Positions 1 through 64,000 of a DNA stretch of 64,000 nucleotides are shown piece after piece; position 1 is the first letter of the stretch, and every line of letters begins with the position of its first letter. The stretch lies in the NCBI GenBank assembly GCA_030651695.1, contig JAUSCD010000015.1, positions 186,001 to 250,000 on the forward strand. Direction: 5' to 3'. Position numbers and translations under genes: made by a program. The notes under the pieces were generated by a model. The model made no database searches. It was not told where the DNA came from and saw only the letters and a list, made by a program, of their open reading frames with translations. This stretch comes from Pseudohongiella sp. Lineage in GTDB: Bacteria > Pseudomonadota > Gammaproteobacteria > Pseudomonadales > Pseudohongiellaceae.

Positions 1-1
1 A

Positions 2-1378
2 TATGCAGACTACAGCAACGATGCAAATATTTCCTACCGAGGTCACTTCCTGCAGGAATATCGCAATGAGGCGCGCAACAACCCTGCGCCCGATGACTAT
101 TTCCTGACAGAGCGTCGCTCTCTTGATCTGAACCATGAGTGGGATATCAATTCAACGGCGCGACTGAATACCCTGATCTTCGGCAGCGAGATGTTTCGCG
201 ATTACTGGCGCTATGGCACCAATAACGCTGCATCTGCGGCGGCTGGCAGCTGGGTGTACACCAATACATTAAACGGCAACAACCGTGCTTTCGAGCGCTT
301 CGGGGTGGACACACGACTGAACTTCGAACATCAGCTGTTTGGCATGTCCAGCGAAGCGGAGCTTGGCCTGCGTTATATGGACGAAGAAATGGACGACAAA
401 ACCGTTCAGGCCACGCGAGCAACACCGCGCACAGGCCCACTTGGCAAGGACACGCTGGATACCGCTGAAAGCTTTGCACTTTATGCACAGAACCGTTTCC
501 TGCTGACTGATACAGTCGCACTCACTGCCGGTCTGCGCATCGAGCAATATGAACAGGACAGACTGGATCGTCGTCTGAATGCAACGCAAAACAACTTTGT
601 GTCCTCAGATAATACTGAAGTTATGCCTGGTGTTGGTCTGAGCTGGCAGATGAGCCCGGAACTGCAGTTGTTCGGCAGTGTTTATAAAGCCTTCTCCCCA
701 TCACTGAACGGTGACGCCCTGAACGGCATGCAGGATCAACAGCTGGACGCAGAGCGTTCAGTCAATATGGAGTTCGGCATGCGCGGCGCCAATGAACGCA
801 TGACGTATGAGTTTGCCATGTTCCGCATGGATTTTGACAACCAGATCATCCCTGCCAACAGCAACTCACAGTTCCAGGTAACCAATGGCGGTGAGACTCT
901 GCACCAGGGGCTTGAGTTTGGTGTAGGTTTTGACCTGGGCTCAGGTTTCCACCTGAATACCAATGCCACCTACGTCAGTGATGCAGAATTCCGCGGTAAT
1001 CGTCTCGCGCGCAACGGTGCCATTACCACCCCTGATGGCAACCGTATTCCATACACACCTGAGTGGGTTGCCAATGCAGCGCTGGAGTATGAAACCGGTA
1101 ATCTTCGTTCTGGTTTGAGTGTGCATCACACGGGCAAGCAATATACGGATGTGTTGAACACCACAACACTGGCTGAAAGCACCAGCGGGTTTTTCACTGG
1201 ACAGGTTCCGGCGTACACCGTAGCTGACCTGTATGTGGTTTACTCGGTCAATGATCAGCTGAGCCTTAATGCCGCTGTGAAGAACCTGGCTGACAAGCAA
1301 TATATTGCGAGTTTGCGTCAGGGTGTTTACGTGGGCGTTGAGCGTAGTTTTGATGTGGGTTTGCGGTACCGTTTTTGA
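2..1378 (+). CDS. TonB-dependent outer-membrane receptor, C-terminal part (FecA-like)
   Basis: The reading frame is open from the first bases of the window, so the 5' end (signal peptide, TonB box, plug) lies outside and only about 458 residues of beta-barrel are visible. The barrel shows the alternating aromatic/polar strands of TonB-dependent siderophore receptors, the segment ending NGGETLHQGLEFG typical of the last third, and a C-terminal SFDVGLRYRF that ends in phenylalanine, the outer-membrane assembly signal. The style resembles FecA-type ferric citrate receptors. It would import a ferric chelate or similar ligand using TonB energy. The ligand cannot be told from this part. It converges on tex across a highly structured spacer. 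Confidence 0.85.
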   Translation, partial: YADYSNDANISYRGHFLQEYRNEARNNPAPDDYFLTERRSLDLNHEWDINSTARLNTLIFGSEMFRDYWRYGTNNAASAAAGSWVYTNTLNGNNRAFERFGVDTRLNFEHQLFGMSSEAELGLRYMDEEMDDKTVQATRATPRTGPLGKDTLDTAESFALYAQNRFLLTDTVALTAGLRIEQYEQDRLDRRLNATQNNFVSSDNTEVMPGVGLSWQMSPELQLFGSVYKAFSPSLNGDALNGMQDQQLDAERSVNMEFGMRGANERMTYEFAMFRMDFDNQIIPANSNSQFQVTNGGETLHQGLEFGVGFDLGSGFHLNTNATYVSDAEFRGNRLARNGAITTPDGNRIPYTPEWVANAALEYETGNLRSGLSVHHTGKQYTDVLNTTTLAESTSGFFTGQVPAYTVADLYVVYSVNDQLSLNAAVKNLADKQYIASLRQGVYVGVERSFDVGLRYRF

Positions 1379-1393
1379 TTTTTGATTGGGGCC

Positions 1394-1482
1394 GCAGAGC
1401 GGTGTATGGCGTCGCGCCGACCGGCCGCATCATTTGATAAGCGCGGCCTGATTGGTCGACATGACGCCATACACCGCTCTGC
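1394..1482. repeat. Inverted repeat A/A' with imperfect inner stem
   Basis: The arms at 1394-1413 and 1463-1482 are perfect 20-base reverse complements (GCAGAGCGGTGTATGGCGTC and its complement). The enclosed bases continue the pairing as CGACC/GGTCG and GGCCGC/GCGGCC with a small bulge, so the whole 89 bases can fold into one long hairpin. It begins 15 bases after the receptor stop codon. There is no clear run of T after it, so it is not a textbook Rho-independent terminator. Confidence 0.85.
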
Positions 1483-1653
1483 TCACTCCGAATCAGGGTT
1501 GGTGGTGGGAGAAAAGAAAAGGAAAGGCAAAGGGGGGCGGAGGGCATACACCCTCCGTCCCCCTTTGCCTTTCCTTTTCTTTTACGTCGCGTCAGCCGAT
1601 GTGAGAGCACCGGGCGCTGCTTTGTGTGGCAGACCAATCAGGTCGCGCTTATC
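1436..1653. repeat. Inverted repeat B/B', interleaved with repeat A
   Basis: Bases 1436-1457 and 1632-1653 are reverse complements over 22 bases with one difference (again a G-T opposition). The left arm lies inside the loop side of hairpin A/A', whereas the right arm lies beyond hairpin C/C'. Arm order is therefore A B A' C C' B', so A and B pairings compete or form a pseudoknot. The rest of the 348-base gene gap up to 1726 holds no convincing ORF. Confidence 0.8.
1512..1583. repeat. Long purine/pyrimidine inverted repeat C/C' (33-base arms)
   Basis: Arms at 1512-1544 and 1551-1583 pair over 33 bases with one non-Watson-Crick position (G opposite T, a G-U pair in RNA of + sense) around the six-base loop CATACA. 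The left arm is almost pure purine (A-rich then G-rich), the right arm almost pure pyrimidine. Such a structure would act as a very stable hairpin in transcripts from either side and can extrude as a cruciform. It lies midway between the convergent TonB receptor and tex genes. Confidence 0.9.
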
Positions 1654-1726
1654 CTGAGTGCCCCCAGCCGAAAAAGCGCGCGCACTGTTCGAATCCCGAG
1701 CGGTGCGGCCACGTCACCCAAGCAAC

Positions 1727-4054
1727 CTACTTTTTGTTTTTAAGAGCCTGCTCAAACAAAGCCGCCATCGTGCCCGTCGACCGTTTATTCTGCGCTGCCG
1801 CATCAAAATCTTTCTTGCGCTTGGCCGACTCCTGCGTCGTCGGTGCCGGACGAGCGCCTTTAGGAGCACCTTCGGTTGGCAACGGATCAGACAGACGCAT
1901 CGTCAACGCAATACGTTTACGCTCCCGGTCAACTTCGAGCACTTTGACTTTCACAATCTGACCCGCTTTCACAACTTCATGCGGATCTTTGACAAATTTT
2001 TCTGACAACGCAGAAATGTGAACCAGACCATCCTGATGCACACCAATGTCGACAAACGCACCAAAGTTGGTGACGTTAGTAACTGTGCCTTCCAGAGTCA
2101 TTCCCGGCTCAAGATCTTTGATCTCTTCAACGCCCTCTTTCAGCTCAGCGGTGACAAACTCACCACGAGGATCTCGGCCTGGCTTTTCCAGTTCGCGCAG
2201 AATGTCCTGCACCGTGGGTAAACCGTATTTCTCAGTAACGTAGTCCTTGGCATTCAGGCCGCGCAGGAAACTGCCATCGCCGATTAATGATTTCACCGTG
2301 CGACCATTGCGGCGCGCAATGTCTTCCACCAAGGCGTACGATTCCGGGTGCACCGATGAAGCATCAAGAGGATTCTCACTATCCGCCACACGCAAAAAAC
2401 CGGCAGCTAATTCAAACGATTTTTCGCCAAAACGTGGTACTTTTTTCAGATCGGCACGGCTGCGGAACTGACCGTTTTTGTCTCTGAACTCCAGAATATT
2501 ATTAACCAGTGTCTGTGTTAAACCTGACACTCGTTTCAGCAAAGGTGCTGACGCGGTATTGATGTCCACACCCACTGCGTTTACGCAATCCTCAACCACA
2601 GCGTCCAGCGAACGTGACAACTTCACCTGGCTGACATCATGCTGATACTGACCTACACCGATGGATTTTGGTTCAATTTTTACCAATTCAGCCAACGGGT
2701 CTTGCAGCCGGCGGGCAATAGAAACTGCACCACGGATAGTTACGTCCAGATCCGGTAATTCCTGCGATGCAAACTCAGATGCAGAATAAATGGACGCGCC
2801 CGCCTCGTTCACAATCACTTTCTTGAGTTTAAATTGCGGGAACGCTTTGCAGAACTGCGCCACAAAACTGTCCGTCTCACGCGATGCTGTACCGTTACCA
2901 ATACTGACCAGTTGAGCATTGTGCTTTTCGCAGAGCTTTTTCAGAACCAGTGCAGCTTCTTCAATTTTATTCTGCGGCGCATTCGGAAAGATAGCGTTGT
3001 AGTCCAGCACTTTGCCGGTCTCGTCAATCACGGCGACTTTCACGCCGGTACGCAGACCAGGGTCCAGACCGATAGTGACTTTTTTACCGGCCGGCGCCGC
3101 CAGCAGCAGATCTTTGATGTTACGCGCAAACACATCGATCGCATCAGTTTCTGCCTGCTCGCGCAACTCAGTAAGGAAATCTGTTTGCAAATGCGTATGT
3201 ACCTTCACACGCCAGGTCCAGCGCACCACATCCTGTAGCCAGCTGTCTGCCGCCCTGCCCTGATCTTTGATTCCCCAGTGGTTGGCAATCATCACTTCGC
3301 AGGCATGTTTTAACGGCGGATTCGCCGGATCAACAGGGATATCAATTTTTAAATTCAGAATGCTTTCGTTGCGCGCGCGGAACAGTGCCATGGTGCGGTG
3401 TGACGGGATTTTTGTGACTGCTTCGGAGAACTCAAAGTAGTCGCGATACTTGGCGCCTTCCTGCGCTTTCCCTTCCACCAGTTCGGACATCAGGTGTGCG
3501 CTGTTCCAGAAATAGTCACGCAATCGTCCCAATAAAGTTGCATCTTCACCGAACTGCTCTATGAGAATATATCTTGCACCTTCCATCGCGGCTTTGACAT
3601 CAGCCACACCTGATTCAGCGTTAACGTAGCGTGCAGCTTCCTGTTCCGGATTTAAGGCAGGGTCCGCATACAGTGCATCCGCCAGCGGCTGCAGGCCCGC
3701 TTCACGGGCGATTTGCGCGCGTGTACGGCGCTTCTGCTTATATGGCAGATACAGATCTTCCAGCGTGGTTTTAGTCCCGGCGGCACGCAGCTGTGCTTCC
3801 AGTTCGGGCGTCAACTTCTGTTGCTCGGCAATACTCTTGATAATCGCGTCACGGCGGTCATCCAGCTCACGTATATAAAGCAAACGTTCCTGCAACTTGC
3901 GCAGCTGGGTGTCGTCCAACCCTCCAGTAACTTCCTTGCGGTAACGTGCAATAAAGGGAACCGTGGCACCATCGTCCAACATTGCTACGGTGGCAGCAAC
4001 CTGTTCCGGGCGGGCGGCAATTTCTTCGGCAATCTGAGCAAACATCAGTGACAT
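1727..4054 (-). CDS. tex: Tex, transcription accessory RNA-binding protein
   Basis: The 775-residue product has the normal Tex length and order: helical N-terminal domain with [10 protein letters not shown] near residue 33, a YqgF/RNase H-like domain with [14 protein letters not shown] near residue 327, tandem helix-hairpin-helix elements, and a C-terminal S1 RNA-binding domain ([29 protein letters not shown] near 660-690). Tex is a cytoplasmic nucleic-acid-binding protein that influences transcription in many bacteria; its exact biochemical role is not settled. The tail is basic (KRKKDF, ALKNKK). The start lies nine bases after the trmJ stop, and the GGA of its leader overlaps the end of trmJ, so the two are probably translated from one mRNA. 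Confidence 0.93.
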
Positions 4055-4063
4055 ACTTTTTAT

Positions 4064-4915
4064 CTAATCCTTATTGTTGGCGATTTTTACGTGTTCATCC
4101 ACATAAGCGAGGATGCCACGCAGAATATTGATTTCCATCGTATCAGGGCGAATACGCGTAAACAGCCGACGCATACGCTGCATCAGCAGACGCGGGTTAT
4201 CCGGTTTGTGAAAGGTGAGATCGGTCAGGGTTTTTTCCAGATGCTGATAAAACAATTCCAGTTGATGCGCATCCGCTTTGGGCACATCCCAGAATTCAGA
4301 TTCGTTGTCGGGATTATAAACACTGTCTCCGGCAAAACGCTGTTCTCGCCGGGCAGCTTCACTGCCTTCAGGTGCCAGCGCTTCCAACATGGCCACGCGT
4401 ACTTCGTAGCAGATCACCATGACCGCAGCAGCCAGATTTAATGAACTGTACTCGGTATTGGCCGGAATCTGCACGTGATAGTGACACAGCTGTAACTCTT
4501 CATTGGTCAGGCCAGTATCTTCACGGCCAAACACCAGCGCAACACGATTATTGCCGGCATCCTGCACTACATGGTTCGCGCACTGACGTGGCGTCAGCAC
4601 CGGCCACGGCATACGGCGCGAACGGGCGCTGGCGCCAATCACCAGGCCACAGTCAGCCACCGCCTCTTCCATTGAACCAAATACCTGCGCCCGCTCAAGC
4701 ACGTCGGTTGCGGAGGCTGCCCGCCAGGTAGCTTCGTCGCTGGGGAAAGGAGTTCTCGGTTCGACCAACCGCAAATTTGGAATACCCATATTTTTCAAGG
4801 CCCTGGCAGCCGCTCCGATATTGCCCGGATGGGATGTCTGCACCAGCACAACATGGATATTATTAAAATCAGGCGTGGACTCAGAGGGCTTGTCTGATAC
4901 CGGGGAACTGCTCAC
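4064..4915 (-). CDS. trmJ: tRNA (Cm32/Um32) 2'-O-methyltransferase TrmJ-like
   Basis: The protein carries the SpoU/TrmH-family SPOUT fold: VLVQTSHPGNIGAAARALKNMG near the N terminus, a central LVFGREDTGLTNEEL knot motif, and SSLNLAAAVMVICYE at the SAM site. TrmJ methylates the ribose at position 32 of several tRNAs. I place the start at a GTG at 4915 (283 aa), because GGAG lies seven bases before it. A longer frame from a GTG at 4969 has no visible ribosome-binding site and would add a low-complexity extension not expected in TrmJ. It is the first gene of a trmJ-tex pair and is divergent from the suhB-like gene. Confidence 0.88.
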   Translation of the reverse strand: MSSSPVSDKPSESTPDFNNIHVVLVQTSHPGNIGAAARALKNMGIPNLRLVEPRTPFPSDEATWRAASATDVLERAQVFGSMEEAVADCGLVIGASARSRRMPWPVLTPRQCANHVVQDAGNNRVALVFGREDTGLTNEELQLCHYHVQIPANTEYSSLNLAAAVMVICYEVRVAMLEALAPEGSEAARREQRFAGDSVYNPDNESEFWDVPKADAHQLELFYQHLEKTLTDLTFHKPDNPRLLMQRMRRLFTRIRPDTMEINILRGILAYVDEHVKIANNKD

Positions 4916-5111
4916 GTTATAACTCCAGAGGTCTTGCCGGCGACTGTTCACCGGACTGTTGGGCACCACATTGGCACAACCGGGCCGGATTATAACAACT
5001 AGTTAAGGACTGACTGCCAGCATTTTGCTATCATTGCGCCGTTTTTGAAAACGACTCCAAACGCCCGAATAGCAAGCTCAACCAGAAACCTGATCAGAAC
5101 CAGCGGAAACC

Positions 5112-5900
5112 ATGCATCCTGTTATCAATATAGCACTCCGGGCAGCTCGTAGCGCTGCTGAACAAATCGTCCACGTCAGCGACCGTCTAGACCGCGTCAG
5201 CGTGATTGAAGACACCAATGGCAATCTGATCACCAGCATGGATGTGGATGTCGAGCGCACATTGCTGTACCACCTGTTAAAAGCCTATCCGGATTACAGT
5301 ATTGATTCGCGTCTGAGTGGATTTACCGAAGGCGCTGACAAAGACAACGTCTGGCTGATTGATCCTCTGGTCAGCAACCGCAACTTTTTCAAAGGTTATG
5401 GTTCTTTCTGCGTGACCCTGGCGCTCAAGACGCCCAAAGGCATCAGCCATGGAGTGGTTGTCAATCCCGTCGCCAACCAGGAATTTACTGCCAGTCGCGG
5501 CGACGGTGCCCAGCTTAACGACAGCCGTGTACGTATCGGCAAAATGACCACACTGGAAAACGCTTACGTCGCATTGGACCCGGAACAATCCCTTGAGGAC
5601 ACTTTCCTGCCTCAGTTGCAGGAGCAGCTGCTGGCTGTGCCAGTGCACTTACGCATGAGCGGCTGCGCAGCCCTGGATATGGTCTATGTTGCAGCAGGCC
5701 GGCTTGACGCCGGCTGGTGTCGCCAGCAACATCACACATCGATTGCTGCAGCCCAGCTGATTCTGCTCGAATCTGGCGCGCTGATCAGTGATCCGACCGG
5801 CAACCCGCAGACCCAGGGTGGTAAAGAACTGCTGTTCGGCAATCCCAAATGTTTCAAACATCTGCTGCAGATCCGGCAGACACTCAAAGCACAGGCCTGA
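5112..5900 (+). CDS. suhB: SuhB/inositol monophosphatase homologue with degenerate active site
   Basis: The 262-residue protein starts MHPVINIALRAARSA and aligns end to end with E. coli SuhB, including SGCAALDMVYVAAGR near 183-197. The metal-binding motifs are altered. The EE of the EESG motif is R67-L68, DPLDGTTNF is DPLVSNRNF (84-92, second Asp changed to Val), and the WDxAAG motif is TSIAAA (from T209). D44 and D84 remain. Inositol monophosphatase activity is therefore unlikely. SuhB also acts in the Nus antitermination complex on rRNA operons, a role not requiring phosphatase activity in E. coli. This protein may keep only that role or be a paralogue; the fold and start are clear, the function is inference. 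Confidence 0.85.
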   Translation: MHPVINIALRAARSAAEQIVHVSDRLDRVSVIEDTNGNLITSMDVDVERTLLYHLLKAYPDYSIDSRLSGFTEGADKDNVWLIDPLVSNRNFFKGYGSFCVTLALKTPKGISHGVVVNPVANQEFTASRGDGAQLNDSRVRIGKMTTLENAYVALDPEQSLEDTFLPQLQEQLLAVPVHLRMSGCAALDMVYVAAGRLDAGWCRQQHHTSIAAAQLILLESGALISDPTGNPQTQGGKELLFGNPKCFKHLLQIRQTLKAQA

Positions 5901-5934
5901 TCACCCTGACACAAGCACTTGATGATGGCCTGAT

Positions 5935-7335
5935 ATGGCAGACGCAGAGCACGAAAATAAAAAAGAAAAACCAGCAAAAACGCGCCAGAAACTGACCGAC
6001 GGTCCGATCACCCCCATTCTAGTCAGAATGACCATGCCCATGATTTTTGGCATGGTCATGATGTTCAGCTTCAGTCTGGTAGATACTTTTTTTATCAGTA
6101 TGCTGGGCACTGAAGCCCTTTCCGCCATCAGCTTTACCTTCCCCGTGACGTTTACCATCATGAGCCTGGCGATTGGCCTGAGCATAGGCACCTCAGCGGT
6201 GGTGGCCAAATACATCGGGCGCGGAGAAATAGAACAAGCCAAGCAGGCTTCAACTGTTACGAACTATGTTGCTATTGTTCTTTCTGCTCTGTTGGCCGGT
6301 CTCGGCTACCTGTTTACGGACCAGATATTTCTGGCACTGGGTGCATCAACTGCACTGCTGCCTGTTATCCGTGAGTACATGAATATCTGGATGCCAACCA
6401 GCGTTCTACTGGTGGCAATCATCTGTGCCAACGCGGTGCTGCGTGCCAATGGCGACACCCGAACGCCCAGCATATTAATGGCAGGCTCCGGTCTGATTAA
6501 TGCTTTGTTAACGCCGTTGCTGGTGTTCGGGCTGGGACCAATACCGGCGTTTGGTATTGCCGGCGCTGCCTGGGCAACCCTGATTTCCTGGATTGCAGGT
6601 GTTGTGTTTCTGTTTTATTTCCTCGCCATTCGTCACGAACTGATACACAAGGGCTTGCCTTCCGGAGCGGTGTTTAAGAAGTCTGCGCTGGAAATGCTCA
6701 AGATAGGCATTCCGGCATCCGGCTCCAATATGCTGACGCCCGTCGCTGCCGGGGTCCTGACCGCCATCGTAGCCACTTATGGGGAAACCGCTGTGGCAGC
6801 CTTTGGTGTCGGCTCAAGAATGGAGTCGATTGCCTGCCTGGTGATACTGGCTCTTTCCAGTACCTTGCCACCCTTTGTCAGTCAGAATCTGGGCGCCGGG
6901 CGAATTGATCGTATAGAAGAAGCCTGCAGAACATCGATGCGTTTTATACTGGGATGGCAATTGTTGATTTATGCCTTGATGGCACTGTGCGCACCCCTGA
7001 TTGCAGCAATATTTACACGGGATGAATACGTAGCGGACATCATCAAGCTCTATCTGTGGATTATGCCACTGGGTTATGGCATGCAAGGCGTCATCATTCT
7101 CTGTAATTCTGCCTTGAACGCCATGCATAAACCCATGATTGCGCTGTACCTGAGCATTGCCCGCTTTTTCCTGTTTATCGTGCCAATGGCGTGGATCGGC
7201 AGCGAAATTGCAGGCTTGCATGGATTCTTCATCGGCGCCTTTGCCGGCAATCTGCTGATGGCCCTGTTGTCATGGATCACCTTCAAACGCGTGCTGAAAC
7301 TGGAAAAAGCCCAGCATGAGCCCGTGCCAGTCTGA
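5935..7335 (+). CDS. MATE family multidrug/toxin efflux transporter
   Basis: The 466-residue protein has a charged N-terminal tail (MADAEHENKKEK) followed by about twelve hydrophobic segments arranged as two similar halves. Each half opens with a MATE-type motif (ILVRMTMPMIFGMVMMFSFSLVDTFFIS near residue 28 and IGIPASGSNMLTPVAAGVLTAIVATYGE near 258). Such inner-membrane carriers export cationic compounds using Na+ or H+ gradients. Substrate is not predictable. It follows the suhB-like gene on the same strand after 34 bases, and no strong ribosome-binding site is seen at the ATG. Confidence 0.92.
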   Translation: MADAEHENKKEKPAKTRQKLTDGPITPILVRMTMPMIFGMVMMFSFSLVDTFFISMLGTEALSAISFTFPVTFTIMSLAIGLSIGTSAVVAKYIGRGEIEQAKQASTVTNYVAIVLSALLAGLGYLFTDQIFLALGASTALLPVIREYMNIWMPTSVLLVAIICANAVLRANGDTRTPSILMAGSGLINALLTPLLVFGLGPIPAFGIAGAAWATLISWIAGVVFLFYFLAIRHELIHKGLPSGAVFKKSALEMLKIGIPASGSNMLTPVAAGVLTAIVATYGETAVAAFGVGSRMESIACLVILALSSTLPPFVSQNLGAGRIDRIEEACRTSMRFILGWQLLIYALMALCAPLIAAIFTRDEYVADIIKLYLWIMPLGYGMQGVIILCNSALNAMHKPMIALYLSIARFFLFIVPMAWIGSEIAGLHGFFIGAFAGNLLMALLSWITFKRVLKLEKAQHEPVPV

Positions 7336-7433
7336 CCTCTGCCTTTCAAACAAACGCTGGCAATTCTCATCCACCGGTATTTGAATTATGCTCTGGTCTG
7401 AACTACTACAACTGAACTGCTGGAATATTCACG

Positions 7434-7988
7434 ATGGATGCATTGACCGCGCTACAGACCCGGGTATCGGTATCCCGGGTGCGCGAACCCGGACCGGACA
7501 AACAGACTCTGGAACAGATCATCAAAGCCGGACTCAGGACGGCCGATCATGGATTGTTAAGACCCTGGCGCTTTCTGACTGTGCAGGGCGAGTCCCTGCA
7601 CAGGCTGGCAGAGCTTTTTGTTGAGGCCACGCTGGCCGATGCCCCGGACACCTCAGCGGCTGAACTGAACAGCGCACGCAGCAAAGCCCTGCGAGCTCCT
7701 TTAATTCTGATAGGCATTGCCTCACCCAAAGAACACCCCAAAGTCCCGGTCATCGAGCAGCACCTGTCAGCAGGTGGCGCTTTGCAGAATATGCTCACTG
7801 CGGCGCACGCACTTGATGTCGGAGCAATCTGGCGCACGGGGCCCATGGCCGCTCACCCGGTTGTACTTCAGGGGCTCGGGCTGGCGGACCATGAAAGCAT
7901 CATTGGATTTATTTACATGGGCACCGTTGACGGCCCAAAGCGAGAACTGCGCGACGAACCCGTCAGCAACTTTGTACAGGAATGGTAA
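7434..7988 (+). CDS. Nitroreductase family protein (YdjA-like)
   Basis: The 184-residue protein matches the short YdjA type of FMN-dependent nitroreductase. It begins MDALTALQTRVSVSRVREPGPD, has the LRTADHGLLRPWRFLTVQG FMN-phosphate region near 34-53 and GGALQNMLTAAHALDVGAIWRTG near 111-133, and ends with the DEPVSNFVQEW tail. Members are cytoplasmic NAD(P)H oxidoreductases with mostly unknown physiological substrates. The stop codon abuts the start codon of the next gene, so the two are translationally coupled. Confidence 0.9.
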   Translation: MDALTALQTRVSVSRVREPGPDKQTLEQIIKAGLRTADHGLLRPWRFLTVQGESLHRLAELFVEATLADAPDTSAAELNSARSKALRAPLILIGIASPKEHPKVPVIEQHLSAGGALQNMLTAAHALDVGAIWRTGPMAAHPVVLQGLGLADHESIIGFIYMGTVDGPKRELRDEPVSNFVQEW

Positions 7989-8600
7989 ATGCCCGACACA
8001 GAACTGAAAACAATAAAAATAATGCGGCATACAGCCTTTAACACGCCTTTGTTAACACCCCTGCTGAGACTGATCTCCTCAGCCATTCTCGCACTACTCG
8101 GCTGGCGTGCCGTCGGAAAACCGATTACCGACCAGCGTTTTGTCTTGATTGGTGCTCCGCACACCAGCAACTGGGATTTCCCGGTGATGCTGATGGTGGT
8201 GCTGAAACTGAGGTTAAAACTGCACTGGATGGGGAAAAACACGTTGTTCATGTTTCCCTTTGGCGGATTTATGCGCTGGTTGGGCGGTATACCTATAGAT
8301 CGCAGCCAACATCACGGTGTTGTGGATCAGGTGGTTGGACAATATCACAGCAATCCGCAACTGGTTGTGCTGGTACCTCCCGAAGGCACTCGCAAACGGG
8401 TAAAGGAATGGAAAACCGGTTTCTACCACATTGCCAATAATGCCGGTGTTCCGATCCTGATGGGGTATCTTGATGCGGGAAAAAAAGAAGCCGGTCTTGC
8501 CGACTTCTTTTTCCCCACCGGAAATGCCGAGGACGATATCCGTGCCATCAGGGCATTCTATTCCGACAAAACAGGTCTCAGACCAGAGAATGGCGGCTGA
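7989..8600 (+). CDS. Lysophospholipid/glycerol-phosphate acyltransferase family protein
   Basis: The 203-residue protein has the PlsC-type motifs: the catalytic HX4D in APHTSNWDF (near residue 55), GGIPIDR (near 98), and EGTRK (near 132). A hydrophobic segment precedes the HX4D box, consistent with peripheral membrane attachment. It probably transfers an acyl group to a lysophospholipid or related alcohol. The substrate is not predictable, and PlsC itself is usually longer. The ATG follows the preceding stop directly; an internal ATG 11 codons later (MRHTAFN) is an alternative. It converges on the tetR-type gene six bases downstream. Confidence 0.85.
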   Translation: MPDTELKTIKIMRHTAFNTPLLTPLLRLISSAILALLGWRAVGKPITDQRFVLIGAPHTSNWDFPVMLMVVLKLRLKLHWMGKNTLFMFPFGGFMRWLGGIPIDRSQHHGVVDQVVGQYHSNPQLVVLVPPEGTRKRVKEWKTGFYHIANNAGVPILMGYLDAGKKEAGLADFFFPTGNAEDDIRAIRAFYSDKTGLRPENGG

Positions 8601-8606
8601 TCGACA

Positions 8607-9368
8607 CTACGGCTGATAGGCCAGAGTGGCATACAGATTATCCAGAATGAACCCTGCATAGTCTGCAATGTCAGTCTGCAAGCTCTGGAACTTCCAGCGC
8701 TTGAGGTACCACTGCTGCAGCATTGCGGTAGTGGCTGCTGCAAGCAGTGCCGTGTCGCCCGCATACTTGAATACACCCGCGTTGATTCCTTCCTTGAAAA
8801 TATCCTGCAAGCGCTGGTCGAAACGGAACTCCATCTGCATGGCTTCCTCACGCTGTTCCTTGTCCAGACCTTTGGCTTCAATAAAGCAGAAGTAGTACCA
8901 CTGATGCATGATGTCATTCATGTACAGGTCAGCGTGAATCATGGCTTTCAGGCGATGATGGGGATCCAGGTTGTGCGAAGCCAGATCAGCCATCACATCG
9001 TCGATTGTCTGACGTACTACGGCTTCAATTGCAGATGCCAGATCACTCTTGCTGCCAATGTAGGCATATAAACCGCCCATACTGATTTCGGTTTCCCGGC
9101 TCAGATCGCGCAGACTCATGGAATGGAAACCCTGGCTATTGGCCAGACGGAACGTACAGGTAAAAATCTTTTGCAGATTCTTCAGCGCAGTTTTTCCGTT
9201 TTTGATCTGCATACGCTGGTGATGAACGGAAAAAACCCGCTCCCAGAGCGGTTCTCCCTCAAGCACCCAGACGCGACGAAAAGCCTCAATGCTGGTATCG
9301 TGAGGCCACGAGTCCAACACTTCCGGTAATGATTCAACAGTTTCAGACTCCACTTTTGCAGTGTCCAT
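8607..9368 (-). CDS. TetR/AcrR family transcriptional regulator
   Basis: The helix-turn-helix lies unusually far in, at about residues 65-115 (ANSQGFHSMSLRDLSRETEISMGGLYAYIGSKSDL), after a 55-60 residue acidic extension not usual in the family. The C-terminal half is an all-helical ligand-binding domain of the kind seen in fatty-acid or acyl-CoA responsive TetR proteins. GGAG lies nine bases before the ATG, supporting this start and hence the extension. Targets are unknown. A ten-base palindrome (TGTGATCACA) lies 40 bases upstream and may be its own operator. Confidence 0.85.
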   Translation of the reverse strand: MDTAKVESETVESLPEVLDSWPHDTSIEAFRRVWVLEGEPLWERVFSVHHQRMQIKNGKTALKNLQKIFTCTFRLANSQGFHSMSLRDLSRETEISMGGLYAYIGSKSDLASAIEAVVRQTIDDVMADLASHNLDPHHRLKAMIHADLYMNDIMHQWYYFCFIEAKGLDKEQREEAMQMEFRFDQRLQDIFKEGINAGVFKYAGDTALLAAATTAMLQQWYLKRWKFQSLQTDIADYAGFILDNLYATLAYQP

Positions 9369-9407
9369 CAGCTATGTCTCCTTCGCTCAGCGGCCTCAGC
9401 TGTGTAT

Positions 9408-9417
9408 TGTGATCACA
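9408..9417. promoter_or_regulatory. Palindrome upstream of the TetR-type gene (candidate operator)
   Basis: TGTGATCACA is a perfect ten-base palindrome 40 bases upstream of the regulator start. It may be an autoregulatory site. A CRP site is less likely, since that needs a six-base spacer between TGTGA and TCACA. The rest of the 192-base gap to the TSUP gene shows nothing recognisable. Confidence 0.3.
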
Positions 9418-9560
9418 GACTTCCCTGCCGCAACTTCAAGCTTGTTTATTATTATCGAAACCACAATGCAACTGTTGCCAACCAAGCCCACGCGAACTGC
9501 ATTGCGGATCAGGAAAGTGAGTTTACCCTATGAATCCTCACAGCAACAGCCACCCGTCTG

Positions 9561-10268
9561 CTACATCAACGCAGAAATCACAGCGTAAAGACCTGATCCG
9601 GCGCATAGAACCAGCGAGCCTGCACGAATGCTGCGGGCAGAAAGTCTGTGCATGGTTTTTCTGGCGATCCAGAATCCGGCCAACGTTGCAGGTAACAACG
9701 GCAGCGAAAGTTTTATGTGATACCAGCCGAAATGACCGATGGGAGCTAATATCACCAAAGATATCAGACAACTGACCACAAAAAACGCTGCCAGATTGGC
9801 GCGTATCAATGCCAGATCCTGATGTTGCCAAAGCAGCGCCATCGGCGGCCCGCCAATCGACGTGCTGGTCCCCATAAAGCCGGATAAAAACCCGGCAGCC
9901 ATCATACGATTATGAGTCGGATGCCAGCGCAAAGAGGTCAAACTGACACCCACAGCAAACAGAACGGACAGTCCAATCCACAATGCCAGCGAGTCCTTGT
10001 CAATCCACAACAACAAGCCAGCACCAGCGAGTGAACCGGGAATACGCCCCACGACAGCTGCCTGCAGCCCCTTCAAAGACACTCCTTCACGGAACACCCA
10101 GGTATTGATAAGCGATAGAGCCAATGCACACACTGTCACCGGCGCTGGCACATAATCAGCATTAACAAAGAACAGCACGGGCGCTGCAATCACCGCCAGA
10201 CCAAACCCCGTCGCGGTCTGCACAAACGCACCAACAAACACCAGCGCTATTGCAATCAACATATCCAT
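9561..10268 (-). CDS. TSUP (TauE/SafE) family membrane permease
   Basis: The 235-residue protein is almost entirely hydrophobic, with about seven to eight membrane segments. It has the glycine-rich repeats of the TSUP family: GAFVQTATGFGLAVIAAPVL near 13-32 and GFLSGFMGTSTSIGGPPMALL near 127-147. Members move sulfur-containing or organic anions across the inner membrane. The substrate is unknown. It is divergent from the radical SAM gene and shares with it a 100-base control region containing a perfect 10+10 dyad. Confidence 0.87.
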   Translation of the reverse strand: MDMLIAIALVFVGAFVQTATGFGLAVIAAPVLFFVNADYVPAPVTVCALALSLINTWVFREGVSLKGLQAAVVGRIPGSLAGAGLLLWIDKDSLALWIGLSVLFAVGVSLTSLRWHPTHNRMMAAGFLSGFMGTSTSIGGPPMALLWQHQDLALIRANLAAFFVVSCLISLVILAPIGHFGWYHIKLSLPLLPATLAGFWIARKTMHRLSARSIRAGSLVLCAGSGLYAVISALM

Positions 10269-10302
10269 CTAATGGTTCTCACCGGTGCCGCCGGGCATCA
10301 AA

Positions 10303-10325
10303 AGTGCGCGTATTCTACGCGCACT
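10303..10325. promoter_or_regulatory. Perfect 23-bp dyad between divergent TSUP and radical SAM genes
   Basis: AGTGCGCGTA and TACGCGCACT are exact reverse complements separated by TTC. The dyad sits 35 bases upstream of the TSUP start and just upstream of the putative -35 of the radical SAM gene. This placement suits an operator for a dimeric regulator controlling both genes. No regulator is encoded beside it. Confidence 0.5.
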
Positions 10326-10328
10326 GCT

Positions 10329-10358
10329 GTGCCACTGCCATGCACCGGCTGATATACT
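10329..10358 (+). promoter_or_regulatory. Candidate promoter of the radical SAM gene (leaderless?)
   Basis: GTGCCA (10329-10334) and TATACT (10353-10358) are separated by 18 bases and resemble sigma-70 -35 and -10 elements. The ATG at 10367 lies only eight bases after the -10 box, so transcription would begin at or one to two bases before it and the mRNA would be leaderless or nearly so. No ribosome-binding site is visible before this ATG. Confidence 0.4.
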
Positions 10359-10366
10359 CCCGCCCC

Positions 10367-11257
10367 ATGTACCCAATGTCCTATATAGAACCGGTTTTTC
10401 GCCCTCCCAGTGAATGGAAGTCCCTGATATTGCAGGTGACCAATGGTTGCTCGTGGAATAAGTGTACATTCTGCGACATGTACACTGACCCACAGAAACG
10501 TTTCCAGCCACAGGATTTGGCGGCTATCGAAACGCAACTGCGCCAGATTGTGGAAGCCGGATACCCGGTCTACCGCGTGTTCCTTGCAGACGGCGATGCC
10601 ATGACACTGTCAACACGCCGCCTCCATGAGATCATGGACATGCTCAACCGCTGGCTGCCGCACAAACCCAGAGTCAGCGCCTATTGTCTGCCACGCAACC
10701 TGCGCAACAAAAGTGTGGAAGATCTGCGTGAACTGCGCGAAAAAGGTTTGAGTCTGTTGTATGTCGGATGTGAAACCGGCGACAACGAACTGCTGACACT
10801 GATCAGCAAAGGCGAAAGTTTTGACAGCTCGCTGGAGGCATTGGAAAAAATGCATGCTGCCGGCATCAAAAGCTCTGTCATGGTCCTCAATGGACTCGGC
10901 GGTCCGGATCTCAGCGAACGCCATGCGCTGGAAAGTGCGCGCCTGATGAATGCCGCGCAACCGCATTACCTGTCGACCCTGGTGGTGGAATTTCCTAAAG
11001 GCACACAACGTTTTAATGATCCGTTTAAAGGCCAGTGGCGCAAGCTGGGCAAGCTTGAACTTTTTCGCGAGATGGAGACCCTCCTGTCCGCTCTGGAACT
11101 GAACAGCACCATTTTCCGCAGCGACCACGCCTCCAATTATCTGGTGTTGAAAGGTGTGCTTGGCAAAGACAAACAGGCTCTGCTGGATACTGTGCGGACC
11201 GCCATCAATCAGCCGGGCCGTATTCCGCTGCGCGAAGAGTGGCAACGCGGGTTGTGA
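10367..11257 (+). CDS. Radical SAM protein
   Basis: The 296-residue protein opens MYPMSYIEPVFRPPSEWKSL and carries the iron-sulfur motif NGCSWNKCTFCDMY near residues 24-37, with CX4CX2C spacing. This spacing is typical of a family of small radical SAM proteins of unknown substrate rather than the common CX3CX2C. A GCETGDNELL segment near 129 and conserved glycines follow the usual barrel order. It would cleave S-adenosylmethionine reductively to start radical chemistry. Three in-frame ATGs (10340, 10367, 10376) compete; 10367 fits the promoter best. An anaerobic-type enzyme is plausible but not shown. Confidence 0.85.
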   Translation: MYPMSYIEPVFRPPSEWKSLILQVTNGCSWNKCTFCDMYTDPQKRFQPQDLAAIETQLRQIVEAGYPVYRVFLADGDAMTLSTRRLHEIMDMLNRWLPHKPRVSAYCLPRNLRNKSVEDLRELREKGLSLLYVGCETGDNELLTLISKGESFDSSLEALEKMHAAGIKSSVMVLNGLGGPDLSERHALESARLMNAAQPHYLSTLVVEFPKGTQRFNDPFKGQWRKLGKLELFREMETLLSALELNSTIFRSDHASNYLVLKGVLGKDKQALLDTVRTAINQPGRIPLREEWQRGL

Positions 11258-11270
11258 TCGCTCTGCCTGC

Positions 11271-11462
11271 GGCTGATTGTGATTGACAGCAATTTGATCA
11301 GTGGTTAATCGGCGGGGCCGGGTGGTGAGCTGATCACACTCGCTTGAACCCTTCCCTGGGGCGCTCCACGGTCGCCATCCCTGGCGACCGAGGGTGTTCT
11401 CAGTTCACCACCCGGCCCCGCCGATTTCAGGGTGCAGATTCAGCTATCAATCACAATCAGCC
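11271..11462. repeat. Nested giant inverted repeat filling a convergent gene junction
   Basis: Three nested arm pairs share one centre. The outer arms 11271-11286 and 11447-11462 are perfect over 16 bases (GGCTGATTGTGATTGA). The middle arms 11309-11333 and 11400-11424 pair over 25 bases with one G-T opposition. The inner hairpin CGGTCGCCA-TCCC-TGGCGACCG at 11369-11390 is perfect over nine. The structure takes up nearly the whole 210-base space between the radical SAM stop (11257) and the DUF502 stop (11468). It could form a long hairpin in RNA from either strand or a cruciform in DNA. No T-run marks it as a standard terminator. Confidence 0.9.
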
Positions 11463-11467
11463 TGTCT

Positions 11468-12085
11468 TCATTTAGTCTTGCCGGGACTTTTCCCCTTCTG
11501 CTTCTGGCCCAGTCCCGCGCTCATAATCAGCCGCAGCGCGTCACCCGCATTCATATCCACCGGCTCAACATTCGCCTTCGGCAGCACCACCATGTAACCG
11601 CCTACCTGATAACTCATCGGCAGATATACGGCAATTTCATCGTCAGAAATCATCTGCCCCAGCCGCGAATCCTTGTCGTCGCCTTGTTTGGTGACAACAC
11701 CCAGCAGTTTGTAGGGGGAATCCGGCATCCTTACCCAGACTACCGACTGTCCGCTGAAATCCTGCCCGCCGATCAGGTCTATGAAATCCTTGATGGTGTT
11801 GTATACGTAATTAAGAACGGGTATCCGATCCAGAAGACGGTGACTGTACTGCCACAACGCGCCGATCATTTTCACCCTGAAACTGATCCCGACAATCAGT
11901 GCCAGCAGTAAAAAACTGACGATAGCCATCCCCGGCAGATACCAGGCTTGCGGCAGCACCAGCTCCCAGAGTGGCTTCAGCCAACCCTCCACTGTTGCCA
12001 CCAGCCAGATAAGCAATTGAATAGAAAGAACTATCGGCAACAGCAAGGACAAACCGGTCAGCAGATCACGGGTCAGTTTTTTCAC
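11468..12085 (-). CDS. DUF502 family integral membrane protein
   Basis: The product (205 aa) begins VKKLTRDLLTGLSLLLPIVLSIQLLIWLV, the usual opening of DUF502 proteins. It has two N-terminal membrane helices (about 9-32 and 48-72), followed by a soluble domain containing VWVRMPDSPYKLLGVVTKQG and a hydrophobic PADA-like end. I prefer the GTG at 12085, with GGAG six bases upstream, over a GTG six codons earlier. Function is unknown for the family. It converges with the radical SAM gene across the nested inverted repeat. Confidence 0.85.
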   Translation of the reverse strand: MKKLTRDLLTGLSLLLPIVLSIQLLIWLVATVEGWLKPLWELVLPQAWYLPGMAIVSFLLLALIVGISFRVKMIGALWQYSHRLLDRIPVLNYVYNTIKDFIDLIGGQDFSGQSVVWVRMPDSPYKLLGVVTKQGDDKDSRLGQMISDDEIAVYLPMSYQVGGYMVVLPKANVEPVDMNAGDALRLIMSAGLGQKQKGKSPGKTK

Positions 12086-12221
12086 AAAACACTCCGGTCT
12101 CACAAAGAGACTTCAAACCAAATCAAATAGTGACAATCAGGACAGATTGTAGCGCTATCGCGCTATTTTAATCATGTTAGAATCCGGTCGGTTTATTAGA
12201 ATAGCGGCGGAGAAAACTGCG

Positions 12222-12812
12222 ATGTCAGACCATAAACAGCCACAAGCTACATTCAAGAGTTTTCAGGAAAGCAAACTTGAAGACTGGCAAATCATAGGCA
12301 AGGCTTTTAATGAATTTGCCTCCGATCTGCCTGCCCGTGTGATCAAACACCTGGAACTGTTAAAAGGCGATTGTGGTGGTTTCCCGATCGACAGACTGGA
12401 ACATTGCCTGCAAACCGCCACCCGGGCTTATGATGGCGGCGAAGATGAGGAATATGTGGTGGTCGCTTTGCTTCATGATATCGGTGACACACTCGGCACC
12501 TACGATCATGGCGAGATTGCCGCGGCGATTCTGAAACCCTTTGTCAGCGAAGCCAACTATTGGTTGCTGCGCCATCATCAGATTTTCCAGGGTTACGACT
12601 ATTTTCACCACCTGGGCGGCGATCGCCATATGCGCGAAAAATACGCCGATTCCCCCTACTACGACTACACAAAACGTTTCTGCGAAGTTTACGACGGCAA
12701 GGCTTTTGATCCTGAGTTTGCGTCAAAACCCCTGGAGTTTTTTTTACCCATGGTGCAACGCGTGATGGCACGGCCACGTAAAACGATTTTTAACGGCATT
12801 AAAGATGCCTGA
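12222..12812 (+). CDS. HD-domain metal-dependent protein (PhnZ/HDO-like architecture)
   Basis: The 196-residue protein has the ligand set of a single HD domain: H61 (LEHCLQTA), H85-D86 (ALLHDIGD), H96 (YDHGEIAA) and H118/H119 (LLRHHQIF), with more histidines in FHH at 129-130. The order H...HD...H...H resembles diiron HD-domain oxygenases such as PhnZ as much as HD phosphohydrolases, so the reaction is uncertain. The start is the ATG with GGAG nine bases upstream; a longer frame from 12174 lacks such a site. It is followed by a DUF4239 gene on the same strand. Confidence 0.75.
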   Translation: MSDHKQPQATFKSFQESKLEDWQIIGKAFNEFASDLPARVIKHLELLKGDCGGFPIDRLEHCLQTATRAYDGGEDEEYVVVALLHDIGDTLGTYDHGEIAAAILKPFVSEANYWLLRHHQIFQGYDYFHHLGGDRHMREKYADSPYYDYTKRFCEVYDGKAFDPEFASKPLEFFLPMVQRVMARPRKTIFNGIKDA

Positions 12813-12868
12813 TTGCGGTGAACACTTTTAATCAGAATAAATAAGGCCAACAGCGCCAAGGAGATGCC

Positions 12869-13657
12869 ATGCTCTGGATCTATTCACTTCCGTTATGGCT
12901 GCTGGCAGCAGGCACGCTGGCTGTGACGCTCACACTGGGACTCTGGGGGGTTGCACTGGTCCGGTACAAAGGCTGGATGCTGAATCCTGAAGATACCGCC
13001 ACCGCCACATTCACTCATGCGTTTATTGGTGTCCTGTATGCGGTTGCGCTGGGTTTGATGGTGGTAGGCGTGCAAGGCGGCTATGCGCATGTTGAGACGT
13101 TAGTAATGACAGAGGCCAATCTAGCCGGAGATCTATACCGTGACCTGGAGGGCTTTAACGATCCGGCAAGAACAGAGTTACAGAGCCTGACACGACAATA
13201 CATCGATTCAGTGGTTGAGGTCGAATGGGATCTGGTGTCGAGCGGTCAGCGTAGTGAAGAGACCTGGTACATTATTGACGAACTGCTGCGCAAGATTGTC
13301 ACCTATCAACCCTCCACGGCTGTCGAACTGGTTGTTTTTGCAGAAGTGTTGGACGGCGTGAATGACATGCTGGACCAGCGCCGTGAACGCCTGCATCTGG
13401 GTAACATCGGCGTTGGCTCCGTCACCTGGTCCGTTGTATTGATGGGTGCATTTATTACTATTGGCATGGCCTGGTTCTACAACACACCCAGCGCCAAGGC
13501 GCACTACTGGCTGGTAGCCATGATGTCCTCCATGTTTGGCCTGATGATCTTCCTGATTATCGCCATGGATTACCCACTACGTGGAGACTACAGCGTGCAA
13601 CCGGATGTATTCAGGGAAGTGCAGGAAAACCTCGACCGTTGGGATATGGGATTATAG
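12869..13657 (+). CDS. DUF4239 family membrane protein
   Basis: The 262-residue protein has four membrane segments. Two are near residues 8-30 and 48-68, followed by a soluble helical region with TEANLAGDLYRDLEGF and TRQYIDSVVEVEWDLV; two more are near 188-210 and 218-238. This is the four-helix, bestrophin-like arrangement of DUF4239. Function is unknown; related proteins are sometimes described as channel-like. An AAGGAG stands six bases before the ATG. The stop codon TAG directly abuts the ATG of the giant uvrA-like gene, so the two are translationally coupled, an unusual partner for a DNA repair ATPase. Confidence 0.8.
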   Translation: MLWIYSLPLWLLAAGTLAVTLTLGLWGVALVRYKGWMLNPEDTATATFTHAFIGVLYAVALGLMVVGVQGGYAHVETLVMTEANLAGDLYRDLEGFNDPARTELQSLTRQYIDSVVEVEWDLVSSGQRSEETWYIIDELLRKIVTYQPSTAVELVVFAEVLDGVNDMLDQRRERLHLGNIGVGSVTWSVVLMGAFITIGMAWFYNTPSAKAHYWLVAMMSSMFGLMIFLIIAMDYPLRGDYSVQPDVFREVQENLDRWDMGL

Positions 13658-16600
13658 ATGTCAGTCAAAACCAGGGAAATTAAAACCATCGAAGCCAGAA
13701 AAGGCGCTGCCATAGAATCAATCGTGCTGCGCGGGGCCCGCCAGAACAACCTCAAAAACATTTCCCTCGAACTGCCCGTCAACAAACTGATTGTCATTAC
13801 CGGTGTCAGCGGCTCGGGCAAATCGACGCTGGCATTTGACACGATTTATGCAGAGGGCCAGCGCCGTTATGTAGAAACTTTTTCGGCATACGCGCGCCAG
13901 TTTCTTGATCGCATGGATAAACCTGCAGTCGACAGCATAGAAGGCATCCCGCCTGCGATTGCCATTGATCAAAGTAATCCGGTGCGCACGTCACGGTCAA
14001 CCGTCGGCACCATGACCGAGCTGAACGATTACATCAAACTGGTTTACGCGCGCCTGTCACATTTGCACTGCCCGGGCTGCCAGCGTGAGGTCAAGCGCGA
14101 CAGTACACAAACAATCGTGGCTGATCTGATGGCCAGTTTACCGGCGGAAGCCCGCATCCACGTCTGCCTGCCGGTGAATGTGCCACATAACTTTTCCGGT
14201 GATGAAATTCTGCAATGGCTTAACCAACAGGGTTACACCCGCATTCAGGCGCAGCACGAACATCAGGTTCATGCCGTGCAAGACCGCCTGCGTCTGAACG
14301 AAGGCAATCGGGAGCGCCTCGGCGAGGCGATAGAAACCGCCCTGCATCATGGCAGCGGTCACGTCATTGTTTACAGCGAACCGGAAACGGAGCAGCAACA
14401 GATCAAAGCCTATTCCAGTCATCTGCACTGCCCTGACTGTGACAAACAATTCAGCGAGCCGGGTCCGGGCCTGTTTTCGTTTAATTCCCCGATCGGCGCA
14501 TGCGAAAGCTGTAAAGGTTTTGGTCGTATTATTGACGTGGACTTCGGTCTGGTTATTCCTGATCACAATAAAACCTTGCGTGAAGGCGCAGTTAAAATTT
14601 TCCAGAGTGCCAGCTATAAAGAGTGCCAGGACGATCTGGAAAAATACGCGCGCAAAGCTGGCATCCCTTTGGATACGCCCTGGAAAGAGCTGACCCTGCA
14701 ACAGCAAATCTGGGTGCAGGAAGGTGAAGGCGGCTGGCAAGACAAAGTCTGGTACGGCATCCGCCGCTTTTTTGCCTGGCTGGAGAGCCGGGCTTACAAA
14801 ATGCACATTCGGGTGCTGCTGTCACGTTACCGCGCATACACCGAATGTCACGCCTGTCATGGCGCCCGTCTGAAGCCGGAAGCGCTGTGGTGGCGATTGC
14901 ACCAGCAACCAGAGACGGCAGGGAGCACCGGCCTGCCAGCAAACAGCTATCCCATCAACGAGCTGATGCTGCTGTCACTACAGGACTGCGCTGCTTACTT
15001 TAGAGACTTGCGCATGCCGGGCAAGCTCGAGCCGGCCACAGAGTTACTGTTGGGAGAAATCCGTTCGCGACTGAATTATTTGCTGGACGTTGGTTTGGGT
15101 TACCTGACGCTGGACCGGCAATCGCGCACACTGAGCGGCGGTGAAGTACAGCGTATCAATCTGACCACTGCGCTTGGCACTTCGCTGGTAAATACTTTGT
15201 TTGTGCTCGACGAACCCAGCATCGGCCTGCACACCCGCGATATGCAGCGCATGGTCAGTATTCTGCACAGATTGCGTGATGCAGGTAATTCGCTGATTGT
15301 GGTTGAACATGATCCTCAAGTCATGCTGGCCGCAGATCTGATTATTGATATTGGCCCCGGTCCTGGCAAACGCGGCGGTGAAGTGCGTTTTATGGGCACA
15401 CCGGCAGAGCTGTTACGTGATAAAGACTCTTTGACGGCAAAGTATCTGCGTAGCGAACTCATTGTAGCCGAACCATCCGGCAGCGCCCCCCCCGTTGCGG
15501 TCAAAACGCCTGCTGCAAAATCCGCTGCAACAAATGCGCTGAATCCGGCAATCAATCCAGTCATCTGTATCAAAGGTGCTCGCCAAAACAACCTGCAAAA
15601 TATCGATCTGGAAATCCCGCTGAAGAAACTGGTTTGTATTACCGGGGTCAGCGGCTCGGGAAAATCGACATTAATGCGCGATGTGCTCTATCGCGGCCTG
15701 TGCCGTCATTTTGGTATCACTACCGAGGCACCGGGGGCTCACGACAGCATAGAGGGTCAGCAACAGCTGTCCAATATTGTCTTTGTGGACCAGAGCCCTC
15801 TTGGCAAAACCACGCGCTCAATTCCTGCCACTTATGTTGGTGCTTTTGATGTTATCCGTAAAAGATTTGTGGATCAGCCTTTAGCCCGGGAGCGTGCCTA
15901 CACTCCTGGCATTTTCAGTTTTAACTCCGGCAATGGGCGCTGTCCTGTGTGTTCCGGAAACGGGTTTGAACACGTTGAGATGCAGTTCCTCAGTGACGTC
16001 TATCTGCGTTGCAGCGAGTGCAATGGCAAACGTTATCGCAGGGAAATACTGGAAGTAACGCTACTGGATCCGCGAGACAACACGCGCGCATTGTCGATTG
16101 CCGATATCCTTGAATTGACGGTAGAAGAGGCGCTGGATTTTTTTCATGGCGACAAAGAGGTCGAGCACTGCCTGCAACCACTGATTGATGTTGGCCTGCA
16201 CTACCTACAATTGGGTCAGGCAGTTCCCACGCTGAGTGGCGGAGAATCGCAGCGCCTCAAGCTGGCGGGACATCTGGCGGAATTACCCTCGGCTGGCAGC
16301 AGTAAGCGCAAAACCGCTGCAGGCAAAAAAACAAAAGCAACAAACCAGGGGATTCTGTTCCTGTTTGATGAACCCACAACCGGCCTGCATTTTCACGACA
16401 TTCATGTGCTGTTAAAGGCCTTTCGCAAATTAGTGGATGCGGGCCATTCACTGCTGATCATCGAACACAACCTGGATGTGATACGCGCTGCCGACTGGCT
16501 GATTGATATAGGGCCTGAAGGCGGTGCCGACGGGGGCAAGCTGATTGCCAGTGGCACACCTTCCTGGTTCAGCTCAGACGGCACCGGCCACACCGCCGAT

Positions 16601-19339
16601 GCACTGCGTCAGTATGAGCAGGAACTCAAACGCAGCAAATCCGGTAAATTGCCGGTAGCCAATACCAGTGGCGTCAAAGCTGTTAAACGCGAACCCGCCA
16701 TACAGATTCACCACGCGCGCGAACACAATTTAAAAAATGTCGACGTCAGTATCCCATGGAATAAATTTACCGTTGTCACCGGTGTCAGCGGCAGCGGCAA
16801 AAGCACCCTCGCCTTTGATATTGTGTTTGCTGAAGGTCAACGCCGTTATCTGGAGTCGCTTAACGCGTATGCGCGGCAGTTTGTACAACCGGCAACACGA
16901 CCTGATGTCGATGCCATTCACGGCATACCACCCACTGTTGCCATTGAACAGCGCACCAGTCGCGGCGGCCGTAAAAGTACGGTGGCCACACTAACCGAGA
17001 TTTATCACTTCCTGCGACTGATCTTTGTGAAACTGGGCACACAATACTGTCCACGCTGTGACGTGCCAATTGAACCACAGAGCCGCGATATGATTTTGTC
17101 GCGTTTGTTGTCGGACTGGCAAGGTCAGACCGTCAATGTTCTGGCTCCGGTTGTGGTAGGCCGCAAAGGTATCTACAAAGAACTGGCGGCCTGGGCAGCC
17201 GGCAAGGGTTATAGCGAGCTACGCGTAGACGGGAAATACCTGCCCACCCACGCCTGGCCGGTACTGGATCGCTTTAAAGAACATAATATCGAAGTGCTGA
17301 TCAATCAGATCGCCATCAGCAAAAAGACCGAAAAAGCACTGACCACGTTAATCGATGAGGCACTGGCAGTTGGCAATGGACTCCTGATGGTCAGTCCGGC
17401 TGACACCGGGGGCCGCGTCAAAAAAAGCGCCAGCAAAAAACAAGCGTCCACTGATGCGTTATTTTCCACCCGCCGCGCCTGCCCCTCTTGTGGTGACAGC
17501 TTTGACGATCTGGATCCGCGTCTGTTTTCGTTTAACTCCAAACATGGCTGGTGTAACAGTTGTTTCGGTACCGGCGAGATCTTGCCTGAGTTTAACGAGG
17601 AGCTGACCGGGGAGGAAGAAAACTGGCTGGATCCGGAAAATGCTGAAGTCGGCAAACCCTGTAAAAAATGTAAAGGCACCCGCCTGAATCCGGTTGCGCT
17701 GGCTGTGCGTTTCCAGCAGTGGAATATTGCTGAACTGACCCATCAGTCAGTTGATCAGGCAGCAACCACCATCAGTAAAATCAAACTGGACAAAAAGCAG
17801 GACAGTATTGCGCGCGACATTCTGCCAGAACTGACGGGCCGCCTGAGCTTTCTGAAAAAAGTCGGACTGGGGTATCTCAGTCTGGATCGTGCTGCGCCGA
17901 CGCTCAGCGGTGGCGAAGCACAACGCATACGGCTGGCGTCACAGCTCGGTTCAAATCTGCAGGGTGTGTGTTACATTCTGGATGAACCTACCATTGGTCT
18001 GCACGCACGCGACAACGCGCTGTTGATTAAAACCCTGCGTGAACTGCAGCAACATGGCAACACCGTGGTGGTGGTAGAACACGACGACGCTACCATGGCA
18101 GAGGCGGACTTCCTCATTGATGTGGGACCTGGCGCCGGTGTAAAAGGTGGGGAAATAGTTGCTACCGGTACTTTGGCGCAGCTCAAGAAAAACAAACGCT
18201 CATTGACCGGACAGTTCCTGGCCAACCCCATGCGCCACCCCTTGGCTGAGGTGCGCGACAGCCAGAGCCGGGATCAGTTTGAAGCTGAACAACTCAGCAT
18301 CACCGGCGCGCGCATGAACAACCTTCGCACACTTGATATTGATATACCCTTGCGCAGATTGGTAGTGATCAGCGGCGTCAGCGGCAGCGGAAAAAGCACA
18401 CTGATTCGTGGTGTATTGTTTAACAACGTACATGCTGCCGTCAGCGCGGCGGGCAGGTTTACAAAAAAATCGGCACGTAAGGCCATCAAATGGCAGGACT
18501 GCGACAACATTGACGGCTGGCAATCCATCGACAGTATTTTGCAGGTGGACCAGACCCCTATTGGCAAAACACCACGCTCCTGCCCTGCCAGTTATGTTGG
18601 CATATGGGACACAATCCGCAAACTGTTTGCCGACACCATTGATGCACGTCTGCGCGGTTACCAGCCCGGACGTTTTTCTTTTAACGTCTCCGGTGGTCGC
18701 TGCGAAACCTGTTCCGGTAACGGCATGCAGAAAATTGAAATGAATTTCCTGCCCGATGTGCGTGTTGATTGTGAAGCCTGCGGTGGCTGGCGCTTTAATC
18801 CGGAAACCCTGTCGGTTCAGTACAAGGGCAAACATATCGGTGAAGTGCTGGCGATGGATATTGATGAAGCTGTAGTATTTTTCGAGTCAGTGCCCTCTAT
18901 ATTTCATTCGTTGCGTCTGCTGCAGGATGTCGGGCTGGGTTATCTCACCTTGGGCCAACAGAGCCCTACCTTGTCCGGCGGTGAGGCTCAGCGTATCAAG
19001 CTGGTTTCGGAGCTGGCCAAGGCCAAACCACATTTGAGTCTGCGCGGCAGCAAACCTCCGCACAAGCTGTACGTGCTCGATGAACCGACCGTAGGCCTGC
19101 ATATGGCAGATGTGGAGAAGCTGTTGCGGGTGTTGCACCGGCTGGTGGATGCGGGTAACTCGGTGATGGTGATCGAGCATAATATGGATGTGATTGCGGA
19201 GGCGGATTGGGTGATTGATATGGGGCCGGAGGGAGGCGACGCAGGCGGCAAGGTGGTTGCTCAGGGCGCGCCTTTGAAGGTGGCGGGTAGCAAGAAGTCG
19301 CATACGGCGCAGTTTCTGGGGCCTTTGTTGGGGATTTGA
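13658..19339 (+). CDS. Double-length UvrA-like ABC protein (two fused UvrA units)
   Basis: The 1893-residue protein contains two complete UvrA units, each with two ABC modules. Walker A motifs (GVSGSGKST) lie near residues 49-57, 660, 1040 and 1571. Four LSGGE signatures and four DEP Walker B/D-loop motifs are intact (DEPSIGLH, DEPTTGLH, DEPTIGLH, DEPTVGLH). Both units keep a UvrB-binding-type region after CPGC/CPRC, a first zinc finger (CPDC...CESC; CPSC...CNSC) and the second (CPVC...CSEC; CETC...CEAC). A linker of roughly 60 residues joins them near 950-1010. UvrA finds DNA damage and loads UvrB. Fused double UvrA is known from Chlamydiae; here it is probably additional to a normal uvrA elsewhere (inference). 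The frame is uninterrupted, so it is expressed rather than decayed. Confidence 0.92.
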   Translation: MSVKTREIKTIEARKGAAIESIVLRGARQNNLKNISLELPVNKLIVITGVSGSGKSTLAFDTIYAEGQRRYVETFSAYARQFLDRMDKPAVDSIEGIPPAIAIDQSNPVRTSRSTVGTMTELNDYIKLVYARLSHLHCPGCQREVKRDSTQTIVADLMASLPAEARIHVCLPVNVPHNFSGDEILQWLNQQGYTRIQAQHEHQVHAVQDRLRLNEGNRERLGEAIETALHHGSGHVIVYSEPETEQQQIKAYSSHLHCPDCDKQFSEPGPGLFSFNSPIGACESCKGFGRIIDVDFGLVIPDHNKTLREGAVKIFQSASYKECQDDLEKYARKAGIPLDTPWKELTLQQQIWVQEGEGGWQDKVWYGIRRFFAWLESRAYKMHIRVLLSRYRAYTECHACHGARLKPEALWWRLHQQPETAGSTGLPANSYPINELMLLSLQDCAAYFRDLRMPGKLEPATELLLGEIRSRLNYLLDVGLGYLTLDRQSRTLSGGEVQRINLTTALGTSLVNTLFVLDEPSIGLHTRDMQRMVSILHRLRDAGNSLIVVEHDPQVMLAADLIIDIGPGPGKRGGEVRFMGTPAELLRDKDSLTAKYLRSELIVAEPSGSAPPVAVKTPAAKSAATNALNPAINPVICIKGARQNNLQNIDLEIPLKKLVCITGVSGSGKSTLMRDVLYRGLCRHFGITTEAPGAHDSIEGQQQLSNIVFVDQSPLGKTTRSIPATYVGAFDVIRKRFVDQPLARERAYTPGIFSFNSGNGRCPVCSGNGFEHVEMQFLSDVYLRCSECNGKRYRREILEVTLLDPRDNTRALSIADILELTVEEALDFFHGDKEVEHCLQPLIDVGLHYLQLGQAVPTLSGGESQRLKLAGHLAELPSAGSSKRKTAAGKKTKATNQGILFLFDEPTTGLHFHDIHVLLKAFRKLVDAGHSLLIIEHNLDVIRAADWLIDIGPEGGADGGKLIASGTPSWFSSDGTGHTADALRQYEQELKRSKSGKLPVANTSGVKAVKREPAIQIHHAREHNLKNVDVSIPWNKFTVVTGVSGSGKSTLAFDIVFAEGQRRYLESLNAYARQFVQPATRPDVDAIHGIPPTVAIEQRTSRGGRKSTVATLTEIYHFLRLIFVKLGTQYCPRCDVPIEPQSRDMILSRLLSDWQGQTVNVLAPVVVGRKGIYKELAAWAAGKGYSELRVDGKYLPTHAWPVLDRFKEHNIEVLINQIAISKKTEKALTTLIDEALAVGNGLLMVSPADTGGRVKKSASKKQASTDALFSTRRACPSCGDSFDDLDPRLFSFNSKHGWCNSCFGTGEILPEFNEELTGEEENWLDPENAEVGKPCKKCKGTRLNPVALAVRFQQWNIAELTHQSVDQAATTISKIKLDKKQDSIARDILPELTGRLSFLKKVGLGYLSLDRAAPTLSGGEAQRIRLASQLGSNLQGVCYILDEPTIGLHARDNALLIKTLRELQQHGNTVVVVEHDDATMAEADFLIDVGPGAGVKGGEIVATGTLAQLKKNKRSLTGQFLANPMRHPLAEVRDSQSRDQFEAEQLSITGARMNNLRTLDIDIPLRRLVVISGVSGSGKSTLIRGVLFNNVHAAVSAAGRFTKKSARKAIKWQDCDNIDGWQSIDSILQVDQTPIGKTPRSCPASYVGIWDTIRKLFADTIDARLRGYQPGRFSFNVSGGRCETCSGNGMQKIEMNFLPDVRVDCEACGGWRFNPETLSVQYKGKHIGEVLAMDIDEAVVFFESVPSIFHSLRLLQDVGLGYLTLGQQSPTLSGGEAQRIKLVSELAKAKPHLSLRGSKPPHKLYVLDEPTVGLHMADVEKLLRVLHRLVDAGNSVMVIEHNMDVIAEADWVIDMGPEGGDAGGKVVAQGAPLKVAGSKKSHTAQFLGPLLGI

Positions 19340-19551
19340 GTTTTTCTTGTTCAGTTTAGTACTCCGGAATACGAGCCACAGGTAAGGGAGTCAGTTGCTC
19401 TCCCCGACCACCGGTCTCTGACTATACCGGGTTAAGCTGAAGCCTCAGTCTGACACCTTCCCGATTGTCGGACGGCAGCGCGCCAAACTTGACAGAACTT
19501 CGGCGGGCGGCCACATTGGCGCTGAGATCAACGCATTCATGAGCGCTTTAG

Positions 19552-21021
19552 ATGCATCCAGCTTCACACCATCCATTTTCCGGGGCATCGCGACTGAGCA
19601 GCTGCCTTCGTTTGATTGGGGCAGCTTTTTATATGTTGTTCAGCACCACTGTTATGGCGCAAAGCGCTATACCGGCGGCCGTGCAGGTGGTAATCAACGG
19701 GCATCGTTTACCTGCGAGTTCTTACACGTTGTATGTGAAGGAAGTGGGTGCCTCGATGCCTTTGCTGGCAGTGAATGAGACCTTGCCGCTGAATCCGGCG
19801 TCAACCATCAAGACGCTGACGACATTGGCGGGACTTGAGAGGCTGGGTCCGACGTATCGCTGGACAACGGAAGTTTATGCGCTGGGTGAGATTAATGAGG
19901 GCACCTTGCATGGCGACTTGCTGATCCGTGGGGGCGGCGATCCATTCCTGGTGGAGGAACATTTCCGTAGTTTGTTAAAAACGCTGCAACGCCGTGGCAT
20001 AAACAAGATTACCGGCGACCTGATTATCGATGACAGCCTGTTTCATCCGTCGGTGAGTCAGGAGCCACTGATCGACAATGACAGCCGCCGGGCGTACAAC
20101 GTACTGCCGCATGCACTGATGGTGAATTTTCAAACGGTGAACTTCTATTTCTATCCGCATGACAATGGCCGTGATGTCATTGTCAAAGCGGATCCTGCGC
20201 TGCCCAATCTGGCCATCAACAACCAGCTCAGCCAGCGTGATGCACCGTGTAGCGGATTCCAGCGCGGAATCACTTTTAATGTCGACAGCGCAGGCAATAC
20301 CGTCACCTTCAGCGGACGTTTCCCTTCCCGTTGTGACGAATACGTATTGACGCGCTCGGTGCTTGATGCCCCGGCTTATGCTTATGGCCTGTTCATGCAA
20401 CTGTGGCAGGAACTTGGTGGAGCATTCAGTGGCAGCCTGCGCGAACAACGACTTCCTTCAGATCCCTTGCTGACACCGGTTGTGCGCCACGAGTCACCAC
20501 CGCTGGCCGACATCATCAAGTCCATCAACAAATTCAGCAACAATATGATGACCCGGCACCTTCTGCTGACACTCGGACTATCGCAATCTGGCGCACCTGC
20601 CACGGTTGAAAATGGCATCATAGCAGTGCGGGATTATCTGGATACGCTTGGCATTGATCATTCAGATATGGTCATGGTGAACGGATCGGGACTGTCGCGT
20701 GACGTTCGCCTTACCAGCAGCCTGCTTGGCGCTGCGCTGGAACGTGGATACCAGATACCTGTCATGCCAGAGTATCTGGCGTCGATGCCCTTGGCAGGAC
20801 TCGACGGCACCATGCGCACGCGTCTTGCACATCAAGGCCCTGCCGGCAGCATGCACGTAAAAACCGGGTCACTGGACAATGTCGCTGGTATCGCCGGATA
20901 CGTGCATGCCCGCTCCGGCAAACATTATGTCGTGATAGCGATTCTGAACCATACCTCTGCGGATGCCGGTCCGGGTCAGGAGCTGGGTGACGCGCTGCTG
21001 AATTGGGCCTGGACTCAGTAA
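19552..21021 (+). CDS. dacB: D-alanyl-D-alanine carboxypeptidase/endopeptidase, PBP4 (DacB)
   Basis: The 489-residue protein has a signal peptide with a likely cut at VMA-QS near residue 36. The three penicillin-binding motifs follow in class-C order: SxxK as PASTIKT (near 83), SxN as FSNNM (near 333), and KTG as HVKTGSLDN (near 441). These peptidases trim and cleave peptidoglycan cross-links in the periplasm. Length fits PBP4. The 212-base gap after the uvrA-like gene contains an imperfect hairpin (GTCTGACA...TGTCGGAC near 19449-19474) but no clear terminator. The following proline-rich gene is on the same strand. Confidence 0.9.
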   Translation: MHPASHHPFSGASRLSSCLRLIGAAFYMLFSTTVMAQSAIPAAVQVVINGHRLPASSYTLYVKEVGASMPLLAVNETLPLNPASTIKTLTTLAGLERLGPTYRWTTEVYALGEINEGTLHGDLLIRGGGDPFLVEEHFRSLLKTLQRRGINKITGDLIIDDSLFHPSVSQEPLIDNDSRRAYNVLPHALMVNFQTVNFYFYPHDNGRDVIVKADPALPNLAINNQLSQRDAPCSGFQRGITFNVDSAGNTVTFSGRFPSRCDEYVLTRSVLDAPAYAYGLFMQLWQELGGAFSGSLREQRLPSDPLLTPVVRHESPPLADIIKSINKFSNNMMTRHLLLTLGLSQSGAPATVENGIIAVRDYLDTLGIDHSDMVMVNGSGLSRDVRLTSSLLGAALERGYQIPVMPEYLASMPLAGLDGTMRTRLAHQGPAGSMHVKTGSLDNVAGIAGYVHARSGKHYVVIAILNHTSADAGPGQELGDALLNWAWTQ

Positions 21022-21101
21022 ATTGTAAAGCAGGAACTGAATGTAATTCCGCGAGTCAAAGCGAATTCACACACTGAATCGCCGTAACAGCTGGAAACTT
21101 A

Positions 21102-21953
21102 ATGCAGGCACCGCAAAAGGAAGACTACATCAGCACTGACTTTGATCGGCTCTATACCGAACAGGTCTTTGATGTTGATCCGGCCATCGGGCTTGCTCAA
21201 GACTCCGGACAGGAACCGGAAGCCTTTGCGCCCGGCCGCCGGATCAGGCACTTGATAGTTCCGGTTAGCACCAGCATTCTGATTCATCTTTGTCTGCTGT
21301 TGTTGTTTCGCCAGCTTGTACCCGTACCCAACCCCATAAGTCCTGACGCTCAACAACTGCCAGCCAGCATACAGATCAGCTTTCGCCCACGCCCCAGTCC
21401 TCCCCCAGCACCAGGACCAGATCTTGAACCTGAACCGGCTCCTGAACCGGCTCCTGAAATAGCTGAGCAGGAAGAGTTGCCCGTGCAACCTCCGGCAGAA
21501 ACCATTGTGGCTGACCAACCTTCTGTACCGGAATCACCGGTCAACCAGGCCCGGCAGTTAGCGGATGAACCCACACAAATCACAGAGCCGCAGTCGCAGG
21601 CCCCCAGATTGGCAGCCCCTGCCCTGCTTGATCTGAGAGACCTGATACAAGAACGCGCCCGGGACCATGAAACCCGCCGAATCTACAGCAACGTCAACTG
21701 CGACGAACGCCAGCGCCGCACCGATCTGATCGACTGCGGCGACGAAGACCCAAACGCCCAATACGACTATGCCGCCGCAGAACAAAATGCAACAGTAGAA
21801 TTCTTCGCAACACTCACCGCCCCCGGCGAAGACACCAGCAGCCAACCCGCCGACCGCACCACCGGCGACGCACGCACCCGCGCCTCACTGGAACACATGA
21901 ACGGCAACCTCGGCGCCAACCCCCTCATCCGCAGCGTAATGGGGCAACCATAG
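21102..21953 (+). CDS. Proline-rich single-pass inner-membrane protein of unknown function
   Basis: I do not recognise a family. The 283-residue protein has a soluble acidic N-terminal stretch of about 47 residues and one hydrophobic helix (LIVPVSTSILIHLCLLLLF, about 52-70). A proline/glutamate-rich spacer with PEPAPEPAPE repeats follows (about 93-130), then a charged C-terminal part with two cysteines in NVNCDERQRRTDLIDCGDED (near 199-216). The layout of cytoplasmic tail, one helix and PE-rich periplasmic linker resembles TonB, but the typical TonB C-terminal domain is absent. Its position next to dacB suggests an envelope role, which is only inference. Confidence 0.65.
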   Translation: MQAPQKEDYISTDFDRLYTEQVFDVDPAIGLAQDSGQEPEAFAPGRRIRHLIVPVSTSILIHLCLLLLFRQLVPVPNPISPDAQQLPASIQISFRPRPSPPPAPGPDLEPEPAPEPAPEIAEQEELPVQPPAETIVADQPSVPESPVNQARQLADEPTQITEPQSQAPRLAAPALLDLRDLIQERARDHETRRIYSNVNCDERQRRTDLIDCGDEDPNAQYDYAAAEQNATVEFFATLTAPGEDTSSQPADRTTGDARTRASLEHMNGNLGANPLIRSVMGQP

Positions 21954-22073
21954 CTAGTGATACGTAGTAAACTCGAGCACGTTGATAGAATACAGCTGAG
22001 TTGCGAGTTGCTGCTGACGATGAAAGCCGTTAAAACTGCGGTGGTGAAATGTACAACAGCGGAGGTCGGATGA

Positions 22074-22172
22074 CAGCAGGGTTAAACGATCGGAGCCTCG
22101 GCGGACAGGAAGTCCGCCGCGGAGCCCCACAGGGACGTGCTTGTGGGCGTCTCCGAGCGGTTAACCCTGCTG
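22074..22172. repeat. Branched inverted repeat between convergent genes
   Basis: Outer arms 22074-22095 and 22151-22172 are reverse complements in 20 of 22 positions. They enclose the perfect hairpin CGGCGGAC-AGGAA-GTCCGCCG (22099-22119) and a second small stem, CCCAC (22126-22130) with GTGGG (22143-22147). The element lies in the 295-base gap between the proline-rich protein gene and the end of pstB. A run of eight T on the pstB strand directly follows its stop codon but lacks a good stem. Confidence 0.8.
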
Positions 22173-22248
22173 GCAGCCGGCCGCTAAACGAAGCTCCAAC
22201 AACAGACTACCCGCTACGCTGGCCGCCGATTATTGGCACAAAAAAAAC

Positions 22249-23145
22249 CTACCCATACCGCCCGGTAATATAATCCTCAGTCTGCTTCTTCCCGGGATTG
22301 GTAAACAGCGTATCGGTATCCCCATACTCCACCAGATTCCCCATATACATAAACGCCGTATAATCCGACACACGCGCCGCCTGCTGCATATTATGGGTCA
22401 CGATAATAATCGTGTAGTGGTGCTTGAGCTCATTTATCAGCTCTTCAATCTTCAGTGTAGAAATCGGGTCAAGCGCAGAAGCCGGTTCGTCCAGCAAAAT
22501 CACTTCAGGTTCAATCGCAATCGCGCGCGCAATTACCAGACGCTGCTGCTGACCGCCTGACATACCGAAAGCGTTGTCCTGCAAACGGTCTTTAACCTCG
22601 TCCCACAACGCAGCCGCCCGCAGTGATTTTTCAACCACCTCATCGAGCACACGCTTGGACTTCACACCCTGCAGGCGCAAACCATATGCTACATTTTCGT
22701 AAATGGTTTTAGGGAAAGGGTTCGGCTTCTGAAACACCATACCTACACTACGCCGCAGATCTGCAACATCAATATCGCGATCGTATATGTTTTTGCCGTC
22801 CATCACGATCTCGCCTTCAATACGGCAGATGTCGACCAGATCATTCATGCGATTAAAACATCGCAGCAAAGTGGATTTACCACAACCGGATGGTCCGATA
22901 AAAGCCGTCACACGCTTCTCGGGAATCATCAGATTGATATTCTTCAGAGCCTGATCAGCACCGTAATAAAGATTCAGATTATTAACCTGAATCTTGGGGG
23001 TCTCGTCAGCAAGCGACATGGTTTCCCGCTCGGACACCTTGCGGGCACCTGCAGCAGAAACTGCAGGCCGGTCGCGATGAGAAGCGGTCTCGGGCTTTGC
23101 TGAGGCCGCTTCGGTGGTCATCAAATTTGTCTGTTCAGCAGTCAT
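22249..23145 (-). CDS. pstB: Phosphate ABC transporter ATP-binding protein PstB
   Basis: The ATPase has Walker [10 protein letters not shown], the signature MSGGQQQR and Walker [14 protein letters not shown], plus the PstB-specific [15 protein letters not shown] and [17 protein letters not shown]. It drives phosphate import through PstC/PstA at the inner membrane. About 45 extra residues precede the family's normal beginning at [12 protein letters not shown] start it at the ATG at 23145 (298 aa), with AGGA seven bases upstream; a GTG six codons earlier lacks support. It is the last gene of the cluster, and no phoU follows. Confidence 0.95.
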
Positions 23146-23193
23146 GTTATTTCCTGTTGTCACAAATACGCTGTGTTCTTGCTTTCCGCGTGT

Positions 23194-24861
23194 TTATTCA
23201 CCGGCGCTGCGATAACGCTCGCGCAGGCGGTTACGAATCCCGATGGCTGCCAGATTCAGCACCACAATCAGCATAACCAGTATCAATGCCGTGGCGTATA
23301 CCAAGGGTCGAGCGGCTTCTACGTTAGGACTCTGGAAACCCACATCGTAGATATGAAAACCCAGATGCATAATCTTGCGATCCAGATGGATAAATGGGAA
23401 CACCGTGTCTATAGGCAAGGCTGGTGCAAGTTTTACTACACCAACCAGCATCAAAGGTGCCACCTCACCCGCAGCACGGGCAATCGCCAGAATCAGACCA
23501 GTCATCATGGCTGGTGTTGCCAGCGGCACAATCACTTTCCAGAGCGTCTCGGACTTGGTAGCGCCTAACGCCAGGCTGCCCTGACGGATCGTGCTGGGAA
23601 TACGCGAGAGCCCTTCTTCGGTCGACACAATGACGATTGGCAGTGTCAGCAAGGCGAGTGTCAGTGACGCCCAGAACAATCCGGGAGTACCAAAGGTTGG
23701 CGTCGGCAGCGATTCAGCATAAAACAGCTGATCGAGATTGCCACCCAGGTAATACACAAAAAAACCAAGACCAAACACGCCGTATACAATTGATGGCACA
23801 CCGGCCAGGTTGTACACAGAGATACGAATGATACGGGTCATCGTGCCTTGTTTTGCATACTCACGCAGATAAATCGCCGCAAGAATCCCAAACGGTGTCA
23901 CGATAACAGACATCACCATCACCATGGTTACGGTACCAAAAATTGCCGGGAAAATACCGCCTTCGGTGTTGGCCTCGCGCGGATCTTCGGTCAGAAACTC
24001 CCATACCCGCTCAACGTACTGGATGGATTTCCCGATCACCGACAATTCATTCGGTCTTGTTACGCGCACAATCGCAGCCAGCGAAATATTGACCTGATTG
24101 CCATCCGCCATTCGCATCTGCAGAGTATCACGGCGGGTGCTGGCATAGATGACATCCAGCTCTTCGCGCAACACAGCGTATTGGGCATCCAGCGTTTCAC
24201 GCGCTGCTGCAATGCGTGCCAGCTCGGCAGCTTCAACATCAGCAGGAGGCGAATCAAGCTCCAGACGGCGCTCGTCCAGACGCAGCCTGTTCAGGCTGGT
24301 GTTGATACGCCCTATTTCACCACGTTCCAGGCGACGGATCTGCAGATGCAGATCCAGGCTTCGTCGCACAGCGGCTTGTAATTCAGCTTCAAAACTCTGA
24401 TCTCCGGCCTGTGCAACAACAGCGCCCTCTCGTAGTAATGCAACAGGCGTTCCGTAAAAATTGCCCCACTCGCGACGCTCAACCACGGTAATGTCGCGCG
24501 GGTACTGCCAGGGCTCCATACCCAGTTCAAGATACCAGGCAAAATCAACTCCTGTCTGGTCGCGATTGCCCAGTTTGATCAGATGGCGAGTTACCAACTC
24601 GACATCATCAGGCACTCTTTCTCCTGAATCCCGGGCAACTGCAGCCGGCACTGTCTGACTGCGCACCAGCTCACCGATCAATACGCGCTGCTCACCTTGC
24701 GACGTAGTCAGATTGATCAGTGCGACATCCGATGGCCAGAAATGACCAAACCCGCGCACCGCGATCAGACCTATCAGACCAACCACCATGATCATACTGA
24801 ACGCAACAGCAGCGCCATTCAGCCATATCCACGGAACTCCGCTTTTAAACCATTGTTTCAT
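23194..24861 (-). CDS. pstA: Phosphate ABC transporter permease PstA (long form)
   Basis: The 555-residue protein has one N-terminal helix (about 15-37) and a large periplasmic insertion of about 250 residues rich in heptad-like leucine/arginine stretches (around 155-245), probably coiled coil. The permease domain follows, with GSLALGATKSETLWKVIVPLATPAMMTG and ARAAGEVAPLMLVG (the EAA loop and its continuation). E. coli PstA has about 300 residues; pseudomonads have a long form like this. It forms the channel together with PstC. GAGAG precedes the ATG by six bases. Confidence 0.93.
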   Translation of the reverse strand: MKQWFKSGVPWIWLNGAAVAFSMIMVVGLIGLIAVRGFGHFWPSDVALINLTTSQGEQRVLIGELVRSQTVPAAVARDSGERVPDDVELVTRHLIKLGNRDQTGVDFAWYLELGMEPWQYPRDITVVERREWGNFYGTPVALLREGAVVAQAGDQSFEAELQAAVRRSLDLHLQIRRLERGEIGRINTSLNRLRLDERRLELDSPPADVEAAELARIAAARETLDAQYAVLREELDVIYASTRRDTLQMRMADGNQVNISLAAIVRVTRPNELSVIGKSIQYVERVWEFLTEDPREANTEGGIFPAIFGTVTMVMVMSVIVTPFGILAAIYLREYAKQGTMTRIIRISVYNLAGVPSIVYGVFGLGFFVYYLGGNLDQLFYAESLPTPTFGTPGLFWASLTLALLTLPIVIVSTEEGLSRIPSTIRQGSLALGATKSETLWKVIVPLATPAMMTGLILAIARAAGEVAPLMLVGVVKLAPALPIDTVFPFIHLDRKIMHLGFHIYDVGFQSPNVEAARPLVYATALILVMLIVVLNLAAIGIRNRLRERYRSAGE

Positions 24862-24938
24862 GCTTTGCTCTCTTTAAAACAGATCGGCTATCGCAGGTAG
24901 TGCTGTCAAAGGTAGTTCTTCCGTCACCGGTAGCGCTA

Positions 24939-27278
24939 TCACAAATTGCTATAACGTTGGCGCAGACGCTGGCGAATAATTTCAGCCAGAGTGTTCACCA
25001 CAAAGGTGAGCGCCAGCAGCACCAGAGCCGCCAGGAACAACACACGGAAGTGCGACGAACCCACAGCCGTTTCAGGTAGCTCTACAGCGATATTGGCCGA
25101 CAAAGTACGCATACCTTCAAAAATATTGAAGTTCACTACCGGGCTGTTTCCGGTAGCCATCAACACAATCATGGTTTCACCAACAGCGCGGCCAAAACCC
25201 ATCATGATTGCTGAAAATATACCTGGGCTCGCAGTTGGCAGCACCACGCCCAGCACGGTCTGCCAGCTGGTGGCGCCCAACGCCAGGGATCCCTGGGTGA
25301 GATGGCGAGGCACAGTAAATACGGCGTCCTCGGCGATAGAAAAGATGGTCGGAATAACAGCAAAACCCATAGCGATGCCCACGATCAAGGCATTGCGCTG
25401 GTCGTAGTTGATGCCCACGTTAGTGAACCACTGACGCATACTGCCGTCGAACAACCACACTTCAACCCAGGGGCTGGACTGCACACAGACTGCGCCAAAC
25501 GCCAGAATCACAGGCACGCACAGCGCCGCTTCCCAACCGTCAGGAATATGGGAGCGAAACGCCGACGGCAAACGCGTCCACAAGTACGCAAACAGCAGCA
25601 ACATCACCGGCATCAACAGGAAGAAGCTGAATACTGCCGGCAGGTTATTCTCCACAAATGGTGCAAGCCAGAGACCCGCCAGAAAACCCAGAATAACCGT
25701 TGGCAGCGCTTCCATGATTTCGATACTGGGTTTCACTACCCCACGCAATTTGGGTGTCATGAAATAAGCGGTGTAAATGGCACCTGCAATTGCCAGAGGC
25801 ATCGCAAACAGCATGGCGTACATGGCCGCTTTTAAAGTGCCCACCGTTAATGGCACCAGACTGAATTTTGACTCAAACTCATCCGATCCTGATGAGGACT
25901 GCCAGATATACTCCGGATCTTCGCGCCCTTCGTACCAGACCTTGTTCCACATTGCGGCCCATGACAACTGGGGATGTTCATTCCACAATTCGGCAGAACT
26001 CACCTGCTGTTGCTCTGTCATCCATAACAGACGTCCGTTGATTTGTGAGATGGCAACGTTTGATAGCGGCTGATCACTGACCTCATCGAGGAACAGAGTC
26101 CGCGATGAGCTGCCGTAATGGATACCAACCTGCCCGGCCTTGTCCACAACCACAAAACCTTTGCGGGTGTGCTCGGGGGCAATGGCAGTGATTTCAGCAC
26201 CATGATTGTTGAATTCACGGATGCGAGTGAGATTGTAGTTATTGCCCTCACCACGCACCAGAAACCACTGGCTCAATGCTCCGGACTCAGTGCCAACCAC
26301 CATCGACACGGTACCGACAAGGAACTCGGCGGCAGTAACACGTTCGCCCAGTCCTGCATCGACTGACTCAACCAGACGCGCCTGAGCGGGATTCACAATA
26401 TCGTAGTAATGAACAAAACCGCGATCATCCAGCACAAACAGATTACGCAGCGATTTATCCAACAGTATTTTTTGTGCCTGACCGGGAACGGCCGGCAGAC
26501 TATGCACCGTGGTCGTCAACTGCACTTCACCGGTCAGCAGGTTGTTCCTGCTGCCAATTAATGCCAGCAGTAACCTGTTATCTGCGGTCACCGCTGCCAC
26601 CGCAGTAGAGCCAACACCCCGCGTTAATACTGCTGTTGCCACCAGACGCAGGGGCTGGCCCTGTGCATCGATCTGAATTGCAGTCTCACCCAGAGGGTAG
26701 TCAATACGTGGCGTCACCACGCGCTGGTCATTCGGGAAGCTGACTGCAAACGCGTGGCGGGCAAGCACAGCCTGGCCATTGTCAAAACCGTAAACAACAG
26801 TATTCGAAATGGTTTCGCCACTGGCAAAACTGCTGACGTTTGCACCGTCCGGCACAGGTATTTCAAAACGCAGTTGCTCGTCGCCGGTAGCCGAATCGAA
26901 AAATATTGCCTGAGCCTGATTGGTGTACTGAATACCCAGCGTTTCGTAGCGATCCAGCAACAGACTGAAAGTTTGCGCCTGTCGCTCCGGCAGGATGTAG
27001 CTGTGCTGCTGCGTCACCTTCGCGCCGCGCAGGATGGGAGAAACTTCGTAGAACAGATAAACGAATATCATCAGCAGCGCCAGCACCACACCGTAACCGG
27101 CTGTTGTTATGCCCCAACGCGCCATTTTGTCACGGCGGGCGCGCTTTTTGCGCAAGGCCTTGCGGCTGGCTGGGTCAGGAAGCAGACTGGTTCTGGGTTT
27201 GGCCTGAACAGGAATTGCTAAAGAAGATGCAAACGAGGGCGTTGCAGTGGACAAATTTGATGGCGTCTTGTCTGTCAT
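24939..27278 (-). CDS. pstC: Phosphate ABC transporter permease PstC (long form)
   Basis: The 779-residue protein begins with a basic cytoplasmic stretch (about 30-52) and a helix near 55-75. A periplasmic region of roughly 400 residues follows, with repeated beta-rich segments resembling a beta-propeller (for example SLRNLFVLDDRGFVHYYDIVNPAQA). The permease domain is C-terminal, with GSLALGATSWQTVLGVVLPTASPGIF and GFGRAVGETMIVLMATG. E. coli PstC has about 320 residues. The extra domain is shared with pseudomonad-type PstC. Its own two Pho boxes upstream suggest it can be transcribed separately from pstS. Confidence 0.92.
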   Translation of the reverse strand: MTDKTPSNLSTATPSFASSLAIPVQAKPRTSLLPDPASRKALRKKRARRDKMARWGITTAGYGVVLALLMIFVYLFYEVSPILRGAKVTQQHSYILPERQAQTFSLLLDRYETLGIQYTNQAQAIFFDSATGDEQLRFEIPVPDGANVSSFASGETISNTVVYGFDNGQAVLARHAFAVSFPNDQRVVTPRIDYPLGETAIQIDAQGQPLRLVATAVLTRGVGSTAVAAVTADNRLLLALIGSRNNLLTGEVQLTTTVHSLPAVPGQAQKILLDKSLRNLFVLDDRGFVHYYDIVNPAQARLVESVDAGLGERVTAAEFLVGTVSMVVGTESGALSQWFLVRGEGNNYNLTRIREFNNHGAEITAIAPEHTRKGFVVVDKAGQVGIHYGSSSRTLFLDEVSDQPLSNVAISQINGRLLWMTEQQQVSSAELWNEHPQLSWAAMWNKVWYEGREDPEYIWQSSSGSDEFESKFSLVPLTVGTLKAAMYAMLFAMPLAIAGAIYTAYFMTPKLRGVVKPSIEIMEALPTVILGFLAGLWLAPFVENNLPAVFSFFLLMPVMLLLFAYLWTRLPSAFRSHIPDGWEAALCVPVILAFGAVCVQSSPWVEVWLFDGSMRQWFTNVGINYDQRNALIVGIAMGFAVIPTIFSIAEDAVFTVPRHLTQGSLALGATSWQTVLGVVLPTASPGIFSAIMMGFGRAVGETMIVLMATGNSPVVNFNIFEGMRTLSANIAVELPETAVGSSHFRVLFLAALVLLALTFVVNTLAEIIRQRLRQRYSNL

Positions 27279-27345
27279 GAATAAGCTCGATCCTGCTCGG
27301 ACTTGCCTTTTGGTTTGAAAACGCAGACAAGACTAACCGTCATTT

Positions 27346-27363
27346 ATGACAGCAATATGACAA
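27346..27363 (-). promoter_or_regulatory. Pho box upstream of pstC (proximal)
   Basis: Read on the minus strand, TTGTCAT-ATTG-CTGTCAT gives two seven-base PhoB half-sites at the canonical 11-base pitch. A possible -10 (TAGTCT, 27330-27335) lies ten bases downstream. The site is 68 bases before the pstC start. Confidence 0.8.
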
Positions 27364-27429
27364 TCCTGTCTTATTTCTGATTCTGGAATGTCGCTCCAGA
27401 CTACAGGCTCCGGATTCTGCCAGCCATCA

Positions 27430-27447
27430 ATGACAAGTCAATGACAG
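27430..27447 (-). promoter_or_regulatory. Pho box upstream of pstC (distal)
   Basis: Minus-strand CTGTCAT-TGAC-TTGTCAT is a second pair of PhoB half-sites at 11-base pitch, 84 bases upstream of the proximal one. A weak -10-like CAGAAT lies ten bases downstream. It sits in the 217-base gap between pstS and pstC. Confidence 0.7.
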
Positions 27448-27495
27448 TTGTAGAACAGATCCGGAGATTGATGTAGCGCAGTTCAGACCCGGGAC

Positions 27496-28473
27496 TTATT
27501 CAATCCCAAGCTGTTCCAGCACGCGCTGAGCCAAGGCGGCAGGCAATGTGACGTAACCGTCACGATCCACCACTTCCTGACCTTGCTTGCTGTAAACCAT
27601 TTTGACAAATTCGCGGGTGACCGGATCAAGCTCGCGATTTGGATGCTTGTTGATATAAATAAGCAGGTAGCGCGCAAGCGGGTAGTCTCCGCTGGCCGCA
27701 TTCTCAGATGTTGCTTCAAATGCAGGAGCACCGTCAGCTGCTGCCAGCGGAACAGCTCTTACACCCGAAGTGCGGTACCCAATGCCAGAGTATCCTATGC
27801 CGTTAATTGATTCCGTAACACCTTGAACCACCGATGACGATCCCGGCTGTTCATTGATACTGGATTTGAAGTCTCCGCCACACAGGGCGTTGTCTTTAAA
27901 AAAGCCATAGGTGCCGGACACCGCGTTACGGCTGTAGAGCGTAAAGTCACGGTTTGCCCATGCTCCGGTCAGACCCAGGTCACCCCAGCGCTGCACATTT
28001 GCCTCCGCGCCACATCGGCGGGTAGCTGAGAATATGGCGTCAACCTGTGGCAGGCTGAGACTCTCTATAGGGTTATCGCGGTTGACATAAACTGCGAGCA
28101 TATCTACAGCAACCGGCAATTCAGTGGGTTGGTAACCATGGCGGGCTTCGAATTCCTGAATCTCGGATTGACGCATCGGACGGCTCATGGGCGCCAGCAT
28201 CGCGGTACCTTCAGTCAGCGCGGGCGGCGCGGTTGAAGAGCCGGCACCCTGAATCTGCACATTGACGTTGGGGTAAAACTTGGCGAATTCTTCAGCCCAC
28301 AAGGTCATCAGGTTGTTCAGAGTGTCAGAGCCAATACTGGACAAATTGCCGGACACACCGGACGCACGAACGTAGTCCGGCAGATTGGGGTCAACATCAG
28401 CCATCAATGAAACCGGCATTACCAGGCCGCTGGTCAGACTGATCGCTGCGATCAGACGCTTGAGATTGTTCAT
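27496..28473 (-). CDS. pstS: Phosphate-binding periplasmic protein PstS
   Basis: The protein (325 aa) starts MNNLKRLIAAISLTSGLVMPVSLMA, a signal peptide with a likely cut at LMA-DVD. It carries the phosphate-binding features GSDTLNNLMTLWAEEF, QGAGSSTAPPALTEG and SRNAVSGTYGFFKD. It captures phosphate in the periplasm for PstCAB. The start at 28473 has GGAG eight bases upstream; a start ten codons earlier lacks one. The promoter with Pho box lies about 70 bases upstream. Confidence 0.95.
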   Translation of the reverse strand: MNNLKRLIAAISLTSGLVMPVSLMADVDPNLPDYVRASGVSGNLSSIGSDTLNNLMTLWAEEFAKFYPNVNVQIQGAGSSTAPPALTEGTAMLAPMSRPMRQSEIQEFEARHGYQPTELPVAVDMLAVYVNRDNPIESLSLPQVDAIFSATRRCGAEANVQRWGDLGLTGAWANRDFTLYSRNAVSGTYGFFKDNALCGGDFKSSINEQPGSSSVVQGVTESINGIGYSGIGYRTSGVRAVPLAAADGAPAFEATSENAASGDYPLARYLLIYINKHPNRELDPVTREFVKMVYSKQGQEVVDRDGYVTLPAALAQRVLEQLGIE

Positions 28474-28528
28474 CCCGTTTTCTCCGTATGAGTGGGTGTT
28501 CATTCGACTGTTTTTCAGTCATGACGGC

Positions 28529-28562
28529 ACTATAACGGCGCTATATGACAGATATATGACAA
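28529..28562 (-). promoter_or_regulatory. PhoB-dependent promoter of pstS
   Basis: Minus-strand TTGTCAT-ATAT-CTGTCAT (28545-28562) is a near-consensus Pho box with two half-sites at 11-base pitch. A TATAGT -10 box (28529-28534) follows after ten bases, the spacing at which PhoB replaces a -35 element. Confidence 0.88.
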
Positions 28563-28660
28563 TTCTGTAATACAAGCTGACTTGTCCCAGACTCGGACGG
28601 TTCCGGATTCATCCAGGAGTCAGTCAATCTGGCTGCGAAGGCGCGCTGTTAAGCTGACCA

Positions 28661-30322
28661 TCAGCGATCTCCTGGTTCTGGTTGGTCCTGGTCCTGTTCT
28701 TGTCTGCTCTGTCCTGGTGGTGGCAGTTCGGTCGCCAGCTCTGACAGACGGACAGCAATTCGGGTAGATCGTTCAGCAACCCGCAACATCATGCGCAAAC
28801 TCTCCACGGCAGGATTTATCGCGCGAACAGGAATCCTGCCAGCCACACTCGCTTCCAGCAATGTGGTTTTCAGGGCACGGAAACGCGTACGCAAAGCCTG
28901 ATAAGACTGCTCTATCGCCTCCGCTGAGAACTCTCCCAGCCTGTTGTCAGAGTCTTCGATCAGCTTGATAACGGCAGCCTGGTAAGTCAGGATGTCCTCT
29001 TTGACAATGGTCTTGAGCAGCAGTTCAACGTCTGCATCTGATACCGCATTGTCATGAGCCAACGCTACCGCCTCGTCGATATAGTTTGCGATACGCAGTA
29101 TTAATGGTAGCTGTTTTGCAATCTCACTGGAAAGCCTGTCTGTCTCCAGCATCGTTACCGAATTTTCAACATGTTGGGCAAGCTGACGCAGTCCGTCATG
29201 TTGTTGCTGTAACAGCTTGCCCGGCAAGCCTTCGGTCCGGAACGCATCAATGGCATGGCGACGAGTGAGTTCTGCCATGCGCTGCAACTCAAGTCCGAAG
29301 GCATCCATGGCAAGCGCAGGCGACACCATGACGTTGCTGTCAAGATATTGTGGACGACCAATCTCTTCTGCCTGGCTGACAAACTTTCCTTCCAGCCAAT
29401 GCCCGAGCCGGTCAATAAGCGGGCGCATTAGCAGCACTCCGAACAAGGCAAGTGTGGTGTGGAAAAATGCGATGGCCAGTGCCGGGTAGTCGTGCAACCA
29501 GGTGTCATGAGTCGACAGCCACAATACTGCCGGCAGCATAAAAATGCCGACAAGGGCGCTGAAGCCATTGATGCAGACATGTCCGGCAGCTACGCGCCTG
29601 GCATTTGGCGTAGCTCCGATCACCGCCAGCGCCGATGTTGAGGTTGTGCCTACAGTGGCACCAATAACCATGGCAGCGGCAGCCGGGAACCCGATCAAAC
29701 TACCTGACAAGGCAGTCAGCGTTAATGCCACTGTCGCACTTGAGGATTGCATCAGCATGGTCATCACCGTGCCAACCAGCACATAAACAATCAACCCGGC
29801 AAAACCTTCCGGAGCCAGACTGGCCAGATCCACCGTGGAAGAAACGCCTTCAAATGCCGAGCGCAAAAAATCAATCGCGATAAAAAACAGGCCGAAACCG
29901 GCAATCGCTTCACCCATCGCGCCGAGACGGCTGGATGCGCCCGTCAGTCGCATGATCATGCCTGCGCCAATCATGGGCATGGCAAAGGTGCTGATTTTGA
30001 ATTGGAAACCAATTGCTGCTACAAGCCAGCCGGTTGTGGTTGTGCCTACTGTCGCTCCCAGCACGATACCCAGAGCCTGATGTATACCCATCAAACCGGC
30101 ATTCACAAACCCGATAGTAGCAATAGTGACGGCGCTGGACGACTGCACCAGGCTGGTCAGCAAAAAGCCGGATCTGATGCCATGCCAGGTAGTGCGCGTC
30201 GACCGCCCGAGGATTTCTCTGAGTGCCCCGCCTGCCGCCAGCTTGAGCCCATCTGTAATCATGGACACACCCAGAAGAAACAACCCGAGTCCACCGGCCA
30301 GTGTGCCTAGCGCAACCAACAT
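28661..30322 (-). CDS. Na/Pi cotransporter family protein with C-terminal PhoU-like domain
   Basis: The 553-residue protein has two inverted membrane repeats, each with the QSSS phosphate/Na motif (SLVQSSSAVTIATIGFVNAG near 55 and LMQSSSATVALTLTALSG near 190). It then has an extra membrane segment and a helical PhoU-like domain from about residue 330, and ends in a hydrophilic QEQDQDQPEPGDR tail. It resembles YjbB/NptA-type phosphate transporters. It lies directly upstream of pstS on the same strand. With no phoU in the cluster, its PhoU-like tail may be the local PhoU relative (inference). The ATG at 30322 follows GGGAG by nine bases. I see no Pho box in front of it. Confidence 0.88.
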   Translation of the reverse strand: MLVALGTLAGGLGLFLLGVSMITDGLKLAAGGALREILGRSTRTTWHGIRSGFLLTSLVQSSSAVTIATIGFVNAGLMGIHQALGIVLGATVGTTTTGWLVAAIGFQFKISTFAMPMIGAGMIMRLTGASSRLGAMGEAIAGFGLFFIAIDFLRSAFEGVSSTVDLASLAPEGFAGLIVYVLVGTVMTMLMQSSSATVALTLTALSGSLIGFPAAAAMVIGATVGTTSTSALAVIGATPNARRVAAGHVCINGFSALVGIFMLPAVLWLSTHDTWLHDYPALAIAFFHTTLALFGVLLMRPLIDRLGHWLEGKFVSQAEEIGRPQYLDSNVMVSPALAMDAFGLELQRMAELTRRHAIDAFRTEGLPGKLLQQQHDGLRQLAQHVENSVTMLETDRLSSEIAKQLPLILRIANYIDEAVALAHDNAVSDADVELLLKTIVKEDILTYQAAVIKLIEDSDNRLGEFSAEAIEQSYQALRTRFRALKTTLLEASVAGRIPVRAINPAVESLRMMLRVAERSTRIAVRLSELATELPPPGQSRQEQDQDQPEPGDR

Positions 30323-30547
30323 ACTTCTCAACTCCCGTAAACCACGTACAGACCGTCCATACTTTCAGTGAGCCAGTGTACCTGTTCAAATGCCAACGCA
30401 GCCAGCATTGATCGGCATCTCGCCGCATTAGCCATTCGGGCAGATTGACGCCTGTCTCCTCCAACGTATACTGCTGGTACAGGTTGATTCGGGAGACTGA
30501 AACCGCAGCCCTTGCGTCTTTAAACCAGCCCGTGTCAAAAAACAAAT

Positions 30548-32305
30548 ATGATGACCGGTCAGATTGCTCAATCTCCGCATACCAGAGTCCAGCTCTGGAA
30601 CACTTTCCTGACTGGAATATTGGTTGTCAGCGGTCTGCTAATTACGTACACAGCGACCAGGCTCAACCTTGCCAGCAGCTTTCGGATGTGGGAACTGACA
30701 TCAGTTGCAGAAGCAGAAAGACTCAGCGTCGGCTTGCGCTACCGTGTTCTGCGTAACCGCGAACCATTGATTGCTGTCAGCACTCTGTACTCGGGCTCTG
30801 ACGATGTCACACAGGCAGAACTGGAAATAGCGCGCTCACAAATTCTGGACATCACCGACCTTGAGGTTGATCACTCGATAGCCTTTATTGAGTTGGCCAG
30901 CCCGGATCAGGTAACTGGTCTGCCACGTTATACCGCAGCCCAGGCGGCTGGCGAGCTTGCCATATTGCCAGCAGTGCCCGGCCGGGAGATCGATCCGCGT
31001 CTGATCCCGGCAATCGAGGCGGCATCAACCGAACCGGGGGAGTTGATACTGGGCGCATTTATCCGCGTGGATAGCATCAGTTACCTGCCTATTGTCATCT
31101 CTACTTTTAATGCAGGCAGACCCGGCACTCTGCTCTATCTGCTGAACTTCAGTCAGCTTCTGGATACCGTTACAAAGGGCGAGATAAGCCCTCGAACGAC
31201 TTTCAGTCTCTTCCATCCGCTGACGGGCACAACCAACCACGCATCCTTGCCGGCACTGGCCAGTGAGCCGGAGGCTCATCATGTTGTTAATATTGACATG
31301 GGTTTATATGAATGGCAGCTGACATGGTCATTTGATGCCAATGGCAGCGGCAGCGCGGAGCAGCGGCTTGCATATACCATTGCACTGGGAGGCACGCTTA
31401 TCACGTTAATGCTCAGTTTTATCATTTACAATTTGCTGCACCAGCGCCAGATTATTGGAGAGCAAATCGAAAAAAAGACACTTGAACTGATTGAGACACA
31501 GACCTTGCTGATCCAGCGCGAAAAGATGGCTGCGCTTGGACAAATGGTTGCAAGCATATCGCATGAACTCAATACTCCGATAGGCAACAGCTTGCTGGCA
31601 GCAACACTGCTGCGCTCCCGCAGCAAGGATCTGGTCGCAACTCTCGGAGACCACAATGGCTTGCTGACCGACTATGACCGCAAAGATGCCATCGACACCT
31701 TTGTTTCCGTCGCAGCTGAAAGCACCCGGCTGATCGAAAAAAATATCCAGCGCGCCACCGAACTGATCCGTAGCTTCAAGCAGGTAGCGGTCGACCAGAG
31801 CAGTGAAAGACGGAGGCGATTTAATCTCTCTGAGACGCTGCGGGAGCTTGAACACACATTAGCGCCCAGCCTTCGCGCGGAGCGTTTACAGTTTACTCTT
31901 GACGTACCCGGCTCTATCAATATGGACAGTTACCCCGGCGCACTTTATCAGGTTATAAGCAACCTGGTCAGTAACTCCATGACACATGCATATGACCACT
32001 CCCATGATGATCGCACGCCATATCGGGGGGAATTACTGCTGGAAGTGACAAGCATTGACAAAGAGCATATTCTCATAGTTTTCAGCGACGATGGCGTCGG
32101 TGTAGCAGATTCTGTGCAAGCCAATATCTTTGATCCGTTTTTTACTACCAGACTTGGTTCCGGCGGCAGCGGACTAGGTTTGCACATCGTTTTTACGCTG
32201 GTGACTGATGTGCTTGGTGGCAGCATTAAATTGATGTCTGTTGAGCATGGGACAACTTTCCAAATGACCATTCCAACAAGTGCACCCGAGTCAAAACGGA
32301 GTTGA
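30548..32305 (+). CDS. Membrane-bound sensor histidine kinase
   Basis: The 585-residue protein has membrane helices near 17-37 and 276-298 enclosing a periplasmic sensor domain of about 240 residues of CHASE-like character. A DHp helix with phospho-accepting H339 (SISHELNTPIG) follows, then a HATPase domain with N box YQVISNLVSNSMTHAY, G1 FSDDGVGVAD, F box IFDPFFTTR and G2 GGSGLGLHIV. The H box variant HELNTP is the class often paired with diguanylate/phosphodiesterase regulators. The gene is followed after 54 bases by such a regulator and is divergent from the Na/Pi gene. The ligand is unknown. Confidence 0.9.
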   Translation: MMTGQIAQSPHTRVQLWNTFLTGILVVSGLLITYTATRLNLASSFRMWELTSVAEAERLSVGLRYRVLRNREPLIAVSTLYSGSDDVTQAELEIARSQILDITDLEVDHSIAFIELASPDQVTGLPRYTAAQAAGELAILPAVPGREIDPRLIPAIEAASTEPGELILGAFIRVDSISYLPIVISTFNAGRPGTLLYLLNFSQLLDTVTKGEISPRTTFSLFHPLTGTTNHASLPALASEPEAHHVVNIDMGLYEWQLTWSFDANGSGSAEQRLAYTIALGGTLITLMLSFIIYNLLHQRQIIGEQIEKKTLELIETQTLLIQREKMAALGQMVASISHELNTPIGNSLLAATLLRSRSKDLVATLGDHNGLLTDYDRKDAIDTFVSVAAESTRLIEKNIQRATELIRSFKQVAVDQSSERRRRFNLSETLRELEHTLAPSLRAERLQFTLDVPGSINMDSYPGALYQVISNLVSNSMTHAYDHSHDDRTPYRGELLLEVTSIDKEHILIVFSDDGVGVADSVQANIFDPFFTTRLGSGGSGLGLHIVFTLVTDVLGGSIKLMSVEHGTTFQMTIPTSAPESKRS

Positions 32306-32359
32306 CAGTAAAATAAAAATCAGCAATGCATCAGCAAAACGACGCGGGAAACCTGAGTC

Positions 32360-34603
32360 ATGGAATATTCCGGCCAAATCTCTGCCAACACGCAGAGCAA
32401 TGTCAACAAACAGATAAGTCGCGCCGGCCACCCTCAGGACACGTGGTATGTGCTGATTGTTGATGACGACATTGAAGTGCATGATGTCACCAGACTCTCG
32501 CTGCACAATATCCGTCTGCTTGGTCGCCGCGTGAAACTTTTCCACGCCATGTCAGGCGCGGAGGCAAAAGGTATTCTTCAGCAGGAGCCGGGCATGGCGG
32601 TTGTTCTGCTGGACGTAGTGATGGAACAGCCCGATGCAGGTCTGCGGCTGGTGCAAACCATACGCGACGAGTTGCGCATGCAGGAAGTAAGAATCATTCT
32701 GCGCACAGGACAACCGGGCTACGCACCGGAAGAAAAAGTCATTCATGACTACGACATCAATGACTACAAAACAAAACAGGATCTGACGCACACCCATCTG
32801 ATCACCTCCATGGTTGCCTGCCTGCGCTCTTACCAGCAGATTAAAACTATCAATCAGAATCGTGCCGGATTGCAAAAAATTATTGCCGCCAGCAGCAATC
32901 TGCTTGAAATCCAGTCCATTCAGGCGTTTTCAGACGGTGTGATCACGCAGATAGCTTCTCTGCTCGGGCTTAGCGCAGAGGGGCTTATGTGTGCTGTTCT
33001 GCAAGATCAGGGAAACGATGCTGCCACCAGAATTCTGGGCGCAGCAGGACAATATGCAGATTTGAATCAGCAGTCACTCGACTTGCTCGAAGACTCGCAC
33101 CGGCGAACGGTCATACGCCGATGCCTTGATGAGCAGCAACACCTTTACCTGGCTGACGAAACTGTCCTTTACATCGGCAAGGAACCTCATGCCGCCGCTA
33201 TTTATCTGCACACAAGCCGGCCGATTGAAGAATCTGACAGGGAGCTTATTGAACTGTTTTTGAAAAACATCTCAATTGCTTACCAGAATGTCTCGCTTTT
33301 TCAGAAACTGAGCGCAACAGCGTTTGCAGATCCTCTGACAAGACTTGCAAACCGCAACGAGTTTATCCGTCTGCTGCACGAAACCCGGTTTCCGGACGGA
33401 GCAAATCCTGTGGTTGTGCTGTTGGATCTGAAACATTTCTCCGAAATTAACGACGGGCTGGGTCAGGATGTCGGTGACGATCTGCTAAGGGCTGTTGCGC
33501 GCCGTCTGCAGTTGACATTCGGACAGGATACCGCCATCGCACGCATCGATGCTGATGTATTCGGCCTGATCGGTGATGAGACCATTCTCAACCCGCTGTC
33601 AATATTGGCGAGCTTTGACACGCCTTTCGAAAGCGGTGATCAGCAACTTCTTATCTCTGCCACACTCGGGATCGGGCAGCTTGAATTGATGGGGGAAGCA
33701 GGTTTGACGCGGCTAAAACGCGCTTATATTGCTCTGAATGCCGCCAAACGCAGCCTGCTCAGCAATTACGCGTATTATGTTCCGAAAATGGAAGAAGACA
33801 CAGAGCAACGGTTGCTGATCAGCCGGGCTCTGCGCGATGCGCTGGCGCGACGACAGTTACAAGTCTGGTATCAGCCGCAATTTGATTTGAGCTCGCGGGA
33901 GGTAACGGGCGTAGAAGCACTGTTGAGATGGCCTCAGAACGATGGTGATTTTATTCCACCGTCGGTATTCATTCCGATTGCAGAACATTCAGGGCTGATC
34001 GTAGATATCGGTTTCTGGGTAATTGATCAGGTCTGTTCTGATCTGGCAGAGCTTTCTAGTGAAGGTTTCCCGAATCTTCGTTCAGCCATCAATATATCCA
34101 TGCAGCAATTCCGCAGCCCCAGTTTTATTTCCGGCATCATGCAGTCACTGAGCAATAGTAAAATTGATGCTGCCCGGATAGAACTTGAAATTACCGAATC
34201 GGTACTCATGGATGAGCCTGAGGTAGTCATCAAAGCCCTGCGCCAATTAAAACAACTTGGCATTACAATATCGATTGATGACTTCGGAACCGGATTTTCA
34301 TCACTGAGTTATCTTCGCCACTTGCCTCTGGATCGAATGAAAGTAGACCGCAGTTTTGTACGCGATATCAATCAACCGGGTGGACATGTCATTATCGAAA
34401 GTATTCTGAGTCTTGGGCACCAGCTTGGACTGCGCACCATAGCTGAAGGCATAGAAACGGCGGAACAGGAAACGTTCGTGCGCAAGCATGGCTGCCATGA
34501 GGGACAGGGTTACCTGTATGCACAGGCCATGCCTCTGGAAGCACTGAAGCGATTTATAGAGCAGCGACGCACTCCGCTATCAGGCGCTGCGCCACTCCCA
34601 TAA
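32360..34603 (+). CDS. Response regulator with DUF3369, degenerate GGDEF and EAL domains
   Basis: The 747-residue protein has an N-terminal receiver domain (acid pair D35/D36, phospho-acceptor D85 in VVLLDVVME). A DUF3369 sensory domain (about 165-310) follows, then a GGDEF domain whose active-site signature reads DADVF (397-401) instead of GGDEF, and an EAL domain with E519-A-L-L-R, ELEITESVLMD, IDDFGTGFSSLSYL and DRMKVDRSFV intact. It should hydrolyse c-di-GMP and not make it; the GGDEF part may bind GTP allosterically. The neighbouring kinase is the likely phosphodonor. Confidence 0.9.
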   Translation: MEYSGQISANTQSNVNKQISRAGHPQDTWYVLIVDDDIEVHDVTRLSLHNIRLLGRRVKLFHAMSGAEAKGILQQEPGMAVVLLDVVMEQPDAGLRLVQTIRDELRMQEVRIILRTGQPGYAPEEKVIHDYDINDYKTKQDLTHTHLITSMVACLRSYQQIKTINQNRAGLQKIIAASSNLLEIQSIQAFSDGVITQIASLLGLSAEGLMCAVLQDQGNDAATRILGAAGQYADLNQQSLDLLEDSHRRTVIRRCLDEQQHLYLADETVLYIGKEPHAAAIYLHTSRPIEESDRELIELFLKNISIAYQNVSLFQKLSATAFADPLTRLANRNEFIRLLHETRFPDGANPVVVLLDLKHFSEINDGLGQDVGDDLLRAVARRLQLTFGQDTAIARIDADVFGLIGDETILNPLSILASFDTPFESGDQQLLISATLGIGQLELMGEAGLTRLKRAYIALNAAKRSLLSNYAYYVPKMEEDTEQRLLISRALRDALARRQLQVWYQPQFDLSSREVTGVEALLRWPQNDGDFIPPSVFIPIAEHSGLIVDIGFWVIDQVCSDLAELSSEGFPNLRSAINISMQQFRSPSFISGIMQSLSNSKIDAARIELEITESVLMDEPEVVIKALRQLKQLGITISIDDFGTGFSSLSYLRHLPLDRMKVDRSFVRDINQPGGHVIIESILSLGHQLGLRTIAEGIETAEQETFVRKHGCHEGQGYLYAQAMPLEALKRFIEQRRTPLSGAAPLP

Positions 34604-34629
34604 AAATAGCCAGAATAAAACCAGCCAGA

Positions 34630-35499
34630 TTACTTGAATACCACCGTTTTATTGCCGTTCACAATAATACGGTGCTCGCAGTGCCACTTGACTGCACGCG
34701 CAAATGCAGCACATTCCGCATCACGGCCTATCTGTACCAGTTCGTCGATGTCAAAGTTGTGATCGATTCTTTCGACGGCCTGCTCAATGATGGGACCTTC
34801 GTCCAGATCCGTTGTGACGTAGTGCGCGGTGGCACCAATAATTTTCACACCACGCATGTACGCCTGACGATATGGATTGGCACCCTTAAATCCCGGCAAA
34901 AATGAGTGATGTATGTTGATAGCCCGACCTGCCATCGCCTCGCACATACGCGGCGACAATATCTGCATATAACGCGCCAGCGCCAGTAAATCTACCTGCC
35001 TGTTTTTTATGATATCCAGCATGGCGTCTTCTTGCGCCTGCTTGGTCTCCGGCGTCAATGGCAGGAAATGGAAATCCAATCCGTACCACTCGGTAATACC
35101 GCGCATGTCTTCATGATTCGAGATCACACCAACAACGTCCGCAGGCAGCGCACCACTGCTCCACCGGTGCAGCAGATCATTCAGGCAGTGGCCATGTTTT
35201 GATACCGCAAGCATGACGCGGGGGCGTCTGCGCAGATCAAAAAAATTCCACTGCATATCAAACTGCGAGGCCAGTGTTTTAAAATCCTCATCCAGCTTGT
35301 CAGGGCCGGGGAGATCGGCCTCTGCTTCTTCGAATTCAACGCGCATAAAAAACCGGTCAATGACCGGATCACGATGTTGCGCAGCTTCGCTGATTGTGGC
35401 GCCACGCTGGAACAGGAAGTCGCTGACAGCTCTGACGATGCCATTCGCTTCAGGACAGGAAACAGTCAGAACATATTTGTTGCGGTTTTCAATTTTCAT
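34630..35499 (-). CDS. purU: Formyltetrahydrofolate deformylase PurU
   Basis: The 289-residue protein has an N-terminal ACT domain (YVLTVSCPEANGIVRAVSDFLFQRG). The formyltransferase fold follows, with GVISNHEDMRG, FHFLPLTPETK, LARYMQILSP and the catalytic INIHHSFLPGFKGANPYRQAY region plus GATAHYVTTDLDEGPIIEQ. It releases formate from 10-formyl-THF and so balances one-carbon units. I start at the ATG at 35499, which fits the E. coli length (280 aa); no strong ribosome-binding site is visible. It converges with the phosphodiesterase gene after 26 bases. Confidence 0.93.
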   Translation of the reverse strand: MKIENRNKYVLTVSCPEANGIVRAVSDFLFQRGATISEAAQHRDPVIDRFFMRVEFEEAEADLPGPDKLDEDFKTLASQFDMQWNFFDLRRRPRVMLAVSKHGHCLNDLLHRWSSGALPADVVGVISNHEDMRGITEWYGLDFHFLPLTPETKQAQEDAMLDIIKNRQVDLLALARYMQILSPRMCEAMAGRAINIHHSFLPGFKGANPYRQAYMRGVKIIGATAHYVTTDLDEGPIIEQAVERIDHNFDIDELVQIGRDAECAAFARAVKWHCEHRIIVNGNKTVVFK

Positions 35500-35699
35500 G
35501 ATGAATTCAGACAAACTCAATTGGCAAATGACCAGGCGCCGCATAGTAGCATTTTTTATCCGCCAGCAAACCCTGCCCCCCGATCAGGGGGTCTACAAAA
35601 TCACCCTGTTGACCTAGTCTACGCATGACGAATGCAGAGCCACTCCGGTGTCCTCGGCAAATCAGCTTTTTTATCAGACTGTATTCATGGAGCCATGTG

Positions 35700-36743
35700 A
35701 TGGAAATTCTCACCAATAAACTGCGCGCTGCTGCGCTAGGCATGACTGCTGCTGCCCTGCTGCTGGGCACCGGTGCTACGCTTGCACAAACTGCTGCGAC
35801 AATCCCGGCGGGCCTGGAAGGCACTTACTCTCTGACATTCGGCTCTGCACAGCCTGGTTCACCGCTGACAAACGGAACTGCTGTGTCCATGGTAATCGCA
35901 CCGGGCGGCACCATCTGTATTGCCGACTATGTGCTGGCCAATCCGGTTACTCAAAGTGGCAACACGGCGGAAGCATTCTGGGGCGTGCCCTCACTGGGTA
36001 TTAAACTGGCGCTTTCGAATATCAACACCGGCAGTTTTAACGAAGTTAATGTGCTCTCGACATCAAACCAGTTTTATGGACAATTCTCAGGCAGCAAAAC
36101 CAGCAACTCTACATCCTGTTCATTACTTGGAGGAGCACCACAGAACATCACCAGCATCACTGATATTTTCCGACTGGCCGAGCAGATGTACGGGGACTTG
36201 TTCCCGCCGGCAGCAGGCAACAATGCATACCAGATTATTGACGGGTATATTGCCCGCCAGTACACGTCGACAGGCACAGCCATTGGCATCAGAAACGGCA
36301 CTGTTTACGTACTGGGTGGCGCGTTCGGCGATACCCCCGTCACAATTGGCACAATTGCCAATACCCTTGCACAACTGACCGGAGGTCCTGTTGTTGAAGA
36401 ACCGGTCGTTGATATCCCTAAAGGTGACTACGACCTGACTATCTCCGGAACCGTCGTCACCAGCGGCATATCCACGCCTCTGTCACTGACTATCGAGTCC
36501 ATTCCGGCACCAGGTTCGGGAGATATAAATGATCTGGAAGATCAGGTACGGAAGGCATTTAAAGATGTCGAAGGCGTAAACCCTGACATGTTCAACAACT
36601 TCCAGATCAGCGAAGTCAGCGTGAGCGACAGCCGTGTATTCTTCCGTGCGCAGTTCTCCTCCACAATGGTCACGGCAACACCAATAGGTAACATCACAAC
36701 CAACATCAGCTACAACCTGACTTATGAATATCTGAAAAAGTAA
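35700..36743 (+). CDS. Secreted protein of unknown function
   Basis: I do not recognise a named family. The 347-residue protein has a signal peptide (MEILTNKLRAAALGMTAAALLLGTGATLA-QT). A beta-rich first domain (about 37-160) follows, then a short module EQMYGDLFPPAAG...GYIARQYTSTGTAIGIRNGTVYVLGGAFGD (about 163-215) that I have seen attached to many secreted proteobacterial proteins. A second beta-rich domain (about 245-347) contains SVSDSRVFFRAQFSS. Only two cysteines in the first half, at most one disulfide. GGAG lies seven bases before the ATG. A strong terminator follows, so it is probably monocistronic. Confidence 0.75.
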   Translation: MEILTNKLRAAALGMTAAALLLGTGATLAQTAATIPAGLEGTYSLTFGSAQPGSPLTNGTAVSMVIAPGGTICIADYVLANPVTQSGNTAEAFWGVPSLGIKLALSNINTGSFNEVNVLSTSNQFYGQFSGSKTSNSTSCSLLGGAPQNITSITDIFRLAEQMYGDLFPPAAGNNAYQIIDGYIARQYTSTGTAIGIRNGTVYVLGGAFGDTPVTIGTIANTLAQLTGGPVVEEPVVDIPKGDYDLTISGTVVTSGISTPLSLTIESIPAPGSGDINDLEDQVRKAFKDVEGVNPDMFNNFQISEVSVSDSRVFFRAQFSSTMVTATPIGNITTNISYNLTYEYLKK

Positions 36744-36805
36744 ACAGCAGTACTCTGACGTCAGCACCGAATTTCGATCGCCGGTGCCGGCGGACTGACC
36801 TTACC

Positions 36806-36837
36806 AAGGCCGCTGATCCTGTCAGCGGCCTTTTTTT
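36806..36837 (+). terminator. Rho-independent terminator of the secreted protein gene
   Basis: The perfect stem GGCCGCTGA/TCAGCGGCC with loop TCCTG is followed by seven T. It sits 63 bases after the stop at 36743. Confidence 0.92.
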
Positions 36838-36928
36838 ATGCTGCCTGGCACGCTATCCTTGGGCTTCAGGCATCGCAATGCGGCGCTCCTGTGGCCGCCG
36901 TGTCACGCCATCAATCGGGAACTTTTAC

Positions 36929-37363
36929 ATGTATTGTGCAGCTGGCGGCTTATCTGTGAGTCGGGTACTGAAACGCATACTGGCAACCGTGTCTGTACTG
37001 GCAGGTCTTGGCCTGATCACCGGCACCAGTGCTCTTGCACAAACACCTCCTGATGTCAGCGGCACATGGCGCGGAACTTTGGTCGCCGCACAGTACGACC
37101 CCATTGAAATTGTCTTTCACATTGAAGGCAGTGCCAGTGGTTACTCCGCCACGCTGGATATACCGGCTCAGGCGCGGACAGGTGTGCGGGTGGACAGTGT
37201 CAGCATTCGAGGTTCGAACATCATGATTAGAATGAATGGCATCCAGGCTGAGTATTATGCTGGCCTGGTGAGGGCTGAAGACGGCATCAGCATAGAGGCA
37301 CTGGACGGTGACTGGGGCCAATCCGGTGAACATACCCCCCTGCGCATGTTGCGTGAGCCGTAA
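36929..37363 (+). CDS. Small secreted protein, free-standing beta domain
   Basis: The 144-residue protein has a hydrophobic signal segment (VLKRILATVSVLAGLGLITGTSALA-Q). One beta domain follows: DVSGTWRGTLVAAQYDPIEIVFHIEG...SATLDIPAQARTGVRVDSVSIRG...DGDWGQSGEHTPLRMLR. This domain resembles the N-terminal part of some secreted alpha/beta hydrolases and beta-lactamase-like esterases, here without the hydrolase. Start is uncertain: ATG at 36929 (GGGA upstream) or GTG at 36956, which gives a more typical signal peptide. Function unknown. Confidence 0.65.
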   Translation: MYCAAGGLSVSRVLKRILATVSVLAGLGLITGTSALAQTPPDVSGTWRGTLVAAQYDPIEIVFHIEGSASGYSATLDIPAQARTGVRVDSVSIRGSNIMIRMNGIQAEYYAGLVRAEDGISIEALDGDWGQSGEHTPLRMLREP

Positions 37364-37434
37364 CAAGCCATTTCATTTCCAGGTAGTCCTACCAGAGGCA
37401 GCTCATCGCCACCACCCAGCATGAGGAATACACA

Positions 37435-37854
37435 GTGAAATATCTGCATACCATGGTAAGAGTCAGCGATCTCGAGGCCTCACTTGATTTCTACTGCCAT
37501 AAGCTTGGACTGACCGAGCTCAGCCGCAGGGAGAGTGAACAAGGGCGCTTTACGCTGGTATTCCTTGCGGCGCCGGGTGATGAAACGGCCCAGATTGAAC
37601 TCACCTATAACTGGGATCCGGAAGTGTATGGCGAAGGCCGCAATTTTGGACATCTGGCTTATCAGGTAAACAATATCTATGAGGTCTGCGCCCGTCTGCT
37701 GAAAAATGGCGTCACGATCAACCGACCGCCACGTGATGGTCGCATGGCATTTATACGCTCTCCGGATAATATCTCTATCGAGCTGCTGCAGGCTGGTGCG
37801 CCACTCCCGGCTCAGGAACCTTGGTTAAGTATGCCCAATAGCGGAAAGTGGTAA
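37435..37854 (+). CDS. Glyoxalase I-like VOC family protein
   Basis: The 139-residue protein matches lactoylglutathione lyase in fold and metal ligands: H5 (LHTMVRV), E55 (IELTYNW), H73 (FGHLAYQV) and E116 (SIELLQ). It would convert the methylglyoxal-glutathione hemithioacetal to lactoylglutathione. The opening MVRVSDLEASLDFYCHKLGL and NWDPEVYGEGRNFGH are typical of GloA. The start is GTG with AGGA seven bases upstream. It is followed by a weak terminator-like hairpin and folD. Confidence 0.85.
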   Translation: MKYLHTMVRVSDLEASLDFYCHKLGLTELSRRESEQGRFTLVFLAAPGDETAQIELTYNWDPEVYGEGRNFGHLAYQVNNIYEVCARLLKNGVTINRPPRDGRMAFIRSPDNISIELLQAGAPLPAQEPWLSMPNSGKW

Positions 37855-37862
37855 CCCTTAAG

Positions 37863-37907
37863 GGCGCCTGACGTATCGGCAATCCCCGGGCGCCGGATAT
37901 TTTTTTG
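37863..37907 (+). terminator. Possible weak terminator between the VOC gene and folD
   Basis: GGCGCC at 37863-37868 and 37889-37894 can pair across a 20-base loop, with seven T beginning at 37900, five bases after the stem. The long loop and gap make it doubtful. Confidence 0.35.
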
Positions 37908-38027
37908 CCTGAAGGCATAGAATGCCAGCCTTTTCTTGAGGCACGGGCAGGCCTCGTTTATCATTGCGCACTTTCCCGTACCGGCTCAAAAGCCGGCTCA
38001 ACACAGCGTCTTCGCGCAGAGGCCAGC

Positions 38028-38909
38028 ATGCAATTACTCGACGGAAAATACACAGCAGAACAGATCAAGGCGGAGATAGCTGAAGAAGTTGTGCGCATCA
38101 AGGCGCGTGGAGGCAAAATCCCGCATCTGGCTGCAGTGCTGGTAGGTAATGACGGCGCCAGCGAAACCTATGTCGCCGCCAAGGTTACTGATTGCAAACA
38201 GGTTGGATTCGACTCTACTCTGATCCGTCTGCCAGCTGATATCAGCGAGGAAACCCTGCTGGGACACATTGACCAACTGAACAGGAATCCGGACATCGAC
38301 GGTTTTATTGTACAGGTGCCGCTGCCTGAACATATCGACGAAACCCGCGTGACATTGGCGATTGCGCCTGAAAAAGACGTGGATGGTTTTGCACCAGCCA
38401 GTGTAGGCCGCATGTGCCTCGGTCTGCCTACATTTATCTCGGCCACACCAAATGGCGTGATGGAGTTGCTGAGGCGTTATAACATTGAAACCTCTGGCAA
38501 ACACTGCGTGGTGGTCGGTCGCAGCAATATTGTAGGTACGCCAATGTCGATACTGATGTCTCGCAACAGCAATCCCGGCAATGCCACGGTCACGCTGGTA
38601 CACAGCCGCACTCCCAATATGGTGGAGATTTGCCAGAGCGCCGACATCCTCATTGTAGCCATCGGAAAACCGGACTTTATAACTGCCGACATGGTCAAAC
38701 AAGGCGCCGTGGTGGTAGACGTAGGTATCACCCGGGTGAACGACAGCAGTCGCGCCAGCGGCTTCAGACTGGTGGGCGATGTACACTTTGAGTCTGTCAA
38801 AGAAAAGTGCTCGTTCATTACACCGGTACCCGGTGGTGTTGGCCCGATGACACGTGCATCGTTGTTGCAGAACACTCTTAAAGCACAGACTCTGCGCCCG
38901 CAGATCTGA
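38028..38909 (+). CDS. folD: Bifunctional methylene-THF dehydrogenase/cyclohydrolase FolD, Bacteroidota-like type
   Basis: The 293-residue enzyme interconverts methylene-, methenyl- and 10-formyl-THF. Key residues are present: [11 protein letters not shown] (substrate lysine), VDGF and the GRSNIVG nucleotide loop. Several motifs depart from the usual gammaproteobacterial form: [14 protein letters not shown] instead of a PCTPxG motif, an insertion [21 protein letters not shown], and [29 protein letters not shown]. These match the type I associate with Bacteroidota, suggesting transfer. The start is the ATG at 38028 with AGAGG five bases upstream; the open frame continues further 5' without support. 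It precedes an aminotransferase gene by 24 bases. Confidence 0.92.
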
Positions 38910-38933
38910 TTCAGCATTTCAAAGGACACCATC

Positions 38934-40130
38934 ATGTTTGAAGCGATCAAGAGTTTACCTTCCGATCCTATTCTGGGTTTGATGGCGGCATACCGTGTCG
39001 ATAACAATCCGCGCAAAATTGATCTTGGTGTGGGCGTGTACAAGGATGAACAAGGCCGCACACCCGTGATGCGTGCCGTCAAACAGGCCGAAACGCGTCT
39101 GTTAAAGAATCAGGATACTAAAACTTACGTCGCTCCAGCCGGCCAGGACAATTTTAATCGGTTGATCGCCGGTCTGATTTTTGGTGAACCCCTGGTCAAC
39201 AGCCTCGGGGGCCGACGCGTTACATTTCAAACGCCTGGCGGCTGTGGCGGGTTGCGGCTGGGTGCCGAGTTTCTGCAAAAAGTTAAACCCGGCGCCAAAA
39301 TAATGGTGAGCGATCCGACCTGGGCCAACCATATTCCTCTGCTGGGAGAAGCCGGTCTGGAAATCAGTAAGTACCCTTACTACGATTACACCAATCACGC
39401 GATCCGTTTTGATGCCATGATGGACAGCATCAGTAAAGCCGGCGCCGGGGATCTGGTGTTGTTGCATGGTTGCTGCCATAACCCGTGTGGCGCGGATCTC
39501 GATCAGTCACAGTGGCAGGAAGTCACTGCACTGGCGCAGAAAAACGGTTTTACGCCTTTTATTGATCTGGCTTATCAGGGCTTGGGTGATGGCATTGCCG
39601 AAGACTGTTTCGGCGTGCGATTGATGGCAGAAACCTTGCCTGAACTGATTGTGGTCAGCTCCTGCTCGAAGAATTTCGGCCTGTACCGCGAGCGTACAGG
39701 CGCCCTGACTGTGATCAGCGCCAATGCCGGATCCACTAATGCTGCTGGCAGTCAGATTGCGTCTATTGCGCGCAGCATTTACTCCATGCCGCCGGATCAT
39801 GGCGCAGCAGTGGTCAGTGAGATTCTGGGAGACAAGGCACTCAACGCAGACTGGGAAGTGGAATTGGCGGAAGTGCGCAACCGCATTAACGGGCTGCGCA
39901 CCGAGCTGGTTGACGCCTTAAAAGCTAAAGGAATCGATCAGGATTTCAGTTTTATTCAGCGTGAAAAAGGTATGTTCTCCTTCCTTGGCCTGAATGTTGA
40001 GCAGGTGCACTCACTGATCAACGACTACAGTATTTATCTGGTCGAATCCAGCCGCATCAATATTGCGGGTATCAATAGCAGCAATCTCGACTATCTGGCG
40101 GACAGCATCAAAAAAGTGCTGACCGCCTGA
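38934..40130 (+). CDS. tyrB: Aromatic amino acid/aspartate aminotransferase (class I)
   Basis: The 398-residue PLP enzyme follows the AspC/TyrB pattern: MFEAIKSLPSDPILGLMAAYRVDNNPRKIDLGVGVYKDE, the FQTPGGCGGLRLGAEFL phosphate loop, HGCCHNPCGADL (usually HNPTG), FIDLAYQGLGDG, and the PLP lysine in SSCSKNFGLYRERTG. It transaminates aspartate or aromatic amino acids with 2-oxoglutarate. Choice between tyrB and aspC is not secure. AAGGA precedes the ATG. It is likely co-transcribed with folD and converges on the usp gene. Confidence 0.88.
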   Translation: MFEAIKSLPSDPILGLMAAYRVDNNPRKIDLGVGVYKDEQGRTPVMRAVKQAETRLLKNQDTKTYVAPAGQDNFNRLIAGLIFGEPLVNSLGGRRVTFQTPGGCGGLRLGAEFLQKVKPGAKIMVSDPTWANHIPLLGEAGLEISKYPYYDYTNHAIRFDAMMDSISKAGAGDLVLLHGCCHNPCGADLDQSQWQEVTALAQKNGFTPFIDLAYQGLGDGIAEDCFGVRLMAETLPELIVVSSCSKNFGLYRERTGALTVISANAGSTNAAGSQIASIARSIYSMPPDHGAAVVSEILGDKALNADWEVELAEVRNRINGLRTELVDALKAKGIDQDFSFIQREKGMFSFLGLNVEQVHSLINDYSIYLVESSRINIAGINSSNLDYLADSIKKVLTA

Positions 40131-40146
40131 CGTTCGAGGAATGATC

Positions 40147-40578
40147 TTAAACGCGTACAGTCAGTACATCACAGCTGATGCCGTGCAATACGGCATTGGC
40201 AGTGGACCCCAGAACTGCACGCAACGGGCTGTGCCCATGGCTGCCAATCACCAGCAAATCGGTAGCAGACGATGCCACCAGCTTCTTGATTTCAGTCGCG
40301 GGTTTGCCACTCAGGAAGTGCACGCGGGCTGCAGGCACACCTTGTGCCGCTAATGACTCACGTGCCTTCTCGGCAACGCGTGCCTGGTGTTCCTTTTGGA
40401 CCTTTTCAAAATCCCCCATATTGAGCTCATAAGAGTAGCTGCCCAGCAAAGGTTCAAAAACCAGCGCAGCACTCAACTCCGCATTGTTCGCCGCCGCTAT
40501 CTGCGCTGCCCTTGCCACAATTTTGCCGGACTCTTCTGATCCATCAATTGCAACCAGTACCTTCTTATAGTCAGCCAT
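40147..40578 (-). CDS. Universal stress protein (UspA family)
   Basis: The 143-residue protein has the single Usp domain with the VAIDGSEES opening and the ATP-binding motif GSHGHSPLRAVLGSTA near the C terminus (GxxG-9x-GST). This places it with the ATP-binding branch. Such proteins aid survival in stress and low oxygen. Two FNR-type palindromes lie 90-155 bases upstream in the region shared with a divergent mini-gene, which suggests oxygen-dependent control. Confidence 0.92.
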   Translation of the reverse strand: MADYKKVLVAIDGSEESGKIVARAAQIAAANNAELSAALVFEPLLGSYSYELNMGDFEKVQKEHQARVAEKARESLAAQGVPAARVHFLSGKPATEIKKLVASSATDLLVIGSHGHSPLRAVLGSTANAVLHGISCDVLTVRV

Positions 40579-40668
40579 CCTTTGATTCTCCCGTCATTGA
40601 TTAATTACATGTGCTCAGCCTGAGCCATTTCCAGCGCAATCAGCCCGAGCTATTTCTTGCGCAAATAG

Positions 40669-40682
40669 TTGATCCTGGTCAA
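40669..40682. promoter_or_regulatory. FNR/ANR-type site 1
   Basis: TTGATCCTGGTCAA matches the FNR consensus TTGAT-N4-ATCAA in nine of ten specified bases. It is centred 50 bases from a second such site and lies between the divergent usp gene and the 36-aa membrane protein gene. Confidence 0.65.
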
Positions 40683-40718
40683 ACAAGCGCATCTCAGCAG
40701 ACTGCAACAATGCGCATT

Positions 40719-40732
40719 TTGACGTGGGTCAA
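40719..40732. promoter_or_regulatory. FNR/ANR-type site 2
   Basis: TTGACGTGGGTCAA is a TTGAC-N4-GTCAA palindrome, eight of ten consensus bases. Its centre is exactly 50 bases from site 1 and 93 bases before the mini-gene start, which leaves room for an FNR-activated (class II) promoter. Confidence 0.55.
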
Positions 40733-40818
40733 TAAATTACCACTGGGACAGTATCACGATAGAACCGCAGCTCATAGTCACGTATCAAATTTGGCATTTT
40801 CATTACAGGAGAGCAAAA

Positions 40819-40929
40819 ATGGAAGACAAAATAGTAGCACGCAACATCGGCATGGCCATCGGCGTGATCATTGTGGTTGCCTTTGGACTGGTCACCATTT
40901 CAACTATCATTGGTAACAGCCTGCAGTAG
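40819..40929 (+). CDS. 36-residue single-pass membrane protein
   Basis: ATG at 40819 is preceded by AGGAG with a seven-base spacer, the best ribosome-binding site in the area. The translation is a charged start (MEDKIVARNIG), one hydrophobic helix (about residues 10-32, rich in I, V, G, T) and a short polar end (GNSLQ). It is too short for default gene callers. Two FNR-type boxes upstream suggest expression at low oxygen, as for small subunits of respiratory complexes, but no homologue is recognised and the role is unknown. Confidence 0.65.
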   Translation: MEDKIVARNIGMAIGVIIVVAFGLVTISTIIGNSLQ

Positions 40930-40958
40930 TTCGCAGGCTGTGTGCTCTCCTGCCGGGC

Positions 40959-42032
40959 TCAGCGACGTCCCGGCAGCACTGCGCGCAATGCACTGGCCAT
41001 TTTACGCAGCGCCGCTTCTGTACTTGGCCAGTCAATGCAGGCATCTGTAACAGAAATACCATACTTTATTTCCTCCGGATCTTCCGGTATTGGTTGATTT
41101 CCCGCATTGATGTGACTTTCCAGCATCACGCCCATAATGGATTTATTACCGGCAATAATCTGCTCAGTGACGCTATCGAGCACTTCCAGCTGCAGCTCAT
41201 ATTGTTTGCGGGAATTACCATGACTGCAGTCCACCATAATATTTTCAGCGATTGCAGCCTTGCGCAGCTCTTCTTCACACGCTGCAATAAACGGCGCCTC
41301 GTAATTTGGTTCTTTGCCGCCACGCAGAATCACGTGACAGTGCGGATTACCAGAGGTCCTGAAGGCTGCAACTTTGCCGTCTTCAGTCACACTGATGAAA
41401 GTATTGACTGCACTGGCTGAACGGATAGCATTTACCGCAACCGACAAACTTCCGTCTACATTATTTTTAAATCCTACGGCTGAAGAAATCCCGCTGGATA
41501 ATTTCCGGTGTGTCGGTGACTCAGTCGTGCGCGCACCGATGGCAGTCCAGCTCACCAGATCCTGCAGATACTGAGGTGATATCAGGTCAAGTGCTTCTAC
41601 CGCAATTGGCAAGCCGAGTTCATTGATGTCCAGCATCAGCTGCCGACCGATGCGCAGTCCATGCTCGATACGGTGGCTGCCATCCAGATACGGATCGTAA
41701 ATCAGGCCTTCCCATCCCACTGTGGTGCGTGGTTTTTCGAAATACACACGCATCACTATCATCAGTGTATCTTTCAGCTCGTCGGCCAGCGGTTTGAGCA
41801 GCCTGGCATAGTCCATGGCAAGTGCGGTGTCATGAATCGAGCATGGGCCGACCACTACTAACAGCCGATGATCTTTGTTGTCCAGAATACCTTTGACGCT
41901 GTGGTGCCCATACAACACCGTTTGCAGTGCCATGCCTTTTAGCGGCATCTCCCTCTTCAGGGCCGCTGGTGCTGGCAGCTCTTCCTGCGAAATGATGTGC
42001 AGATTGTCGACTTCACGCGTTTTTACTGACAT
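40959..42032 (-). CDS. aroF: 3-deoxy-7-phosphoheptulonate (DAHP) synthase, class I
   Basis: The 357-residue enzyme condenses phosphoenolpyruvate with erythrose 4-phosphate, the first step of aromatic synthesis. It shows VVVGPCSIHD, MRVYFEKPRTTVGWEGLIYDP, TTESPTHRKLSSGISSAVGFKN, HVILRGGKEPNY and VDCSHGNSRKQ, all typical of AroF/G/H. Which feedback class (Tyr, Phe or Trp) it belongs to cannot be fixed by eye, so the symbol is tentative. The 3' end overlaps the perfect hairpin CTGCCGGG/CCCGGCAG (40950-40976), which lacks a T-run. Confidence 0.92.
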   Translation of the reverse strand: MSVKTREVDNLHIISQEELPAPAALKREMPLKGMALQTVLYGHHSVKGILDNKDHRLLVVVGPCSIHDTALAMDYARLLKPLADELKDTLMIVMRVYFEKPRTTVGWEGLIYDPYLDGSHRIEHGLRIGRQLMLDINELGLPIAVEALDLISPQYLQDLVSWTAIGARTTESPTHRKLSSGISSAVGFKNNVDGSLSVAVNAIRSASAVNTFISVTEDGKVAAFRTSGNPHCHVILRGGKEPNYEAPFIAACEEELRKAAIAENIMVDCSHGNSRKQYELQLEVLDSVTEQIIAGNKSIMGVMLESHINAGNQPIPEDPEEIKYGISVTDACIDWPSTEAALRKMASALRAVLPGRR

Positions 42033-42171
42033 AGGGTGATCCCGAAAATGATGACTGACTGTATTCTGGGGGCAGTTGCCCCGTCAATCAAGATTGCCGG
42101 GCATTACGGTTTACAGCAGGCGACGCAATACAGTAGATTCGTGCTTCGGATTTAACAGGAGTTTATGCACC

Positions 42172-42939
42172 ATGCCTTACACCCCAGCCCTCACGTACGC
42201 CCGCAAATTTGCCTGCATGGGACTGATGCTGGCCAGCAGCCTGAGTTTTGCTGCCGATGCCAGCTTTGAATCAACCCGCAACAAACTTTGGATGGCAATG
42301 GAAGGACCCGCACGAAGCCAGGCTGAAATTGCCCGTGATCTGGTCGAGCGTAAACCTGTCGAAACGCTGGAATTCTTCCGGTTCCGCGACAACATGCGGG
42401 TAATGGAACTGATACCAGGCGCAGGCTGGTATACCAAGATCCTTGCCCCGACTTTGCGTGGCAGTGGCAAGCTCTATCTGGCAATTGGTACCGATAGCGT
42501 TGAAGAGCAGGTGCTGACCCAGCCAGGTTTTGACGAAGTTGAAGTACTGCGCTTGCCGGAAGGTATGACGTTGCGCAATTTGTCAGCGTTCGAATTTGAC
42601 GTGACTGATCTTGATATGGTGCTGACTTTCCGCAACCTTCACAACATGAGCGAAGAAAGCCGTAAAGTGCTGAATGACGCTGTGTTCAAAGCCCTGAAGC
42701 CCGGGGGCTTGTATGGCGTGAAAGATCATACCCGTCGCCATCTGGAAGCAGACAACCGGGAAAACGGCCGCCGTCTTGATCCGGTGCTGGTAATCAAGGA
42801 AATTCAGGACACTGGCTTTGAACTGGTCGACTTCAGCTCACTGCACGCGAGCGAAGCCGACGCTTTGAATCTGGAAGTAGGCCACGAATCAGTGACCGGT
42901 CGTACTGACCGTTTTACCCTGCTGTTCCGCAAGCGCTGA
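42172..42939 (+). CDS. Exported class I methyltransferase-like protein (1)
   Basis: The protein (255 aa) starts with a signal peptide (KFACMGLMLASSLSFA-AD) and then has a Rossmann methyltransferase-like fold. Motif I is VMELIPGAGWYTKILAP near 89-105, followed by MVLTFRNLHNMSEES and ALKPGGLYGVKDHT. The usual acidic motif II residue (binding the SAM ribose) is not obvious. Export is odd for a SAM-dependent enzyme because SAM is not known in the periplasm. AGGAG lies ten bases before the ATG. A related exported protein lies at 59867-60607. Confidence 0.78.
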   Translation: MPYTPALTYARKFACMGLMLASSLSFAADASFESTRNKLWMAMEGPARSQAEIARDLVERKPVETLEFFRFRDNMRVMELIPGAGWYTKILAPTLRGSGKLYLAIGTDSVEEQVLTQPGFDEVEVLRLPEGMTLRNLSAFEFDVTDLDMVLTFRNLHNMSEESRKVLNDAVFKALKPGGLYGVKDHTRRHLEADNRENGRRLDPVLVIKEIQDTGFELVDFSSLHASEADALNLEVGHESVTGRTDRFTLLFRKR

Positions 42940-42953
42940 GTAAAGCAGCAAGA

Positions 42954-44555
42954 TCAGGCATGCCGACGGAAGTCGGCAGGCCGCACACCACAAATGAACA
43001 GCGACACCATATAAATCAGCATGCCGCCAAAACAGACTGTTGCCATCATACCGGCACGATGCACTGTGCTCCATTCCAGCCACTGCTGCCAGTCGCCTGC
43101 AAACCAGACCAGAAACAGTGACATCAAGACATTAGCGATCAGCATCTGAATGACGAATCTTAGCCACCCCGGCTGAAAACGAAACACTCCACTTTTGATC
43201 AATCCCATCAACAGCAAACCCGCGTTCAGAAAAGCTGCCAGTGACGTCGCCAGCGCCAACCCGCTGTGCGCCATATCCAGCACAAATACCAGCAGGATAT
43301 TCAAGGCCATGTTGGCGACCATAGCGATAATGCCAATTCGCACGGGGGTTTTAGTATCCTGCCGCGCGTAATAACCCGGCGCAAATACCTTGATGGCCAT
43401 AAAAGCCACCAGGCCCAATGTATAGGCCTGCAGGCTCATGGTGACCTGAGTGACATCAAACACATCAAATTTATTATTCTGGAACAGCGTGATAATCATC
43501 GGTTGGGCAAGCAGCACCAGGGCCAGTGAAGCCGGGATTGCTATCAGCAGAATCAATCTGAGCGCCCAATCGAGCAGCGCTGCGAACTCATCCAATGAGC
43601 GCTCGGCGTGACGGCGGGACAGACTGGGCAACACTACTGTGGCAATGGCGACTGCAAAAATACCCAACGGCAAGTCCATCAGACGTTCTGAAAAATACAG
43701 CCAGGAAACGCTGCCCGATACCAGGAAGGAGGCAATAACGGTATCAAACAACAGATTAATCTGACTGACAGACACACCGAACAATGCCGGCACCATCAGA
43801 CGCAGAATACGGCTGACGCCTTCGTGGCCTTTGGTCAGCCGGGGCTTGGGCATCAGTTGCATTTTGACCAGAAATGGCAACTGAAACAGCAATTGGCTGA
43901 TGCCTGCAATCAGCACGCCCCAAGCCAGCGCAATCTCTGGTTGCGTAAAATACGGACTCAATAACAAGGCAGAAGCGATCAGTGAGAGATTGAGCAAGGC
44001 CGGCGTCAATGCCGGTATCGCAAATTTGTCATAACTGTTAAGGATCGCACCCGCAAATGCTGTCATGGAGATCAGAAACAGGTAGGGAAACGTGATGCGC
44101 AGCATGTCGACAAACATCTGGAACTTAACCGGATCGCTGGTAAAGCCATAAGCAATCGGATATGCCACCCAAGGCGCCGCTGCTACCACAAAGGCGCTGA
44201 TCAGTAACAACACAGTGCCAAGATAGCCTGCCACCACATTGATCAGTTCCTGCACCTGCGCCAGCGGGCGCTGACTGCGGTACTCGGATAACACAGGCAC
44301 AAATGCCTGGTTGAATGAGCCTTCGGCAAACAACCGACGCAGGAAGTTAGGAATTTTAAATGCGAGAAAAAAAGCGTCCGCGCCGTCACCAGGGCCAAAC
44401 ACGCGCGCAATCACCACGTCCCGAACCAATCCGAGGATGCGCGAGACAAATGTCATGCTGCTTGTGACTGCACTGGAGCGTAGCAACCCCTTTCTGGGAG
44501 TGGCTGGCCGTGGATCTGGTGACGTGCTGCTCAATATAAGGTCTCTTTCTCTCAC
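42954..44555 (-). CDS. murJ: Lipid II flippase MurJ
   Basis: The 533-residue protein has 13-14 membrane segments and the MurJ opening LLRSSAVTSSMTFVSRILGLVRDVVIARVFGPGDGADAFFLAFKIPNFLRRLFAEGSFNQAFVPV, including the essential arginines. It moves lipid II across the inner membrane for peptidoglycan synthesis. The start is taken as the GTG at 44555; a TTG ten codons in (SSTSPDP) is also possible. A TAGAAT -10-like box lies just upstream. In many gammaproteobacteria murJ adjoins rpsT; here an Nramp-like gene and dps stand between them. Confidence 0.93.
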   Translation of the reverse strand: MRERDLILSSTSPDPRPATPRKGLLRSSAVTSSMTFVSRILGLVRDVVIARVFGPGDGADAFFLAFKIPNFLRRLFAEGSFNQAFVPVLSEYRSQRPLAQVQELINVVAGYLGTVLLLISAFVVAAAPWVAYPIAYGFTSDPVKFQMFVDMLRITFPYLFLISMTAFAGAILNSYDKFAIPALTPALLNLSLIASALLLSPYFTQPEIALAWGVLIAGISQLLFQLPFLVKMQLMPKPRLTKGHEGVSRILRLMVPALFGVSVSQINLLFDTVIASFLVSGSVSWLYFSERLMDLPLGIFAVAIATVVLPSLSRRHAERSLDEFAALLDWALRLILLIAIPASLALVLLAQPMIITLFQNNKFDVFDVTQVTMSLQAYTLGLVAFMAIKVFAPGYYARQDTKTPVRIGIIAMVANMALNILLVFVLDMAHSGLALATSLAAFLNAGLLLMGLIKSGVFRFQPGWLRFVIQMLIANVLMSLFLVWFAGDWQQWLEWSTVHRAGMMATVCFGGMLIYMVSLFICGVRPADFRRHA

Positions 44556-44626
44556 TTCAGCATTCTATTATGCTGCGCAGTGCGCATTATGGACACCGAC
44601 GGGAAAAAAAACGAGAAAAGAACAAT

Positions 44627-45862
44627 ATGATGGACAAGACTCAACGAATAAACCGATGGCGGGCATTGGGCCCCGGACTGGTCATGGCTTCTGCTGCAGT
44701 AGGCGCTTCACATCTGGTCGCCTCAACGCAGTCAGGCGCTCTGTTTGGCTGGCAGTTGTTGTGGCTGATTGTACTGGTCAATATTCTGAAGTACCCGTTT
44801 TTCCGTTTTGGTGTGCAATACACGCTCTCCAGAAACGAAAGCCTGATTGAAGGTTATCAACGCAAAGGCAAGGGTTGGTTAGTAGCATTCACAGTGCTTA
44901 ATCTGATTGCTGCAGTAGTCAACACAGCCGGCGTTCTGCTGCTGACTGCCAGCTTGCTGCAATACTTTGTGCCGGGCAATCCGTCGCTGACAGTGTTGTG
45001 CGTGCTGTTGCTGGCAGTCTGCCTGACTATTCTGCTGGCAGGCCATTACCGGCTTCTGGACGGGCTGTCTCGCCTGCTAATGCTGACACTGACTGTCTGC
45101 ACATTCATTGCCTTGTTTATCGCCTGGCGCAATGGACCGATGGCACCAGCTGATTTTGTCAGCCCGTCACCCTGGCAGCTGTCCATGCTGGCGTTTATCG
45201 TAGCGACCATGGGTTGGATGCCTGTCCCCATTGAACTTTCGGCCATCAATTCTATGTGGCTGCGCTCCAAGCAGAAGCTGACTTCCGTATCTGCCTCAGA
45301 CGGATTGTTCGATTTTAATCTGGGTTACGCGGTGGCAGTTGTGCTGGCGGTTGCCTTTGTTTCGCTGGGCGCGTTGTTGCAGCATGGTACTGAGCAACCC
45401 ATTGCCATGGCAGGCGCTGCCTTTGCTCAGCAGTTGGTTGCCATGTACGCCGGCACCATCGGTGAATGGGCTCGCCTGTTCATCGCCTTTATCGCATTTA
45501 TGTGTATGTTTGGCACCACATTGGCAGTGCTGGATGGGTATGCACGCACCCTGAATGAGTCATTCCATCTGCTGCGCAACAAAGAAGGCGCACCCAAGCC
45601 CGGCGCGCTCACGGCGTGGACGCTGGTGCAGGCGTCATCAGGCATGGCCATTATTCTGTTTTTTCAGACCGCCCTGAGTCCGATGCTGACTTTCGCCATG
45701 ACACTGGCTTTTCTTACGACACCATTTTTTGCCTGGCTGAACTTCAGTCTGGTGCGGGGAATGGGTATTTCGAAAGGCATGAATGCACTTGCCTGGGTGG
45801 GGATGGTGTATCTGTCTGCTTTCAGCGTGTTGTATTTGCTCTGGTATCTGTTCTGGCGCTGA
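44627..45862 (+). CDS. Nramp-superfamily transporter relative lacking the metal-binding motifs
   Basis: The 411-residue protein has about eleven membrane helices and aligns with Nramp metal transporters through GPGLVMASAAVGASHLVASTQSGALFGWQLLW near residues 15-47. The DPGN motif of helix 1 is GASH (26-29) and the MPH motif of helix 6 is MPV (WMPVPIEL near 200). Both supply Mn/Fe ligands in true Nramps, so the substrate probably differs. The start is the ATG at 44627 with GAGAAAAG upstream. It is divergent from murJ and converges with dps. Confidence 0.8.
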   Translation: MMDKTQRINRWRALGPGLVMASAAVGASHLVASTQSGALFGWQLLWLIVLVNILKYPFFRFGVQYTLSRNESLIEGYQRKGKGWLVAFTVLNLIAAVVNTAGVLLLTASLLQYFVPGNPSLTVLCVLLLAVCLTILLAGHYRLLDGLSRLLMLTLTVCTFIALFIAWRNGPMAPADFVSPSPWQLSMLAFIVATMGWMPVPIELSAINSMWLRSKQKLTSVSASDGLFDFNLGYAVAVVLAVAFVSLGALLQHGTEQPIAMAGAAFAQQLVAMYAGTIGEWARLFIAFIAFMCMFGTTLAVLDGYARTLNESFHLLRNKEGAPKPGALTAWTLVQASSGMAIILFFQTALSPMLTFAMTLAFLTTPFFAWLNFSLVRGMGISKGMNALAWVGMVYLSAFSVLYLLWYLFWR

Positions 45863-45896
45863 ACACGCAGCGCCAGAACCCATCACTCATGCAAAG

Positions 45897-46367
45897 TCAC
45901 TTATTTAACGCACGTAGCATCCATGCGGTTTTTTCATGAATGCGCATACGATCCGAAGCCAGCGAGGCCGTTGATTCATCATCGGCTGCCTGTGCCAGTT
46001 TGACGACTTCGCGGCAGGTTTTGACTATCTGCTCATGACCTTGAGTCAGAATATCCACCATCTTGCGGCCCTCCGGAATACCATCAACTTCTTTGATCGA
46101 ACTCAGGCGAGCAAATTCCTTATAGGTGCCCGGCGCTGGCACATCCAGTGTTCGTATACGCTCTGCCACTTCATCCACAGCCAGGGCCAACTCAGTGTAT
46201 TGCTCCTCGAACATCAGGTGAAGCTCGCGAAACTGCGGCCCTTCAACGTTCCAGTGGAAGTTGTGGGTCATCAGATACAGTGTGTAGGAATCAGCCAGCA
46301 GGCTCTTGAGTCCTTCTGCAATCTTGAGTCGGTCGTTTTCCTTGATACCAATATCGATTTTGCTCAT
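45897..46367 (-). CDS. dps: Dps-family ferritin-like DNA protection protein
   Basis: The 156-residue protein carries the Dps ferroxidase signature: H in [17 protein letters not shown] (near 30-46), and the D/E pair in [24 protein letters not shown] (near 51-74). Dps assembles as a dodecamer, oxidises Fe2+ with peroxide and protects DNA. The N terminus is short with few basic residues, so DNA binding may be weak. GGAGG precedes the ATG by five bases. It converges on the Nramp-like gene. Confidence 0.92.
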
Positions 46368-46613
46368 AGACTCCTCCAACAGAGTTTAACATCGGGAATA
46401 CTGAGTTTAGCGTCAGTCCGGCTATTTTTGGTTCACCTGTTTTCAGCTTAACACAGGAAAACTGACTGTTCAGTCTCACATTCCGGTAAGATAGCCCGCT
46501 CAGGCAAACTATCTGAAATTGCAGCCGACTCAGCCTTGACAAAAAAGCTGATTGTCGGCATAGTACCGCGTCTCAAAATTCGCCACACGTTGACAGTATC
46601 GAAGGAGCATCAG

Positions 46614-46883
46614 TTGGCCAACACTGCACAAGCACGTAAACGCGCGCGTCAAAATGAAACCGCACGCCGCCATAACGCCAGTTTCCGTTCCATGGTTCGC
46701 ACCTACATCAAAAAAGTAGTGTCTGCGATCCAGGAAGGCAACTATGACAACGCAACCGCTGCTTACCAGCGCGCTGTGCCTGTTATCGACCGCATGGCTG
46801 ACAAAGGCATTATTCATAAAAATAAGGCTGCTCGTCACAAGAGCCGCCTGAATACTGCCATTCTTGCTCTGAAAGCAGCCTGA
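46614..46883 (+). CDS. rpsT: 30S ribosomal protein S20
   Basis: The 89-residue basic protein begins (M)[29 protein letters not shown], the conserved S20 start. The start codon is TTG, with GGAG six bases upstream; no ATG is available at the conserved position. E. coli rpsT also uses UUG, which is part of its translational autoregulation. A bidirectional terminator follows 63 bases after the stop. Confidence 0.96.
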
Positions 46884-46946
46884 TATTCGCTTGGGGCGAT
46901 AAGCCCCGACTGAGATCACAGGTTCAAAGCTTAAAAAGGCATAAAG

Positions 46947-46973
46947 AAAAGGCCGCTATCAAGCGGCCTTTTT
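46947..46973. terminator. Bidirectional terminator between rpsT and proB
   Basis: The stem AAAAGGCCGCT/AGCGGCCTTTT has a four-base loop ATCA, with T5 on the + strand and T4 plus TTT on the - strand. It can end both rpsT (+) and proB (-) transcripts. Confidence 0.93.
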
Positions 46974-46999
46974 GTCGTTGCTGATTTTTTGCACACGCA

Positions 47000-48142
47000 C
47001 TATTCAGTCAGTACCAGATTGTCTCGATGGATAATTTCTTCATCGCCGGCATAACCCAGAATTCCTTCTATCATCTTGCTCGGCTGGCGTATCAGAAGTT
47101 CTGCCTCGCTGCTGTCGTAGTTGACCAGACCGCGGGCAATTTCTTGACCCTGCTCGTCTTTACAGACCACCACATCTCCGCGATCAAACGGACCTTTCAC
47201 ACCAATCACACCAACGGGCAGCAGACTGCGGCCGGATTCGCGCAATACTTTTGCCGCACCCGCATCCAGAGTCAACTGACCTTTAGCCTTCAACTGACCA
47301 GCCAACCACTGCTTCCTGGCCGCCATAGGCTGCTTCTCTGGCAACAGACGTGTGCCAATGGACTCGCCCTGTGAGAGACGTATCAACACATCCGGCTCGC
47401 GACCATTGGCAATGATAGTACGGGCACCAGAGCGCGCCGCCAGACGAGCGGCAGTTATCTTGGTAATCATACCGCCGCGCCCCAGACTGCCGCTGCCGCC
47501 GGCCATTTTAAGTAGACGGCTGTCTTCAGCCATGGCTTCGGATATCAGCGGAGCATCAGGATTGGAGCGCGGATCCACTTCATGCAGACCTTTCTGATCG
47601 GTCAGAATAACCAGCGTATCGGCACCCAGAAGATTTGCCACCAGAGCGCCCAGGGTATCGTTGTCACCAAAACAAAGCTCAGCTGTCGCGACGGTATCAT
47701 TCTCATTGATCACCGGCACAACCTGCATGGAAACCAATCCTGCCAGAGTACTGCGCGCATTAAGGTAACGACGCCGGCTGGAAAGATCATCATGTGTCAG
47801 TAGCACCTGCGCTGTGTGCACACCGTATTGTTTGAAGCTGGTTTCGTAGGTCTGAATCAGGCCCATCTGGCCGACAGCTGCGGCCGCCTGTTGCAGATGA
47901 ATTTCGCGCGGACGCTTTTTCAAGCCAAGGCGAGCCACACCCTCGGCAACCGCCCCTGAAGACACCAGCACCACTTCAATGCCATTGCGCTGCAGAGTCA
48001 CCAACTGCCTGACCCAGTTTTCCATGGCCTCACGATCAAGACCGGTACCATTGTTGGTTATCAGGGAACTGCCAATTTTGATAACCCAGCGACTCTTGGT
48101 GGCCGCTCGCTGCGGCAGCGTATTCTCTTTCTGTTTGCTCAT
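47000..48142 (-). CDS. proB: Glutamate 5-kinase ProB
   Basis: The 380-residue enzyme phosphorylates glutamate in proline synthesis. It has the amino-acid kinase domain ([64 protein letters not shown]) and a C-terminal PUA domain (about 290-375, [20 protein letters not shown]). It follows obgE on the minus strand after 32 bases, the common gammaproteobacterial order. Confidence 0.95.
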
Positions 48143-48174
48143 GGTTGGCGTCTTGAAATAAGCGTTTGGTTTAC

Positions 48175-49394
<1,220 letters not shown>

Positions 49395-49472
49395 ATTTTT
49401 TGATTCGTTGCGCCGCTTTGCACGTATACCGGCAAGACTAACCCGGCATCGGCGTTGTAGCGCAGGACTCGC

Positions 49473-49730
49473 TCAAGCAGTCACAATGCTGACGTACTTG
49501 CGATTGTTTGCACCTTTAACCTCAAACAATACTTTGCCTTCCGCTGTAGCAAACAGAGTATGGTCTTTGCCCATGCCCACGTTTTTGCCAGCGTGAAAGC
49601 GCGTGCCGCGCTGACGAATAATAATATTGCCTGCCAGAACCTGCTCACCGCCGAACTTCTTGACACCAAGACGTTTGGCTATCGAGTCACGACCGTTACT
49701 GGTACTACCGCCTGCTTTTTTATGTGCCAT
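49473..49730 (-). CDS. rpmA: 50S ribosomal protein L27
   Basis: The 85-residue protein has the standard L27 sequence ([57 protein letters not shown]). Its N-terminal tail reaches the peptidyl transferase centre. No N-terminal cleavage extension is present. It follows rplU by 23 bases. Confidence 0.97.
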
Positions 49731-49753
49731 TTTCTATTTGCTCCCAGCCTGAA

Positions 49754-50065
49754 TCAGGCTTTGATACCAGTAATACGAACTTCAGTAAACCACTGACGGT
49801 GGCCCTGGCGCTTACGGTAATGCTTACGACGGTTGAATTTGATGATGGTGATCTTCTTGGCGCGACCCTGAGCAATTACCTCAGCAGTCACAGAGCTACC
49901 CTCAACATAAGGAGCGCCGATCTTGACTGATTCGCCTTCACCTACCATCAGCACGTTGTCAAAATTGATCTGCCCACCGATGGAAACTTCAATCTTTTCC
50001 AACTTCAGCGTCTCGCCTTCAACAACACGGTGCTGCTTGCCACCACTTTCAATAACCGCGTACAT
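49754..50065 (-). CDS. rplU: 50S ribosomal protein L21
   Basis: The 103-residue protein has the typical L21 sequence ([50 protein letters not shown]). GGAG lies six bases before the ATG. It is the first gene of rplU-rpmA and is divergent from ispB. Confidence 0.97.
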
Positions 50066-50217
50066 ATGAAACTCCAGTATTAGGGAACGTCAGCCCCGGC
50101 TCCCATGAACCGCGCAGTCGCATGAAACTGAAAAGTTGCATGTAACTGGCTGATTGGTAACCTTTGATTCTCAGCCCGCCGGTCAAATCCGACGCGCTAT
50201 AAGCTTTAAGGGCGGGC

Positions 50218-50246
50218 ATTTTACGAGAAGCGTGGCTTACAGGCAA
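50218..50246 (-). promoter_or_regulatory. Promoter of rplU-rpmA
   Basis: On the minus strand TTGCCT (50241-50246) and TAAAAT (50218-50223) are separated by 17 bases, close to sigma-70 consensus. The leader to the rplU ATG would be about 145 bases. It contains no ORF and may hold regulatory structure, but none is recognised. Confidence 0.75.
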
Positions 50247-50269
50247 GCACTTATCAATGATTTATCGTC

Positions 50270-50298
50270 TTGACAGCCAGCGCCCGCCCCCCTAGCAT
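50270..50298 (+). promoter_or_regulatory. Promoter of ispB
   Basis: A perfect TTGACA (50270-50275) and TAGCAT (50293-50298) are separated by 17 bases; the leader would be about 40 bases to the ATG at 50344. The -35 regions of ispB and rplU lie back to back, 23 bases apart. Confidence 0.75.
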
Positions 50299-50343
50299 TG
50301 CCGGCGCATCAATTCTCAAGCGTACGCGAGCCACGGCCTACCC

Positions 50344-51309
50344 ATGCACAAGAATATCCGCGCTGCAGTCGCAACCGATTTTGAGGCTGTAAATGCGTTC
50401 ATTGTTGAACAATTGCACTCAAATGTTGGCCTGGTAGAGAGCATCGGCCACTACATTACGGAGGCCGGCGGCAAACGCATGCGTCCGGTTCTGGTGTTGC
50501 TGGGGGCAAGAAGTTGCGGCGCCACCGGCGATGCAGCGGTCAAGCTGGCAGCAGTTATCGAGTTTATACATACTGCCACCCTGTTGCACGATGATGTTGT
50601 GGACATGTCATCCATGCGTCGCGGACGACCCACCGCCAACGAACAGTGGAATAACCCATCCAGTGTATTGGTCGGCGACTTCATTTATTCACGCGCATTT
50701 CAGATTCTGGTCAGCATAGGCCATATCGGCATCATGCAGGTTATAGCTGACACCACCAATACCATTGCCGAAGGCGAAGTATTGCAGCTGCTGAACAAAC
50801 ACCGCGTTGACACCACCGAAGCCGACTACATGCGTGTCATCAACGACAAGACCGCTGTGCTCTTTGAAGCTGCAGCCTATTGCGGCGCCATGATTGCCAA
50901 TGCTGACGAGCCCACACAACAGGCATTGAAAGCAGCCGGGCGGCATATAGGATTAGCTTTCCAGCTGGTAGATGACGCCCTGGATTATGACGGCAGCGCC
51001 GACGAGCTGGGAAAAAACATTGGCGACGATCTGGCAGAGGGCAAGCCCACTTTGCCGCTGATCTACGCCCTGCAATATGCCTGCAGCGATGATCAGGATA
51101 TCATCCGCCAGAGCATTGTCACCGGGGGCACCGACCGTCTGTCCGACGTCGTGCGCATCGTGCATAGCTGTGGCGCTCTGGACTACACCCGCAAGCTGGC
51201 ACGTAAACATGCTGATTTGGCAGTGGAAAAAATCATGATGCTGCCAGACTCAAGCTACCGCACCGCCCTGCTGCAAATGAGCGAGCTCGCTGTAGCCCGC
51301 ATCAGCTGA
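50344..51309 (+). CDS. ispB: Octaprenyl diphosphate synthase IspB
   Basis: The 321-residue trans-prenyltransferase has the first Asp-rich motif LLHDDVVDMSSMRRGRPT and the second LAFQLVDDALDYDG, with GGKRMRPVLVLLGARS upstream. It makes the polyprenyl side chain of ubiquinone. Divergence from rplU is the usual gammaproteobacterial arrangement. Chain length (octa- or nona-) is not certain. Confidence 0.93.
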   Translation: MHKNIRAAVATDFEAVNAFIVEQLHSNVGLVESIGHYITEAGGKRMRPVLVLLGARSCGATGDAAVKLAAVIEFIHTATLLHDDVVDMSSMRRGRPTANEQWNNPSSVLVGDFIYSRAFQILVSIGHIGIMQVIADTTNTIAEGEVLQLLNKHRVDTTEADYMRVINDKTAVLFEAAAYCGAMIANADEPTQQALKAAGRHIGLAFQLVDDALDYDGSADELGKNIGDDLAEGKPTLPLIYALQYACSDDQDIIRQSIVTGGTDRLSDVVRIVHSCGALDYTRKLARKHADLAVEKIMMLPDSSYRTALLQMSELAVARIS

Positions 51310-51487
51310 CTCCGCTTACACTCAAGCCCCTCTTTTACTCTCCTATTTTTGCACTCAACTGCCCCGCTGAGTCTGAACAGCAACCAGCAGTCTAGAGTTT
51401 CGCCGCCAGCTGTGTTAAATCAGGTACGCGCATTCAAAAGCGCGACACTATAAAAGCCTGGATACGAATGAGAGGAGATACCGGCCA

Positions 51488-53359
51488 ATGCCCGCGATCA
51501 AACCCGTACTCGACACCGTTGCTGATATCGAAGCCTTCGAACAAATACCTCTGGAACGGCAGTTCCCTGCAAAAACTGCTCTCGAACTGATAGAACACAG
51601 TGCCAGGCTGTATGGTGATGATCCTGCGCTGGACTTCTTGCTCACGGGGCGGCGTGATGAAATCCCCCAAACGCTGAGCTTCAACGATTTGGCCCGGCTG
51701 ACACGCCAGACCGCCAACCTGTTGAGCAGCCTGGAACTGAAAGGTGACGAAGCCGTTTCCATTCTGCTGCCTATGCTGCCACAGTCGCACCCGCTAATTC
51801 TTGGCAGCCAGGTGGCCGGGTTGGCAAATCCGATCAATCCGTTGCTGGAACCGGGCCATATCGCTGAAATCATTCAGGCAGCCGACGCCCGCATTGTTGC
51901 GTGTCTGGCACCGTCCCCGCATAGCGATCTTTGGCAAAAGCTGCTTCAGATCCTGCCCGGGCTACCAAAAATCCATACTGTTCTGGCGGTTCATCAACCT
52001 GGCCTGACAGATCCGGCTGCCAGACTCGAGATTCCAGGCAGCCACGTTAACGTGATCGACTTTAATATAGCTCTGGCCAAACAAGAATCTGACAGGCTTA
52101 CTCATCCACGCGCACTGAAAGCTGATACTCTAGCCGCCTGTTTTCACACCGGGGGCACCACAGGAAAACCAAAAATAGCGCAGCTTACACATGGGAACAT
52201 GGCGTATCTGGGGCAATTGGCTCGTGTTCTGAACGCGCATATCGGCCGACAGACCGCTTTGTGCGGGTTACCGTTATTCCATATCTTTGGTGTCATCATT
52301 CTTGGCATTGGCGCATTCAGCTCGGGTAACAGAATTGTGCTGCTGACACCCGCCGGATTCCGGAACCCCGAAGTTATAAAAAACCTATGGCACCATGTCG
52401 CACGCTTTAGAGCCAACAGTTTTTCCGCTGTTCCTACAGTGTTGACTGCGCTGGCCCAAATCCCTGTCGGCGATGATGACATCAGCTGTCTGACACGCAT
52501 CAACTCCGGAGCGGCCCCGCTGTCGCCCGCCTTTGAAAAACGCTTTGAAGAGCGTTACCAGGTGATGGTCACCAATGGTTATGGCATGACTGAAACTACC
52601 TCGCTCATTACACGACCTCCCGAGGTTCAGCCGGCAGGCAGTGTAGGCCTGCGCCTTCCCTATTCGCAGATACGCATTGCGAAATTGGAAGGCAGCACTG
52701 TAATCGAGAATTGTGCCATCGGAAAAACCGGAGTCGTACTGGTAAAAGGCCCACAGATTTTTGCGGGTTACAAATCGGAAAGCGACAACGCGCAAGCCTG
52801 GGTCGAGGATGGCTGGTTTAATACCGGGGATCTGGGTTATATGGACAACGATGGGTTTTTATACCTGACGGGGCGGGCCAAAGACCTGATTATCCGCAGC
52901 GGCCACAATATTGATCCTGAGATAATTGAAGAACCCCTCAACAGACACCCTGATATCCTGAGCGCTATTGCTGTTGGCATGCCAGACCCTTATGCAGGCG
53001 AATTGCCCATGGCTTACGTTGTGTTGCGACCAGGCACGACTACAACGTCTGCTGAATTGCTGGCGTTCTGCGAAGCAGAAGTACCTGAACGCGCTGCCAT
53101 ACCTAAACGCATTGAGATTATTGCCAGCATGCCAATGACCGCGGTAGGAAAAATATTCCGGCCGTTGCTACGCGAGCAAATCAGCGCGAAGGTATTGCAG
53201 GAACATCTCAGGCAGCAAGGAATTGATGCCGAAATCATCTGCAGAACGGACAGCAAGCTCGGCATGACAGCCAGTATCAAACTGGCGGAAATCAGCGACC
53301 AGGCAACCGCAGCTGAGATACTGAGTCCCTACAATATTGTGGTCAATTACTTGAACTAA
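51488..53359 (+). CDS. Acyl-CoA synthetase, AMP-binding family
   Basis: The 623-residue protein has the adenylate-forming core: HTGGTTGKPKIAQLTHGN (near 219-236), NGYGMTETTSL (near 363), WFNTGDLGYMDNDGFLYLTGRAKDLIIRSGHNI (near 441-473), and the C-terminal lysine in PMTAVGKIFRPLLRE (near 555). It activates a carboxylic acid to its CoA ester. The sequence style is FadD-like, but the substrate is unknown. AGGAG lies ten bases before the ATG. The stop overlaps by four bases with the stop of the convergent lipoprotein gene. Confidence 0.9.
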   Translation: MPAIKPVLDTVADIEAFEQIPLERQFPAKTALELIEHSARLYGDDPALDFLLTGRRDEIPQTLSFNDLARLTRQTANLLSSLELKGDEAVSILLPMLPQSHPLILGSQVAGLANPINPLLEPGHIAEIIQAADARIVACLAPSPHSDLWQKLLQILPGLPKIHTVLAVHQPGLTDPAARLEIPGSHVNVIDFNIALAKQESDRLTHPRALKADTLAACFHTGGTTGKPKIAQLTHGNMAYLGQLARVLNAHIGRQTALCGLPLFHIFGVIILGIGAFSSGNRIVLLTPAGFRNPEVIKNLWHHVARFRANSFSAVPTVLTALAQIPVGDDDISCLTRINSGAAPLSPAFEKRFEERYQVMVTNGYGMTETTSLITRPPEVQPAGSVGLRLPYSQIRIAKLEGSTVIENCAIGKTGVVLVKGPQIFAGYKSESDNAQAWVEDGWFNTGDLGYMDNDGFLYLTGRAKDLIIRSGHNIDPEIIEEPLNRHPDILSAIAVGMPDPYAGELPMAYVVLRPGTTTTSAELLAFCEAEVPERAAIPKRIEIIASMPMTAVGKIFRPLLREQISAKVLQEHLRQQGIDAEIICRTDSKLGMTASIKLAEISDQATAAEILSPYNIVVNYLN

Positions 53360-54546
53360 TCGACTACTCTTATCGAAATGCCCGAACCGGTCATGCGCAA
53401 TACAGAACGACTTTCTACGCGCCTGACACGGTTTTGGGTAGGACGATAAGTCTGGTCTCCCAGTTCACGCATGGCAAAAGACATCTGGGAAAGATCGGTA
53501 AACGCCTTCTCATCGCCGAGTTCCCGAAATGTCATGCCCAGTGCCATGTAGAAGTCAGGCTCCTGGTCCTCGCGGCGAATCGCCTCCTGAAAATGCCTGA
53601 GAGCAGCATCAAAATTCTTTTCTTCATAGGCGAGATTACCAAGCATGTAATGGTAGTAAGGATTACGTCGGTTGTAAGACTGTACCGCCCGACGGTAACG
53701 CTCTGATTTGGCAAACTCGCCTTGCTCGAAATAAAGCCGGGCCAGATTATTTGCAGCGCTTGCGCTATTCCGGTCAAGCGCCGACGCTTTCAGGTAGCTG
53801 TATTCAGACAGGTCTGCTTCACCCATCCGACCCAGCACGCTACCAACATTATTCCAGGCAATTGCCAGCAAGGGATCCATAGCCAGCGCATAACGGAAAT
53901 GCTCCAGAGACCTGTCAAAGTCACCTGCTATCAGATGCTCCACCCCCAGATTGTTGTAATACAACGCTGTTGCCTGCCGATCGCTGATCAGTTTGGCGGT
54001 CTGTTGCTGCAACCTGACTTCAGGTGTGAAATCTACAATGTACTGGTTGCTCGGACCAAGCCGCCCCAAGGCATTAATGTGTTCACTCAGTATCAGTAGT
54101 TCGCCTTTGCGATTCCAGATCGGTCGTATCTGAATGGTCTGATACTGTGCACTGAGCCCCAGATGACGGGCCATACCGATATAAAGATTGACCAGCGACA
54201 GACAATTCGCCCGGCGCTCGGCAAAGGTTTGCGAGGCGGTGAGATTTGCAGCGTCGTCATACTGAATGTTCAGAAATTCTTCGGAGAACAGTATTTGCTG
54301 CAAGCGGTCAACTATTTCCCAGTTCTGCAGCGCCGGATCAATGTGAGTATCAAGGTAATCAATCACGGACTGGTCGAGGGCCAGCAGATCGATAGAGGGT
54401 GTTTTGGACTGATCACCAAGTATGCGCGCTTCCATGTCCTGATCGGACCGAAATCCGGCACTTAGCACAAACAGTTGGCATGCGCTGAGCATGCTCAGCG
54501 TTAACAGTAGTGACAATACGCGAATAGTCTTATGCACCAGTGTCAT
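53356..54546 (-). CDS. Lipoprotein with transglutaminase-like domain and TPR repeats
   Basis: The 396-residue protein has a lipoprotein signal with lipobox LSAC (C23). A domain with the Cys-His-Asp order of bacterial transglutaminase-like proteins follows (ERRANCLSLVNLYIGMARHLGL, ILSEHINALGRLG, YIVDFTPE; about 110-177). Four to five TPR-like repeats follow (about 190-345: YYNNLGVEHLIAGDFDRSLEHFRYALAMDP, WNNVGSVLGRMGEADLSEYSYLKASALD, and so on). The residues C, H and D suggest a peptidase or acyltransferase fold, but substrate is unknown. Location in the outer membrane is likely. Confidence 0.82.
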   Translation of the reverse strand: MTLVHKTIRVLSLLLTLSMLSACQLFVLSAGFRSDQDMEARILGDQSKTPSIDLLALDQSVIDYLDTHIDPALQNWEIVDRLQQILFSEEFLNIQYDDAANLTASQTFAERRANCLSLVNLYIGMARHLGLSAQYQTIQIRPIWNRKGELLILSEHINALGRLGPSNQYIVDFTPEVRLQQQTAKLISDRQATALYYNNLGVEHLIAGDFDRSLEHFRYALAMDPLLAIAWNNVGSVLGRMGEADLSEYSYLKASALDRNSASAANNLARLYFEQGEFAKSERYRRAVQSYNRRNPYYHYMLGNLAYEEKNFDAALRHFQEAIRREDQEPDFYMALGMTFRELGDEKAFTDLSQMSFAMRELGDQTYRPTQNRVRRVESRSVLRMTGSGISIRVVD

Positions 54547-54580
54547 CCAGTCAGAAAGTCGTTCTCAGAAAGACCGACCA

Positions 54581-54602
54581 GTGTTGGGGTTTATTCCAAC
54601 AC
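54581..54602 (-). terminator. Hairpin between the ETF-QO stop and the lipoprotein start
   Basis: GTGTTGG and CCAACAC are perfect arms at 54581-54587 and 54596-54602. On the minus strand this is followed only by a loose TCTTTCT stretch, so it is a weak terminator candidate for the ETF-QO gene. Confidence 0.35.
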
Positions 54603-54653
54603 CGGCTGACTATTCTGCACCAGAATGACGCAACAAAAAAGCACGACAGCTAA

Positions 54654-56318
54654 TCACATGTTCGGATAGCTGGGGCCGCCGCTGCCTTCGGGTACCACCC
54701 ATTTGATATTTTGCGCAGGATCCTTGATATCGCAGGTTTTGCAGTGCACGCAGTTCTGGGCATTGATCTGAAAGCGTTTGCCACCGGCGCCATCATCCAG
54801 AACCTCATAAACTCCGGCAGGACAATACCGTTGAGCGGGCTCGTCATACATTGGCAGGTTGTGAGCGATTGGAATTGATGGATCGACCAGCTTCAGGTGG
54901 CATGGCTGATCTTCAGCGTGGTTGGTATTGGACAGAAACACTGACGACAGCTTGTCGAAACTGATTTTTCCATCCGGCTTGGCGTAGACAATTTTGTTAC
55001 ATGCCGAAGCCGGTTTAAGCTGGGCGTAGTCCGGCGACTTGTCGTGAAAGGTAAGCGGGAAACGGCCGGCAAAAATATTATGCTCGATAAAACTCAGACT
55101 ACTGCCAATCCAGAATCCAAAATTGTGGAAACCTGCGCTGAAGTTACGGGTTTTATGCAGCTCATCGTGCAAGCCGGATTTCGCGAAACGCTCGCCGTAC
55201 TCCACCAGATCATGACCTGCCGGTACAGCATCCTGCTTCAGAGATTCCATAATGGATTCTGCTGCCAGCATGCCAGAACGCATCGCTGTATGGCTGCCTT
55301 TTATCTTGGCGGCATTCAGTGTGCCGGCATCACAGCCGATCAGTAAGCCACCAGGAAAACTCATTTTAGGCAGCGAATTCAGACCGCCTTTGTTGAGTGC
55401 ACGAGCGCCATAGCTCAAGCGTTTTCCGCCTTCAATATATTGTTTGATCACCGGGTGGTGCTTGAACTTCTGGAACTCATCAAAGGGGCTGATGTGCGGA
55501 TTTTTATACCCCAGATCAACGATCAGCCCAAGGTACACCTGGTTGTTTTCAGCATGGTAAAGGAAACCACCGCTTGAGCCGGCATAGCTGTCACCAACCA
55601 TTGGATAACCGGCGGTATGTACCACCAATCCTTCCTTGTGTCTGGCCGGGTCGATTTCCCACACTTCCTTCAAACCGATCCCGTAATGTTGCGGGTCGCT
55701 TTCTTTGTCCAAGCCAAATGTCGCAATCAGCTCTTTGCCCAGATGCCCGCGGCAACCCTCAGCCATAATGGTGTATTTGGCATGGAATTCAAATCCGGGT
55801 TCGTAGGCATCTTTTTTCTCACCATGAGCGTCTACACCCATATCACCTGTAGCCACGCCTTTGACGGCACCATCCTCGTGATACAGAATCTCGGCGGCAG
55901 CAAAGCCCGGGAAAATCTCGGCACCCAGCTCCATGGCCTGCTCAGCCAGCCAACGGCAAAGGTTACCCAATGAAATTATGTAATTGCCATGATTGCGCAT
56001 CGGCTTGGGAACCAGCAAATCCGGGAAACGCACAGACTTCTCAGCCCCTGGCAGGTAATAAATATCGTCACCTGTGACGGCGGTGTTCAGCGGTGCACCT
56101 CGCTCTTTCCAATCAGGAAACAGCTCATCAAGCGCACTCGGCTCAAAAACTGCACCGGACAGTATATGGGCACCTACTTCCGAGCCTTTCTCCAGTACGC
56201 AGACAGAAATTTCCCTGTTTGCTTCTTTTGCCAACTGCAGCAAACGACAGGCAGTCGACAAACCGGCCGGCCCCGCTCCCACAATGACAACATCAACTTC
56301 CATAGACTCGCGTTGCAT
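54654..56318 (-). CDS. Electron transfer flavoprotein-ubiquinone oxidoreductase
   Basis: The 554-residue enzyme passes electrons from ETF to ubiquinone during acyl-CoA and amino acid oxidation. It has the FAD-binding motif DVVIVGAGPAGLSTACRL near the start, GSEVGAHILSGAVFEPSALDELFPDW, the quinone-site/membrane-surface region GGLNSLPKMSFPGGLLIGCDAGTLNAAKIKGSHTAMRSG, and a C-terminal 4Fe-4S cluster (CPAGVYEV...NCVHCKTCDIKDP). GGGGAG lies eight bases before the ATG. The etfAB genes are not in this window. Confidence 0.95.
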   Translation of the reverse strand: MQRESMEVDVVIVGAGPAGLSTACRLLQLAKEANREISVCVLEKGSEVGAHILSGAVFEPSALDELFPDWKERGAPLNTAVTGDDIYYLPGAEKSVRFPDLLVPKPMRNHGNYIISLGNLCRWLAEQAMELGAEIFPGFAAAEILYHEDGAVKGVATGDMGVDAHGEKKDAYEPGFEFHAKYTIMAEGCRGHLGKELIATFGLDKESDPQHYGIGLKEVWEIDPARHKEGLVVHTAGYPMVGDSYAGSSGGFLYHAENNQVYLGLIVDLGYKNPHISPFDEFQKFKHHPVIKQYIEGGKRLSYGARALNKGGLNSLPKMSFPGGLLIGCDAGTLNAAKIKGSHTAMRSGMLAAESIMESLKQDAVPAGHDLVEYGERFAKSGLHDELHKTRNFSAGFHNFGFWIGSSLSFIEHNIFAGRFPLTFHDKSPDYAQLKPASACNKIVYAKPDGKISFDKLSSVFLSNTNHAEDQPCHLKLVDPSIPIAHNLPMYDEPAQRYCPAGVYEVLDDGAGGKRFQINAQNCVHCKTCDIKDPAQNIKWVVPEGSGGPSYPNM

Positions 56319-56456
56319 GGCCTGTTCTCCCCATAAAACTTGCTGATGCTAACTGCATAAGAACTGAACAATTCCCGCGTTGACGGCGCGGAAACTACCC
56401 AGCTGCGAAAGCCGGGTATTATCCTTAATTCAGCGGTAAATCGCAAAACAAGGCTG

Positions 56457-57389
56457 CTATTGGACGCAGGCACCCAATGCTGAGCTCAGCGCGGGATAAG
56501 AAAATCGGAATCCCTCACGCTGCAGACGTGCCGGGACAACATTCTGACCATTCAGCAACAGCCGCTCACCCATCTCACCGAATAACAGTTGCACCAACGC
56601 AGCCGGTTGATGAAACCAGGCCGGTCTGCGCAATGCCGAAGCCAGTTGCTGACTGAAGCAGGCATTAGTGACAGCTTCGGGCGCCGTCAGGTTATAGATA
56701 CCCCTGCAGTCATTGGCGATCAGCCATTGGATAGCAGACAGGACATCGTCCCGGTGAATCCATGACAGATACTGTTGTCCGCTGCCAGTGCGCCCTCCCA
56801 GTCCCAAATTGAAGATGGGCATCAGGCGCCCGAGCATTCCGCCACCTGCGGCCAACACCACTCCCAGACGCATGATACACACGCTGACTCCAAGAGCCTC
56901 TGCTTTGCTGGCCTCTTGCTCCCAGCGCTTACAAAGCTCATGAGTAAACTCATCTCCACCTGGCGACGTTTCGTCAAGGGCGCGACCATCAGATGCGCCG
57001 TAGAAACCGATCGCAGATGCGCTCAACAATTTTGTCGGCCTGGTCTCCAATCTTTGCACCAATTGAACCAGCGCACGGGTTGAATGCAATCTGCTGTCCA
57101 GCAACTGCTTCTTTCTATCGCGACTCCAGCGCTTATCTGCTATTCCGGCGCCAGCCAGGTTGATGATCACATCCACACACTCTTCGGAGTCAATCTCATC
57201 CAGACTTTTGATTAACAGCACGCCGCTGCCAAGTTTAGCGCGTGCTACAGCATAGTCGCGGACAAGGACTGTCACTTGCCAACCCTGCAGGCGCAACGCT
57301 GCCACCAACGGCACTCCAATGAACCCCGTGCCTCCTGTTAACAGCACATGTCTGCTGCCCTGAGCCAAACCGGCACTATCCGTTGTCAT
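56457..57389 (-). CDS. TIGR01777-type NAD(P)-dependent epimerase (SDR family)
   Basis: The 310-residue protein has the extended-SDR nucleotide motif LLTGGTGFIGVPLVAAL near 16-32 and VIINLAGAGIADKRW near 76. SASAIGFYGASDGRALDE (near 126) and the C-terminal DUF1731 segment (FSQQLASALRRPAWFHQPAALVQLLFGEMGERLLLNGQNVVPARLQREGFRF) follow. It resembles E. coli YfcH, of unknown substrate. The start is the ATG at 57389 with GGGAG six bases upstream; an earlier start 11 codons before lacks support. Confidence 0.9.
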   Translation of the reverse strand: MTTDSAGLAQGSRHVLLTGGTGFIGVPLVAALRLQGWQVTVLVRDYAVARAKLGSGVLLIKSLDEIDSEECVDVIINLAGAGIADKRWSRDRKKQLLDSRLHSTRALVQLVQRLETRPTKLLSASAIGFYGASDGRALDETSPGGDEFTHELCKRWEQEASKAEALGVSVCIMRLGVVLAAGGGMLGRLMPIFNLGLGGRTGSGQQYLSWIHRDDVLSAIQWLIANDCRGIYNLTAPEAVTNACFSQQLASALRRPAWFHQPAALVQLLFGEMGERLLLNGQNVVPARLQREGFRFSYPALSSALGACVQ

Positions 57390-57643
57390 AGTCTGCTCCC
57401 GTCCTGAAATACCCGTTGCCATATTTTCGCCATAAAGATGGCCTAAAGATCATGAAATTAACCGCAGAATCTCACAAATTGTCACAACAACCACACTTAC
57501 TTTTTTGATAGCATTCAAGTTATTCAAAAAACACCAATAACTCAGGCCAGTATGGCATAGCGTCCGAACCTGGGTTCCGGGCCTGTCACTGATCTCACGA
57601 ACCACCTATTTCGGTACACATTTTTGTATTACCCGGAGCTGAC

Positions 57644-59827
57644 ATGACCCGAAGGTTTCAAATCTCGCCCTGTTCACGCGCTCTCAGCGCACGCACAATG
57701 GCAATAGCAGCACTCAGCCTTGCTGTCGCCAGCATAACAAACGGCTTCACGACGGCAAACGCCAGCGAACCAGAACAAACCAGCGTCCTGGATTCCACCG
57801 TTATTTACCCTGCTTCATTTTTCCAGCCTTACAACCCTGTTTCCGTCAACGACATGATCGACCGCATACCGGGCGTCAGCCTGAGTAACAACAATGGCGG
57901 CGGTGGTCGCGGATTGGGCAGCGGTGGCGACCTGCTTATCAATGGTCAACGCCTTGCGGGCAAAGAAAACTCCCCCAGGGATCAGTTAAGCCGTATCGCC
58001 GCCCGCGAAGTGGAGCGCATAGAAATCATTCGCGGCAGCTCCGGCGAGTTGGCAGTCCGGGGTTCGAGTCAGGTTGTCAATATAGTGCTTCAGGAAGTTG
58101 ATACCCGAGCCAGCACCTCTGTCGAAGTGAGCAGCGATTTTCACAGACAAGACCAGACTTTCGATCCCGGCCTGTCACTGTCTCACAGCCGCCAGACAGG
58201 CAATTTCAGTGCACTTTTTAATCTGCAGGCTGACCCGCAGTATCGCAACGAGCAGCGCCTGGAGAGCAGTTACGCACCGGATCTCAGCCCTATCGATGTT
58301 ATGCGCGAAACCAGAGTCCGCAACAGAACCAACTATCAGGCAAGCACCACGATGGGCTACAGCCTCGAACAACATCGTATGCAGTTAAACGTTCTTTACG
58401 GCACTGCAGATCACCCTGTAGACACTGATCGCCGGATTGATGATCTGAGTGGCACAGCCAGCGGCGTACGCGGAGAACGTGAAAGAGCTGACTACGAAAT
58501 TAATAACTGGGAATTGGGCGGCGATTACGAATACAGCTTTGCCAATGGCAGCCGCGCCCTGTTGCTATTTGTTGTCAATGACGAAACCGACAACAATATC
58601 AGAGAACGCTTCGAACTTGACGCACCGCTGCAATCCAGTGATGAGCGCAAATCCCTGTACGTGGAGTCCAATAGCCGTACACGCGAGCGCATTGCGCAGA
58701 CAACCTACAACTGGTCACTTTCCGATACTCAGGATATGCAACTGGGTATAGAACGCGCCCAGACCATCCTGGATTCAAGCCTGCTGATTGGCAGGGACGC
58801 TGGCGTTGCAGCGCCTTCAACGGCGTTCGGAGGCCTGCGCCCGGCGCTTGCAGTTTCCAATCTGGGTTCAACAGTAGAAGAAATGCGTTACGAAGGTTTT
58901 GCGGTTCATAACTGGAACCTGAATGATCGCATGACGCTGGAAAGCAGCGTCGTGTATGAAACGTCCGAAATCACACAAAGCGGCGGCGTGAGCAAAACAC
59001 GCGATTTTCAATTCTGGCGCCCGACTGTAGATTATCGTTTTAACATCACAGATGCCTTGCAGCTCAGAGCTACTGTCGGCAAGGAGGTCCAGCAACTGAG
59101 TTTTGCCAATTTCTCCGCCACTGCCAATACCTCAGATAATGATCGCGATGCCGATGCCGGCAACCCGAATCTGGTCCCTACAGAAGAAATCCGTTACGAG
59201 CTGGGACTGGAATATCGCCTGCCCGAAGATGCCGGGGTACTCAGCTCACGCTTTTTCCTGCGCGAATTAAGTAATCAGATCGGCAGAATTGATGCAACTA
59301 CCAATCCTGCCTCTCCCATTTCAGCTGCTGGCAATATAGGGGACGCCAAACGTTGGGGTGTCTATCTTGATGGCAGCAGTCGCCTTGCCAAACTCGGCAT
59401 GCCAGATGCCATTATCACCTCACGGCTCTACCTGTTTGACTCAGATGTGATTAATCCGATATTGGGTACCAAGGAGCGCATTAACGGTCGCGGTCAGGCC
59501 GGCCTTGGCTTCCGTAATGATTTGACGGCCTGGAATCTCAACTATGGTTTTGATTACAACCATCCACTGACAGGCGGACAGCGGCAGATTGAAATCAGCA
59601 ATATCGACTGGCACCGCGAGGCGCCGATGCTGACCATGTTTGTGTCTACTGTGCTGTTCAACGATGTGACGTTCAGACTGGAGTCGAACAATACTCTGGG
59701 AGAGCAGAACTGCCGTAACCGGGTGCGTTACAATGGCACCTCGGCCAGCGGCAACATCAGCGAAATCGAAGATGTATGCTGGGGCGGCGGCCAGAAACTG
59801 GCCCTCAAAGTGCGTACCACCTTCTAA
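57644..59827 (+). CDS. TonB-dependent receptor, complete
   Basis: The 727-residue protein has a long signal peptide (cut near ANA-SE, residue 40). A plug follows (PVSVNDMIDRIPGVSLSNNNGGGGRGLGSGGDLLINGQRLAGKENSPRDQLSRIAAREVERIEIIRGSSGELAVRG), then a barrel ending KLALKVRTTF with the terminal Phe. GGAG precedes the ATG by five bases. The plug contains an unusual glycine-rich loop. The receptor resembles the TonB receptors of oligotrophs that import oligosaccharides or peptides rather than known siderophore types; ligand unknown. The 254-base region upstream shows no Fur box I can defend. Confidence 0.88.
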   Translation: MTRRFQISPCSRALSARTMAIAALSLAVASITNGFTTANASEPEQTSVLDSTVIYPASFFQPYNPVSVNDMIDRIPGVSLSNNNGGGGRGLGSGGDLLINGQRLAGKENSPRDQLSRIAAREVERIEIIRGSSGELAVRGSSQVVNIVLQEVDTRASTSVEVSSDFHRQDQTFDPGLSLSHSRQTGNFSALFNLQADPQYRNEQRLESSYAPDLSPIDVMRETRVRNRTNYQASTTMGYSLEQHRMQLNVLYGTADHPVDTDRRIDDLSGTASGVRGERERADYEINNWELGGDYEYSFANGSRALLLFVVNDETDNNIRERFELDAPLQSSDERKSLYVESNSRTRERIAQTTYNWSLSDTQDMQLGIERAQTILDSSLLIGRDAGVAAPSTAFGGLRPALAVSNLGSTVEEMRYEGFAVHNWNLNDRMTLESSVVYETSEITQSGGVSKTRDFQFWRPTVDYRFNITDALQLRATVGKEVQQLSFANFSATANTSDNDRDADAGNPNLVPTEEIRYELGLEYRLPEDAGVLSSRFFLRELSNQIGRIDATTNPASPISAAGNIGDAKRWGVYLDGSSRLAKLGMPDAIITSRLYLFDSDVINPILGTKERINGRGQAGLGFRNDLTAWNLNYGFDYNHPLTGGQRQIEISNIDWHREAPMLTMFVSTVLFNDVTFRLESNNTLGEQNCRNRVRYNGTSASGNISEIEDVCWGGGQKLALKVRTTF

Positions 59828-59866
59828 ACCTTTTGCCGCTGCACTGGCATCTTTCAGCAAGCCGCT

Positions 59867-60607
59867 TTACTCAAGCGGTTTGCTGAAAACAAACATGTGC
59901 TGCCAGGGCAGAAAATCCAGATTGTCGTCCCATTGCAGGCCAAACACACTCATTTCCATCACCACCTGTTCCTCTGACATTTTGTGCAGCGGACGGATGG
60001 GCACAGAGTCATCTTCGGCGCGATACTCAACCAGAAACAGGCGCCCTCCAGGCTTCAGCGCGTTGACAATCCCCTGCATCATTTCAAATGGATGTGAAAA
60101 TTCGTGGTAGGCATCGACCAGTAAAACTGCATCGACGCTGTTCGCTGGCAGTCCCGGATCCTGAATACTGCCTAGCAGAGTCGCCACGTTGGTAATACCG
60201 GTTTCCTGCTTGCGTTGCTCCATGATTGCCAGCATTTCTGGCTGAATGTCGGTTGCCAGCACTTTGCCCTGCGGCAGCAACTGCGCCATCCTGAAACTGA
60301 AATAGCCCGTGCCGGCACCAATATCCGCAACCACCTCATCCGGCTTCAGCGACATATTGGCGATGACTTCATCTGGCATTTCTTCATGAGTGCGCTGCTC
60401 CCGCTCCAGCCAACCGGCGCCCTGATGCCCCATCACACCTGAAATTTCACGGCCCATATAAAACTTGCCGATCCCGCCACGACTGCGGTCGGGGTCAATA
60501 TCGTACCCCGGGTGCTCAGCAGCGCTCAGTGCAACACTTCCAAGCGCCAGTGAGCCGAGTACAGCAAGGCGAAACAGACTTTTAAAAACTGTATTGGTTA
60601 TTTTCAT
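59867..60607 (-). CDS. Exported class I methyltransferase-like protein (2)
   Basis: The 246-residue protein has a signal peptide (FRLAVLGSLALGSVALSA-AEH). A well-conserved SAM-binding fold follows: VVADIGAGTGYFSFRMAQLLPQGKVLATDIQPEML (near 92-126) with the ribose-binding Asp, DAVLLVDAYHEFSHP, and ALKPGGRLFLVEYRAEDD. The N-terminal GIGKFYMGREISGVMGHQGAGWLERE is typical of a family annotated as methyltransferases with signal peptides. Where it would find SAM in the periplasm is unclear. It converges with the TonB receptor and is divergent from the CoA-transferase. Confidence 0.82.
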   Translation of the reverse strand: MKITNTVFKSLFRLAVLGSLALGSVALSAAEHPGYDIDPDRSRGGIGKFYMGREISGVMGHQGAGWLEREQRTHEEMPDEVIANMSLKPDEVVADIGAGTGYFSFRMAQLLPQGKVLATDIQPEMLAIMEQRKQETGITNVATLLGSIQDPGLPANSVDAVLLVDAYHEFSHPFEMMQGIVNALKPGGRLFLVEYRAEDDSVPIRPLHKMSEEQVVMEMSVFGLQWDDNLDFLPWQHMFVFSKPLE

Positions 60608-60842
60608 TACACAAGCTCCGACAGATCGCCAATATTGCGGGATACGCTTAGCATCACAGTAACACTGATCTGCTTGGTATTTCCCGATTGTAATGCAAGC
60701 CCCGCAGATTCGACAGCCGGGCTGTATGGCGGAAGGTGCAGGCGTAATCGCGTGTGCTATTATCGAGCGCCTGCCCGGGCTCGCTTAAACGGACGACGGC
60801 AAAAAGCAGACAGAGCAAATAAAACTATTTAGAGAGAGGCTT

Positions 60843-62027
60843 ATGAGCAAGGTTCTGGAAGGTATTCGTGTACTGGATTTTGGTCGTTATATTGCAGGGC
60901 CGTTCTGCGCCAGCCTGTTAAGTGACATGGGTGCGGAAGTTATCCGTATTGAAAAAATCCAGGGCAGTGAGGACCGCTTTCTGTCTCCGGTCAGCGATGC
61001 CGGTGATGGCGCGCTGTTTATGCAGATGGGTCGTAACAAACTCGGTATGACATTAAACCCCATGAAACCGGAAGGCCGGGAAATTGTTCGAAAACTGGTA
61101 GCCACGGCTGATGTCGTAGTCGCCAACCTGCCGCCTGACACGCTTGAGGCCATGGGTCTGGATTACGAAAGCCTGAAAGCTGTCAAACCCGACATTATCC
61201 TGACCATGATTTCAGCGTTCGGCACAGGCGGCCCTTACAGTAACCGTGTGGGTTTCGACGGACTTGGTCAGGCCATGTCCGGCGCCATGTTCATGTCCGG
61301 ATCTCTGGAGCAGCCGGTAAAGTCATATGCCCCTTTTATCGATTTTGGCACTGCCAGCCTGAGCGCTGTCGGCACCATGGCTGCCTTGTTTGAGCGCCAG
61401 CGCACGGGTAAGGGTCAGGTTGTCGAGGCCTCTCTGTTCAACACAGCCCTGACCATGATGAACGGCACTTTGATCGAACAATCGATGATTGCTCCCAACC
61501 GTGTTGCCACCATGAACCGCTCGCAGACTTCAGGCCCCGCAGACACCTTCAAAACACGCGATGGCTGGGTACTGATTCAATCCGTGGGCGGCCCGCTCTT
61601 TGCACGTTGGGTTGAGCTTATGGGGGAACCGCAGTGGCTGGATGATCCGCGGTTTAAAGACGATATCAGCCGCGGTAATAACGGCGCCGTCATCAGCGAA
61701 CGGCTGGCGCGCTGGTGTGCCGAGCGCAGTTCGCAGGAGGTGTTGGCCGAGATGGAAGCTGCCCGTATTCCGGCAGGCCCCGTGATGTCACCGCAGCAGG
61801 TGCTGGATGATCCGCACGCGGCGGCACGCAAGGTATTCCGCTATCTGGACTATCCCGGCGCAGCAAAACCTGCACCGGTTATGCAAACTCCGTTCAGCCT
61901 TTCCGAAACACCCACAGAAATTCACAGCCGCGCTCCTATGCTCGGTGAGCATACAGACCAGTTGATGAAAGAACTGGGGTACTCGGACACTGATATTCAA
62001 CGTTTGCGTGCGGCACGGATTATTTAA
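60843..62027 (+). CDS. Type III CoA-transferase (CaiB/BaiF family)
   Basis: The 394-residue protein starts SKVLEGIRVLDFGRYIAGPFCASLLSDMGAEVIRIEKIQG. The catalytic aspartate D167 lies in [35 protein letters not shown], and the FKTRDGWVLIQ domain follows. It moves CoA between carboxylic acids in the cytoplasm. The substrate is unknown. A GAGAGAGG purine run stands close before the ATG. Its stop overlaps by eight bases with the convergent nfsA-like gene. Confidence 0.92.
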   Translation: MSKVLEGIRVLDFGRYIAGPFCASLLSDMGAEVIRIEKIQGSEDRFLSPVSDAGDGALFMQMGRNKLGMTLNPMKPEGREIVRKLVATADVVVANLPPDTLEAMGLDYESLKAVKPDIILTMISAFGTGGPYSNRVGFDGLGQAMSGAMFMSGSLEQPVKSYAPFIDFGTASLSAVGTMAALFERQRTGKGQVVEASLFNTALTMMNGTLIEQSMIAPNRVATMNRSQTSGPADTFKTRDGWVLIQSVGGPLFARWVELMGEPQWLDDPRFKDDISRGNNGAVISERLARWCAERSSQEVLAEMEAARIPAGPVMSPQQVLDDPHAAARKVFRYLDYPGAAKPAPVMQTPFSLSETPTEIHSRAPMLGEHTDQLMKELGYSDTDIQRLRAARII

Positions 62028-62760
62028 ACTCGAAACCCTGCTCAGCGAGAAAGCCACGCATATGCGGGCGGGCCTTTTCGCTGAGTAGTGTAGCAACCTG
62101 CTCGCTCCAGCTGATGCCATGCCCGCCTCCTGTGCGTGTACGGTAGTACTCGCGCACCTGTTCGTCGTAAGCGTCTATGACCGCAACGTCACCTCTGTCA
62201 TCGTATACTTCATTTTTGACAATAACTGAGAGCGGCAAACGCGGTTTGACCTCCGGATCCTGATCGGGATATCCGAGACACAGTCCAAATACCGGATACA
62301 CGCCCACTGGCAATTGCAGCAGGTCCGAGACTTCCCGGGGATTGTTGCGCAGTCCACCGATATAACAAATACCCAGGCCGGCAGATTCAGCGGCTACAAC
62401 AGTATTCTGAGCCATCAACGCCGCGTCGACAGTCGCAATAATGAAGTGCTCGGTATATTCACCTGAAAATGTCTTGCCATGGCGCTCACAGCAATTGCCG
62501 GCTCTGCGCAGATCCGCGCAGAAAACCAGAAACTCAGGTGCACTCGCAACATAAGGCTGGTTTCCGGCGAACACAGCCAGTTTTTGTCGGCTATCCGGAT
62601 TTCTGACCCGGATAACGGTAGCGCCCTGCAGAAAACTGGACGTGGCAGCGCTTTGACCGGCCTGTAAAATTTGCTCCAACAAAACATCGCCAACGGGCTG
62701 ATCCTTGAATTTGCGAATGCTGCGATGCGAGCGCAGCAGATCTAACGTACTGTTGTTCAC
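62020..62760 (-). CDS. nfsA: NfsA-like FMN-dependent nitroreductase
   Basis: The 246-residue protein has the NfsA/Frp pattern: LLRSHRSIRKFKDQPV near the start, SSFLQGATVIRV, GKTFSGEYTEHFIIATVDAALMAQNTVVAAESAGLGICYIGGLRNNP, and LPVGVYPVFGLCLGYPDQDPEVKPRLP. It reduces nitro compounds or quinones with NADPH. Homodimer and FMN binding are inferred. The C-terminal end MRGFLAEQGFEFK follows the family. Confidence 0.9.
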   Translation of the reverse strand: MNNSTLDLLRSHRSIRKFKDQPVGDVLLEQILQAGQSAATSSFLQGATVIRVRNPDSRQKLAVFAGNQPYVASAPEFLVFCADLRRAGNCCERHGKTFSGEYTEHFIIATVDAALMAQNTVVAAESAGLGICYIGGLRNNPREVSDLLQLPVGVYPVFGLCLGYPDQDPEVKPRLPLSVIVKNEVYDDRGDVAVIDAYDEQVREYYRTRTGGGHGISWSEQVATLLSEKARPHMRGFLAEQGFEFK

Positions 62761-62809
62761 AATAGTCTCTCTGAGTTCGTAATCAATAAAACGGAATTTA
62801 AGAAAATGA

Positions 62810-64000
62810 TCAACGCGTCCGGGCGATCAGCAGCTGGTCCAGAAACTGCGGGACGACTTCATTGGCCAACGGAGTTTCGGCATTAAACAGAACCACCAGC
62901 GCTATATTGTGTTCTGGCACCAATACCATTTCAGAACGATAACCTCTGACCCCTCCACCATGATGGATAATGCGCATGCCGGCATAATCCATCACCCGCC
63001 AGCCGAGCCCGTACCAGGCTTTCTGCACCCGTGGCCAACGATTGAAATAGTTACCGTGAGGAGTCTCGACTACCGGGGTATGAACCATCTCCAATAGTGT
63101 TGGGGATAGTACGTCGGGGAATCCACCCAGATGCGCCTGCGCCCAACGACTCATGTCCAGGATCGTAGCATTAACACCTGCTGCCGGCCCAACAGTGTAA
63201 TACGCTGAATTTAATGTGGCCACGCGCCAGCTTCCGCGTCCGAACTGATGAGGATCACTGGCATCGGGATTATTCTGAAAGCCTTCCAGTCCCATGGATG
63301 CGGTATCCATGCCCAGAGGTGCAAATATATTCTCCTCGACAAATGCGTCATAACCGGTATGCAGACTGCTCTCAATAACATCAGCAACCAGTGAAAACAC
63401 CACGTTCTGGTAGCCATAACATCGTCCCGGCGCGCAAACAGACGGGATTTCATGAAATTTTTCCTGAATCTTGTTATAGGCGACACCAGCATCAAGCAGA
63501 TTGGAAAAGGCGTGTGGCATAAGACCAGTGGAATGGCTGAGTACGTGGCGTAAGGTCAGCTGCCCGGCAGCTGCCGAATCTGTGCCCAGGCGATACCCCG
63601 GCAAGAAGTTGCTCAGCGGTTCATCCCAACCCAGTATATTGTGGTTGACCAGTTGAGCTCCGACAGTACCGGCGAATGTTTTTGATACTGAGGCGATACG
63701 AAAAACAGTTTCCGGCGCGACCGGCAACTGATCATCTACACTGCGCACGCCCCAGGTCTGTACATCCAGAATCCCCGCTGACGATACAATCGCAACGGCC
63801 ACCCCCGGAATCTGCTTCTCGGCCACCTGCGTCTGTAACCAGATTTTGTAGGCATCGAACGCCGCAATATCGGGGGGCAGGACAAGTTGAGGCAGCTGAC
63901 CGGACGGCTGGTAAAGCGCCGCCTGCTGCAAGAGGGCCGGAGAGACATCCTGATCGGCGGCAAAAACGCTGAGCGGAACGCTCACACTGAGCAAACCTGT
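62810..64000 (-). CDS. Serine hydrolase of the class C beta-lactamase/PBP-like family, 5' end cut off
   Basis: About 396 residues are visible, and the frame is still open at the window edge within the signal peptide (LLSVSVPLSVFA-AD). The catalytic motif SxxK is FRIASVSKTFAG and the second motif is YGYQNVVFSLVADVIE (Y-x-N). C-terminal HHGGGVRGYRSEMVLVPEHNIALVVL has the HxG equivalent of KTG. Such periplasmic or surface enzymes act as D-aminopeptidases, esterases or beta-lactamases; the reaction cannot be assigned. The first codons and the promoter lie beyond position 64000. Confidence 0.87.
   Translation of the reverse strand, partial: TGLLSVSVPLSVFAADQDVSPALLQQAALYQPSGQLPQLVLPPDIAAFDAYKIWLQTQVAEKQIPGVAVAIVSSAGILDVQTWGVRSVDDQLPVAPETVFRIASVSKTFAGTVGAQLVNHNILGWDEPLSNFLPGYRLGTDSAAAGQLTLRHVLSHSTGLMPHAFSNLLDAGVAYNKIQEKFHEIPSVCAPGRCYGYQNVVFSLVADVIESSLHTGYDAFVEENIFAPLGMDTASMGLEGFQNNPDASDPHQFGRGSWRVATLNSAYYTVGPAAGVNATILDMSRWAQAHLGGFPDVLSPTLLEMVHTPVVETPHGNYFNRWPRVQKAWYGLGWRVMDYAGMRIIHHGGGVRGYRSEMVLVPEHNIALVVLFNAETPLANEVVPQFLDQLLIARTR

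Follow-up and report, generated by a model that had tools for sequence, protein, structure and literature searches.

How can three long inverted repeats lie interleaved, in the order A B A' C C' B', within a single spacer? This question is raised by the focal spacer of the window, i.e., the whole 64,000-nt stretch of Pseudohongiella sp. DNA analysed here. The spacer is convergent and separates a TonB receptor gene, which ends at 1378, from tex, which ends at 1727; Pfam supports both genes, in agreement with the first-pass annotation. That annotation had also placed the three arm pairs in this order, and an inverted-repeat search located them at the same positions, where they rank first, fourth, and fifth among 16 listed pairs in the 64-kb window. 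The A/A' arms (1394-1422/1454-1482) are 29 nt long with a 90% match, the B/B' arms (1436-1457/1632-1653) are 22 nt with 95%, and the C/C' arms (1512-1544/1551-1583) are 33 nt with 97%. The 20-nt A arms described earlier are the perfect outer part of the 29-nt arms. All differences within arms had been described as G opposite T, which holds for the B and C arms, with one such position each, and for the shorter A arms, but not for the 29-nt A arms, which carry one G opposite T and two C opposite A.

The two facing copies in the focal spacer

The B 22-mer occurs twice in the window, compared with 0.00 occurrences expected from shuffles. With the spacer as query, 42 matches were obtained in the source genome, and the B core with its surroundings accounts for many of these. 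The genome-wide search that the first-pass annotation had proposed revealed 26 matches to the B core with three or fewer mismatches, including the two focal ones, and none for the reversed control. Among the three identities that it had offered, the miniature repeat element was thus the one borne out, the 22-mer being the core of a dispersed family. The focal spacer holds two decayed, oppositely oriented copies of a family of dispersed giant extragenic palindromes, with a terminator-like hairpin between them. Each copy follows its own gene, copy 1 the TonB receptor gene and copy 2 tex; therefore, the interleaved order of the arms is a by-product of two facing copies. The parts of the spacer are listed in Table 1.

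Table 1. Parts of the focal spacer, in coordinates of the window
Feature	Position	Strand	Remark
Element copy 1, TonB-receptor side, decayed	1391..1490	+	outer stem and core retained; ~95 nt of inner stem and tip deleted
A, 5' arm of the outer stem P1 of copy 1	1394..1413	+	same place as the P1 5' arm in intact copies
Left core strand GACCGGCCGCATC of copy 1	1419..1431	+	near-invariant across 23 full copies
4-nt deletion scar, former site of P2 and tip hairpin	1432..1435	+	~95-100 nt there in intact copies
B, right core strand of copy 1, with extrahelical bulges AAGC and TGATT	1436..1457	+	26 genome matches with three or fewer mismatches
A', 3' arm of the outer stem P1 of copy 1	1463..1482	+	inverted-repeat search
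Unpaired 3' tail TCACTCCG of copy 1	1483..1490	+	partly conserved among copies
C/C' hairpin: A-rich side, GC-rich stem, T-rich side	1512..1583		terminator-like; outside the repeat family
Element copy 2, tex side, decayed	1601..1712	-	alignment with the intact tex-side copies of G044, G154, and G155
B', right core strand of copy 2	1632..1653	-	exact core match
Remnant, 3' half of the tip hairpin of copy 2	1676..1700	-	alignment with intact copies

Copy 1 begins 12 nt past the TonB-receptor stop codon. It was matched by the covariance model CM R1 at 1419-1457 with 39.2 bits (E = 2.3e-8 in the 64-kb window), and 92 of the 131 model positions are absent. A tail like TCACTCCG remains in a relative at the site of another, lost copy. 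Copy 2 keeps the 3' half with B'; its left core and 5' inner arm are gone, as is most of the 5' outer arm. Its CM R1 score of 16.8 bits is below that of the unrelated C hairpin (21.5 bits). The model gives some score to any strong hairpin, and used alone it would miss this copy. The C/C' hairpin has only short matches elsewhere in the genome (37-60 nt, 76-85%). A GC-rich hairpin followed by a T tract, it has the form of an intrinsic terminator, and the terminator scan reported it on the + strand only, with 2 overlapping sites compared with 0.9 expected. A T-rich side follows the stem on both strands, and the stem on the - strand has one A-C mismatch.

Architecture of the element

Aligned copies reveal an element of ~190 nt, which consists of an outer arm, GACCGGCCGCATC, an inner arm, the tip, a second inner arm, GATAAGCGCGGCCTGATTGGTC, a second outer arm, and a short tail. 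An intact copy is one long hairpin of ~70 pairs, in which an outer stem P1 of ~25-30 bp leads to the conserved internal core, followed by P2, an inner stem of ~17-20 bp, and by an irregular tip, which is also conserved. The three bulges, one of 4 nt and two of 5 nt, are all situated in the 3' strand; extrahelical bases are conserved on one side of a hairpin whose sequence is otherwise variable. Nine intact copies with short flanks fold into near-perfect hairpins of -131 to -152.5 kcal/mol, with a mean of about -145 kcal/mol.

In the source genome, CM R1 found 23 full copies and 3 fragments, one of which is focal copy 1; the 45 rows of the output comprise these and 19 reverse readings of the same palindromes. 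The 23 full copies were aligned with MAFFT (alignment A1, not structure-fitted), on which RNAalifold gives 69 pairs, 41 of them with two-sided changes, and 96.5% of the cells pair in the consensus structure. The covariation score is 0.430, compared with 0.118 (sd 0.008) after shuffling (0 of 500 shuffles reach it) and 0.05-0.09 when the structure is slid along the alignment; the structure was taken from the same alignment and is somewhat favoured by it, and the shuffles do not keep the relatedness of the copies.

Pairing at the level of DNA or RNA

The stems were compared in 140 distinct copies, which come from sampled loci (5 outside the genus) and are a part of all the copies in the 15 genomes of the genus. 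These stems are 93% Watson-Crick, a value raised by the register filter, which counted P1 at 17 or more of 24 and P2 at 12 or more of 17 Watson-Crick positions and retained 119 and 117 of the 140 copies, respectively. Read in the sense of the gene, the odd pairs are 159 A-C/C-A against 37 G-T/T-G in a looser count, and 88 against 29 when only isolated mismatches are taken. A-C is the more frequent in 61 copies and G-T in 16. By genome, 15 of 19 lean towards A-C, three lean towards G-T (G150, G151, and G155, with small counts), and one shows neither. The opposite bias would be expected if the gene-strand RNA were the folded molecule, and the earlier proposal that RNA pairing is preserved on the + strand does not agree with this excess of A-C across the family. 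The bias indicates either that the opposite strand is folded or that mutation around the element is strand-biased, and it could be mutational rather than selective. Two causes of such a bias were considered and set aside. Copies lie in both orientations, including the 8 facing pairs of the source genome, so the bias should not track the direction of replication. A cause linked to transcription was set aside because isolated mismatches favour A-C over G-T in tandem contexts (18 to 8) as they do in convergent ones (42 to 16).

Orthologous copies were compared in 40 pairs, hand-chosen among the matches listed and sharing copies with one another; a set of 132 automatic pairs includes false orthologues caused by repeat-to-repeat hits. 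The helix filter passed 51 of 80 helices, those with at least 85% of positions paired in both copies and at least half of the pairs unchanged, and more diverged helices were dropped because replacement could not be excluded. In the 51 helices, 867 pairs are unchanged, whereas 150 show two-sided and 66 one-sided change (the latter 34 A-C/C-A, 19 G-T/T-G, and 13 other). Transversions make up 81 of the 150 two-sided changes, and for these there is no one-step route through G-U. As the copies are related, the counts represent non-independent events, and some of the two-sided changes could be mimicked by gene conversion of whole elements.

For RNA genes, template switching has been proposed as the source of stem changes that alter several bases on both sides and pass through no wobble intermediate (PMC8794818). 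The element stems likewise show multi-base two-sided change without wobble intermediates, which would fit template switching as proposed for RNA hairpins. That work concerns RNA genes, whereas here we infer the process for a dispersed extragenic palindrome. The pair types suggest that template switching keeps a hairpin of DNA perfect, rather than that selection acts on an RNA of the + strand. The reading that we prefer, to which we give a probability of roughly 0.6, is that the focal spacer holds two decayed facing copies of a palindrome family that acts as DNA and whose stems are kept by template switching.

Distribution among genomes

All 15 genomes of the genus match CM R1, with 5 to 32 matches each, figures that are match counts and may include reverse readings of palindromes. 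In the family, 21 of 59 genomes match, comprising all 12 of the genus and 9 of the 47 others; the figures are 10 of 145 for the order and 6 of 321 for the class, and the source genome is included in every one of these counts. Searches of more than 40 genomes used stricter filters, by which weak matches are lost. The tip pattern was found in 3 of the 398 genomes of a phylum sample, the source genome included; the tip motif is presumably one that recurs in many proteobacterial genomes. An exact core pattern was found in 17 stretches of named records, from Pseudohongiella species and other Gammaproteobacteria. In more distant genomes, the tip persists, the bulges do so less often, and the stems look unrelated. 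Thus, the family is multicopy in every genome of the genus examined, common to orthologous places between species, patchy elsewhere, and situated mostly just past stop codons.

Among the 11 loci from outside the order or from the viral collection, 6 have AAAGTARCCAAA beside the element or the tip, and with a pattern looser by one letter only those 6 match among all 255 loci. In L172, L220, L248, L250, L252, and L253, AAAGTARCCAAA precedes the distant copies or tip motifs, and a GGGTTCCCTGCG-like stretch stands before some of them; among five distant loci displayed, the excerpt of L250 was taken at a misplaced position and contains no element. The stretches like AAAGTARCCAAA and GGGTTCCCTGCG suggest a wider gammaproteobacterial superfamily. 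In L220, an IMG/VR contig listed as viral, the tip motif lies at 9040-9081 and 10234-10274, in opposite orientation and ~1.2 kb apart. Carriage by plasmids or phages was rejected, since BLAST gave no match among plasmids with three queries and none among phages with one.

Local clusters of copies were also observed. In the one-contig genome G156 (contig C1), 16 of 31 element matches fall within 0.28 Mb, at 1.82-2.10 Mb. Calculated for 17 stretches, the GC skew takes the opposite sign somewhere between 1.09 and 1.82 Mb, the value at 1.96 Mb being the one exception; this puts the cluster on the presumed terminus side. In L101 (G110, contig C26), positions 7483-10961 hold five copies in 3.5 kb, and stretches of flank and element are repeated among them.

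Mobility and comparison with known palindromes

The clearest case of presence and absence is a copy found in G000 and G152 and absent from a Pseudohongiella metagenome bin, in which the flanks match those of G152 at 98-99% identity. The bin retains the tail CTCACTCCGG, and the missing copy represents either a loss or an assembly fault; a clean empty-to-filled insertion was not found. Direct repeats are not in excess in the flanks: the longest word shared by the two flanks has a mean of 4.18 nt, compared with 4.05 nt after shuffling, in 62 copies of one lineage group whose insertion points are placed less exactly than to the base. Many copies occupy sites that are orthologous between species, so movement of the element is not frequent.

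Y1_Tnp, the one enzyme family searched for a mobilising protein, has a gene in 32 of 38 chosen genomes and in 15 of 15 of the genus. Outside the genus, it is present in 5 of 7 genomes that bear the element and in 12 of 16 without an element match, and the 14 loci (12 places) around Y1_Tnp genes contain no element at E <= 0.01. Y1_Tnp, the sole enzyme family compared, does not track the element, and no mobilising protein was found with it. The gene in L240 at 2925-3896 (G000, contig C17) encodes a protein of 323 aa that combines a Y1_Tnp domain with a helix-turn-helix of DnaA type at the C terminus, and it looks like a domesticated RAYT-type gene. Open reading frames of 303-323 aa are also present at the Y1_Tnp match in G044, G110, G152, and G156.

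In kind, the element is an extragenic palindromic repeat such as YPAL and ERIC; its copies are dispersed, multicopy, intergenic, and 100-200 bp long, with a long stem-loop, as in extragenic palindromes and MITE-like elements. YPAL (RU-2) and ERIC (RU-1) are dispersed repeats of ~130-170 bp, mostly intergenic and hairpin-forming, and YPAL is not A+T-rich, is without TA ends, and has targets adjoining dyad symmetry, according to PMC2229807 and PMC2267715. Like them, the element is dispersed, mostly intergenic, and folds into a hairpin. Unlike them as described, it has ~70 pairs per copy, and more in two folded copies of G156. Its stems covary between copies, while the tip and the three same-side bulges are near constant, and its copies are mostly sense-oriented past stop codons without a signal of target-site duplication. 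Length, near-constant bulges and tip with free stems, the sense place past stop codons, and the strand bias of mismatches appear to be new. No description of the family was found among the open-access papers listed by the literature searches.

Two further systems are similar in logic. Integron attC sites are situated at the 3' ends of cassette genes and carry boxes with the consensus RYYYAAC and GTTRRRY. Their hairpins are imperfect, and it is the bottom strand that is recognised, through extrahelical bases on one side (PMC3053210). The element also has extrahelical bases conserved on one side of an imperfect hairpin, but it stands in facing pairs at common chromosomal sites, whereas attC stands in cassette arrays, and both boxes of the consensus are present at the hairpin ends in 0 of 138 copies; identity with attC was therefore rejected. 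In the case of the REP sequences of E. coli, a conserved bulge is needed for activity and one folded single strand is recognised (PMC8266576). REP/BIME units of TnpA-REP (RAYT) share with the element the extragenic palindrome, the conserved bulge, and the frequent pairing of copies. However, REPs are 20-50 nt long, preceded by a tetranucleotide, most often GTAG, and present in hundreds per genome, whereas the element is ~190 nt or more, has 5-32 matches per genome, and has no linked Y1_Tnp gene. With feet defined by a simple rule, GTAG is present in the foot regions of 17 (top) and 14 (bottom) of 138 copies and CGTC in 14 (top) and 14 (bottom), which gives no tag rule for either. REP/RAYT identity was rejected on the missing tag rule and the unlinked Y1_Tnp. 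The element resembles attC and REP in logic and fails the defining features of both.

A substrate for recombination or transposition by a single-strand DNA enzyme, REP/RAYT-like or attC-like and still mobile today, would agree with the long hairpin of variable stems, the conserved tip and same-side bulges, the tolerance of G-T specifically on the opposite strand, and the varying match number and patchy distribution. We nevertheless regard current mobility of this kind as unlikely, in view of the missing attC boxes and tag rule, the lack of a signal of target-site duplication in the flanks, the unlinked Y1_Tnp, and the many copies at orthologous sites.

Position at gene ends

For the position of the elements, 135 copies were counted, 5 of the 140 being left out with a gene missing on one side; genes were called with a simple purpose-made caller rather than a standard annotator, and the terminator finder was likewise purpose-made. 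A same-sense gene precedes 109 of the 135 copies at a median of 46 nt, and 99 of the 109 lie within 143 nt. Among these 109, 80 also face a convergent gene. Divergent spacers hold 8 of the 135 copies, compared with 93 of 329 spacers longer than 60 nt in the same loci. In the source genome, 8 pairs of copies face each other within 1.2 kb, the focal pair included. Facing copies were also considered as the ends of a transposon with cargo, which was rejected on the genes between them in the three pairs checked (flavodoxin-like, SfLAP, and DUF3626). The position bias could reflect a selected function at 3' ends instead of tolerance.

Such a function is the essence of a 3'-UTR RNA element, transcribed with the upstream gene and ending or stabilising its mRNA, with RNA pairing under selection. 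The sense position after genes, the avoidance of divergent spacers, and the very stable folds of the nine intact copies are all consistent with it, and in 90 of 101 element-bearing ends the search for terminators gave no further one ahead of the element. However, A-C mismatches exceed G-U three- to four-fold on the transcribed strand, and over half of the two-sided changes between orthologues are transversions without a one-step path through G-U. Furthermore, where the gap between stop codon and element is at least 60 nt, a terminator already stands before the element in 8 of 33 ends, compared with 6 of 181 ends without an element. No Rfam family was matched either, with 0 matches at the gathering score in 7 loci and only sub-threshold ones in one locus (E = 0.18 and 0.66). 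We consider selection for such an RNA to be improbable. Replacement of terminators by the element is likewise a weak explanation, because terminators are rare at both kinds of 3' end (11 of 101 with the element and 6 of 181 without, by the purpose-made finder).

Long hairpins occur in other spacers as well. The convergent spacer at 11271-11462 of the window, between a radical-SAM gene and a DUF502 gene, is filled by a 192-nt nested hairpin, which lacks the family core and is single-copy in the genome; the region 11240-11490 folds with -143 kcal/mol. A third convergent spacer (22064-22182) holds a 119-nt hairpin with 32-nt arms. Among element-free spacers, sampled from stretches of the source genome and four loci of G044 and G110, 30 or more nested pairs are present in 4 of 13 convergent, 17 of 68 tandem, and 20 of 34 divergent ones, and the folding energy per base is strongest in the convergent ones.

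The same spacer in relatives

We searched for tex in the 59 genomes of the family and obtained matches in all of them, some to shared domains only. The four closest species (G044, G152, G154, and G155, with tex 91-93% identical) have intact copies in the spacer between tex and the TonB receptor gene. G154 and G155 hold an intact facing pair, G044 one intact copy on the tex side, and G152 one on the TonB side. The 620 nt 3' of tex gave no core in G149, G156, G145, G146, G150, or G110 (tex 75-82%), some of which show an ordinary terminator-like hairpin there by eye. The tex-side copies of G044, G154, and G155 have GGTCGC opposite GCGACC, and the TonB-side copies have GTGGCC paired with GGCCAC. 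The partner strand has changed too, so that each lineage carries a compensated change, of which the G/A difference between B and B' forms a part. The first-pass annotation had named homologous spacers with neither conserved pairing nor copies, together with no RNA signal, as the outcome that would speak against it; in these four relatives, intact copies are present, and the stems of their family covary.

These relatives also bear on the first impression that A/A' and B/B' are exclusive helices or a pseudoknot in one RNA. The three arm pairs exist and could pair, but B and B' are the cores of two separate, opposite copies, B finds its partner inside its own copy in the intact copies examined, and G044 and G152 hold one of the two copies only, which refutes a conserved fold of the whole spacer. 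A single structured RNA built from A/A', B/B', and C/C' was therefore rejected and is very improbable. Chance or a plain transcription terminator can be practically discounted for A, B, and the 26 dispersed core matches, which it does not explain, and holds for C/C' alone, which fits an intrinsic terminator on the + strand; in some of the more distant relatives, hairpins 3' of tex also resemble plain terminators by eye.

A model for the element and its significance

Returning to the family as DNA with stems kept by template switching, the element would work as DNA and not as gene-strand RNA. A hairpin-binding protein probably recognises the constant tip, bulges, and core, and does so on the strand opposite the gene, where the odd pairs take the form G-T. 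In the variable stems, perfect pairing is probably maintained by template switching, with one arm copied onto the other. Spread as non-autonomous palindromes is probable, as is survival mainly at gene ends, where the elements would be harmless and may add a block to convergent transcription. At the focal spacer, where the pair has decayed, the C hairpin probably terminates transcription now.

A bolder proposal, put forward as a speculation that is more probably wrong than right by a wide measure, is that the element represents a third class of folded single-strand DNA substrate beside attC and the REP/IS200 ends. This would be a hairpin of ~200-300 nt, read opposite the gene strand via its tip and three same-side bulges by a putative recombinase or hairpin-binding protein; its stems would be free because template switching rewrites one arm from the other, and the family would extend well beyond one gammaproteobacterial order and mark the 3' ends of genes.

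A functional RNA is usually regarded as strongly supported when its stems covary; here, the strand bias of mismatches and the pair types favour a process at the level of DNA, which makes the element a good natural case in which to set template switching against RNA selection. It also offers a defined hairpin as bait for a protein that reads it. In Pseudohongiella and its relatives, the repeat family could confuse the annotation of gene 3' ends.
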